This document shows, one piece after another, positions 1 through 33,182 of a DNA stretch of 33,182 nt. Source of the DNA: a virus. Every line of letters begins with the position of its first letter. Positions within the stretch are counted from its first letter, which is position 1. The DNA lies in IMG/VR virus record IMGVR_UViG_3300043786_000936, positions 1 to 33,182 of that record; one strand, 5' to 3'. Below the pieces are notes generated by a model, which was not told the DNA's origin, did not search any database, and was given only the letters and a program-made list of their open reading frames with translations. The position numbers were made by a program, and so were the translations under genes.

Positions 1-1
1 C

Positions 2-298
2 AATTCATTCTCTGAGGGCGAAAAAATGCGAGTAGATTTGGCGCTTCTTTTCACTTGGAGATCTATTGCTAAAATGAGAAATTCTGCTTCTACCAATCTA
101 TTGATTATGGACGAAGTATTTGATAGTTCTCTTGATAATAATGGAACAGAAGAATTTATGAAGATACTCGAGAACCTTACTTCAGATGTAAACGTTTTTG
201 TTATATCACACAAAGCTGACGGATTGTATGATAAATTCCACTCAGTAATTAAATTCAAGAAAGAAAAGAATTTTAGTAAAATGGAAGCAAGAGCATAA
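2..298 (+). CDS. 46: gp46-like recombination endonuclease subunit, C-terminal end (partial)
   Basis: This is the C-terminal 98 residues of an SbcC/Rad50-type ABC ATPase; the gene is cut by the left window edge. Reading from base 2, the first residues contain an ABC signature (FSEGEK) followed by MRVDLALLFTWR, very like T4 gp46. The Walker B segment LLIMDEVFDS follows about 30 residues later, then a D-loop-like SSLDNNG and a switch-histidine stretch VFVISHK. In T4, gp46 works with the gp47 nuclease to resect double-strand ends for recombination-dependent replication. The TAA stop is at 296-298. The following gene is 34 bases downstream, so the two are probably co-transcribed. The family call is firm; the N-terminal ATPase half cannot be seen. 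Confidence 0.9.
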   Translation, partial: NSFSEGEKMRVDLALLFTWRSIAKMRNSASTNLLIMDEVFDSSLDNNGTEEFMKILENLTSDVNVFVISHKADGLYDKFHSVIKFKKEKNFSKMEARA

Positions 299-332
299 TT
301 TCTTGTCTAAATATTATTAAATGGAGGGTGTG

Positions 333-854
333 ATGGAAGAAATAGAAACGCTATCTTTGGTATCAGAAACAAATCCAATACTTCGTATGAACACAGAAGT
401 GTTTGATTTTAAGAATCCTCCAACAAATCCTGTTATTTTGTATAGACAGATGGCAAATACAATGCTAAAGAATAATGGTATTGGATTGGCGGCACCACAA
501 GTAGGTCTTCCATATAGAATGTTTGTGATGAGAACTCATCCAGACGTTATTGGAGTATTCAATCCACTTTTGCTTGACACTTCCGAAGAAACCATTATAC
601 TAGAAGAAGGTTGTCTGAGTTTTGATATGCTTTTTATTAAAGTAAAAAGACCGAAACGTATTCGGGTTCGTTTTACAAATCCCGACGGGCAAACTGAAAC
701 TAGGGTGTTTGATGGTATGACGGCTCGTTGTTTTCTTCACGAGTTGGACCATCTTAATGGAATTACCTATCTGCAAAAAGCAAATAAATTTCATATTGAG
801 ACCGCCAAGAAAAGACGCAAACAAATTAAAGAAGAGAACCAAAGGATTGCATAA
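333..854 (+). CDS. def: peptide deformylase
   Basis: Predicted metal-dependent peptide deformylase of 173 aa, which removes the formyl group from the initiator methionine of new proteins. All three family motifs are intact: GIGLAAPQVG (residues 49-58), EGCLS with the metal-binding Cys94, and HELDH with His136, Glu137 and His140. I place the start at ATG 333, because the GGAGG at 322-326 lies 6 bases upstream of it. The in-frame ATG at 321 would place this Shine-Dalgarno inside the coding region. The stop overlaps the next ATG by one base, which suggests coupled translation. Phage-encoded deformylases are known in marine myoviruses. The enzyme probably supports high-rate phage translation; that role is inferred. 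Confidence 0.93.
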   Translation: MEEIETLSLVSETNPILRMNTEVFDFKNPPTNPVILYRQMANTMLKNNGIGLAAPQVGLPYRMFVMRTHPDVIGVFNPLLLDTSEETIILEEGCLSFDMLFIKVKRPKRIRVRFTNPDGQTETRVFDGMTARCFLHELDHLNGITYLQKANKFHIETAKKRRKQIKEENQRIA

Positions 855-2224
855 TGGTTAAGGTGATTGTTGCAAAAGAGAAACATGACTGTGAACATTT
901 GCTGGGGCAATATTTAGATGAGAGCCACTATGATATACTTGTACAAGAAGATACTGATTGCTTCATGCCTCCTGATTGTGACCTTGCTACTCAAATGCAA
1001 TGTGATAAAAATTGCTCAGACTGCCCCACAGGAAAGTCAGAAGCCAGAGTAGCATTTAAATTCCGCAAGAATTATTTCAATAAGAAAATGCAAAGAGACG
1101 CATACGAGGGTCTGCGCGAAGCTGCAACTGAATCACAGAATCGTGGTCTAGCTGCTGGCCCAAGAGGTCCGACTCTCAGTGTCGATGGTCGAGGCGGAAG
1201 AGATTGGGTCACTGATTATGAGCTTGAGATTCTAGACTTCTTTATGAATGAGCGCAGTTCTTTGTTTGACAAAGAAGATATTTCTTCAATCAAACAAAAA
1301 TATGCAAAAAACAAAAGCAAATCTGATGAGACACGCGGAACTGTTTGGCTGAGATCTCAGGTCACAAAACGATATCCTGAGTATCATGGCTGGTTTGATG
1401 TTTGGGTTGATGAGGTCCAAAAACTCCCCAGACAAAAACAAATTGCTGAAGCTACTGAGATTGCTACCAAATGGATATCTTTCACAAATTATGCAAAATC
1501 AGTATACTCTGGCGTTGCTGGCTGGTACGATAGATATCCTAGAATTCCTTTCGGAAGAGCGACATCATACACTCGTGATAATCCGGAAAAATTTGCCAAA
1601 GCTTTTCCGTTCCTACAAAAACTCAATCAGGGTTATAAAGATTTGATGCCTTGGCGCTGGGGCAATCAAAAGGCTGCCTGTGATAAAATTGATAGCAGGT
1701 TTCTTGTACCAGAAACAGTATTCACAACAATCACTGTGAACAAAAGCTTTAGGACTGCCGCGCATCGTGACGCTGGAGATTTTCAAGACGGTCTTTCAAA
1801 TCTTCTTACTCTCGGAGACGGAGAATACACAGGCGGATATCTGATTTTCCCTGAATATCGAATCGCTGTTGATGTTCGCCCAGGAGATCTTCTTCTGGTA
1901 AACAATCATGAAATTATTCATGGTAATACTGAGATCAAACTTAATTTCCCAGAAGCAGAAAGAGTTTCTATTGTTTGTTATTTCCGAGAAAAGATGTTGG
2001 AGCTTGGATCTTGGGAATATGAGAGGACAAGAGAACAATATGTAGAGGATCGAAGAAAAAATAAAGATCATCCTCTGCAAAGACCATTGTGGAATGGAAT
2101 CTCGCCTTCGATGTGGGATGAAAAAGAATGGTATGATTATTTGACTGACAAACTGGGCAAAAAAACGTTAGAGAAATATCACCCAGAAGCCTTTGTTTCT
2201 TCTCTTGATAGTTTCTTCAACTAG
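854..2224 (+). CDS. TET/JBP-like 2-oxoglutarate/Fe(II) DNA base dioxygenase
   Basis: A 456-aa protein. Its C-terminal half carries the double-stranded beta-helix signature of the TET/JBP family. The HxD pair is His304-Arg-Asp306 in TAAHRDAGDF, followed by GGYLIFPEYRIAVDVRPGD and then HEIIHGN with the distal His356. Arg370 is a candidate 2-oxoglutarate ligand. The His304 to His356 spacing is close to that in trypanosome JBP. Family members hydroxylate thymine (JBP) or 5-methylcytosine (TET, including phage TETs) in DNA. The N-terminus has a Cys cluster (residues 36, 42, 50, 54, 57) that may bind zinc. ATG 854 overlaps the deformylase stop. The substrate base is not known; no cytosine-5 methyltransferase is visible in the window. 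An alternative would be a protein-modifying oxygenase, but the GGYLxxPxY and HGN pattern favours TET/JBP. Confidence 0.8.
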   Translation: MVKVIVAKEKHDCEHLLGQYLDESHYDILVQEDTDCFMPPDCDLATQMQCDKNCSDCPTGKSEARVAFKFRKNYFNKKMQRDAYEGLREAATESQNRGLAAGPRGPTLSVDGRGGRDWVTDYELEILDFFMNERSSLFDKEDISSIKQKYAKNKSKSDETRGTVWLRSQVTKRYPEYHGWFDVWVDEVQKLPRQKQIAEATEIATKWISFTNYAKSVYSGVAGWYDRYPRIPFGRATSYTRDNPEKFAKAFPFLQKLNQGYKDLMPWRWGNQKAACDKIDSRFLVPETVFTTITVNKSFRTAAHRDAGDFQDGLSNLLTLGDGEYTGGYLIFPEYRIAVDVRPGDLLLVNNHEIIHGNTEIKLNFPEAERVSIVCYFREKMLELGSWEYERTREQYVEDRRKNKDHPLQRPLWNGISPSMWDEKEWYDYLTDKLGKKTLEKYHPEAFVSSLDSFFN

Positions 2225-2228
2225 GTTT

Positions 2229-2236
2229 TATAAATA
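2229..2236 (+). promoter_or_regulatory. T4-type late promoter box TATAAATA
   Basis: Exact match to the T4 late promoter -10 element, five bases after the dioxygenase stop. It would start transcription near 2242, about 100 bases ahead of a second copy. It is one of seven identical boxes in the window, nearly all in intergenic gaps. Confidence 0.5.
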
Positions 2237-2331
2237 TGTCTACGATTAAACGTTGGGTGATTCTTGTTGTGTTTGTTTTACTCATATATCCTTTTTTAAT
2301 CTTTTTTCATACAGGAATTTAAAAATAAACT

Positions 2332-2339
2332 TATAAATA
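2332..2339 (+). promoter_or_regulatory. T4-type late promoter box TATAAATA
   Basis: Exact late-promoter -10 octamer, 43 bases upstream of the next start codon. It would drive the small gene at 2382 and probably the amidotransferase, amidoligase and acetyltransferase genes behind it. That would place these modification genes late, after replication begins. Confidence 0.7.
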
Positions 2340-2381
2340 TTACTTAGCCGTTTTGTTTTTTATTTTTTCGGAGTATTTTCC

Positions 2382-2618
2382 ATGACAATTCTGAACAGGA
2401 TTCTGGGCGCGTTTCAAAGAGCAAAAGATGATATTAAAAATCCATACACTCCGAGAAATGGCAGATTTTCAGCAGCTCAACAGATTGGGATGTTCTTAGA
2501 TCCAGAAATGTTAAGGGGAAACCGCCCAGTTCCAGGAACTTCTGAAGCCGAAAGAGATGCTAGAGAATTTCACAGATTGCAGAGAAATACAAACCGGAGG
2601 AGCAGACCACGAGGATAA
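2382..2618 (+). CDS. hypothetical basic protein under a late promoter
   Basis: A 78-aa protein I do not recognise. It is rich in Arg, with a strongly basic tail (RRSRPRG) and no membrane segment or Cys motif. GGAG at 2370-2373 lies 8 bases before the ATG. A TATAAATA late promoter lies 43 bases upstream, so expression is probably late. This fits a small virion or DNA-associated protein, but nothing in the sequence fixes the function. It opens the unit that leads into the amidotransferase gene. Confidence 0.65.
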   Translation: MTILNRILGAFQRAKDDIKNPYTPRNGRFSAAQQIGMFLDPEMLRGNRPVPGTSEAERDAREFHRLQRNTNRRSRPRG

Positions 2619-2637
2619 GAAATAAGGAATTTATATC

Positions 2638-3345
2638 ATGTGTTCTGTTATTGGGGCGTTTTTTGATCACCCATCAAAAAAACAATTGACTCTTCTGAAA
2701 AACGTTTTCATCGAATCTAAAATAAGAGGAATGCACGCAACAGGCATTTCTTATATTCAAAACAACGAAATTATAACAATAAAAAAACCAATTCCGTCTG
2801 ACGAGTTCTTCAAAGATGTCGATTTTGAAGACCATTTTATCAATGAAGACGGCAATCTATACATGATTGGGCATTGTCGATATTCTACCTCAGACCTAGA
2901 ATATAATCAGCCAATCTATAATGATGACATTTCTATTGTTCACAATGGTGTGATCACACAGGAACTTCCAGAAAACTGGAAGTCCATTTACGACATTGTG
3001 TGTCAAACTAAAAACGATTCAGAATTTATTCTAAAGACTCTTGAGCAGAAAAAAGAACCTCTTTCTGCTTGGCCTGATACGTCTATGGCGGTTTGTGAAT
3101 TATATTCTGACAAAAAGATTCGTTTTTATAGAAACGCTAAAAGACCGTTAACAATGGCTGTGTTTAATAATGGTGTTATTGTTTCTTCTACAAAAGATAT
3201 TTTAAAAAGAGCGAATACAGTTGAAGAAGATTTTATAACGCTTGATTGTGACATGAATGTCATATATACTATAGATAGTCAAAGATTCCAAATTTCTAAT
3301 GAGTTGATTTCTACGAACAGGAAAGATTTACAGTATGAATTATGA
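2638..3345 (+). CDS. class II glutamine amidotransferase domain protein
   Basis: A 235-aa N-terminal-nucleophile (Ntn) glutaminase. Cys2, exposed once the initiator Met is removed (MCSVIGAFF), is the expected catalytic nucleophile. Family landmarks follow in order: RGMHATGISY, GHCRYST (compare GHTRYAT), VHNGVITQ and KNDSEFIL. Such domains release ammonia from glutamine for a partner synthase. No synthase domain is attached; the protein ends at the glutaminase fold, so the partner is probably the amidoligase encoded next, whose start overlaps this gene by 11 bases. Paired class II glutaminase and amidoligase genes are a reported phage and bacterial arrangement. The product is unknown; transfer of an amino group to a modified base or to a peptide or wall component are the main options. 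Confidence 0.85.
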   Translation: MCSVIGAFFDHPSKKQLTLLKNVFIESKIRGMHATGISYIQNNEIITIKKPIPSDEFFKDVDFEDHFINEDGNLYMIGHCRYSTSDLEYNQPIYNDDISIVHNGVITQELPENWKSIYDIVCQTKNDSEFILKTLEQKKEPLSAWPDTSMAVCELYSDKKIRFYRNAKRPLTMAVFNNGVIVSSTKDILKRANTVEEDFITLDCDMNVIYTIDSQRFQISNELISTNRKDLQYEL

Positions 3346-4210
3346 TCCTAAGAGTTTTACTTGGGGGTATGAAATAGAGTGGGGTGATATTGATCGTAGG
3401 CTGAATATTCCGGAACATCTCGGAAAATGGGAATATGCCGAAACAGATATTGTCAATATCAGAGAGCCATACAAATATATTGCTTGTGATCCATTGGGCC
3501 TTGATCCTCCTTTTGGTGGAGAAATCAACACAAAGCCCACTAAAACCTGGCAAGAGCAGGTTGATCGCATTATGGAAATTTATGAGCTCTTTGTTAAAAA
3601 CGGCAACCAACCATCAGCATCATGCGTCAACCACGGTCATCTTCACGTTTTTGTTCCTGGGCTGAAAAATGATATCGAAGGTCTAAAAAATCTAACCAAA
3701 TATATTCGTCGAAATCAAAAAGAGACTATAGCTGCTTGTTATAGATTCTATGACGGATATAATATGAAAAAACTCAAAAACGCCACAACATATCTAAAGT
3801 TTGACGGTGGCCGAGAAATGCCAGATTATATGTGTAGCAACATTATAAATTTGGCGAAAGACTTCGACACTTTTATCAAATTGCAATGCGCAGGTAAAGA
3901 TGGTATATCTATGGGTCGCCCACTTAGATACGCTATCAATACGTATTGTATGAAACATACAGGTACTATTGAGTTTAGATGTTTTCGTTCTACAACTAAT
4001 AGATTGGAAATTGAATCTCAGTTTAAATTTGTAGAAAGATTTATTGACGCTGCTTTGAATAACGGACCAGATGTTTGGGAAATTTTAGCAGATGTTAGTT
4101 TAAAGTTCCCAGAATTCAACTGGGATGATCTGGAATATGAAGGTTGGATTAAGACAAAATATGACAAATCACGCGGAGAGAAAAAACGCGAATTCCATGA
4201 AGTTGCGTAA
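3335..4210 (+). CDS. amidoligase (COOH-NH2 ligase) family protein
   Basis: A 291-aa protein with the glutamine-synthetase-like amidoligase pattern. It has GYEIEW at residues 11-16 (the acidic metal-binding strand), GGEINTKP at 61-68, HGHLHV at 100-105 and an Arg-containing EFRCFRS strand near the C-terminus. The family uses ATP to join a carboxyl group to an amine. Overlap with the glutaminase gene suggests the two act together, with glutamine-derived ammonia or an amine as acceptor. In this neighbourhood (dioxygenase, acetyltransferase, base kinase-like and transferase-like genes) a role in building a DNA-base side chain is attractive. Peptidoglycan or protein modification cannot be excluded. 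Confidence 0.85.
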   Translation: MNYDPKSFTWGYEIEWGDIDRRLNIPEHLGKWEYAETDIVNIREPYKYIACDPLGLDPPFGGEINTKPTKTWQEQVDRIMEIYELFVKNGNQPSASCVNHGHLHVFVPGLKNDIEGLKNLTKYIRRNQKETIAACYRFYDGYNMKKLKNATTYLKFDGGREMPDYMCSNIINLAKDFDTFIKLQCAGKDGISMGRPLRYAINTYCMKHTGTIEFRCFRSTTNRLEIESQFKFVERFIDAALNNGPDVWEILADVSLKFPEFNWDDLEYEGWIKTKYDKSRGEKKREFHEVA

Positions 4211-4742
4211 GACTTCCAAAGAAGAATTCGTTCGCCATATTACCGACAAAAAAGAAGATAGATTCGCCAAGACTTTTGTGGCAAAGGCTAATATGCAGGA
4301 TATCTGGGACAACTGTTATGGGTTGTGGCTAGAAGAAGATCTTTGTGGTGCTATAATCACAACAGTGTCCAAGAATTACCCCAAGATAATGAATCTTCAA
4401 TTGCTGCACACATTTCATAAACACAGAGGCTCAGGTGTTGGAAAGAAACTCTGTCAGTGGGCTTTGCAAAAAGCTGTTGATGATGGGGTGAATTACTTCA
4501 GAGTTTCAGCTGAGCCAGATGCTGTTTTGTTTTATGAGAAATGTGGATTTGTATTTCAGGGTAGACAAAAATCAAATAGCCAACTTTCTATTTTTCGCAT
4601 AATAGATAATAATTTTTCAAACGGCGATTATTCTATCTCTGATCCTATCATAAACAAAGCAGTTTACAGAAAAGGCAAAGGTGGATGTGTAGAAGTGTTT
4701 GTTAAGTCTGAACAATCTGATTTGGAAAAATTCTATGGATAG
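4197..4742 (+). CDS. GNAT-family N-acetyltransferase
   Basis: A 181-aa GNAT protein. The acetyl-CoA loop (motif A) is HRGSGVGKKLC, preceded by the strand IMNLQLLHTF. Motif B is AVLFYEKCGFVFQG. The start is uncertain: ATG 4197 begins a natural GNAT N-terminus and overlaps the amidoligase gene by only 14 bases, whereas ATG 4161 or 4125 would force long overlaps. A tail of about 60 residues after the GNAT core is unassigned. GNAT enzymes acylate amines. Set between an amidoligase and a transferase-like gene, this one may cap an amine on the modified base. That substrate is inferred. Confidence 0.8.
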   Translation: MKLRKTSKEEFVRHITDKKEDRFAKTFVAKANMQDIWDNCYGLWLEEDLCGAIITTVSKNYPKIMNLQLLHTFHKHRGSGVGKKLCQWALQKAVDDGVNYFRVSAEPDAVLFYEKCGFVFQGRQKSNSQLSIFRIIDNNFSNGDYSISDPIINKAVYRKGKGGCVEVFVKSEQSDLEKFYG

Positions 4743-5739
4743 CAGAGAGCTCTTTATTCGATGGTATGCATGGTCTCTGGAATATAAAGATTGTGATCCT
4801 TCTGTTTGGATGACAAATTATCTTAATAAAAGATATCAGCATAATGACGAGGAAAGAATATGGCTTTGCTGGCTTTATGGTAACACATATTATCTTCCGA
4901 CATCATGGGTGTTAAAGAATGAGTTTCCCGATTATGAGTTGGCTACTGTAGATAGAATAACAAAATGGAACAACACCAACTATAAAAGACTTAGATATCA
5001 AACAGACACAAAATACAATAAAGGCCATTTGCCTTCTATGTTTGAGTCTTACCAAAAATATTTTGGAAACAAATTGCAAAGAGATGTATTAGAATCATTA
5101 TACTCTGACAATGAAAAACAAAATTTCGATAATATATGGAATTCTGTAAATAAAAACTTCTATAAGTTTGGGAGATATACAACATGGTTTTATCTTCAAC
5201 ATCTTAAACATACCGCAGGAATAAAAATAGAACCAACATCACTAATGCTGTCAGATTATTCTGGGAGTAAATCACACAGAAATGGTTTGTGTTATGCTCT
5301 AAGCAAACAAGATTGGATAAATAATAAACTTACTGAGAAAGAATATCAGTGGCTGCAAGCAAAGAGCGACGATATTCTAATTGAAATGAGACAAAGATTT
5401 CCTCAGTTGTCCTCACAATTAGATTATTTTACTATGGAAACATGTCTCTGTAGTTTTAAGAAAATATTCAGAGAGAATTCTTCTAGATATTTGGGATATT
5501 ATCTCGATAGACAAGCTGAAGAGATATCTACTGTTTCTTCTGATAGTTGGAACGGGATAGACTGGGACGTTTTGTGGCAAGCTCGAAAAGAAACTATTGA
5601 TAAAAAGCTTGACAAACGCACAGGAATAGACAAGAATAGGTTTGGCGAATACCTGAAGACTGGTTCCATTGATAGAGTAGAGTGGATGTTTAAAGATTCC
5701 GTTAAAAAAGATATTGGATTGGAGATGTTTTTCGCATGA
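4735..5739 (+). CDS. helical protein resembling aGPT-PPlase / amino acid:DNA transferase
   Basis: A 334-aa all-helical-looking protein rich in Trp and Tyr. The central block FYKFGRYTTWFYLQHL, followed by SDYSGSKSHRNGLC, resembles the alpha-glutamyl/putrescinyl thymine pyrophosphorylase group (amino acid:DNA transferases). These displace the activating group from a phosphorylated 5-hydroxymethyl pyrimidine in DNA and attach an amine. The assignment is from memory of the family pattern and is moderate. The context supports it: the next gene, overlapping by ATGA, is a P-loop kinase of the kind that supplies the activated base. Start 4735 was chosen over 4699 because GGAAA lies about 8 bases upstream and the overlap with the acetyltransferase gene is then only 8 bases. 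Confidence 0.6.
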   Translation: MDSRELFIRWYAWSLEYKDCDPSVWMTNYLNKRYQHNDEERIWLCWLYGNTYYLPTSWVLKNEFPDYELATVDRITKWNNTNYKRLRYQTDTKYNKGHLPSMFESYQKYFGNKLQRDVLESLYSDNEKQNFDNIWNSVNKNFYKFGRYTTWFYLQHLKHTAGIKIEPTSLMLSDYSGSKSHRNGLCYALSKQDWINNKLTEKEYQWLQAKSDDILIEMRQRFPQLSSQLDYFTMETCLCSFKKIFRENSSRYLGYYLDRQAEEISTVSSDSWNGIDWDVLWQARKETIDKKLDKRTGIDKNRFGEYLKTGSIDRVEWMFKDSVKKDIGLEMFFA

Positions 5740-6272
5740 AAGTTATTGCTATATTTGGAGAGCCAGGCAGCGGTAAATCCACCCTGATGAATGAATTGAT
5801 GGCGCGTATTGGGATCTCAAGAGAAGTCAAAACTGATTTCAAACTTGTGCCATATCATCAAAAAGAAAATATCTATATTCTCGGTAAATATGAAGTCGGA
5901 GAAGTTTTTGGTGGGACTGATAAAATGTCTATGGCTGTTCAGCCAGAAGCCATAAAATTTCTTGCTAGTTTAGATGATAATTCAGTTGTTCTTTTCGAAG
6001 GCGATAGGCTATGCACTTCGTCTTTTCTTGATCACTGCAACGATAAATATAATCTGACGATGGTATATCTCTCCACGTCAAAATCAATCCGTACAGAAAG
6101 ATTTAAAGAACGAAACAGCAATCAAGATGAAACTTGGTTGAAAGGTCGTGAAAGCAAAATCAATAATATACTTTCTAATCTTAATCTTAAATTCATTACT
6201 GAAATCTTTGAGAACAATAAAAGAGAGGATTCAGAAAAAATTATAAACTTTATCATGGAAAAAATTAAATGA
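5736..6272 (+). CDS. P-loop kinase, possible 5-hydroxymethylpyrimidine DNA base kinase
   Basis: A 178-aa P-loop kinase. Walker A is GEPGSGKST (residues 8-16, Lys14). VVLFEGDRL (residues 84-92) is the Walker B region, and a lid-like RTERFKERN lies further on. A conserved-looking VFGGTDKMSMAVQPEA segment (58-72) may form the substrate site. Small kinases of this type sit beside aGPT-PPlase genes in phages with hypermodified thymine and phosphorylate 5-hydroxymethyluracil in DNA. The gene overlaps the transferase-like gene by ATGA and the next gene by ATGA, so the three are translationally linked. A deoxynucleoside monophosphate or polynucleotide kinase is the alternative. The kinase fold is certain; the base-kinase role is inferred from context. 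Confidence 0.75.
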   Translation: MKVIAIFGEPGSGKSTLMNELMARIGISREVKTDFKLVPYHQKENIYILGKYEVGEVFGGTDKMSMAVQPEAIKFLASLDDNSVVLFEGDRLCTSSFLDHCNDKYNLTMVYLSTSKSIRTERFKERNSNQDETWLKGRESKINNILSNLNLKFITEIFENNKREDSEKIINFIMEKIK

Positions 6273-6655
6273 CACCAGTTGAGAAATGGTACTTGAGAAA
6301 AAATTCTGACATAGAGAATGGCGGCGTCAAATACGATAAAGATAAGCCGCCGATGGATCTTATACCCACAGAAGCTTTGTTTGAAGTCGCTGAAATATTA
6401 AAATTCGGGGCTGAAAAATATGAGCCATACAATTGGGCCAAAGGTATGGCGTATTCGAGACTCACTGCGGCGGCACTGAGACATATCTTCAAATTCAATT
6501 CTGGAGAGGATAATGATCCTGAAACTGGGAAATCTCACATTTCCCATGCCATTTGTTGTCTTCTCTTCTTAGCAGAATACGAAAAACGGAAAGAACATTA
6601 TGAGTCTTTTGACGATAGATTTGATTGGAATACAAAAAAGACTAAAAACGCTTGA
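6269..6655 (+). CDS. dATP/dGTP diphosphohydrolase-like protein (MazG-type all-alpha fold)
   Basis: A 128-aa protein matching the phage dATP/dGTP diphosphohydrolase N-terminal family (formerly DUF5664, related to MazZ). The pattern VKYDKDKPPMDLIP, then ILKFGAEKYEPYNWAKGM, RLTAAALRH, GEDNDPETGKSH and HAICCLLFLAEYE is typical. Acidic residues on the helices would hold Mg2+. The reaction is dNTP to dNMP plus pyrophosphate. In some phages the enzyme feeds synthesis of 2-aminoadenine DNA, but the rest of that pathway is not seen here, so general dNTP pool control or removal of host nucleotides is as likely. It overlaps the kinase gene by four bases and ends the operon. Confidence 0.8.
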   Translation: MTPVEKWYLRKNSDIENGGVKYDKDKPPMDLIPTEALFEVAEILKFGAEKYEPYNWAKGMAYSRLTAAALRHIFKFNSGEDNDPETGKSHISHAICCLLFLAEYEKRKEHYESFDDRFDWNTKKTKNA

Positions 6656-6679
6656 CTTTATGACCAGTTGCAGTATAAT
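6652..6679 (+). promoter_or_regulatory. sigma-70-like early promoter
   Basis: TTGACT at 6652-6657, a 16-bp spacer and TATAAT at 6674-6679, ahead of the glycosyltransferase gene at 6703. The upstream AAAAACGC is shared with the promoters at 12292 and (as AAAACGC) 19078. It probably drives the glycosyltransferase, clamp and clamp-loader genes early in infection. Confidence 0.85.
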
Positions 6680-6702
6680 AAACAAATAATGAAGGAATCA
6701 CC

Positions 6703-7593
6703 ATGGAATCCCAAACAAAAATGAACCTAGAGGACGGATCTCTCAAGATCGAAGTCCCAACAGAAGTATTGAAAAATAGAAAACTATTTGTTGCCACTCC
6801 AATGTATGGCGGACAATGCGCGGGAATGTTTGCTCGATCGATCGCAGACCTTTCCGCTCTTTGTCAGAAATACGGAATTCAGCTGAGACTTTATTTCCTA
6901 TTCAACGAGTCTCTGATTACTCGAGGTAGGAACTACTGTGCTGACGAATTCATGAGGTCTGGTGACACCCACCTAATGTTCATCGACTCGGATATCGGCT
7001 TCAATGCCAACGATGTTATCGCTCTTCTTGCTCTGCAATCAGAGAATCCAGAGGAAGATGAATATGATATTCTCTGCGGCCCATATCCTAAGAAGTGTAT
7101 CTCTTGGGAGAAAATTAAACAAGCTGTTGATAAAGGATTCGCGGATCAAGATCCTAGCGTCCTAGATCGATTTGTTGGCGATTATGTCTTCAATCCTGCT
7201 AACGGTAAGACTGAAATTTCTCTTACCAAACCAGCGGAAATTCTTGAGGCTGGTACAGGCTTCATGATGATTCGACGCAATACTTTTGAGAAGTTTGCTG
7301 AGGCTTACCCACAGCAATCTTATAAACCAGATCACGTAAGAACTGAACACTTTGACGGTTCTCGTGAGATCATGGCGTTCTTCGACACGCCAATTGATCC
7401 TGAATCCAAACGCTATCTGTCAGAAGATTATATGTTCTGTCAGTGGTCTAGGAAAATTGGACTGAAGGTTTGGCTGTGCCCATGGATGCAGCTGAAGCAT
7501 GTTGGTTCATATATATTTGGCGGTTCTCTTGTTGATCTTGCCCAAATCGGTGCTGCCGCAACGGCAGACGTAAGCAAACTAAAGAAAAAATAG
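6703..7593 (+). CDS. GT-A (family 2-like) glycosyltransferase
   Basis: A 296-aa glycosyltransferase with the phage GT-A pattern. It has KLFVATPMYGG near the N-terminus, SLITRGRNYCADEF, then THLMFIDSDIGF with the DxD metal and nucleotide-sugar motif, CGPYPKK and AGTGFMMIRR further on, and a late SEDYMFCQWSRKIG segment with an acidic catalytic candidate. Its own early promoter and position after the base-modification block suggest DNA as the substrate. Proteins of the GT-A class transfer glucose to hydroxymethyluracil in base J synthesis, so pairing with the TET/JBP-like enzyme is suggestive. Host surface or virion glycosylation remains possible. The start has a plausible Shine-Dalgarno (GAAGGA) about 9 bases upstream. 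Confidence 0.82.
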   Translation: MESQTKMNLEDGSLKIEVPTEVLKNRKLFVATPMYGGQCAGMFARSIADLSALCQKYGIQLRLYFLFNESLITRGRNYCADEFMRSGDTHLMFIDSDIGFNANDVIALLALQSENPEEDEYDILCGPYPKKCISWEKIKQAVDKGFADQDPSVLDRFVGDYVFNPANGKTEISLTKPAEILEAGTGFMMIRRNTFEKFAEAYPQQSYKPDHVRTEHFDGSREIMAFFDTPIDPESKRYLSEDYMFCQWSRKIGLKVWLCPWMQLKHVGSYIFGGSLVDLAQIGAAATADVSKLKKK

Positions 7594-7606
7594 GAGTATT
7601 TTTATT

Positions 7607-8269
7607 ATGAAACTTTCCAAAGAAACCCTTGGAGTTCTTGAGAACTTCTCTTCTATCAACCCAGTTATCCTTGTTCGAAAGGGTAAACAACTCAGGACTA
7701 TTTCTCCTTCAAAGGCTGTTTTTGCAGTTGCTAATGTTGAAGAAGAGTTCGATCGTCAGTTCGCGATCTTTGATCTTAAGAAGTTTATTGGTTGTCTTTC
7801 TCTGTTTGATTCTCCAGATCTAGAATTCAATGACAAGTTCGTGAATATTTCAGAGGATGATCAACAACTGTCTTATTATTTTGCTGATCCAGAACAAATC
7901 TCGTCAGCAGCACCAGAAAAAACAATCAATCTTCCTTCTGAAGATGTTGAATTCAAACTGCTGGCCAAAGATTTCCAGAAGATCGTGAAGGCTATGTCTG
8001 TTGCTGGTCTGTCCAACATCTCTGTTGTTGGTGATGGATCTAACCTTATGCTTAAAGCTCTCGATCCAGAAGGAAAAACTAATGATGCCTTCACGATCAA
8101 TATCGGCAAAACTGATATGAAATTCAAGGCAGTTTTCCGAGCAGAGAATCTTAAGATGCTTTCTGATGACTACGATGTTGTTATCTGCTCTAGGGGTATC
8201 GCAAGTTTCACAGGGAGCAAAGTGAAATACTTCATTGCTACTGAGGAAAAGTACAGCAAGTTTCAATAA
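7607..8269 (+). CDS. 45: gp45-like sliding clamp
   Basis: A 220-aa protein with the length and pattern of T4 gp45, the trimeric DNA polymerase processivity clamp that also tethers late transcription factors. The opening MKLSKETLGVLENFSSINP is characteristic, and the second half ends with a typical clamp strand (KVKYFIATEEKY). GGAG lies about 12 bases upstream. It is directly followed by gp44, the order that links clamp and loader in T4-like phages. Gene 45 is needed both for replication and, in T4, for activating TATAAATA late promoters, which are abundant here. Confidence 0.93.
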   Translation: MKLSKETLGVLENFSSINPVILVRKGKQLRTISPSKAVFAVANVEEEFDRQFAIFDLKKFIGCLSLFDSPDLEFNDKFVNISEDDQQLSYYFADPEQISSAAPEKTINLPSEDVEFKLLAKDFQKIVKAMSVAGLSNISVVGDGSNLMLKALDPEGKTNDAFTINIGKTDMKFKAVFRAENLKMLSDDYDVVICSRGIASFTGSKVKYFIATEEKYSKFQ

Positions 8270-8315
8270 ATAATTTGTTGTGCTTTTGATTATTATATTA
8301 TGAGGAGTTATGATT

Positions 8316-9251
8316 ATGTCTAGAGATATTCTTTTTGTAGAAAAATATCGCCCACGTCGAGTGCAAGATTGCATTCTTCCAGAAAAACTTAAAAGTGTAT
8401 TCCAAAAATTCGTTGATGATAAACAAGTTCCCAATCTTATTTTGGCGGGATCTTCCGGTACAGGTAAAACCACAATCGCAAGAGCCATGCTTGAAGAAAT
8501 TGGTTGCGACTATATTATCATCAACGGATCGCTCAATGGTGGCATTGATACCCTGAGAACTGATATCACCAACTTTGCTTCTTCTGTTTCTCTGACAGGT
8601 GGAAGGAAGTATGTGATTCTTGATGAGGCCGATTATCTGACAAACTCAACTCAGCCTGCTCTTCGAAACTTCATGGAAGAGTTCTCTAAGAACTGTGGGT
8701 TTATTCTGACCTGCAACTACAAAGATAAGATCATAGCTCCTCTTCATTCTCGCTGTTCTGTTGTTGACTTTAAAATCAGCAAAGAAGAGAAAGATGTTCT
8801 GGCAAAACAGTTCTATAAGCGCGTAGTAGATATTCTCAAGAAAGAAAATATCGAAGCTGAAAAGGGCGCTGTTGCTGGGGTTATCGTTAAGTTTTTCCCT
8901 GATTGGAGGCGAGTTCTTAACGAGATTCAACTTTATTCTGCTACTGGTAAAATCGACTCTGGCATCCTGGCCAATCTACAGGATGTCAGTCTTTCTCAAC
9001 TTGTTGGGTTTATCAAAAACAAAAACTTCAGCGCAATGAGGAAGTGGGTTACCGAATCAGATATTGATGGAATTGCTTTGTTCCGTTCTTTCTATGATAA
9101 GGCTGATGACTATCTCACTAAAGAATCTATCCCCGCTCTTGTTCTTTTGATTGGCAAATATCAATACCAACATTCTTTCGTGGCGAATCCTGATATCAAC
9201 GTTGCTGCGTTCTTTACCGAGGTTATGGTTGAGTGCTCTTTCAAGGAGTAG
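8316..9251 (+). CDS. 44: gp44-like clamp loader large subunit
   Basis: A 311-aa AAA+ clamp-loader ATPase. It begins RDILFVEKYRP, typical of the family, with Walker A AGSSGTGKTT (residues 44-53), Walker B YVILDEADYL and the SRC motif in LHSRCSVVDF. T4 gp44 is 319 aa. Four copies join one gp62 to load the gp45 clamp. ATG 8316 is preferred to ATG 8310 because AGGAG at 8303-8307 is 8 bases from the former and only 2 from the latter. The gene ends inside the Shine-Dalgarno of the next gene. Confidence 0.95.
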   Translation: MSRDILFVEKYRPRRVQDCILPEKLKSVFQKFVDDKQVPNLILAGSSGTGKTTIARAMLEEIGCDYIIINGSLNGGIDTLRTDITNFASSVSLTGGRKYVILDEADYLTNSTQPALRNFMEEFSKNCGFILTCNYKDKIIAPLHSRCSVVDFKISKEEKDVLAKQFYKRVVDILKKENIEAEKGAVAGVIVKFFPDWRRVLNEIQLYSATGKIDSGILANLQDVSLSQLVGFIKNKNFSAMRKWVTESDIDGIALFRSFYDKADDYLTKESIPALVLLIGKYQYQHSFVANPDINVAAFFTEVMVECSFKE

Positions 9252-9257
9252 ATAAAT

Positions 9258-9443
9258 ATGGATGTCCTTGCTTCGTTAAGAAGATGTAATATTTGCAAAG
9301 ACAGAAGACCCAAAGATTCAGCCAAAATTATTCTTGAGGCTGTTGATGGGAAAAAGACTCTTAGAGTTTGCTCGAAATGCGAGAAGATTCTAGAGTTATC
9401 AAACAGAGCAGCATACGGTGATCATGATGAGCGCGAGAATTAG
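9258..9443 (+). CDS. small Cys4 (zinc-finger-like) protein
   Basis: A 61-aa protein with two CxxC pairs: CNIC near residue 10 and CSKC near residue 38. This is a small zinc-ribbon pattern. I know no specific function. It lies between the two clamp-loader genes, 6 bases after gp44, with AAGGAG at 9244-9249 as its ribosome site, and its end overlaps the gp62 start. The position suggests a replication or transcription accessory factor, but that is inference. Confidence 0.75.
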   Translation: MDVLASLRRCNICKDRRPKDSAKIILEAVDGKKTLRVCSKCEKILELSNRAAYGDHDEREN

Positions 9444-9816
9444 TCCTTGGGATTTTACCAATAGTATCAATCTAAATAAAAACGACTTGATGGAAGAAGA
9501 TCCTTCCCTCGAGAAAGATTATCTGCCATTTATAGTTAACGCAAGTTTATCATATTTTCCGGATACGATTGAGTATGCGAATATGATGAACATGAACCAC
9601 CATCTAGACAACAAACTTCAATATTCTTTTTACCTAAATAGTGTCAGACCCAAGAAACGTTTCAGTAAATGGGCTAAGAAAATTGACGACGAGAATCTTG
9701 ATGCTGTGGTAAAGTATTTCGGGTATAATCGAACTAAAGCTAAAGAAGTTATCAAGCTACTGTCGCCAGAACAAATAGAAGAGATAAAAATAAAAAATGA
9801 AGGCGGTGGAGTTTAA
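9427..9816 (+). CDS. 62: gp62-like clamp loader small subunit
   Basis: A protein of about 129 aa that matches the core of T4 gp62 (187 aa): SYFPDTIEYANMMN, a LDNKLQYSFYLNSVRPKKRFSKW-type stretch, and a C-terminal helix. In T4 the single gp62 subunit organises the gp44 ATPases in the clamp loader. This version is shorter, like those of many non-enteric T4-type phages. Starts at GTG 9418, ATG 9424 and ATG 9427 are all possible; I chose 9427, which has GGTG 6 bases before it and begins MSARISPWDF. It overlaps the Cys4 gene by 17 bases, and RegA follows after 3 bases. Confidence 0.85.
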   Translation: MSARISPWDFTNSINLNKNDLMEEDPSLEKDYLPFIVNASLSYFPDTIEYANMMNMNHHLDNKLQYSFYLNSVRPKKRFSKWAKKIDDENLDAVVKYFGYNRTKAKEVIKLLSPEQIEEIKIKNEGGGV

Positions 9817-9819
9817 TAA

Positions 9820-10209
9820 ATGCTGGACGATTTACTTGAAATAACCCTTAAGGAACCAGATGATTTTTTAAAAGTCAAAGAAACTCTGACCAGAATTGGC
9901 GTGGCTTCTCAAAAGCTCAACACCCTTTATCAGTCTTGCCATATTCTTCATAAAAGGGGCAAATATTATATTGTTCATTTCAAAGAACTTTTTCGTATGG
10001 ACGGAAAAAAGACTGACATAGACGAAACAGATATAAGAAGAAGAAATGCCATCGCCCTTCTCCTCGAAAGTTGGGAATTGTTAAAAATTGTTAATAAACA
10101 GAAAGCGGAAGCTTTTTGTGTTTCTTTGAATCAAATCAAGGTCTTACCTCACAAAGAAAAAGAAAACTGGAAACTTTCCGCTAAATACAACATAGGCAAA
10201 AAAAGGTAA
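9820..10209 (+). CDS. regA: RegA translational repressor
   Basis: A 129-aa protein very close to T4 RegA. EITLKEPDDFLKVKETLTRI, YQSCHILHKRGKYYIVHFKE and RMDG are near-identical segments, and the WKLSAKYNIGK end also matches. RegA binds early mRNAs around their start codons and blocks initiation, including its own and clamp-loader messages in T4. GGTGGAG lies 8 bases before the ATG. The gene closes the 45-44-62-regA unit; an early promoter follows directly. Confidence 0.97.
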   Translation: MLDDLLEITLKEPDDFLKVKETLTRIGVASQKLNTLYQSCHILHKRGKYYIVHFKELFRMDGKKTDIDETDIRRRNAIALLLESWELLKIVNKQKAEAFCVSLNQIKVLPHKEKENWKLSAKYNIGKKR

Positions 10210-10218
10210 ATTTTTTGC

Positions 10219-10247
10219 TTGACAATCCTGTCTGGGTCAGGTATGAT
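10219..10247 (+). promoter_or_regulatory. sigma-70-like early promoter
   Basis: TTGACA at 10219-10224, a 17-bp spacer and TATGAT at 10242-10247. It sits 10 bases after regA and 31 bases before a small gene, with tRNA-Arg and tRNA-Asn downstream, so it probably also produces these tRNAs. Confidence 0.85.
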
Positions 10248-10277
10248 GTGTTAAACTGAACGTTGTGAGGCGATAAA

Positions 10278-10454
10278 ATGAACGTGAGAATCTTCAATTT
10301 TCCTTGTCTTCAAGATGGCGAAACACAAATCGAAAAGGTAGCCATTGAGTTGGAGCTACGCGAACGACGTGGTCAAAATCTAGAGCCAGAAGAAAGAGAT
10401 TGGCTTGATTGGGCGAATAGTGTGACTATTCAGTCAACTCAAACTACATTTTGA
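10278..10454 (+). CDS. small hypothetical protein
   Basis: A 58-aa charged protein (starts MNVRIFNFPCLQDGE, ends STQTTF) that I do not recognise. The central part is a likely amphipathic helix rich in Glu and Arg, followed by a DWLDWA segment. A consensus early promoter lies just upstream and GTGAGG about 9 bases before the ATG. It ends 9 bases before tRNA-Arg, so it is probably on the same early transcript as the tRNAs. Confidence 0.6.
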   Translation: MNVRIFNFPCLQDGETQIEKVAIELELRERRGQNLEPEERDWLDWANSVTIQSTQTTF

Positions 10455-10462
10455 TAACATTA

Positions 10463-10540
10463 GACCGCGTAGCTCAGCAGGATTAGAGCAACAGCCTTCT
10501 AAGCTGTGGGTCGAAGGTTCGATTCCTTCCGTGGTCGCCA
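10463..10540 (+). tRNA. tRNA-Arg (TCT)
   Basis: Full cloverleaf. The acceptor stem GACCGCG pairs with CGTGGTC, the anticodon stem ACAGC pairs with GCTGT around loop CTTCTAA, the T-loop is TTCGATT, and CCA is encoded. It reads AGA, a codon this AT-rich genome uses heavily. Confidence 0.95.
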
Positions 10541-10546
10541 AATTAT

Positions 10547-10622
10547 TCCGCGGTAGCTCAGTTGGTAGAGCAGTCGACTGTTAATCGACTGGTCGTTGGT
10601 TCGAGTCCAACCCGCGGAGCCA
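10547..10622 (+). tRNA. tRNA-Asn (GTT)
   Basis: Full cloverleaf. The acceptor stem TCCGCGG pairs with CCGCGGA, the anticodon stem GTCGA pairs with TCGAC around loop CTGTTAA, the T-loop is TTCGAGT, and CCA is encoded. It lies 6 bases after tRNA-Arg. Confidence 0.95.
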
Positions 10623-10662
10623 AAAAAGAATATACGTGAAATAAACAGGAACTGGAATAAAA

Positions 10663-11226
10663 ATGCCTGCTGTATTTCTTTACGCTGACCCGCACTTCGG
10701 ACACGAAGGCGTATGTAAGTTTCTGCGTCACGACGGAACTAAGCTGCGTCCTTTTGACAACGCAGAGCAGATGGACGTTGAGCTTATCAAGCGTTACAAC
10801 GCTGTGGTGAAGCCAAATGACAAGGTGTATTTTCTTGGCGACGTAGCAATGCGTACCAAAGAAATGCATCGCGTACTTTTTCAACTTAACGGTGACAAGG
10901 TGCTTATAAAAGGCAACCACGACATCTTTAAGATGGACGAGTACGCTAAGCACTTCCGTGACATACGTGGCTACCATGTTATGAACGGTTGTCTACTGTC
11001 CCATATACCCGTGCATACAGAGAGTTTAGCACGCTTTGGATGTAACATACATGGGCATCTGCACTACAGGGAAGTTATGCACAATCAGCAGGTTGATCCC
11101 CGCTACATGTGTGTTTCAGTAGAGCATACTGACTATGCCCCTATACTGTTTGAAGACGCCCTAAAGCGCATAAAAGCGCGTGGTGGGCACGTTGGGTTTA
11201 AAGATAAAGGCGAGGTTGCACTATGA
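10663..11226 (+). CDS. calcineurin-like metallophosphoesterase
   Basis: A 187-aa metallophosphoesterase with the full metal-binding set: DPHFGHEG, VYFLGDVAMR, KGNHD, LLSHIPVH and IHGHLHYR. Enzymes of this small phage family hydrolyse phosphodiesters or phosphomonoesters; the substrate is unknown. Codon use differs from the replication genes, with more CGT and GTA and fewer AGA, and the same style continues into the next gene, so this pair may be a recent arrival. The gene overlaps the next one by ATGA. A second, different metallophosphoesterase lies at 25940. Confidence 0.9.
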   Translation: MPAVFLYADPHFGHEGVCKFLRHDGTKLRPFDNAEQMDVELIKRYNAVVKPNDKVYFLGDVAMRTKEMHRVLFQLNGDKVLIKGNHDIFKMDEYAKHFRDIRGYHVMNGCLLSHIPVHTESLARFGCNIHGHLHYREVMHNQQVDPRYMCVSVEHTDYAPILFEDALKRIKARGGHVGFKDKGEVAL

Positions 11227-11420
11227 AAGACATTTTTACAGAATCTAGTGCGTACGTTATTAAATCGCCTCCTAGCTCAGGATGGATATGCCATCTGTTT
11301 GGAGAACATTCGCCTTTCTTAACATGGGAGCCCGCTGAAGGTCGCGTACCAAATTGGTGGGTTCGTTTCTGGATGCGAGTATTTTTTGGATCAGTGTGGA
11401 AACGTAAAGGCGCGTTATGA
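11223..11420 (+). CDS. small Trp-rich hypothetical protein
   Basis: A 65-aa protein with an unusual Trp content (SGWICHLFGE, LTWEP, NWWVRFWMRVFFGSVW). The C-terminal third is an amphipathic aromatic stretch that could associate with a membrane. It is linked by ATGA overlaps to both the metallophosphoesterase before it and the membrane peptide after it. I do not recognise the family. Confidence 0.65.
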   Translation: MKDIFTESSAYVIKSPPSSGWICHLFGEHSPFLTWEPAEGRVPNWWVRFWMRVFFGSVWKRKGAL

Positions 11421-11584
11421 AAAACGTAGAAATTGTTTTGTGGCTTGCTATTTTTGCTATTTTTGTAGCATGGTATAGTTCTATTACTGTTTTAGAAAGA
11501 ACGTTCCAATCTCAAGCCATAGAAAATGGGGCTGCTCAATATAATCCGCAAACAGGCGAGTTTGAGTGGAAGGTAAACAAATGA
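11417..11584 (+). CDS. small single-pass membrane protein
   Basis: A 55-aa protein with one N-terminal transmembrane helix (IVLWLAIFAIFVAW, about residues 6-19) and a soluble tail ending FEWKVNK. AAAGG lies upstream, and the start and stop both overlap neighbours by ATGA. Function unknown. The tail is likely cytoplasmic or periplasmic; the orientation cannot be settled. Confidence 0.65.
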   Translation: MKNVEIVLWLAIFAIFVAWYSSITVLERTFQSQAIENGAAQYNPQTGEFEWKVNK

Positions 11585-12285
11585 AAGTACGTATTGGAAA
11601 ACACCCAAGCTGGTTTGGCCCATATCAGTTAGCAGAAAAACTCTGCTTCTGGGCCAAACCAGTAACAAACGAATATGGGTTCAAAGATCCTCCAGATTGG
11701 GTGCATAACTTTGGTACCTGGTTGGCGCATGGGAAAACTCTACCCACTCCAAAAAAGCTGGGAGAAGATCATCCCAGAACTTTGCTGTATAAGTTTCTTG
11801 CTTGGGTTTACCGCAAAAGACAGCAAAAAGTGTATGTTCGTATTGACCGCTGGGATACTTGGGGTATGGATCATACTCTAGCACACATAGTTCTTCCTAT
11901 GTTGGTGCAACTTAAGGCAACTAAACAGGGGGCGCCTTATGTCGATAACGAAGATGTTCCGGAAGAACTTCGTAGTACTAATGCTACAAATGAGGGAGAA
12001 GTTGACAATCTTCATTTCAAGCGCTGGGATTGGGTTCTTAATGAAATGATTTTTGCATTTCATAATAAACTTGACGATAACTGGGAAGCCAAGTTTGAAA
12101 CCGGTATCCATGACTGGAGTTTTGAGCCAACCATCGGTGAAAACGGGAAGCCAAAATATTACGAGATGGTACACGGTCCTAACCATACTTATAAAGTGGA
12201 TCAAGAAGCGCGTAATGCATACCAAAAACGTATCTCCAATGGATTTCTTCTTTTTGGAAAATATTACGAGTGTTTGTGGAATTAA
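11581..12285 (+). CDS. conserved phage protein of unknown function
   Basis: A 234-aa protein of a type seen in many tailed phages, recognisable by the block VRIDRWDTWGMDHTLAHIVL followed by PMLVQLKATKQGAPYVDNED, and a later HFKRWDWVLNEMIFAF. The many Trp, His and Asp residues hint at a compact, possibly metal-binding, fold, but no function is established to my knowledge. ATG 11581 is preferred to GTG 11566 because AAGG lies about 8 bases before it and it forms ATGA with the membrane gene. An early promoter follows immediately. Confidence 0.8.
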   Translation: MKVRIGKHPSWFGPYQLAEKLCFWAKPVTNEYGFKDPPDWVHNFGTWLAHGKTLPTPKKLGEDHPRTLLYKFLAWVYRKRQQKVYVRIDRWDTWGMDHTLAHIVLPMLVQLKATKQGAPYVDNEDVPEELRSTNATNEGEVDNLHFKRWDWVLNEMIFAFHNKLDDNWEAKFETGIHDWSFEPTIGENGKPKYYEMVHGPNHTYKVDQEARNAYQKRISNGFLLFGKYYECLWN

Positions 12286-12291
12286 AAACGC

Positions 12292-12320
12292 TTGACTATT
12301 TGATTCCAATGCAGTATACT
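12292..12320 (+). promoter_or_regulatory. sigma-70-like early promoter
   Basis: TTGACT at 12292-12297, a 17-bp spacer and TATACT at 12315-12320. It is preceded by AAAAACGC, as at 6652. It heads the small-gene operon at 12349-13812 and probably tRNA-Thr. Confidence 0.85.
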
Positions 12321-12348
12321 GTCATAGTGGATTTTAATGGAGACTGTG

Positions 12349-12381
12349 ATGTATAAGCCAATGCCAGAAGATACCAACTGA
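12349..12381 (+). CDS. possible 10-codon leader ORF
   Basis: ATG with a strong GGAG (12339-12342) 6 bases upstream, encoding only MYKPMPEDTN before TGA. It is the first start codon downstream of the early promoter, and a longer ORF begins 15 bases after its stop with a weaker ribosome site. It could be a leader peptide coupling translation to the next gene, or the original start of that gene broken by frameshifts. Confidence 0.35.
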   Translation: MYKPMPEDTN

Positions 12382-12395
12382 TTCGGAACTTCAAT

Positions 12396-12710
12396 ATGAT
12401 TGATATGGAAAATGATATCAAAGACTCTTTTATCTACAGAAAGGTAAGGGCTAGTAAAAATTATGCACAAAGTCTCTATGCGGCTATGTGTAATAATGTT
12501 TTTGTAAAAGAAGGCGTAGAGTGGAGTTGTAGCTGGAGGTCCTCTGGTGCTGTTGTTTCTTCTATGCGTACAAATGAAGATTATATAGATTATTACTGTT
12601 CTGGTATGGGAGTTTTTGAGGAAAGACCCGCTACCAAGGAAGGCGAGGTAACTGACGAGATCAGAGAAGATCTAGCAAGAATTGGGTGGAGTGTTAAAGA
12701 TGGTGATTGA
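12396..12710 (+). CDS. conserved phage hypothetical protein
   Basis: A 104-aa protein starting MIDMENDIKDSF, with a CNNVFVKEGVEWSCSWRSSG core. I recognise the general style of small phage accessory proteins but not a function. The start is doubtful: GGAA lies 8 bases upstream, whereas the stronger Shine-Dalgarno belongs to the 10-codon ORF just before. The stop overlaps the next gene. It is part of the operon driven from 12292. Confidence 0.65.
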   Translation: MIDMENDIKDSFIYRKVRASKNYAQSLYAAMCNNVFVKEGVEWSCSWRSSGAVVSSMRTNEDYIDYYCSGMGVFEERPATKEGEVTDEIREDLARIGWSVKDGD

Positions 12711-12915
12711 AAACGTTTTTCCAAAACTGTATTGGGGTATTAAAGTTCCCATGGACGGTAGGGACGGTAGCTATTTGTGGGTTGTCAATGGATATCCGGA
12801 TATAGAAATACTGAAATATGAATCCCAACAAGAAGCAGAAAAAGCTGCTAATGATATGGGATGGAAAATGTTTAAAATCGAGCCAATACAAGAAGGCATA
12901 AATTATGAGCCCTGA
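12700..12915 (+). CDS. small hypothetical protein
   Basis: A 71-aa protein starting MVIENVFPKLYWGIKVPM, with a predicted mixed alpha/beta fold and no Cys or membrane motif. GGAG at 12687-12690 lies 9 bases before the ATG and is inside the end of the previous gene; the end overlaps the next gene by 11 bases. Not recognised. Confidence 0.65.
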   Translation: MVIENVFPKLYWGIKVPMDGRDGSYLWVVNGYPDIEILKYESQQEAEKAANDMGWKMFKIEPIQEGINYEP

Positions 12916-13402
12916 ACTAGACAAACAACTTTGTGAAAAATATCCGCTTATATTTGCGGACCGTCACGCAGATATGACCCAAACAGCAATGTGTTGGGGA
13001 TTTGACTGTGGCGACGGCTGGTACAACATTATCGATATAATGTGTTTTGCTATTCAAAGTCACATTAATTACTCTGTAAAAGCAAGAGAGTATGACATTA
13101 AATTTAACAAAGATCTTGAACAGGCTATTGCTTCAAACTTTCAAGACTGGCCAGCCTATTATAACAGAGAACCCAGAAAACTAACTGAAGTTATTCCTCA
13201 AGTAGTGGCAACACAAGTTAAAGAAAAGTTTGGTGGTCTTCGTTTTTATTACACAGGCGGGGACGATCACATTACGGGTATAGTTACCATGGCTGAACTT
13301 ATGAGTGAGCGGACATGTGAGGAGTGTGGAGATCCTGGTCAACTGTATACTAATGGCTGGCATAAAACTCTATGCGTAAAACATGCTAAGGAAGCGGGCT
13401 GA
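12905..13402 (+). CDS. conserved phage protein with C-terminal zinc-binding motif
   Basis: A 165-aa protein of a widespread phage type: LCEKYPLIF near the start, FDCGDGWYNII, then VKEKFGGLRFYY, and a C-terminal TCEECGDPG ending in TLCVKHA. The Cys and His residues of the tail (CEEC and CVKH) look like a zinc site. No function is established to my knowledge. It overlaps the preceding gene by 11 bases, and its stop lies in the loop of a short hairpin (AGCGGG and CCCGCT). Confidence 0.75.
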   Translation: MSPELDKQLCEKYPLIFADRHADMTQTAMCWGFDCGDGWYNIIDIMCFAIQSHINYSVKAREYDIKFNKDLEQAIASNFQDWPAYYNREPRKLTEVIPQVVATQVKEKFGGLRFYYTGGDDHITGIVTMAELMSERTCEECGDPGQLYTNGWHKTLCVKHAKEAG

Positions 13403-13429
13403 CCCGCTAGGCTACTGAGAGAAAAATAG

Positions 13430-13606
13430 ATGCAAGAGTCCGAACCCAAACATTCTGTAGAAAACATGACTGAGATACAACTGGAATTATCAGAAGAAGA
13501 TTATGAGTATATAAAAACTGCTTCCGCTTTGAGAGGAATTTCTATTGACGAGTTTATACAACAGGCGTTGCAAAAAGTTATTGATAAATATGAGGGGAAG
13601 ACCTAA
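13430..13606 (+). CDS. small ribbon-helix-helix-like protein
   Basis: A 58-aa protein. After a disordered start, TEIQLELSEEDYEYIK is a strand followed by a helix, then RGISIDEFIQQALQKVID forms a second helix. This is the order and size of an Arc/MetJ-type ribbon-helix-helix DNA-binding domain. Such proteins dimerise and repress transcription; the operator is unknown. The upstream ribosome site is weak (GAGAG). It sits just ahead of a coiled-coil gene within the same operon. Confidence 0.6.
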   Translation: MQESEPKHSVENMTEIQLELSEEDYEYIKTASALRGISIDEFIQQALQKVIDKYEGKT

Positions 13607-13608
13607 TT

Positions 13609-13812
13609 ATGAGAGATAAAATCGTATATTCTTTGAAGAAATATTTCGAAGCAGAAATCGACAAACGTATAGTAAATATCGAAATCATGCTCGCGAACCC
13701 TATGGCAATTCACGAACATACTGATTATACTGCTGCCATGGAACTTGAATTAGCAAAAATTAGTGAATATCAAGACAAGTTAGAAGTCCTAGAAAAATAT
13801 TTTATCAATTGA
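13609..13812 (+). CDS. small coiled-coil hypothetical protein
   Basis: A 67-aa, mostly helical protein (KKYFEAEIDKRIVNIEIML, then MELELAKISEYQDKLEVLEK) with heptad-like leucines and isoleucines. Its Shine-Dalgarno (GAGGGGAAG) lies in the end of the preceding gene. It ends 7 bases before tRNA-Thr. Not recognised; possibly an oligomeric partner. Confidence 0.65.
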   Translation: MRDKIVYSLKKYFEAEIDKRIVNIEIMLANPMAIHEHTDYTAAMELELAKISEYQDKLEVLEKYFIN

Positions 13813-13819
13813 TCAATAC

Positions 13820-13896
13820 GCCCACTTAGCTCAGTCGGTAGCAGCGTCTGCCTTGTAAGCAGAAGGTCATCCGTTCGATTCGGATAGTGGGCACCA
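13820..13896 (+). tRNA. tRNA-Thr (TGT)
   Basis: The acceptor GCCCACT pairs with AGTGGGC, the anticodon stem TCTGC pairs with GCAGA around loop CTTGTAA, and CCA is encoded. The D-arm is short by about two bases: GCT pairs with AGC as a 3-bp stem, where GCTC/GAGC would be usual. Otherwise it appears functional. Confidence 0.9.
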
Positions 13897-13914
13897 TAAA
13901 TGCGAAAGAAAGAA

Positions 13915-14241
13915 ATGCTTAAACAAATATTGTTCTCCTTGCTAATGGCCACTCCTGCAATAGCACAACCAGTAGCATCAGATGGTTATGTTTTTAAAGG
14001 CAGCCCGCCTGCCGTAAGAAAAGACTTTCGAGTTATTATAGAAGAATATAATACTCGTAATGAACTTGTAAAAGGTATACAAAAATATGGCGTCGCTCAT
14101 GGTGATGTTCATGCTTTTGCTGTAATTGATCCAAACAAAAATACCTGCACAATACATATAATTAGACCAGCAAAACGTTATATGCCAGAACATATGGGTC
14201 ACGAACTGACTCATTGCATTTATGGAGGGTGGCACAAATGA
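13915..14241 (+). CDS. exported HExxH putative metallopeptidase
   Basis: A 108-aa protein with a signal peptide (MLKQILFSLLMATPAIA, predicted cleavage after residue 17) and a zinc-protease motif near the C-terminus: GHELTH (His96, Glu97, His100) with a third histidine in GWH (residue 107). It should act in the periplasm or outside the cell. ATG 13915 is chosen over ATG 13900 because the signal peptide then starts normally; the ribosome site is a weak AAAG run. The target is unknown; a toxin-like, wall-associated or exclusion role are all possible. It overlaps the next membrane-protein gene by ATGA. Confidence 0.75.
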   Translation: MLKQILFSLLMATPAIAQPVASDGYVFKGSPPAVRKDFRVIIEEYNTRNELVKGIQKYGVAHGDVHAFAVIDPNKNTCTIHIIRPAKRYMPEHMGHELTHCIYGGWHK

Positions 14242-14477
14242 GCGACAACATTAAAGAACGCATTTCTACTTTTTTCCAACTTTCTGGGCTTTTGCTTTTC
14301 TTTGGTCTGTTCATTTATTCTTTTGTTGTAAGAGATTTTACATATTTCGGGATCCTTCTTCTTGGCATATTGATTGTTGTTTTCTTGTCTCTTTTTCTCG
14401 TTGTAACTGCATCAATTTTGTATTATATGTACAAAGCTTCAATTTTTGTCATCACAGGCAAAGAATTTGATTTATAA
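14238..14477 (+). CDS. two-helix membrane protein
   Basis: A 79-aa protein with two strong hydrophobic segments, about residues 15-30 (LSGLLLFFGLFIYSFV) and 38-62 (GILLLGILIVVFLSL and onward). GGAGG at 14224-14228 is about 9 bases upstream. The start overlaps the exported peptidase gene by ATGA, so the two may act together at the inner membrane. The C-terminus runs into a TATAAATA box. Not recognised. Confidence 0.7.
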   Translation: MSDNIKERISTFFQLSGLLLFFGLFIYSFVVRDFTYFGILLLGILIVVFLSLFLVVTASILYYMYKASIFVITGKEFDL

Positions 14478-14481
14478 ATAG
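14474..14481 (+). promoter_or_regulatory. T4-type late promoter box TATAAATA
   Basis: Exact late box spanning the stop codon of the membrane-protein gene, 28 bases ahead of the ATG at 14509. It would drive that gene and the aminotransferase region late in infection. Confidence 0.7.
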
Positions 14482-14508
14482 GGTGTGGCCGTTTTATGGG
14501 GATCCCCT

Positions 14509-14745
14509 ATGACTTTATTAGAAAAAGTGAAACATATTCTAGACAAAAAGACTCTTTCTCCTGAAAGTATAGCAACAAAACATAAAGTTCCTCTAGATAC
14601 TGTTTTTAGACAATTAGAAATAGGTATTGATGTTGAGAAAGAGCACACCACTGATAAAAAAGTTGCACGAGAAATTGCTTTAGATCATTTGGGGGAAGAT
14701 CCAAAATATTATACAAAACTGGTTAAAATTGAAACCACAAAATAA
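14509..14745 (+). CDS. DUF5661-like protein
   Basis: A 78-aa protein whose C-terminal part (IDVEKEHTTDKKVAREIALD, HLGEDPKYYTKL) matches the pattern of the DUF5661 family, found in many phage structural regions. Function unknown. ATG 14509 follows GGGGAT by about 6 bases; GTG 14485 in the same frame is possible but lies too close to the late promoter start site. A second late box follows at 14761. Confidence 0.7.
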   Translation: MTLLEKVKHILDKKTLSPESIATKHKVPLDTVFRQLEIGIDVEKEHTTDKKVAREIALDHLGEDPKYYTKLVKIETTK

Positions 14746-14760
14746 GACAAAGTTTAATAT

Positions 14761-14768
14761 TATAAATA
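14761..14768 (+). promoter_or_regulatory. T4-type late promoter box TATAAATA
   Basis: Exact late box 29 bases ahead of the aminotransferase start, in a clean intergenic gap. Confidence 0.75.
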
Positions 14769-14797
14769 GAGGCATAGTAAATGTGGAAACGTATTAA

Positions 14798-15880
14798 ATG
14801 TCTCTGATGGAAGCTATAATTGACGTTCTCAACGCAAAAACTCCCCCATCGGCGGAGCAAAAAGCCAAACTTGATGAAAACGAAAGTCCGTTTGGTCCCT
14901 CCAAGCTTGCGATTAAATCTATTATAGATAATATACCAAAAGTTTCAAGATATACTGATGAAATAGAAAAAACATTTCAAGAAGAAATATCGAAAAAAGA
15001 TAAAATTCCTTCAAAACTGATAACTGTTTCTAATGGATCTGATCCATTATTAAGAGTTTTTGGACAGATGATCGCCAAAGACGGGCAAGGACAGCTTATT
15101 GTTCCAAATACTACCTACGAATCAGTAGTCACAGAATCTAAAAAATATGGAGCTTTGATAACTGGCGTTGATATGAACAAAGATTTGTCTATAAATTTAA
15201 CAGCCATAGAAAACAAAATAAATAAACAAACCACTGGAATATATATTTGTAATCCCAACAACCCAACAGGTAATAAAGTTAACATAGCACAATTGAGAGA
15301 TTTTATAGCACGAGTATCAAAATATACTCCATGTTTAATCGACGAAGCCTATATACATATGGTAGATAACTGGGAGAAAAACACCGTAATAGATATGGTC
15401 GAGAAATTCGATAATGTTATGGTAACTCGAACGTTTTCCAAAATTTATGGACTGGCTGGACAAAGAATTGGTTATGCTGCAGCTAGTCCCAATTTAATGT
15501 ATAAATTGAATAAAATTCTTCCCGGACCAGGTTTTACCAACTCTTTGGGGTTGTATGCGGCTTTAGCGAGCATGGAAGATCAGAAATTTTTACCTGACGC
15601 AAAGAACAAATTTAAAAAAGCCAGAAATTCAATTTATGATATAGTTAAAAATTTGGGTTTAGAAATGGCGGCTGATCCCCAGGCATGTTTTGTTTATTTC
15701 AATACCAAAATGAATGCAGAAAATTTTCAAAAACAAATGGCTAAATTCGGCGTTCTTGTTGTTGGAAGAGTTTGGGCTAAATATCCAACTTGGTCTCGCG
15801 TGTCAGTGGGATTAGACTGGGAGATAGACAAATTTAAAAACTCTATCGAGAAAGTAATTAAAGCGGAGAAACAAAAATAA
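14798..15880 (+). CDS. PLP-dependent aminotransferase, histidinol-phosphate aminotransferase-like
   Basis: A 360-aa fold-type I aminotransferase of the HisC-like class. It has LDENESPFGPS at the start, NPNNPTGN (152-159), DEAYIHMVD with Asp182 and Tyr185, and RTFSKIYGLAGQRIGY with Lys215 as the PLP Schiff-base lysine and Arg223. All core residues are present, so it is probably active on an amino-alcohol or amino-acid phosphate. A late promoter lies directly upstream, and the stop overlaps the start of a probable virion protein by one base. A late-expressed aminotransferase coupled to a structural gene is unusual. Options are sugar or side-chain synthesis for virion decoration, or a metabolic role late in infection. 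Confidence 0.88.
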   Translation: MSLMEAIIDVLNAKTPPSAEQKAKLDENESPFGPSKLAIKSIIDNIPKVSRYTDEIEKTFQEEISKKDKIPSKLITVSNGSDPLLRVFGQMIAKDGQGQLIVPNTTYESVVTESKKYGALITGVDMNKDLSINLTAIENKINKQTTGIYICNPNNPTGNKVNIAQLRDFIARVSKYTPCLIDEAYIHMVDNWEKNTVIDMVEKFDNVMVTRTFSKIYGLAGQRIGYAAASPNLMYKLNKILPGPGFTNSLGLYAALASMEDQKFLPDAKNKFKKARNSIYDIVKNLGLEMAADPQACFVYFNTKMNAENFQKQMAKFGVLVVGRVWAKYPTWSRVSVGLDWEIDKFKNSIEKVIKAEKQK

Positions 15881-16587
15881 TGGCAAATACCAATCTCCAC
15901 TATACCCGAATGCTCCAACAGATCAACGAAGTTTTTGATGAACTTGGTTGGAATGGAACAGATATTACAGTTACAGCAAACTCTTTAATTCTTTCTTCTA
16001 ATACTGCAAAGGGAATGAAGGTTGATGTGTTTCAACCCTCTTATCCTTTCTTTGATCTTTTGGGGGAAATTCGTGTTGATGAAGCTGGTGGGGCAACAAA
16101 ACCAGATTTTAACATCTACAAGGGCAACATTAAACAATATCAGTTTGCTGTAGACGATCATGTTTTTGGTGTTTATCATCTGCCGCATGACTATGTACCA
16201 AACTCCAATATCTTTATTCATGTGCATTGGTCAACAAACGCCGCTTCATCAGCTGGATCTCCAACCTTTGAAATAGAAGCTTCTTACTCTAAGGGGTTTG
16301 GTCAAATGCAGTTTTCTAACAACGTAACTGTTACTGTGTCAAATGCATATATCAATTCTTATACTCATATGGTTTCTGAAACACAACTTTCTTCTCCTAA
16401 TGGAGTTTCACTCGGATCAGGCCAACTTCTGGTAACTCAAGATCTTGAGACAGATGGTATAATTATAATTAGAGCTAAACTTTTGACAAACACCATGAGT
16501 GTTTTGCCGTTCGTACACCATATGGATATACATTATCAGTCTACTAATATTGGAACGAAAAACAGAAACCCAGCTTTCTACACATAA
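15880..16587 (+). CDS. probable virion structural protein
   Basis: A 235-aa protein, beta-rich and Asn/Ser/Thr-rich. The pattern FFDLLGEIRVDEAGG, then YKGNIKQYQFAVDD, YHLPHDYVPNSN and FIHVHWSTNA resembles phage proteins annotated as virion-associated or fibre-like. It is co-expressed from a late promoter, which fits a structural role. No enzymatic motif is seen; the His-x-His in HVHW could bind metal. The exact place in the particle is unknown. Confidence 0.7.
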   Translation: MANTNLHYTRMLQQINEVFDELGWNGTDITVTANSLILSSNTAKGMKVDVFQPSYPFFDLLGEIRVDEAGGATKPDFNIYKGNIKQYQFAVDDHVFGVYHLPHDYVPNSNIFIHVHWSTNAASSAGSPTFEIEASYSKGFGQMQFSNNVTVTVSNAYINSYTHMVSETQLSSPNGVSLGSGQLLVTQDLETDGIIIIRAKLLTNTMSVLPFVHHMDIHYQSTNIGTKNRNPAFYT

Positions 16588-16593
16588 TCGTTT

Positions 16594-16601
16594 TATAAAT
16601 A
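16594..16601 (+). promoter_or_regulatory. T4-type late promoter box TATAAATA
   Basis: Exact late box 7 bases after the structural gene and 26 bases before the holin-like gene, the right timing for lysis functions. Confidence 0.75.
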
Positions 16602-16626
16602 TACAGGTATAAGATAGGAGCAAAAT

Positions 16627-16992
16627 ATGTCATTCGACCTTTTAACTTTTCTAGAACCACTTTTCAATCTTCTTATGGCTGCAGCTTCAGCTGCTGTTCT
16701 CGCACTAGTTCCCCCACTTGTGAAAATGTTTCTACAAAAAATTAAACTTGATGGACTTGTTTCAGATGACATCGTCAGAGGCTACCTAGAAAAAGCCCTC
16801 GCAAACGGTATTCTTCTAGCCAAAACTAAAATTGCCGAGCAGAAAATCACTGTTGACGTTGACAATCAAATTGTTTCAACTGTTCTCGTTTATCTTCGTC
16901 AAAACGTCCCAGACGCCCTCAACCATTTCGGTTTGACGGAAGCAAAAGTAGCAGAGCTTGTTAAAGCTCGACTCTCTGCTGCTTATCTCTAA
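16627..16992 (+). CDS. holin-like membrane protein
   Basis: A 121-aa protein with an N-terminal hydrophobic helix (FLEPLFNLLMAAASAAVLAL, with VPPLV after it) and a helical C-terminal domain with VRGYLEKALANGILLAKTKI. The size and layout resemble the LLH-type phage holins (superfamily 6). A late promoter upstream, AGGAG before the start, a terminator just after and a wall-hydrolase gene next all support a lysis role. With one clear transmembrane segment it could alternatively be an antiholin or a tail-associated protein. Confidence 0.6.
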   Translation: MSFDLLTFLEPLFNLLMAAASAAVLALVPPLVKMFLQKIKLDGLVSDDIVRGYLEKALANGILLAKTKIAEQKITVDVDNQIVSTVLVYLRQNVPDALNHFGLTEAKVAELVKARLSAAYL

Positions 16993-17015
16993 TAGTAAAT
17001 AAAATGAAATAAAAC

Positions 17016-17044
17016 AGCGGCAGCTTAGGCTGCCGCTTTCATTT
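17016..17044 (+). terminator. Rho-independent-type terminator
   Basis: AGCGGCAGC pairs with GCTGCCGCT (9 bp) around loop TTAG, followed by TTTCATTT. It ends the late unit after the holin-like gene; a sigma-70-like promoter starts 36 bases later. Confidence 0.85.
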
Positions 17045-17079
17045 CCTCATAAATTATTGAAATTATTTGTATTTTTAGC

Positions 17080-17108
17080 TTTACTTTCTAAGAAAAGCGA
17101 GGTACAAT
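17080..17108 (+). promoter_or_regulatory. sigma-70-like promoter
   Basis: TTTACT at 17080-17085, a 17-bp spacer and TACAAT at 17103-17108, 28 bases before the SleB-type hydrolase gene. It is somewhat weaker than the other early promoters in the window. Confidence 0.7.
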
Positions 17109-17136
17109 CATATTAGCTATAAAAAGGAAAAAGAAC

Positions 17137-17652
17137 ATGTTCAAAGTTCTTGTTATAATTTTAGGTGGAATATTCACCGTAGATCAACTAACTTTTGAAA
17201 AATATTCAGAACCTAATCCAGTTTTGGAAACTGTTATTTATACCTCTCAAAAAACTCTTGAAGAAGAAATACGAGAGGAAGAAATCGATTGTTTGACCAG
17301 AAACATTTATTTCGAGGCCAGAAATCAATCAACAGAGGGACAATATGCCGTGGCAGAAGTTGTTCTGAATAGAGCAGAGAATCCAGATTTTCCAGAAAAT
17401 ATTTGCGAGATTGTTCAACAAAAAAACGAAAGGGGATGTCAATTCTCTTGGTACTGTGATGGGAAATCGGACAAAATGAGAGACAAAAGAGCGATCATAA
17501 AGGCTAAACAGATCGCCATCAAATCCTTAGAACAAAAAACCAATTATACAAATGGAGCTCTTTTTTATCATGCAAATTATGTAACGCCAGATTGGCAAAA
17601 TCTAAGAAAGACTGCGGAAATTGAAGATCATATTTTCTACTCTTCAATTTAA
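17137..17652 (+). CDS. SleB-type cell wall hydrolase (Hydrolase_2)
   Basis: A 171-aa protein with a hydrophobic N-terminus (VLVIILGGIFTV, residues 4-15) that could be a signal-anchor, and a C-terminal Hydrolase_2 domain. CLTRNIYFEARNQ holds the conserved catalytic glutamate (Glu60), followed by GQYAVAEVVLNRAENPDFP and CQFSWYCDG. The family cleaves peptidoglycan glycan strands, as in the SleB spore-cortex enzyme. It is probably the endolysin or a wall-remodelling enzyme; the adjacent holin-like gene supports the former. Curiously, its promoter is sigma-70-like and not TATAAATA. Confidence 0.82.
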   Translation: MFKVLVIILGGIFTVDQLTFEKYSEPNPVLETVIYTSQKTLEEEIREEEIDCLTRNIYFEARNQSTEGQYAVAEVVLNRAENPDFPENICEIVQQKNERGCQFSWYCDGKSDKMRDKRAIIKAKQIAIKSLEQKTNYTNGALFYHANYVTPDWQNLRKTAEIEDHIFYSSI

Positions 17653-17681
17653 CTAAGTATGTTATGGCGTAGGAGAATTGG

Positions 17682-18200
17682 ATGCTTATATACGTAAGAG
17701 GCGTAAAATCTAAACGTATTAGAGACAGAATAAGAAGTTGCGCTAAATTCTGTTTGTCCAAACTGCTCAACAAGACTAAACAAAAAAATCTGACTGTTTT
17801 CATAAATATCAAAAGCAAAGCGAAAGCTGAAACTTATGGATTCTGCAATCCTCTAGGAAAAAATATCAAAACTGGAAGAGATGAATATGAAATCACTTGT
17901 GTGCATCAACCAAAAATAGATCCACTACAAGGAAACGTATACAGAACCCTAGCCCACGAGCTTGTCCACGTTAAGCAATTTGCTACTGGACAAATGAATA
18001 GGCATATCGTGACGAAAAAAACTTCATCTGGAAAAGGGGTGACTGGTACTCTCTGGGAAGGCAAAATATACTCCAGCAGTAAGTATGAAGACAGCGAGGA
18101 AGGATATTACGACTCTCCATGGGAAATCGAAGCTTATGGAAGAGAAGTTGGGCTGTATCGGCTCTGGAAACAATCAATGAACGAGGAGGAAGATCTTTGA
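17682..18200 (+). CDS. SprT-like HExxH metallopeptidase
   Basis: A 172-aa zinc-peptidase-like protein. LAHELVHVKQFATG (His92, Glu93, His96) is the active site, and SPWEIEAYGRE downstream provides a further acidic candidate ligand. No signal peptide is present, so it would act in the cytoplasm or virion. Proteins of this type are common in phages and annotated as SprT-like or M48-like; the target is not known. GGAG lies about 6 bases before the start. Its end overlaps the next start as TTGA. Confidence 0.75.
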   Translation: MLIYVRGVKSKRIRDRIRSCAKFCLSKLLNKTKQKNLTVFINIKSKAKAETYGFCNPLGKNIKTGRDEYEITCVHQPKIDPLQGNVYRTLAHELVHVKQFATGQMNRHIVTKKTSSGKGVTGTLWEGKIYSSSKYEDSEEGYYDSPWEIEAYGREVGLYRLWKQSMNEEEDL

Positions 18201-18430
18201 GCGAGTTTGATAAAGTAAAATCATACATCCTAAGATGTTACGAACAAAACAAACAAATTTCCCAAGTTGATGTGTTAAAAGCTTTTGTTGTAATTATGGA
18301 AAAAATTGATGAAATCGAAAAAACCAAAAAAGAAAGCTGTATCTGCCAAACCACAGAGGACGCTCCAGAAATCTCTGAAGAAAAAAGCGGCGACTCCTTA
18401 TGTTTGCTACACGCTCAAAGAGATTTTTGA
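18197..18430 (+). CDS. small hypothetical protein, TTG start
   Basis: A 77-aa ORF starting at TTG 18197, with a strong GGAGG (18184-18188) 8 bases upstream and a TTGA overlap with the previous stop. The N-terminal 45 residues look real (EFDKVKSYILRCYEQNKQIS, then VDVLKAFVVIMEKIDEIE). The last 30 residues overlap another ORF in a different frame and look like shadow sequence. It is either a genuine overlapping gene or the front part of a gene joined to the next by a frameshift. Confidence 0.5.
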   Translation: MSEFDKVKSYILRCYEQNKQISQVDVLKAFVVIMEKIDEIEKTKKESCICQTTEDAPEISEEKSGDSLCLLHAQRDF

Positions 18431-18626
18431 TAAAAGAGTAGAAAATAACTACGGCATTGCTGCTGTTGATGCTTTGACTGACGCATTCAAAAACAAAAAA
18501 CGATTAGCAATAGTAGATAGAAATATAGATCCCAAAAAAATTCCACAAGTTTGGTATAGTCTGTCTGATTATATTGAAATAGATGGTATTGTTTTAAAAT
18601 CGACAGGATTATATAATGTTCAATAA
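18309..18626 (+). CDS. hypothetical protein with Lys-rich start
   Basis: A 105-aa ORF. The first 25 residues are almost all Lys, Ser and Pro (MKSKKPKKKAVSAKP). The remainder is a well-formed domain: YTLKEIFDKRVENNYGIAAV, DALTDAFKNKKRLAIVDRN and IPQVWYSLSDYIEIDG. It overlaps the previous ORF by 122 bases in another frame and the deaminase gene by 11. The ribosome site is weak. Not recognised. The overlap suggests that these two ORFs may be one protein made by frameshifting, or one gene with a sequencing error. Confidence 0.55.
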   Translation: MKSKKPKKKAVSAKPQRTLQKSLKKKAATPYVCYTLKEIFDKRVENNYGIAAVDALTDAFKNKKRLAIVDRNIDPKKIPQVWYSLSDYIEIDGIVLKSTGLYNVQ

Positions 18627-19071
18627 AAAATGGGTTGACAGATTTATGGATCTGTCCAGAACAATTTCTCATTGGTCAAAAGACCCAAGCACAAAAGTTG
18701 GTGCTGTGATCGTTGATGATAAGAAAAGAATCATCGGTGTTGGATATAACGGATTTCCTAGAGGCGTTGATGATGATGAGGAAAGATATGCTGATAGGCA
18801 AACCAAATACAAAATGGTTTCTCATGCTGAAAGAAACGCCTTAGATAATTGCCCAATCTCAGCCGAAGGCACAACTATGTTTGTTACCTTGATGCCTTGT
18901 AGTGATTGTGCAAAATCCATTATTCAAAGAGGAATAAAAAGAGTGATCGTCGCCCCAATGCTAATCCAAAATGACTTAGCGGAAAATTATAACTGGGACA
19001 CGGATATCTATAATTGGAAAATAACCCAACTGATGTTCAAAGAAGCTGGAGTTGAGTTGATTTTTTCTTGA
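18616..19071 (+). CDS. cd: dCMP deaminase
   Basis: A 151-aa zinc-dependent deoxycytidylate deaminase. SHAERNALDN holds the zinc His and the catalytic Glu (HAE), and LMPCSDCAKSII supplies the two zinc cysteines. STKVGAVIVDD and GYNGFPRG are typical. It converts dCMP to dUMP, feeding thymidylate (or hydroxymethyl-dUMP) synthesis, as T4 Cd does. It overlaps the preceding ORF by 11 bases and sits directly before the DNA polymerase promoter. Confidence 0.95.
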   Translation: MFNKKWVDRFMDLSRTISHWSKDPSTKVGAVIVDDKKRIIGVGYNGFPRGVDDDEERYADRQTKYKMVSHAERNALDNCPISAEGTTMFVTLMPCSDCAKSIIQRGIKRVIVAPMLIQNDLAENYNWDTDIYNWKITQLMFKEAGVELIFS

Positions 19072-19077
19072 AAACGC

Positions 19078-19106
19078 TTTACAAATCATTGAATACGCGG
19101 TATAGT
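19078..19106 (+). promoter_or_regulatory. sigma-70-like early promoter for DNA polymerase
   Basis: TTTACA at 19078-19083, a 17-bp spacer and TATAGT at 19101-19106, preceded by AAAACGC as at 6652 and 12292. The polymerase ATG is 26 bases downstream. Confidence 0.85.
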
Positions 19107-19131
19107 ATTTGTTGGTCGATGGAGTATCAGC

Positions 19132-21615
19132 ATGGGAAGTTTTTACACAAACGTTTCTAGAAAGGGTAACGATCTTCTCGTGAGAGGATTCGACTCCAAC
19201 GGAAATCGTTTCAACCGAAAGGTTAAATACCAGCCATATCTTTTCATACCCTCTCAAACAGAGGATAAATTCAAGACCATTGAAGGCAAATCTGTCTCCA
19301 AGATTGAATTTGATTCGATGTCTGAAGCCAGAGAATTCCTGAAGCAATATGAAGATGTTGCTGGTATGGAAATCTATGGCTTCACTGATTTTATCTACGC
19401 TTATATCAACGACAGATACAAGTCCCAGATATCCTATGATCCTTCTCTGATCAGAACAGTGTTTATCGACATCGAGGTTTCCTCTGCTGGAGGATTCCCA
19501 GACATTGCAACTGCAGACAAGCCGATTACAGCCATCACTATTTCTTGGCGTGGGCGCAAACATGTGTTTGGTCTGAGAGACTTCAAGCCCCACAAAGACA
19601 ATGTGATATACTATCACTGCAAAGACGAAGAGACTCTGCTGGCGAAGTTCCTGACTTATTGGCAGGAAATATCGCCAGATTGTGTTACAGGCTGGAACGT
19701 AGAGTTCTTCGATATTCCGTATATCATCAACAGAATCAAAGCGGTCTTTGATGACGCCCAAGCTGCCAGGCTTTCTCCCTGGTTTCTCTTGAGAGAATAC
19801 GAAGTTGAGATCAGAGGTAAGATGAACAAGGCTTACACTCCTGTTGGCATCAACGTTCTCGATTACATTAACCTGTACAAGAAGTTTACCTACTCTCAGC
19901 AAGAGTCTTATACTCTCAATCATATATCGTATGTCGAGCTTGGTGAGAAGAAGGTTGACTATTCTCAGTATGGTTCTCTTAATGATTTGTATGAGAAGAA
20001 TCACCAGCTGTTCATTGAATATAACGTCAAAGACGTTGAGCTTGTTGAGCGCCTAGAAGACAAGATGAAACTGATTGAGCTTGTCTTTGCCATGGCTTAT
20101 GATGCCAAGGTCAACTTCGAAGATACTCTTGGTTCAGTTAAGCAGTGGGATGTTATCATCCACAACTATCTGCTTTCTCAGAATATTGTTGTCCCACAAT
20201 TCAAGAAAAAGCCAAACTCTGAAATCGTTGGTGGCTACGTCAAAGAGCCTGTCATCGGAATGAGCAAGTGGGTCGTCTCAATGGACTTCAAGAGTCTGTA
20301 TCCCCACCTGATCATGACCTATAACATCTCGCCAGAAACTCTAGCTGGCAAAGTTGACAGATTCTATTCTGTTGACGAACTCTTACAGAAGCAGTTCGAG
20401 CACGATGGCCAATACAGTTACTGCGCCAACGGAACCTATTACTCTAAAGATAAGCAGGGGTTCCTTCCTTATCTTATGCAGAAGATGTATAATGATCGCG
20501 CTGAAGCCCAGAAGCAGCTTAAGCAAATCAAGAAGCAATATAACGATACAAAAGATGAGAGTTTGCTGAAGCAAATATCCGCTCTCAACAACAAGCAGAT
20601 GGCCAAGAAGATTCAGCTGAACTCAGCTTACGGTGCTCTTGCCAATATGTATTTCCGTTGGTTCAATGCTGATATTGCCGAGGCTATCACCCTTTCTGGT
20701 CAGCTTGCCATTCGTTGGGTTGAGACGAACGTCAACAGATATCTCAATGGTATGTTCAAGACCAAAAAAGATTATGTCATTGCGGTTGATACCGATTCAA
20801 ACTATATCACCCTCGAGAAATTGGTTGAGCAATATCAATCTTTCTCCAAAACCGATGATGTGAAAAAGATCGTTGATGTGATTGATAAATTCGTTGAGAG
20901 TAAGCTGAAGCCTTTCATTGATTCAGCTTGCCAAGATCTCCACGAATATATGAATTCTTATGAGCAAAAGCTTGTTATGAACCGAGAGGCTATCGCAGAT
21001 AAAGGTATCTGGAAAGCCAAGAAGATGTATATCCTGAACGTTCTTGATCAAGAAGGCGTTCGTTACGATTCCCCCAAGCTAAAGATGATGGGCATCGAGG
21101 CGATCAAATCCTCAACTCCAACTTCCTGTAGACAGAATCTCAAGAAGGCATTTGAGATTGTCATGAATCAAACAGAGGGCCAACTCCAGCAATTCGTTGC
21201 TGACTTCAAGAGTCAGTTTTCTAGTTTGCCGTTTGAAGAGGTTGCGTTCCCTCGAGGTGTCAAGGATATCGAAAAGTGGGAAGGCAAGAACGGAAACTAT
21301 CTTTCAGGAACACCAATCCACGTCAAAGCCTCTATGGCGTTCAATGCTATTGTTGATGATCTTGGTCTTCAGAATAAATATGAGAAGATCGTCTCTGGTT
21401 CCAAGATCAAATTCTGTTATATGAGAACTCCCAATCGCTACAACATACAGGTATTGGGGTGTCCATCAACAATGCCAGACGAATTCAAGATGCAGAAACA
21501 CATAAACTATGACATGCAATTTGATAAGGGCTTCATTGAACCGCTACGCAGTATCACCGAAACCATTGGCTGGAATATCGAGAAGCTCTCAACCCTCGAA
21601 GATTTTTGGAATTAA
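19132..21615 (+). CDS. 43: gp43-like family B DNA polymerase
   Basis: An 827-aa replicative DNA polymerase with 3'-5' exonuclease. Exonuclease motifs: FIDIEVSS (DxE), VTGWNVEFFDIPYI and YNVKDVELVERL. Polymerase motifs: motif A MDFKSLYPHLIM, motif B KIQLNSAYGALAN and motif C AVDTDSNYI. T4 gp43 is 898 aa, so this is a compact version like those of cyanophages. It partners with the gp45 clamp, which binds at the polymerase C-terminus (here ending STLEDFWN). It is expressed from its own early promoter, with GGAG 8 bases before the start. Confidence 0.97.
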   Translation: MGSFYTNVSRKGNDLLVRGFDSNGNRFNRKVKYQPYLFIPSQTEDKFKTIEGKSVSKIEFDSMSEAREFLKQYEDVAGMEIYGFTDFIYAYINDRYKSQISYDPSLIRTVFIDIEVSSAGGFPDIATADKPITAITISWRGRKHVFGLRDFKPHKDNVIYYHCKDEETLLAKFLTYWQEISPDCVTGWNVEFFDIPYIINRIKAVFDDAQAARLSPWFLLREYEVEIRGKMNKAYTPVGINVLDYINLYKKFTYSQQESYTLNHISYVELGEKKVDYSQYGSLNDLYEKNHQLFIEYNVKDVELVERLEDKMKLIELVFAMAYDAKVNFEDTLGSVKQWDVIIHNYLLSQNIVVPQFKKKPNSEIVGGYVKEPVIGMSKWVVSMDFKSLYPHLIMTYNISPETLAGKVDRFYSVDELLQKQFEHDGQYSYCANGTYYSKDKQGFLPYLMQKMYNDRAEAQKQLKQIKKQYNDTKDESLLKQISALNNKQMAKKIQLNSAYGALANMYFRWFNADIAEAITLSGQLAIRWVETNVNRYLNGMFKTKKDYVIAVDTDSNYITLEKLVEQYQSFSKTDDVKKIVDVIDKFVESKLKPFIDSACQDLHEYMNSYEQKLVMNREAIADKGIWKAKKMYILNVLDQEGVRYDSPKLKMMGIEAIKSSTPTSCRQNLKKAFEIVMNQTEGQLQQFVADFKSQFSSLPFEEVAFPRGVKDIEKWEGKNGNYLSGTPIHVKASMAFNAIVDDLGLQNKYEKIVSGSKIKFCYMRTPNRYNIQVLGCPSTMPDEFKMQKHINYDMQFDKGFIEPLRSITETIGWNIEKLSTLEDFWN

Positions 21616-21617
21616 AA

Positions 21618-21710
21618 ATGAAAGATCCTATTGAAAGAGAACTGGGAGTTGTGGTTTTCATGACGGCCTTGATTTTGGTGGTAATAATAATTGCGGAGAT
21701 TATTCTATGA
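21618..21710 (+). CDS. 30-aa membrane peptide
   Basis: A 30-codon ORF just after the polymerase gene, with GGA about 7 bases upstream. It encodes a charged start (MKDPIERELG) and one transmembrane helix (VVVFMTALILVVIIIAEIIL). Its stop overlaps the next ATG as ATGA, the typical coupling of real genes here. Function unknown. Confidence 0.5.
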   Translation: MKDPIERELGVVVFMTALILVVIIIAEIIL

Positions 21711-22030
21711 AAGAAAGAGAAGAAATATTTTTTGATTTTGGCTTTACTACACAAGACGAAAATGATATAATAGCCAATAGTGATCTACACTATGATGTGG
21801 AGACGACTCGAGACAGAGTTGTTCAACTAGAAACATTGTTGAAAACAATGAACAAAAAAGTCCATACCATTTATGATAGAATATCGCCTTTGTTGAATAA
21901 TCTTTTAAAAGATGCAGATGAGAAACCAATTATCAATTGGCCAAACAGAAAAGAAAAGATTACAGAATTTCAAAAGATACTGAAGAAAATTGTCGATGAA
22001 GCTGACCAGATTATTAAAGGAGAGAGTTGA
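21707..22030 (+). CDS. conserved T4-type phage hypothetical protein
   Basis: A 107-aa, mostly helical protein. It begins MKEREEIFFDFGFTTQDEND, followed by a coiled-coil stretch and a conserved-looking HTIYDRISPLLNNLLKDADE, then INWPNRKEKI. Small proteins of this style are widespread in T4-type marine phages near recombination genes, without a firm function. It lies directly before uvsX and overlaps its start by one base, so it may act with UvsX. I see no clear similarity to UvsY. Confidence 0.7.
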   Translation: MKEREEIFFDFGFTTQDENDIIANSDLHYDVETTRDRVVQLETLLKTMNKKVHTIYDRISPLLNNLLKDADEKPIINWPNRKEKITEFQKILKKIVDEADQIIKGES

Positions 22031-23100
22031 TGGCCAAGAAGAATGATTTTTTGAGGGACTTCATTTCCGAACTAGGAGATGAGAATACTTCTATTGCAGC
22101 CGATGGAGTTTCGGCGGGAGAGTTTGCTGGATTTGTTGATACGGGTTGTTATGCACTGAACGCTGTGCTTTCTGGTTCAATCTATGGTGGAATCGCTGAT
22201 AATAAAGTGACAGGGTTCGCTGGCGAAAGCTCAACTGGCAAAACCTTTTTCGTTCTTGGCATTGTCAAGAATTTCCTTGATGCGAATGAAGATGGATTCG
22301 TTGTTTATTATGATACAGAAGCAGCTGTCACTAAGGATATGATGGAGAGCAGAGGTATTGACACTTCTCGTGTTGTTATCTCAGAACAAGAAACTATCCA
22401 GAAATTCAGGCATCATGCTATCAAGATCATTGACAGTTATGTTGCCAAACCAGAAGCAAAACGCCCGAAGATGATGATGGTTCTTGATTCTCTTGGTATG
22501 CTTTCAACTACGAAAGAGTTGGAAGATTCTACTGAAGGAAAAGAAACTCGTGATATGACCAAAGCCCAAGTCATTAAAGCTGCATTCAGGGTTCTAACTT
22601 TGAAGCTGGCAAGAGCGAAGATTCCTCTGATTATTACCAACCATGTTTATGCGGCTGTTGGTGCATATGTTCCAACAAATGAAATCTCTGGTGGGTCTGG
22701 TTTCAAGTTTGCTGCAACTACCATTGCAATGCTTTCGAAGAAAAAAGAAAGAGAAGGTACTGATGTTGTTGGTAATATTGTTACCGTCAAGATGTATAAG
22801 TCTCGCCTGTCGAAAGAAAATCAAATGGTCCACGTCAGGCTTTCTTATGCAACAGGACTTGATAGATATTATGGACTAGCAGAAATTGCCGAAGAAGCTG
22901 GTGTGTTTGAAAAGGTTGGCAACAAACTGAAGATGCCAGACGGCAAAACTATTTTTGAAAAAGCGCTTAATCGCGAGCCTGAAAAGTATTATACTCAAGA
23001 AGTGCTTGATGCCATCGAGAAGCAAGTGAAACAAAAATTTGCTTACGGAGTTAACAGCCTTGACGATGAGCTAGAGGAAGTTTATGAAGAGGAAGAATAG
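22030..23100 (+). CDS. uvsX: UvsX RecA-like recombinase
   Basis: A 356-aa RecA/RadA-family recombinase. Walker A is GESSTGKT (residues 65-72), followed by VVYYDTEAA with the catalytic glutamate region, and Walker B MMMVLDSLGM. ISGGSGFKFAAT is in the L2 region. It forms filaments on single-stranded DNA for recombination-dependent replication. The C-terminus is a very acidic tail (DDELEEVYEEEE), and the DNA for the last 11 residues and stop is exactly repeated 273 bases later, at the end of the next gene. GGAG at 22020-22023 precedes ATG 22030. Confidence 0.96.
   Translation: MAKKNDFLRDFISELGDENTSIAADGVSAGEFAGFVDTGCYALNAVLSGSIYGGIADNKVTGFAGESSTGKTFFVLGIVKNFLDANEDGFVVYYDTEAAVTKDMMESRGIDTSRVVISEQETIQKFRHHAIKIIDSYVAKPEAKRPKMMMVLDSLGMLSTTKELEDSTEGKETRDMTKAQVIKAAFRVLTLKLARAKIPLIITNHVYAAVGAYVPTNEISGGSGFKFAATTIAMLSKKKEREGTDVVGNIVTVKMYKSRLSKENQMVHVRLSYATGLDRYYGLAEIAEEAGVFEKVGNKLKMPDGKTIFEKALNREPEKYYTQEVLDAIEKQVKQKFAYGVNSLDDELEEVYEEEE
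23065..23100 (+). repeat. 36-bp direct repeat, copy 1 (uvsX tail)
   Basis: Codes the acidic tail and stop of uvsX. Its GAGGAAGAATAG end also serves as the ribosome binding site of the gene at 23101. Identical to 23338-23373. Confidence 0.95.
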
Positions 23101-23373
23101 GTGAGCAGTAATAATTGTGTTGTCTTTTATTGGTATGAGAAAGAAGGACAGCGTTTCTATCGGTGTAGGGGTTACGGAGCAAAATACGATAAGTTCTATA
23201 GGGAGTGGATCAACTCATCCTCGTACAGATGTACTTATGAGAATTTTCCGTGGGACTTTTTCGTTTTTGACAATCCTATAGACTGGGCACGATTGGAACG
23301 GGACTTTCCAGGTGACGTTTATGAGGACAATAGAGAGGATGAGCTAGAGGAAGTTTATGAAGAGGAAGAATAG
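23101..23373 (+). CDS. inserted small aromatic protein with duplicated UvsX tail
   Basis: A 90-aa protein with GTG start, rich in Tyr, Trp and Phe (VVFYWYEKEGQRFYRCRGYG, FPWDFFVFDNPIDWARLERD). Its last 11 residues, ELEEVYEEEE and the preceding D, are identical in DNA to the end of UvsX. The gene therefore looks like a 273-bp cassette placed between uvsX and the helicase gene, with the 36-bp tail duplicated on either side. The repeat keeps a Shine-Dalgarno before both downstream starts. The function of the aromatic domain is unknown; the shared acidic tail suggests it could meet the same partner as the UvsX tail. Confidence 0.75.
   Translation: MSSNNCVVFYWYEKEGQRFYRCRGYGAKYDKFYREWINSSSYRCTYENFPWDFFVFDNPIDWARLERDFPGDVYEDNREDELEEVYEEEE
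23338..23373 (+). repeat. 36-bp direct repeat, copy 2
   Basis: Identical to 23065-23100. It codes the acidic end of the inserted gene and supplies the ribosome binding site for the helicase ATG at 23374. Confidence 0.95.
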
Positions 23374-24801
23374 ATGACATCAGAGAGAGTTGAAGACGCC
23401 ATATTTTCGAATCTCTTGCATAATGAGAATTATGCCAGAAAAGTTATTCCTTTTATCAAAGAAAGTTATTTCCAGGATGTAACAGACAGGACGCTCTTCA
23501 ATCTTATCGACACCTTTGTTGCCAAGTATAATAAATTCCCAACCAAAGAATCTCTTCTAGTTGATCTACAGGCAATCAACAATCTTCAAGAATCCACATT
23601 CAAAGATCTCAAGAAATATATCTCCGATATCTCTGAAAAGAAATTTGAGGACCAGTGGCTTGTTGATAAAACTGAAGAGTTCTGCAAAGACAAAGCGTTG
23701 TATAATGCTTTGATGGACGCCATCAAGATTGTCGATGATGGCAAAAACAAGGGCAATCTATCAGTAGGATCTATCCCTAAGATTCTATCTGATGCTCTTG
23801 GTGTTTCTTTTGACACGAGTATCGGCCATGACTTTCTTGACAATGCCGATCAACGATATGACTTCTATCATTTGGTTGAGAACAAAGTCAAGTTCGATCT
23901 TGATTACTTCAACAAGATCACAAAGGGTGGCATTGCCAACAAAACTCTGAACATCATCATGGCTTCCACTGGTGTTGGTAAAAGTTTGTTCATGTGTCAC
24001 TGTGCGGCCAACAATCTCTCGGAGGGATTGAACGTTCTTTATATCACTCTGGAAATGGCCGAGGAAAGAATCGCCGAAAGGATAGACGCCAATCTTCTTG
24101 ATATGACTATTGACGAGCTCAAACAACTTCCTAAAGATTCTTATCTGAAAAAGATCAATAGGGTGAAGAAAAAGACTGATGGTAAATTGATCATCAAAGA
24201 ATATCCGACAGCTTCAGTCGGATCTGCCAACTTCAGGCATCTGTTGAATGAGCTAAGTCTGAAGAAAGACTTCAAACCTGATATCATATATATAGATTAC
24301 CTAAACATATGTTGCAGTTCTCGTTTTAAAAATATGGCTGGCGTTAATTCTTACACTCTGGTCAAATCTATTGCTGAAGAATTGAGAGGACTGGCTATTG
24401 AGTTTGATGTGCCTATTATTTCGGCGACCCAAACGAATAGATCAGGTTATGATAACAGCGATGTGGATTTAAGTAACACTTCTGAATCGTTTGGTCTGCC
24501 AGCAACTTGTGACTTTATGTTTGCTCTGATATCTAATGAACAACTGGAATCTCTAAATCAAATTATGGTGAAACAACTTAAGAATCGCTATAATGATCTA
24601 AACTATTACAAGAAGTTTGTGATTGGTGTTGATAGGTCGAAGATGAGATTGTATGATGTCGAGGAAAGCGCCCAAAGCGATATAGTTGACAACAGTTCTA
24701 AGAAGGAGGAAGACAGGCCAGTTATGGATAATACCGTTTTCGGAAGTCGTATGAATGATGATGCAGATTATAGGAAGCAGAAGATGAGGGAATTCTTTTG
24801 A
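23374..24801 (+). CDS. 41: gp41-like replicative DNA helicase (DnaB family)
   Basis: A 475-aa hexameric helicase. A DnaB-like N-terminal helical domain is followed by the RecA-type motor: Walker A ASTGVGKSLF, a catalytic glutamate strand LYITLEMAEERI, Walker B DIIYIDYLNIC and VPIISATQTNRSG. T4 gp41 is of the same size and moves 5' to 3' on the lagging strand, coupled to the gp61 primase. The start directly follows the repeat at 23338-23373, whose GAGGAAGAA acts as ribosome site. The stop overlaps the next TTG start. Confidence 0.96.
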   Translation: MTSERVEDAIFSNLLHNENYARKVIPFIKESYFQDVTDRTLFNLIDTFVAKYNKFPTKESLLVDLQAINNLQESTFKDLKKYISDISEKKFEDQWLVDKTEEFCKDKALYNALMDAIKIVDDGKNKGNLSVGSIPKILSDALGVSFDTSIGHDFLDNADQRYDFYHLVENKVKFDLDYFNKITKGGIANKTLNIIMASTGVGKSLFMCHCAANNLSEGLNVLYITLEMAEERIAERIDANLLDMTIDELKQLPKDSYLKKINRVKKKTDGKLIIKEYPTASVGSANFRHLLNELSLKKDFKPDIIYIDYLNICCSSRFKNMAGVNSYTLVKSIAEELRGLAIEFDVPIISATQTNRSGYDNSDVDLSNTSESFGLPATCDFMFALISNEQLESLNQIMVKQLKNRYNDLNYYKKFVIGVDRSKMRLYDVEESAQSDIVDNSSKKEEDRPVMDNTVFGSRMNDDADYRKQKMREFF

Positions 24802-24968
24802 GAAAAGAGTTGATTGAAAAAATAAAGCGCATGACTGGTGCTCTTGACCCAGTGCCTGAAGAAGCAATTCAAATTGGCTTTGGCGATCACGTTCCTGATT
24901 TTATCTCAGAGTCATTAATGAGATTTAATGAATTCTCGCAGAAAATGAAGCCACAAAAGAATAAATAG
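24798..24968 (+). CDS. small hypothetical protein, TTG start
   Basis: A 56-aa ORF starting at TTG 24798, with GAGGGA about 6 bases upstream and a TTGA overlap with the helicase stop. The sequence (RKELIEKIKRMTGALDPVPE and onward, ending KPQKNK) is charged and helical. The coupling to gp41 suggests a helicase-associated or replication factor, but I recognise no family. Confidence 0.55.
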   Translation: MRKELIEKIKRMTGALDPVPEEAIQIGFGDHVPDFISESLMRFNEFSQKMKPQKNK

Positions 24969-25013
24969 TATCCGAGCACTTCGCTCAAATCACACACACA
25001 AAAGGAGACTAAC

Positions 25014-25346
25014 ATGAACAAAAGTGGATATATGCAAACTAATCTTCCCGAATTTAAGGTCAATGCCTCTAAAAACGGATATGAGATTCGTACTGAGATT
25101 CTCAATATGGCCCTCGGTTTCGTTCAAAACGAATTCAGTTCTAAATTCACTGGATGGGAACTGTCTTGCAAACGCGATGAAAAGACCAACCAACTTGTGA
25201 CAACAGTTGGTATGCCAAGTTTTCCAGGATTAGATGTTGTGCTTGATACAGCCGAAAGGATGTACTCTTTCGTCAGCACTAATACTCCTCCCACACCAAA
25301 GGTGGAAAAAACTGAGAAGCGTTCTAGCAAACACTCTGACGAGTAA
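25014..25346 (+). CDS. conserved phage hypothetical protein
   Basis: A 110-aa protein with AGGAG 8 bases before the start. A core of ASKNGYEIRTEILNMALGFV and SKFTGWELS, then DVVLDTAERMYSFV, is followed by a Pro/Lys/Ser-rich tail. Small proteins of this style are common in T4-type phages, without assigned function. It lies after the recombination and helicase genes; a hairpin overlaps its stop codon. Confidence 0.7.
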   Translation: MNKSGYMQTNLPEFKVNASKNGYEIRTEILNMALGFVQNEFSSKFTGWELSCKRDEKTNQLVTTVGMPSFPGLDVVLDTAERMYSFVSTNTPPTPKVEKTEKRSSKHSDE

Positions 25347-25367
25347 ACATTAAAAAGATTTAATGTT
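25346..25367 (+). other. intergenic hairpin AACATTA/TAATGTT, copy 1
   Basis: AACATTA pairs with TAATGTT (7 bp) around the 8-base loop AAAAGATT, starting in the stop codon. The same stem recurs at 27102 and 30105 inside the long structured repeats. No T-run follows, so it is not a standard terminator. Confidence 0.7.
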
Positions 25368-25384
25368 GATAAGGCATAATCTAT

Positions 25385-25392
25385 TATAAATA
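25385..25392 (+). promoter_or_regulatory. T4-type late promoter box TATAAATA for an RNA gene
   Basis: Exact late box. By T4 geometry transcription would start near 25398, right at the closing stem of the structured element that follows. Confidence 0.75.
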
Positions 25393-25397
25393 GAAGC

Positions 25398-25555
25398 TCT
25401 AAGAATGTGGAGAAACCAAGAGAGTTCTTCGGTTTCAGCATGGCAAGTGGTCTTTGTATAGAAGATGAACGGAACAGACGGGGCAAAAGGTGGGGTTCCT
25501 CCCGTTACACATTCTTCAACTCGAACAAGTAAGGCGACCTTCGGGTCGCCTTATC
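25398..25555 (+). ncRNA. candidate late small RNA
   Basis: No protein gene fits here. AAGAATGTG (25401-25409) pairs with CACATTCTT (25508-25516) as a 9-bp closing stem. Inside, GAAACC (25412-25417) pairs with GGTTTC (25431-25436), extended by AAGA and TCTT with a bulged C. A 3' domain has GGAAC (25471-25475) with GTTCC (25495-25499) and ACGGG (25478-25482) with CCCGT (25501-25505). Their order is interleaved, so they could form a pseudoknot; a nested alternative uses AACG with CGTT. A late promoter box ends 9 bases before the closing stem and a UUCG hairpin ends the unit. Promoter, fold and terminator together support a discrete RNA of about 155 nt. I do not recognise its class. Confidence 0.7.
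25531..25552 (+). terminator. UUCG-tetraloop terminator-like hairpin
   Basis: AAGGCGACC pairs perfectly with GGTCGCCTT around TTCG. The T-tract is minimal (TTATCC), so efficiency is uncertain, but the shape matches T4-type UUCG terminators. Confidence 0.7.
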
Positions 25556-25576
25556 CACAAGTAGAATCGCTGCGAA

Positions 25577-25592
25577 GACTTATATATAAGTC
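25577..25592 (+). promoter_or_regulatory. 16-bp palindrome, copy 1 (operator-like)
   Basis: GACTTATATATAAGTC, a perfect palindrome repeated identically at 25608, with 31 bp from start to start (about three helical turns). It lies upstream of the promoter at 25657. Confidence 0.6.
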
Positions 25593-25607
25593 CTAACCTC
25601 TCGATAA

Positions 25608-25623
25608 GACTTATATATAAGTC
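25608..25623 (+). promoter_or_regulatory. 16-bp palindrome, copy 2 (operator-like)
   Basis: Identical to 25577-25592. It ends 33 bases before the -35 box at 25657, as expected of an activator or repressor site on the same DNA face as copy 1. Confidence 0.6.
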
Positions 25624-25656
25624 TACATTAAATTTTGTTAATGTTTATAGAAAGAG

Positions 25657-25685
25657 TTGACTTTGATGCTTTCTCATAATAGAAT
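25657..25685 (+). promoter_or_regulatory. sigma-70-like early promoter
   Basis: TTGACT at 25657-25662, a 17-bp spacer and TAGAAT at 25680-25685, 23 bases before the gene at 25709. Tandem palindromes lie just upstream. Confidence 0.75.
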
Positions 25686-25708
25686 AAAGCGTTATAGGAG
25701 ATATTGAA

Positions 25709-25900
25709 ATGAAATTTAAAGTTGGCGATAAAGTCTACAAATATACTGGAGACTATCAGCTTGCTGGAGAAATCCGAGCAGCGTTCACAACTTCTGCAGG
25801 CAAAGAACGATACGTAGTTGAACACTATGGTGGAATGTTACATATCTATAGCGAGAAAAACTTGATGTTTTTCACGGAAGAGTCGTCGTCTATCGGTTAG
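25709..25900 (+). CDS. small SH3-like phage protein
   Basis: A 63-aa protein starting MKFKVGDKVYKYTGDYQLAG, followed by EIRAAF and KERYVVEHYGGMLHIYSEKN. The pattern is that of small beta-barrel (SH3/KOW-like) phage proteins of unknown function. GGAG lies about 9 bases upstream. An early promoter and two operator-like palindromes precede it, so it is probably a regulated early gene, co-transcribed with the metallophosphoesterase that follows. Confidence 0.7.
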   Translation: MKFKVGDKVYKYTGDYQLAGEIRAAFTTSAGKERYVVEHYGGMLHIYSEKNLMFFTEESSSIG

Positions 25901-25939
25901 AACGTTTCGATTCCTACAGGGGTTGCCATGGAGAATATA

Positions 25940-26758
25940 ATGAAAATCGCATATATGAGCGATCTGCATCTTGAGTTTGGAAACAACTTTCTTCCAAAAA
26001 ACAAAGAGAAAGCAGACCTTCTTGTTCTTGCTGGAGACATCATCCTTGCTTATGATCTGGTTGACCAGAATCCTAAGAGAAAGAAGCTCTATGATAAATT
26101 CTTTGATCGTGTAAGCAAAGAATACCCCCATGTTCTTATAATTGGCGGGAATCACGAGCTCTATCGCTGGAGAGAAAAAGAACTTGTGAATCATGGAAGC
26201 TATATCGATGTGATCAAAGACTATCTTTCCAAATATAACAATATTCGGTTTCTGGAAAACGAATATGTGGAGTTTGGCGACACTCGATTCTTCGGTGCCA
26301 CTCTGTGGACTGATTTTGGTAACGCGAATCCCCTTGTGATGCAGCAAGCTAGAGGTCAAATGAACGACTATAGGTGGCTGTATTCTCCAGAGAACACCCT
26401 TGTGTGGCATCGCGAGAGCATGCACACGCTCGAGAAAGCTCTGGACCACAAGAAGGTCGTTGTTATCAGTCATACAGCACCCAGTTATCTGAGCGTGCAC
26501 GAAAGATTCAAAGGCGATCCCATGAATGCAGCTTACGCCACTGAATTGTTCGAATTCATCTCAGATAGACCCCAGATCAAACTGTGGTTTCATGGTCATA
26601 TGCATCATAACAATGATTATATGATCGGCTCGACTCGCATTCTGTGCAATCCCTTTGGGTACCACGGACTCGAAAAGAATCGCGGCTTCAAACCAGAAGC
26701 TACGGTTGATCTTGATAGTGATTGGTCTGCGTTTGTTCCGGAAGTCGTGGAGAACTGA
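25940..26758 (+). CDS. calcineurin-like metallophosphoesterase
   Basis: A 272-aa phosphoesterase with all metal ligand motifs: YMSDLHLEFG, LLVLAGDIIL, IIGGNHELYRW, VVVISHTAPSY and WFHGHMHHNNDY. The family includes phosphodiesterases and phosphatases; the substrate is not identifiable. ATG 25940 is preferred because GGAG (25930-25933) is 6 bases upstream, and it gives the usual MKIAYMSDLH start; ATG 25928 in frame is the alternative. It probably shares the 25657 promoter. Confidence 0.9.
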   Translation: MKIAYMSDLHLEFGNNFLPKNKEKADLLVLAGDIILAYDLVDQNPKRKKLYDKFFDRVSKEYPHVLIIGGNHELYRWREKELVNHGSYIDVIKDYLSKYNNIRFLENEYVEFGDTRFFGATLWTDFGNANPLVMQQARGQMNDYRWLYSPENTLVWHRESMHTLEKALDHKKVVVISHTAPSYLSVHERFKGDPMNAAYATELFEFISDRPQIKLWFHGHMHHNNDYMIGSTRILCNPFGYHGLEKNRGFKPEATVDLDSDWSAFVPEVVEN

Positions 26759-26761
26759 GAT

Positions 26762-27016
26762 ATGGAAAATCTTCTGCTAAACATAAACGAGTACAACTAC
26801 CCATATAAATTTTATCATCAATCAGAAATGGTGGGTCCTGTTAATCCAGACTATATCCCCAAAGAAAGGATAAGCGTGGAACTGCCTTTCAATTTACAAT
26901 ACAACGATTACACAGAGATGAAAATGCAGACAAACATCATTGTTCAGTTTATCAACGATTTTCCTCTTGATATCAAAAAGGGTCTTATCGTCATTCGCCT
27001 GAAGTGGGATATTTGA
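26762..27016 (+). CDS. hypothetical protein
   Basis: An 84-aa protein, rich in Tyr and Asn at the N-terminus (LLLNINEYNYPYKFYHQSEM), with a beta-rich C-terminal half ending IVIRLKWDI. GGAG lies about 10 bases before the ATG, within the end of the phosphoesterase gene, so the two are coupled. Not recognised. Confidence 0.65.
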   Translation: MENLLLNINEYNYPYKFYHQSEMVGPVNPDYIPKERISVELPFNLQYNDYTEMKMQTNIIVQFINDFPLDIKKGLIVIRLKWDI

Positions 27017-27052
27017 CGTTTTTAGGCGTGTTTTGGCATTTATTAATGAAAA

Positions 27053-27272
27053 TTAACGAAAAAGTTTGGGGTTAACGGAAAAAACCTAATAAAATCAGTC
27101 AAACATTACCAATATTTAATGTTGAGGGGGATTTACTTCCTCTTCCATTGGGGTAGAATGGTCCTGTTCTGGGAAGGCTCTGTGACTATCGAGGCCGATC
27201 CTACCTGACTATCGGTTTGATCACTGTCCGCAGATACCGCTGTTTGACATCGTGGAAAGATTGACGGGCCAC
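27053..27272 (+). ncRNA. long structured repeat, copy A
   Basis: This gene-free stretch is homologous to 30056-30255. Shared parts include ATTAACGAAAAA, a 23-base identical block from 27078, the AACATTA/TAATGTT hairpin (27102-27123), a TTTACTTCCTC block, GGGTAGAATGG, TGTTCTGG, GTGACTATCGAG and CTGTTTGACAT. Between the last two blocks copy A folds CCGAT with ATCGG, where copy B has a different hairpin. Conservation without an ORF suggests an RNA element. No promoter is seen inside. Function unknown. Confidence 0.65.
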
Positions 27273-27288
27273 CGATCTAGGTGTCCCA

Positions 27289-27360
27289 TGGGGCTCGCTG
27301 GGCTTAAACCCAGCGATGCCATGTTTGTTGCGAAAGTCAGCTTAGTGCGCTGACGCCCCA
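27289..27360 (+). ncRNA. three-way-junction RNA fold
   Basis: TGGGGC (27289-27294) pairs with GCCCCA (27355-27360) and encloses two hairpins: TCGCTGGG with CCCAGCGA (27295-27316, loop CTTAAA), and GTCAGC with GCTGAC (27336-27354). The stems stack directly on the closing helix. No coding frame is evident. It lies between structured repeat A and the split tRNA and is absent after copy B. Confidence 0.55.
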
Positions 27361-27371
27361 AAACACGACTT

Positions 27372-27388
27372 TGTTGCATTTTTAAGCG
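27372..27388 (+). repeat. inverted repeat arm flanking the split tRNA, left
   Basis: TGTTGCA and TTTAAGCG here are complementary to TGCAACA (28071-28077) and CGCTTAAA (28061-28068) on the far side of the insert. Before the insertion these arms would have lain about one tRNA length apart. Confidence 0.6.
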
Positions 27389-27395
27389 CCTGGTT

Positions 27396-27429
27396 GGGCT
27401 TGTAGCTCAATTGGTTAGAGCCGACTGTA
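27396..27429 (+). pseudogene. 5' half of a disrupted tRNA gene
   Basis: GGGCTTG, TA, then a D-arm GCTC...GAGC, ending in CGACTGTAA, which would place GTA (Tyr) in the anticodon loop. The 3' half of the anticodon arm does not follow; the sequence runs into the leader of the homing endonuclease gene. The matching acceptor strand CGAGCCT lies at 28048-28054. Confidence 0.7.
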
Positions 27430-27442
27430 AATTTTGTTATTT

Positions 27443-27450
27443 TATAAATA
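27443..27450 (+). promoter_or_regulatory. T4-type late promoter box TATAAATA
   Basis: Exact late box 24 bases before the endonuclease ATG; late expression is common for phage homing endonucleases. Confidence 0.7.
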
Positions 27451-27473
27451 AGTCATAGGTTTGGAGAAATTCT

Positions 27474-27977
27474 ATGTATACTGTTTATAAGATAACAAAT
27501 TTGGTCAACCAAAAATATTACATCGGCGTCCACAAAACAGATAACCCATATGATTCTTATATGGGGTCTGGATATGCAGTAAAATCCGCCATCAAAAAAC
27601 ACGGCAGAAAGAATTTTATAAAGGAAATTCTTTTTACCACAGTTGATAAAGAAGAAGCTTACGCTTTCGAGAAAAAATTAACTGAAGATTATATGACAAG
27701 AGATTCATATAATATGAAAATTGGTGGCGTTGGAGGGTTTTCTAGAGAGAACGCTTTAAAGGGGCATGCCGCTTCTCTAAAGAAATTAACAAAACAACAA
27801 CGTTCTGATAATGGAAAACTTGGTTACGCTGCAATGCTTCCCAAAATCAATCTAAATGAGATTGGCAGAAGGGGAGGTCAGGCTAACAGAGGCAAACCAA
27901 AATCCGAAGCGCATAAAGAAAAACTTCGGCAAGTTTGGAGAGACAAAAAAATAAGGGCGAGTCGCCAAGAGGTCTAA
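27474..27977 (+). CDS. GIY-YIG homing endonuclease (Seg-like)
   Basis: A 167-aa endonuclease. The GIY-YIG domain is at the N-terminus: VYKITNLVNQKYYIGVHKT (residues 3-21), then SAIKKHGRKNFIKEIL with a conserved catalytic Arg region, and a Glu in EKKLTEDYM. The C-terminal part carries NUMOD3-like DNA-binding repeats (GRRGGQANRGKPKSEAHKEK). It would cut a related phage tRNA locus to promote its own inheritance. GGAG is about 8 bases upstream. The last 8 codons run into the following tRNA gene. Confidence 0.92.
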   Translation: MYTVYKITNLVNQKYYIGVHKTDNPYDSYMGSGYAVKSAIKKHGRKNFIKEILFTTVDKEEAYAFEKKLTEDYMTRDSYNMKIGGVGGFSRENALKGHAASLKKLTKQQRSDNGKLGYAAMLPKINLNEIGRRGGQANRGKPKSEAHKEKLRQVWRDKKIRASRQEV

Positions 27978-28031
27978 GGCCGCCACCTCATAAGTGGTTC
28001 ATCGCAGGTTCAAATCCTGCCTCGCCTACCA
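27955..28031 (+). tRNA. tRNA with CAT anticodon (Met, or Ile2 if lysidine-modified)
   Basis: GGGCGAG pairs with CTCGCCT, the anticodon stem GCCAC pairs with GTGGT around loop CTCATAA, the T-arm is GCAGG TTCAAAT CCTGC, and CCA is encoded. Its first 23 bases also code the end of the endonuclease. It is followed directly by the 3' remnant of the split tRNA. Confidence 0.88.
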
Positions 28032-28035
28032 TTTT

Positions 28036-28058
28036 TTCAAGTCCAGCCGAGCCTACCA
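28036..28058 (+). pseudogene. 3' remnant of the split tRNA
   Basis: T-loop TTCAAGT, T-stem 3' strand CCAGC, acceptor CGAGCCT, discriminator A and CCA. The 5' strand of the T-stem is missing (TTTT instead). CGAGCCT pairs at all seven positions, with wobbles, with GGGCTTG at 27396-27402. Confidence 0.65.
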
Positions 28059-28060
28059 GA

Positions 28061-28077
28061 CGCTTAAATGTGCAACA
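28061..28077 (+). repeat. inverted repeat arm flanking the split tRNA, right
   Basis: CGCTTAAA and TGCAACA, complementary to 27372-27388. Together they could form a 15-bp interrupted helix closing off the tRNA and insert. Confidence 0.6.
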
Positions 28078-28092
28078 ACGAAAGGAAAGCTA

Positions 28093-28377
28093 ATGACCGT
28101 TGCCAACTTTGTCTCGAAAAAACCCTACTCGGGTCAAAACGTGGACATCCTTGAAGCTGCCGTGGAAGCTCGTGAGTTTAGCTCGAACTTCTTCCTGACT
28201 TATCGGCAAGCTCAAGAAAACGGCTTCCAAGTCCGTAAGGGCGAATCGGGATTCATGATCACTCGTGTGGTTCTGGTTGAGGAAGCTGATAAGAAAACTG
28301 GTAAGAAGCGCATGATGAAACGCCCAAAGCATTTCACAGTGTTTAACCTTGATCAGTGCGATAAAGTGGAAGCCTAA
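28093..28377 (+). CDS. ArdC N-terminal-like protein
   Basis: A 94-aa protein. FFLTYRQAQENGFQVRKGES, followed by GFMITRVVLVEEAD, and KHFTVFNLDQCDKV match the N-terminal (DUF1738-type) single-stranded-DNA-binding domain of ArdC antirestriction proteins. The C-terminal metallopeptidase domain of full ArdC is absent. It may bind DNA to counter restriction or guide another protein; the activity is unproven. ATG 28093 has AAGGAAAG 5-6 bases upstream. It is the first gene of the hairpin-linked accessory block; its transcript would continue through hairpin cassette 1. Confidence 0.65.
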   Translation: MTVANFVSKKPYSGQNVDILEAAVEAREFSSNFFLTYRQAQENGFQVRKGESGFMITRVVLVEEADKKTGKKRMMKRPKHFTVFNLDQCDKVEA

Positions 28378-28388
28378 GCTTCCATCTG

Positions 28389-28436
28389 ACCCCAGTGGAA
28401 ACCCACTGGGGTACAGGCGTAGTTGAAATGGAGAAA
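28389..28436 (+). promoter_or_regulatory. hairpin/RBS cassette, copy 1
   Basis: ACCCCAGTGG pairs with CCACTGGGGT around loop AAAC (28389-28412), then CAGGCGTAGTTGAAATGGAGAA supplies the ribosome site for the gene at 28441. Confidence 0.9.
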
Positions 28437-28440
28437 ATGA

Positions 28441-28686
28441 ATGCAAACCGAAACGTCCAACGTAGAAGTCTTCGCTCTTATTGCAAGGCTTGAATGGAAC
28501 GATTTCGAAGACTCTGACTATCAGTCTTTCTCTGGCGTAATAAGCAAAACGCCTCTGATTGCTGAAGATGAAGAGCTTCAACTCATCTATGTCCTAGATG
28601 ATCAGGTTCTGCAGGTGCTCGACTCCCGTGGTAATGTGAAGAAAATATACACTCTTCGCGCCACTGAAGCGATCAGAGCTCTGTAA
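28441..28686 (+). CDS. hypothetical protein, hairpin-linked
   Basis: An 81-aa acidic protein with an alternating beta-strand pattern (VEVFALIARLEWNDF, then QLIYVLDDQVLQVLDSRGNV). No motif is recognised. It is framed by hairpin cassettes 1 and 2. The GGAG of cassette 1 is about 7 bases before its ATG. Confidence 0.65.
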   Translation: MQTETSNVEVFALIARLEWNDFEDSDYQSFSGVISKTPLIAEDEELQLIYVLDDQVLQVLDSRGNVKKIYTLRATEAIRAL

Positions 28687-28693
28687 TCTGCCT

Positions 28694-28739
28694 ACCCCTA
28701 CGCAAAAGCGTGGGGGTTTTGGCGTGTCTAATGGAGAAA
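28694..28739 (+). promoter_or_regulatory. hairpin/RBS cassette, copy 2
   Basis: ACCCCTACGC pairs with GCGTGGGGGT around loop AAAA (28694-28717), followed by GGCGTGTCTAATGGAGAAA before the gene at 28744. The stem top differs from copy 1 with pairing kept. Confidence 0.9.
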
Positions 28740-28743
28740 AACT

Positions 28744-28968
28744 ATGTTTTCTAACTGGAAATACCGTGTATATGATACGGTAGAAAAGAAATATGCCATC
28801 AAGAAACGTTATGCTTCTGATGCAGAAGCAATGGTCGCTGTAGAGCGTCTAAGACGTAGGCATAAAGACAGTCCCTTTGGCAGGTTCATGGTTCTTGTCG
28901 ATCCTGGTATAAAGAAAAAACGCCATAGTGACTATTATCAATCCCGAATCGTCTATGTCGGTGATTGA
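28744..28968 (+). CDS. small basic hypothetical protein
   Basis: A 74-aa protein, basic, starting MFSNWKYRVYDTVEKKYAIK, with an AEAMVAVERLRRRHKDSPFG helix and a C-terminal strand. Not recognised. Ribosome site from hairpin cassette 2. Confidence 0.65.
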   Translation: MFSNWKYRVYDTVEKKYAIKKRYASDAEAMVAVERLRRRHKDSPFGRFMVLVDPGIKKKRHSDYYQSRIVYVGD

Positions 28969-28974
28969 TTCCTT

Positions 28975-29017
28975 ACCCCAGCGAAAACTCGCTGGGGTCA
29001 AGGCGTAGTTAGGAGTG
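28975..29017 (+). promoter_or_regulatory. hairpin/RBS cassette, copy 3
   Basis: ACCCCAGCGA pairs with TCGCTGGGGT around AAAC (28975-28998), then AAGGCGTAGTTAGGAG before the membrane peptide at 29024. Confidence 0.9.
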
Positions 29018-29023
29018 TGTAAC

Positions 29024-29125
29024 ATGAGAAATATAAACTGGGGTTTCATTTTCGGAATGCTATTCTGTGTGGCCTTTTGGCTATCAGTTATTGTTTCGAT
29101 CAACATCTTGATTCAAGGAAACTAA
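29024..29125 (+). CDS. 33-aa membrane peptide
   Basis: A 33-codon ORF with AGGAG 7 bases upstream, provided by hairpin cassette 3. It encodes MRNINW and one long hydrophobic helix (GFIFGMLFCVAFWLSVIVSI), ending NILIQGN. It is the clearest very small gene in the block. Function unknown. Confidence 0.6.
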   Translation: MRNINWGFIFGMLFCVAFWLSVIVSINILIQGN

Positions 29126-29127
29126 TT

Positions 29128-29349
29128 ATGGAAACCTTTACCGTAGACAACGCTGCTATGGGTCGAGCCAAGGTCTGGGAATACAAACAGGAAGAAACTG
29201 TTCGTGAAATTCCCTGCCAGGGCTGTAAATTCATTGTTCGATGCACTGATTCGCTCACTGATTGCTTCGCCTTCAGGCGTTGGACTCATAGTGGTAACTA
29301 CAGCGATCGCCAGATCAACCATCTGGTTCGTCCTTTTGAAACGGAGTAA
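29128..29349 (+). CDS. small Cys-containing phage protein
   Basis: A 73-aa protein with PCQGCKFIVRC and LTDCFAFRRW, four cysteines that may bind zinc, and a RQINHLVRPFE end. I recall this as a recurrent small phage family without known function. AAGGA about 9 bases upstream lies in the membrane-peptide gene, so the two are coupled. No hairpin separates them. Confidence 0.7.
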   Translation: METFTVDNAAMGRAKVWEYKQEETVREIPCQGCKFIVRCTDSLTDCFAFRRWTHSGNYSDRQINHLVRPFETE

Positions 29350-29352
29350 ATT

Positions 29353-29616
29353 ATGATCAATCGCAAACTCAAACTCATCGAAGAAAAAGGATCTATCAAT
29401 ACTCTTCGATTCGTCAACGAGATGACAAAACTTCCAGTTGGAATCATCTATAAGACGAGAGACGAAAAAGGAATACTCTGGCAAGTTGAAGCCTTTGATG
29501 ACTTCAACGGCAAGACCAAGGGATTCCGAAGCTTGGAAGCGGCAAGATATTACTTGTGCGCTTTCGCCGTTGAGGCTTGGGAAGAAGAAGTCGCAGAGAT
29601 GCGATTTGCGAGTTAA
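29353..29616 (+). CDS. hypothetical protein
   Basis: An 87-aa protein: an N-terminal beta-rich part (LRFVNEMTKLPVGIIYKTRD), a FDDFNGKTKGFRSLEAARYY stretch and an acidic helix at the end. GGAG is 8 bases before the ATG, inside the end of the previous gene. Not recognised. Confidence 0.65.
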   Translation: MINRKLKLIEEKGSINTLRFVNEMTKLPVGIIYKTRDEKGILWQVEAFDDFNGKTKGFRSLEAARYYLCAFAVEAWEEEVAEMRFAS

Positions 29617-29623
29617 ACTCCTC

Positions 29624-29677
29624 ACCCCACTGGAAACCCAGTGGGGTCGAGGCGTAGCTAAAGCATGTATGGAGAAA
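29624..29677 (+). promoter_or_regulatory. hairpin/RBS cassette, copy 4
   Basis: ACCCCACTGG pairs with CCAGTGGGGT around AAAC (29624-29647), then CGAGGCGTAGCTA, and GGAGAAA before the gene at 29682. Relative to copy 1 the G-C at stem position 7 is flipped, with pairing kept. Confidence 0.9.
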
Positions 29678-29681
29678 AATA

Positions 29682-30059
29682 ATGCTTCCTGCTGGTGAAT
29701 ACTATATCGGTGATCTTTGCTACGTCATTGATGACGAGAATTGGGATAACTTCTGTGCAATGACTTGTTTCGGGAACCATGTTCTCGATGGCGAGTTTAA
29801 TTTCCAGGGTACTGCTATCGCTTGCTACGGAACTATGTACGGCGATGGTTGCTACAGAGATCAAACGGGCCACGAATATCCTGTGGATGCTGGTTTGATT
29901 GGTTGTATCCTTCTGAGCGAAATCACCAAACCAGAAGGTGTCGAACATGGAAGGGTTGTCACTTTTGAGAGATCTTTCAGAACGTTCAGTTATAGAGGCG
30001 TCATCGGGTTCGATAACGTCCAAATCGACACCAGCGATAACGAAAAAGACGAATATTAA
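29682..30059 (+). CDS. conserved phage protein
   Basis: A 125-aa, beta-rich protein of a type common in phages: AGEYYIGDLCYVIDDENWDN at the start, FQGTAIACYGTMYGDGCYRD, then YPVDAGLIGCI. No catalytic motif is known. The ribosome site comes from hairpin cassette 4. The end runs into structured repeat B: the stop codon is part of the shared ATTAACGAAAAA block. Confidence 0.75.
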   Translation: MLPAGEYYIGDLCYVIDDENWDNFCAMTCFGNHVLDGEFNFQGTAIACYGTMYGDGCYRDQTGHEYPVDAGLIGCILLSEITKPEGVEHGRVVTFERSFRTFSYRGVIGFDNVQIDTSDNEKDEY

Positions 30060-30255
30060 CGAAAAATATTCGTCCCTGCAGAAAAAACCTAATAAAATCA
30101 GTCCAACATTACGAAGATTTAATGTTGGAGGGGTTTACTTCCTCGTTCGATAGGGTAGAATGGTTGTGTTCTGGAAGGGTTCAGTGACTATCGAGACCTG
30201 CCTTCGGGCACTCCCAGTTCCACTGTTTGACATTGTAGAGAGACTGACGCGACCT
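30056..30255 (+). ncRNA. long structured repeat, copy B
   Basis: Homologous to 27053-27272. The AACATTA/TAATGTT hairpin (30103-30128) is extended to 9 bp here by CC and GG. The variable region holds TGCC-TTCG-GGCA in place of copy A's CCGAT/ATCGG stem, so a hairpin is kept while the bases change. Copy B is about 20 bases shorter in that region. It ends 29 bases before hairpin cassette 5. No ORF fits. Confidence 0.65.
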
Positions 30256-30283
30256 CCGCCTAGGAGGCGCAATTGCCGACCTC

Positions 30284-30345
30284 ACCCCAGTGGAAACCCA
30301 CTGGGGTAGAGGCGTAGCTAGCAATCAGGCTAGAATGAGGAAACT
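30284..30345 (+). promoter_or_regulatory. hairpin/RBS cassette, copy 5
   Basis: ACCCCAGTGG pairs with CCACTGGGGT around AAAC (30284-30307), then AGAGGCGTAGCTA and, after a 16-base insertion, TAGAATGAGGAAA before the gene at 30351. Confidence 0.9.
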
Positions 30346-30350
30346 TGATT

Positions 30351-30512
30351 ATGAAAAATGCGAAAAAAGCTGCTGCTCCGTTTGTTATCAAGCACAAGAA
30401 TGCCAGGACTGGCCAGACTTTTGTGCTGACGTATACTGATGGTGAAGTTGCGCGTCGCGCTTCTGCTTACTTCACCGAACTCGGTATCGAACATAAGCTG
30501 ATCGCTGCTTAA
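30351..30512 (+). CDS. small basic hypothetical protein
   Basis: A 53-aa protein, strongly basic at the start (MKNAKKAAAPFVIKHKNART), with a TFVLTYTDGEVARRASAYFT strand-helix unit. It is preceded by hairpin cassette 5 (GAGGAAA) and followed by cassette 6. Not recognised. Confidence 0.6.
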   Translation: MKNAKKAAAPFVIKHKNARTGQTFVLTYTDGEVARRASAYFTELGIEHKLIAA

Positions 30513-30522
30513 TTACCCGCCC

Positions 30523-30570
30523 ACCCCACTGGAAACCCAGTGGGGTCGAGGCGTAGTTAGAATGGAGAAA
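30523..30570 (+). promoter_or_regulatory. hairpin/RBS cassette, copy 6
   Basis: ACCCCACTGG pairs with CCAGTGGGGT around AAAC (30523-30546), then CGAGGCGTAGTTAGAATGGAG before the gene at 30574. Confidence 0.9.
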
Positions 30571-30573
30571 CTT

Positions 30574-30750
30574 ATGTCTAAGATGGCTATCTTCTTTCAA
30601 GAAACTGGTGAAGAAGGAATCATCCACTATAATGATGGGGAAACCCTAGAACAGCTTCTAGAGCGTTCTCCCCCTGAGTGGCGATATCGCTACACAGAAA
30701 CTCCTCGTCGTTATCAGTACGATCCTGATCGTGATGATTACGATTACTGA
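30574..30750 (+). CDS. small hypothetical protein with charged tail
   Basis: A 58-aa protein starting MSKMAIFFQETGEEGIIHYN, with a C-terminal tail rich in Arg, Tyr and Asp (RRYQYDPDRDDYDY). ATG 30574 is preferred over ATG 30562 because the cassette 6 GGAG would otherwise be inside the gene. Not recognised. Confidence 0.6.
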   Translation: MSKMAIFFQETGEEGIIHYNDGETLEQLLERSPPEWRYRYTETPRRYQYDPDRDDYDY

Positions 30751-30758
30751 TCGACCTC

Positions 30759-30815
30759 ACCCCAGTGGAAACCCACTGGGGTAGAGGCGTAGCTGAATTA
30801 GCAGCAAATGGAGAA
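30759..30815 (+). promoter_or_regulatory. hairpin/RBS cassette, copy 7
   Basis: ACCCCAGTGG pairs with CCACTGGGGT around AAAC (30759-30782), then AGAGGCGTAGCTGAATTAG and ATGGAGAA before the gene at 30822. Confidence 0.9.
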
Positions 30816-30821
30816 TATTGA

Positions 30822-31052
30822 ATGGCTAAGTCCCGTGTCCAACGCATCCGCAGCCTTGCTAACGCTTTCGAGCGTATCACTCGCGGTGTGATCGTTACGG
30901 ATAATCTCCTCAATACCTACTTCGATAAGAAAGCTGATGAGATAGAGGCGTTCAACGCCGAGCTCACTGATGTTCTTACTACGAAAGAGGAGCTCGTCGA
31001 GCCTACCGAAACGGTAGTTCGCGCAGCGAAACGACGTAAGAAAAGGTCGTAA
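30822..31052 (+). CDS. small basic helical protein
   Basis: A 76-aa protein, mostly helical and Arg/Lys-rich at both ends (MAKSRVQRIRSLANAFERIT; RAAKRRKKRS), with an acidic middle. A nucleic-acid-binding role is possible from charge alone. Ribosome site from cassette 7. Not recognised. Confidence 0.6.
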   Translation: MAKSRVQRIRSLANAFERITRGVIVTDNLLNTYFDKKADEIEAFNAELTDVLTTKEELVEPTETVVRAAKRRKKRS

Positions 31053-31060
31053 CGCCCAAC

Positions 31061-31108
31061 ACCCCAGCAGAAACCTGCTGGGGTAGAGGCGTAGTTGAAA
31101 GAAGGAAA
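31061..31108 (+). promoter_or_regulatory. hairpin/RBS cassette, copy 8
   Basis: ACCCCAGCAG pairs with CTGCTGGGGT around AAAC (31061-31084), then AGAGGCGTAGTTGAAAGAAGGAAA before the gene at 31114. Both strands differ from copy 3 at matching positions. Confidence 0.9.
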
Positions 31109-31113
31109 TCGAT

Positions 31114-31332
31114 ATGACCTGTCTTAAAACTATCTGCGAACTCGCCGCCAAAGTTGGTGTCGATTTAACTGGTAAGCTGACTCGTTCAGAAATGAGACGA
31201 GTGATATGGGATCATTATGACGAGAAGCATCGCGAAGCTTATGCTGCTGGTCTGCGTGATCTAATATGGATAACTCAAGCTGATATTGATCTGCTTGATT
31301 CTTTAGAAATTAGCAGCTTCAGAAAGCCTTAA
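31114..31332 (+). CDS. small hypothetical protein
   Basis: A 72-aa helical protein. KTICELAAKVGVDLTGKLTR followed by SEMRRVIWDHYDEKHREAY looks like a SAP-like or helix-turn-helix unit, a weak suggestion of nucleic-acid binding. It ends 9 bases before tRNA-Leu. Not recognised. Confidence 0.55.
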   Translation: MTCLKTICELAAKVGVDLTGKLTRSEMRRVIWDHYDEKHREAYAAGLRDLIWITQADIDLLDSLEISSFRKP

Positions 31333-31341
31333 TTTCCTTGA

Positions 31342-31429
31342 GCGGGCGTGGCGAAATTGGTAGACGCACCAGACTTAAAATCTGTTAGGCCGTAGGCCTG
31401 TGTCGGTTCGAGTCCGATCGCCCGCACCA
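31342..31429 (+). tRNA. tRNA-Leu (TAA)
   Basis: Class II tRNA. GCGGGCG pairs with CGCCCGC, the anticodon loop CTTAAAA sits on a CAGA/TCTG stem, the long variable arm is AGGCCGTAGGCCT, and CCA is encoded. Confidence 0.95.
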
Positions 31430-31434
31430 ATTAA

Positions 31435-31509
31435 GGTCCCTTCGTCTATCGGTTAGGACGCTAGGTTTTCAACCTAGAAAGACGGGTTCGACTCCCGTAG
31501 GGACTACCA
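31435..31509 (+). tRNA. tRNA-Glu (TTC)
   Basis: GGTCCCT pairs with AGGGACT, the anticodon stem CTAGG pairs with CCTAG around loop TTTTCAA, the T-loop is TTCGACT, and CCA is encoded. It lies 5 bases after tRNA-Leu. Confidence 0.95.
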
Positions 31510-31523
31510 ATCACATAACCTTC

Positions 31524-31570
31524 GCCCCAGCGAAAACTCGCTGGGGTAGAGGCGTAGCTAGAATGGAGAA
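31524..31570 (+). promoter_or_regulatory. hairpin/RBS cassette, copy 9
   Basis: GCCCCAGCGA pairs with TCGCTGGGGT around AAAC (31524-31547), then AGAGGCGTAGCTAGAATGGAG before the gene at 31577. Confidence 0.9.
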
Positions 31571-31576
31571 AAACAT

Positions 31577-32437
31577 ATGCTACTTCGAATATTCGGAGTT
31601 GTTCTGATCGTTGCTGGTTTCGGTCTGGCAGCGATATCTGGCTATCTGGCGTATTTCGGTTTTGAGCACACCATCAAGCTGCCATTTATCGGTATGATTG
31701 GTCCCTTCGTGGCCCTTTCGCTGGCTTCTCTCGGCGTTGCCGTCGAGGTTGCCTTTCGTCGCCGTAAGTGGTTGGCCTTCGTGCCCCTGTTCGCTCTGAT
31801 GGTTGTTGCTGGTTTGATCGATAAGAATGGTGGCGAGATCGCCCTCAAGAATATCGTCAACGACGCGACCCAAGGTGACTCTGACCGTAATACTGCCTAT
31901 AGTACAGCTCTTTCTACCAAAGCCGATCTTGAGAAACAGATCGCAGACCTTGAGGCTGAATACAAGGTTATGACTGGTAGCGATATCGCTGCCGCCCAGG
32001 AAGTCCTGTTGGCGCGTGGTCTGTATGTTGATGCGGCTGGAAATCCGATGCCCATCGACGGAAAGCGTGGCCCCTTTACGTTGAAAGCTATGGCTGATCG
32101 TGGAAAGGCTATCACTGCGGAACTGGGTAATGTCCGTAGTGATCTTAAGAGTGCGACGGCAACGGTCGCCTCTGGTGCTGCAGTTACTGAAGCACCCTTT
32201 ACCCTCCACCAAGCAGAGCTCTATGCTCTGATGATCACAGTCATGTCTGTGCTCTTTGCGATGGCTGGTTCTTTCGTTTACGGCGGTTTCGGCGACGATG
32301 AGCCGAATATCGATGAAGAAATCGAGCAGGTCGAAGAAATTGCTTCCAAGATGGAAAACAATATCGTTCGCCTTGCAGAGCACTTCGGTGCCTTCGAATT
32401 CGACGATGAGCCTGCAGCCAAGCGCAAGCGTGGATAA
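31577..32437 (+). CDS. membrane protein with peptidoglycan-binding-like segment
   Basis: A 286-aa protein with about four transmembrane helices: two at the start (IFGVVLIVAGFGLAAISGYL; GMIGPFVALSLASLGVAVEV), a third (WLAFVPLFALMVVAGLI) and one late (LYALMITVMSVLFAMAGSFV). The middle is a coiled-coil-like region with LARGLYVDAAGNPMPIDGKR and GPFTLKAMADRG, which resembles a PG_binding_1 repeat. The C-terminus is acidic and then basic. It is more GC-rich than its neighbours, which suggests a separate origin. It could sense or remodel the envelope, for example in superinfection control; this is inference. Confidence 0.7.
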   Translation: MLLRIFGVVLIVAGFGLAAISGYLAYFGFEHTIKLPFIGMIGPFVALSLASLGVAVEVAFRRRKWLAFVPLFALMVVAGLIDKNGGEIALKNIVNDATQGDSDRNTAYSTALSTKADLEKQIADLEAEYKVMTGSDIAAAQEVLLARGLYVDAAGNPMPIDGKRGPFTLKAMADRGKAITAELGNVRSDLKSATATVASGAAVTEAPFTLHQAELYALMITVMSVLFAMAGSFVYGGFGDDEPNIDEEIEQVEEIASKMENNIVRLAEHFGAFEFDDEPAAKRKRG

Positions 32438-32462
32438 TCGACCCGTAAGGGTGGCACTACCT

Positions 32463-32510
32463 CTACCCCTGCTCAAACGAGTGGGGGTAGAGTCGTAGTT
32501 AGAATGGAGA
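32463..32510 (+). promoter_or_regulatory. hairpin/RBS cassette, copy 10
   Basis: CTACCCCTGCTC pairs with GAGTGGGGGTAG around AAAC (32463-32490; two wobble pairs, 12 bp), then AGTCGTAGTTAGAATGGAGA before the gene at 32516. The most diverged sequence, with the fold kept. Confidence 0.88.
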
Positions 32511-32515
32511 AACAA

Positions 32516-32833
32516 ATGGCTGATATTGAAATTGTTGCATCTGATGGACATGGAATCTACCTTCCTCAGCATGTCGCCGGATCTTGCGGCGCTGAGTTGT
32601 TTCCGATAAGGAACAACCCAAAGAATGCAAACCAGCTTAAAGAATGCATCAACATTCTTATGAGTGGTCCTACAAACAACGACTATTGGGAAGCTTGGCA
32701 CTGGGTGTTGGATAATGCCTGCATAAAAGTCAATCGTTCGCGTTGGTCTCTTTACCAAGACGGAGATTGTTGGGCTATTCCAATGAACAAAAAAGGTCGT
32801 CAAGAGGCCGCAAAATTGTTTGGCTGGGAATAA
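32516..32833 (+). CDS. hypothetical protein
   Basis: A 105-aa protein starting MADIEIVASDGHGIYLPQHV. A helical middle contains YWEAWHWVLDNACIK, and the C-terminal part has YQDGDCWAIPMN. Many Trp, Cys and His residues but no known motif. The ribosome site is the GGAG of cassette 10; ATG 32504 would include that site in the coding region. The next gene follows without a hairpin. Confidence 0.65.
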   Translation: MADIEIVASDGHGIYLPQHVAGSCGAELFPIRNNPKNANQLKECINILMSGPTNNDYWEAWHWVLDNACIKVNRSRWSLYQDGDCWAIPMNKKGRQEAAKLFGWE

Positions 32834-32844
32834 TGGAGAAATAT

Positions 32845-33030
32845 ATGATAACGCAGACACGTTATGAGATATTTGGTGAGCTCAAAAACGGAGAGGTTGT
32901 TCACTGTTTCGTTTGGCGAGGAACTCCTGAAGATGGTATTCGCCGAGCCGAGAGAGACGCAAGACTTTTCGGTAAATCTTTTAAAAGGTTTTGGAGCCAA
33001 CCTATTCAGGTTCAACAAATATTCGTCTAA
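32845..33030 (+). CDS. small hypothetical protein
   Basis: A 61-aa protein starting MITQTRYEIFGELKNGEVVH, with an RRAERDARLFGKSFKRFW amphipathic basic helix. GGAG at 32836-32839 is 5-6 bases upstream. It is the last gene before the terminator at 33036. Not recognised. Confidence 0.6.
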   Translation: MITQTRYEIFGELKNGEVVHCFVWRGTPEDGIRRAERDARLFGKSFKRFWSQPIQVQQIFV

Positions 33031-33035
33031 ATTAA

Positions 33036-33063
33036 AACCCAGCCCAGCGCTGGGTTTTTTTTT
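33036..33063 (+). terminator. Rho-independent terminator
   Basis: AACCCAGC pairs with GCTGGGTT around CCAGC, followed by a run of nine T (33055-33063). It is the strongest canonical terminator in the window and closes the hairpin-linked block. Confidence 0.92.
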
Positions 33064-33072
33064 CATTTTTGT

Positions 33073-33101
33073 TTGACTTCTCGGAATCAATAAGGTATAA
33101 T
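33073..33101 (+). promoter_or_regulatory. sigma-70-like early promoter
   Basis: TTGACT at 33073-33078, a 17-bp spacer and TATAAT at 33096-33101. It drives the gene that begins at 33134. Confidence 0.9.
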
Positions 33102-33133
33102 TAATATGTTGTTTCGCTGAATAGGATTATATT

Positions 33134-33182
33134 ATGTCTGACGACGTTTTCTATATTCGTACTGGTGATAAGATCGGTAAGC
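33134..33182 (+). CDS. start of an early gene (partial)
   Basis: Sixteen codons (MSDDVFYIRTGDKIGK) before the window ends. AGGA is about 7 bases upstream of the ATG, and a consensus early promoter lies just ahead. Too short to identify. Confidence 0.6.
   Translation, partial: MSDDVFYIRTGDKIGK

Follow-up and report, generated by a model that had tools for sequence, protein, structure and literature searches.

A TET/JBP-family dioxygenase at the head of a putative DNA hypermodification cassette in T4-like phages

We analyzed a 33 kb record, called the window here in its entirety, that is a fragment of a phage genome. Its genes run from the end of gp46 through a peptide deformylase, a TET/JBP-family dioxygenase (TET), a cassette of putative modification genes, a GT-A-fold glycosyltransferase, gp45, gp44, gp62 and RegA. 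DNA polymerase, a RecA/UvsX-like protein and a DnaB-like helicase come after RegA. The window is part of a T4-like phage genome. The original prediction pointed to the TET and to the nearby GT-A gene, but missed the amidotransferase, amidoligase-like, GNAT, amino acid:DNA transferase (ADDT) and kinase genes behind the TET. From position 2638 onward the genes overlap or nearly abut one another. The features relevant to this analysis are:

854-2224, + strand: TET/JBP-family Fe(II)/2OG dioxygenase (456 aa, ATG start; identified by PF12851, invariant residues and a structural model)
2638-3345, + strand: stand-alone class II glutamine amidotransferase with a Cys2 nucleophile (PF13522, E 3.8e-9)
3335-4210, + strand: amidoligase_2-like protein, a putative carboxylate-amine ligase resembling glutamine synthetase (weak PF12224 match, E 0.019; phrog_2443, E 5e-4)
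4125-4742, + strand: GNAT acyltransferase (PF13673, E 1.2e-11)
4735-5739, + strand: ADDT, aGPT-PPlase2-like (PF18724, E 4.2e-19, 69.6 bits)
5736-6272, + strand: P-loop nucleotide kinase 3 (PF18751, E 3.9e-13)
6269-6655, + strand: dATP/dGTP diphosphohydrolase N-terminal-like protein (PF18909, E 1e-34)
6703-7593, + strand: GT-A-fold glycosyltransferase (phrog_1574; model aligns with GT-A enzymes at Z about 16)

The amidotransferase motifs M1-C2, RGxHATG and HNG are invariant, and the amidoligase-like protein keeps the motifs ExE, GGEIN.KPT, HxH and TIEFR. The ADDT contains an invariant D-x-x-GS-x-SHRNGL motif, while the kinase combines the Walker A motif GEPGSGKST with conserved GTDxxSMAVQP and FEGDR segments. 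The true start of the GNAT gene is probably at 4197-4203. The longest ORF containing the ADDT opens at TTG 4699, and ATG 4735 is its likely start. Two further genes were observed elsewhere in the window. Positions 14798-15880 encode a HisC-like PLP aminotransferase (PF00155, E 7e-42) for which the collected neighbouring loci contain no homologue, and positions 27474-27977, adjoining a tRNA-Met gene, resemble a GIY-YIG homing endonuclease by eye.

The 854-2224 ORF matches the Tet_JBP profile PF12851 with an E-value of 3.6e-26 (91.8 bits; cut-off 34.9), and the protein also matches phrog_24024 over nearly its full length. The HxD...HGN core of DNA dioxygenases had been predicted for this protein, and it is found as H304-R305-D306 and H356-G357-N358. 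The Fe ligands H304, D306 and H356 and R370, the arginine that binds 2OG, do not vary among 133 clade sequences, and the stacking residue is Y376. An AlphaFold model built from 40 clade sequences (mean pLDDT 81) is structurally closest to TET2 (Z 19.8), NgTET1 (19.2), CcTet (18.2) and CMD1 (18.1). Alignments of TET enzymes to the model span Z scores of about 17.5-19.8, and the AlkB family comes next at about 14 (ALKBH3 14.1). The assignment as a TET/JBP-like enzyme thus holds, as does the predicted N-terminal Cys cluster, which we located at C13, C36 and C42-x7-C50-x3-C54-x2-C57. The cluster, perhaps a zinc knuckle, is an optional insert, because 37 of 80 scored homologues keep at least five of these Cys residues; the remaining homologues have one to three.

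Public records label the family of the window TET 'SNF2 DNA repair protein', a name for which the protein sequence offers no support. TETs in phage records often carry this name or 'queuine tRNA-ribosyltransferase', which conceals the associated cassettes. Similarly, homologues of the PF18751-type kinase are often annotated as 'terminase small subunit' or 'adenylate kinase' in GenBank phage records. NCBIfam contains no match for the TET, amidoligase, ADDT or GT-A gene, and searching PDB sequences with profiles of the TET, GT-A, ADDT and kinase yielded nothing useful on function.

The association between the TET and the genes behind it is conserved. Among 86 TET loci, the amidotransferase is present in 47, the ADDT in 41 and the kinase in 33, and the ADDT is found at every kinase-bearing locus. 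A separate search starting from the ADDT identified both TET and amidotransferase in all 30 loci with at least 5.5 kb of upstream sequence. The amidoligase occurs in 19 and the GNAT in 14 of these 30 loci, and loci lacking the window-type GNAT have a different GNAT-like gene. The kinase is present in each of the 45 ADDT loci with enough downstream DNA. As an independent check, we found the TET in 14 of 15 ADDT records; the fifteenth contig stops where the TET would lie. Because of the uniform occurrence of the TET and amidotransferase (30/30) and the kinase (45/45) at ADDT loci, compared with the partial occurrence of the amidoligase and GNAT, the cassette core consists of the TET, amidotransferase, ADDT and kinase, and the other two genes are variable. 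At L039:7705-9054 and seven similar loci, the cassette contains an inserted gene with ParB-like motifs recognized by eye (Pfam gave nothing above cut-off), and an annotated ParB-like gene also opens actinophage TET cassettes.

The missing METHYLTRANSFERASE was sought with the PF00145 profile for cytosine C5-methyltransferases (C5-MTs), which found no match in the 33 kb window, in agreement with the original prediction. The same profile found none in 30 clade records totalling 2.5 Mb. These include the complete phages DLP6, Cr30, C48C1 and S-CBWM1 as well as a cassette-bearing 170.8 kb contig, which is probably complete because its ends overlap by exactly 127 bp. PF00303, the thymidylate-synthase family that also includes the dUMP and dCMP hydroxymethylases and dCMP methylase, is absent from the window and from the 30 clade records with the exception of Cr30, whose gene is annotated as thymidylate synthase. 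The C5-MT search is able to succeed, since in a positive control it identified a C5-MT adjoining the TET in 66 of 71 Melnitz-type loci (Methylophilales phages), whereas the window clade gave none. Given that no C5-MT was found in the clade, thymine is left as the sole abundant 5-methylpyrimidine substrate, unless the host provides 5mC. At L092:3203-7283, Methylophilales phage Melnitz-3 carries a row of genes for a C5-MT, a TET, a 427-aa protein and a kinase related to that of the window. The C5-MT/TET pair recurs in many IMG/VR loci, and the row resembles a cytosine-directed form of the pathway proposed for the window.

At most TET loci without an ADDT, the gene behind the TET is of glycosyltransferase type and belongs to cluster c26, c41, c39 or c59. 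Cluster c26 is Glycos_transf_1, c41 matches TAGT (PF20691) above the cut-off, and c39 is TAGT-like below the cut-off. Cluster c59, at first counted as a glycosyltransferase, has no family match. Of 80 loci with either type, 48 have only the ADDT type, 29 only the glycosyltransferase type and three have both, a near-exclusion with a Fisher p of 9e-14, a value that ignores kinship among the loci. The anticorrelation holds when c59 is left out (p 1e-10). The maximum-likelihood TET tree requires no fewer than 11 changes of cassette type, or 10 without c59, and the exclusion is therefore not the product of a single ancient split. The PF18751 kinase is found in the large ADDT-type records (G012-G016) and is absent from the large glycosyltransferase-type records G001, G002, G006 and G007. 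The PF18909 diphosphohydrolase-like gene is present with both cassette types.

Several relatives of the window locus carry sugar-related genes close to the TET. Glycos_transf_1 lies directly behind the TET in L030 (a 197 kb IMG/VR record, G006), L009, L012, L029 and L067, and the large records of such siblings contain neither a C5-MT nor a hydroxymethylase. The DNA of these siblings is a candidate for 5hmU bearing a base J-like sugar, and such chemistry can reasonably be guessed for the sibling phages that have a glycosyltransferase instead of the ADDT cassette. More distant TETs, at L004:5207-7921 in Synechococcus phage S-CBWM1 and L003:12375-13385 in phage C48C1, lie beside sugar-nucleotide genes (TAGT-like and glucose-1-phosphate thymidylyltransferase; UDP-galactopyranose mutase), hinting at unusual sugars on the DNA of these phages.

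Taken together with its neighbours, the window TET very probably carries out the first step of an ADDT/kinase pathway of pyrimidine hypermodification. We consider it probable, with less confidence, that the substrate is thymine and that the pathway proceeds in full, from oxidation to 5hmU to addition of an amino acid by the kinase and ADDT. Thymine hydroxylation is favoured because no C5-MT occurs in the 30 clade records. The content, order, conservation and exchange of the genes and the lack of a C5-MT in the clade records are observed, and from these we infer every chemical step of the following scheme. The TET would act after phage DNA replication and oxidise thymine at its methyl group, yielding 5-hydroxymethyluracil, and the P-loop kinase would phosphorylate the resulting hydroxyl. 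The ADDT, judging by its family, which is found in phages with 5hmdU-derived bases, would then allow the amino group of an amino acid to displace the phosphate. The least certain steps are the last ones, in which the amidotransferase and amidoligase may convert the carboxylate of the added amino acid to an amide and the GNAT may acylate this amino acid. The TET would in this way take the place of the route through dUMP hydroxymethylase that M6, ViI and phiW14 use.

The residues that would contact the base are relevant to the choice between thymine and cytosine. In published structures the N4 of 5mC is bonded by TET2 Asn1387, NgTET1 Asp234 and CMD1 Asp350, and its O2 is bonded by CcTet Arg393 (PMC11040006). 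D309 of the window TET aligns with the first three of these residues and R378 aligns with CcTet Arg393. D309 is also found in the C5-MT-linked Melnitz TETs, the actinophage TETs have Asn at this position, and D309 occurs in clades both with and without a C5-MT. The window TET pocket looks cytosine-type, or at least not thymine-specific, on alignment. An Asp at position 309 does not exclude thymine, however, because NgTET1 is reported to oxidise thymine too, more weakly; the pocket offers no proof of thymine either, and these residues do not decide between thymine and 5mC. R378/N358, as opposed to D/V, divides the C5-MT-unlinked from the C5-MT-linked TETs, although this split may reflect mere descent.

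It is unlikely that the TET oxidises 5mC produced by the host or by an unseen phage C5-MT to 5hmC, which the kinase and ADDT would then tailor. The resemblance of the base-contacting residues to those of 5mC enzymes is consistent with such a pathway, and the occurrence of a C5-MT, a TET and a related kinase together in the Melnitz phages makes tailoring by a kinase compatible with cytosine. However, the clade records without a C5-MT include complete genomes, and Cr30 alone among them has a gene of the family that contains the dCMP hydroxymethylases and methylase. Methylation from the host would be sparse and host-dependent, and the ADDT family occurs in three phages with known 5hmdU-derived bases.

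The original prediction also proposed a base J-like pathway, with thymine hydroxylation followed by glucosylation. The first part of this idea is supported by context, given that no C5-MT was found in the 30 clade records, whereas glucosylation in this phage is not, as the TET-adjacent cassette is of the ADDT/kinase type. The neighbouring gene does appear to encode a glycosyltransferase. Pfam and PDB sequence searches gave no match for the 6703-7593 protein, but its model (mean pLDDT only 70) has a GT-A fold and aligns with STIV A197 and with the LH3 glycosyltransferase domain at Z about 16. The gene lies on the same strand as the TET at a distance of 4.5 kb, and other glycosyltransferases are found directly behind the TET in sibling loci. 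However, the GT-A gene accompanies either cassette type equally often (17 and 13 loci, Fisher p 0.8), it is also present in Sinorhizobium phages for which the search returned no TET, and it is not specific to the TET cassette. In addition, glycosyltransferase-type siblings have a separate enzyme adjacent to the TET, and such a dedicated glycosyltransferase almost never shares a locus with the ADDT cassette. Since the GT-A enzyme is real but not tied to the TET, we rejected base J formation through it as the main reading, and glucosylation by this enzyme of 5hmU made by the TET is improbable. It is very improbable that the dioxygenase and cassette act on RNA or free nucleotides instead of phage DNA. 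Such action would fit the fold, which is shared with nucleic-acid oxygenases of the AlkB/FTO group that include RNA-acting members. The structure comparison, however, ranks TET/JBP enzymes far ahead of AlkB/FTO, the ADDT family is present in phages whose DNA is hypermodified, and the cassette is located among replication genes.

Returning to thymine as the substrate, we tentatively suggest, with some doubt, that a constant thymine-oxidising TET serves T4-like phages as the entry point to exchangeable cassettes, for either amino-acid transfer or glycosylation, that have replaced one another at least ten times at the same locus. The sugar-adding enzymes of the relatives suggest an exchangeable DNA-disguise kit. 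Iyer et al. reportedly predicted in 2013 that TET-made hydroxymethylpyrimidines are starting points for further modification in phages, and a 2025 study named such a gene set in an actinophage. New here are the longer cassette with an amidotransferase and amidoligase in T4-like phages and its repeated swapping with glycosyltransferase cassettes behind one TET. If a TET, not a dUMP hydroxymethylase, starts thymine hypermodification, this would constitute a second, post-replicative route to 5hmU-based DNA, one that could be site-selective and combinable with different add-ons. The repeated alternation between sugar and amino-acid cassettes has the appearance of rapid evolution in response to host restriction, and the exchanged cassettes are a natural set of new DNA-modifying enzymes. 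Isolated relatives exist, including Caulobacter phage Cr30 and Mycobacterium phage Prince. The published description of the clade member DLP6 includes an 18-enzyme restriction panel.

The proposed pathway shares features with several known systems. Like JBP1 and JBP2 of the kinetoplastids, which act in base J formation, the window enzyme belongs to the TET/JBP family and has thymine as its proposed substrate; unlike the kinetoplastid pathway, its cassette has no dedicated glucosyltransferase. Burke et al. are said to have described in 2021 phage TETs coupled to a C5-methyltransferase and to TET-associated glycosyltransferases. The window clade resembles these systems in the TET fold and in the TAGT genes (PF20691) behind the TET in sibling loci, but differs in having no C5-MT in the 30 records.

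Actinophage cassettes likewise group TET, ADDT and kinase genes. The TET, aGPT-PPlase2 and 5hmU kinase of Rhodococcus phage Tonitrus were proposed, without experiment, to hypermodify thymidine (PMC11955845). The complete genome of Mycobacterium phage Prince contains genes for a ParB-like protein, a 'thymidine hydroxylase', an ADDT and an 'adenylate kinase', and neither a C5-MT nor PF00303 was found in it. Microbacterium phage Cinna and Arthrobacter phage Ottawa have a TET and a PF18751 kinase, and both the C5-MT and PF00303 are absent from them. In contrast to the window, the cassettes of Tonitrus and Prince list no amidotransferase or amidoligase, and the Prince TET is only 19% identical to the window TET and has N in place of D309.

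The transferase itself connects the window to phages with characterized bases. The hypermodified thymidines of Salmonella phage ViI, Pseudomonas phage M6 and Delftia phage phiW14 are believed to arise from 5hmdU by the action of a 5hmdU DNA kinase and of a transferase for amino acids or alkylamines (PMC6449724). All three encode a PF18724 ADDT, and that of ViI matches the window ADDT with an E-value of 3e-26. Their kinases do not match PF18751, and therefore phosphorylation of a 5-hydroxymethyl base by the window kinase is only predicted. The window shares with these phages an ADDT-family transferase and would share a kinase-then-transfer route on a 5-hydroxymethyl pyrimidine. However, ViI, M6 and phiW14 have no TET and are believed to build 5hmdU into their DNA as it replicates, whereas in the window phage, which has no gene of the PF00303 dUMP hydroxymethylase family in the window, the TET would make 5hmU after replication.
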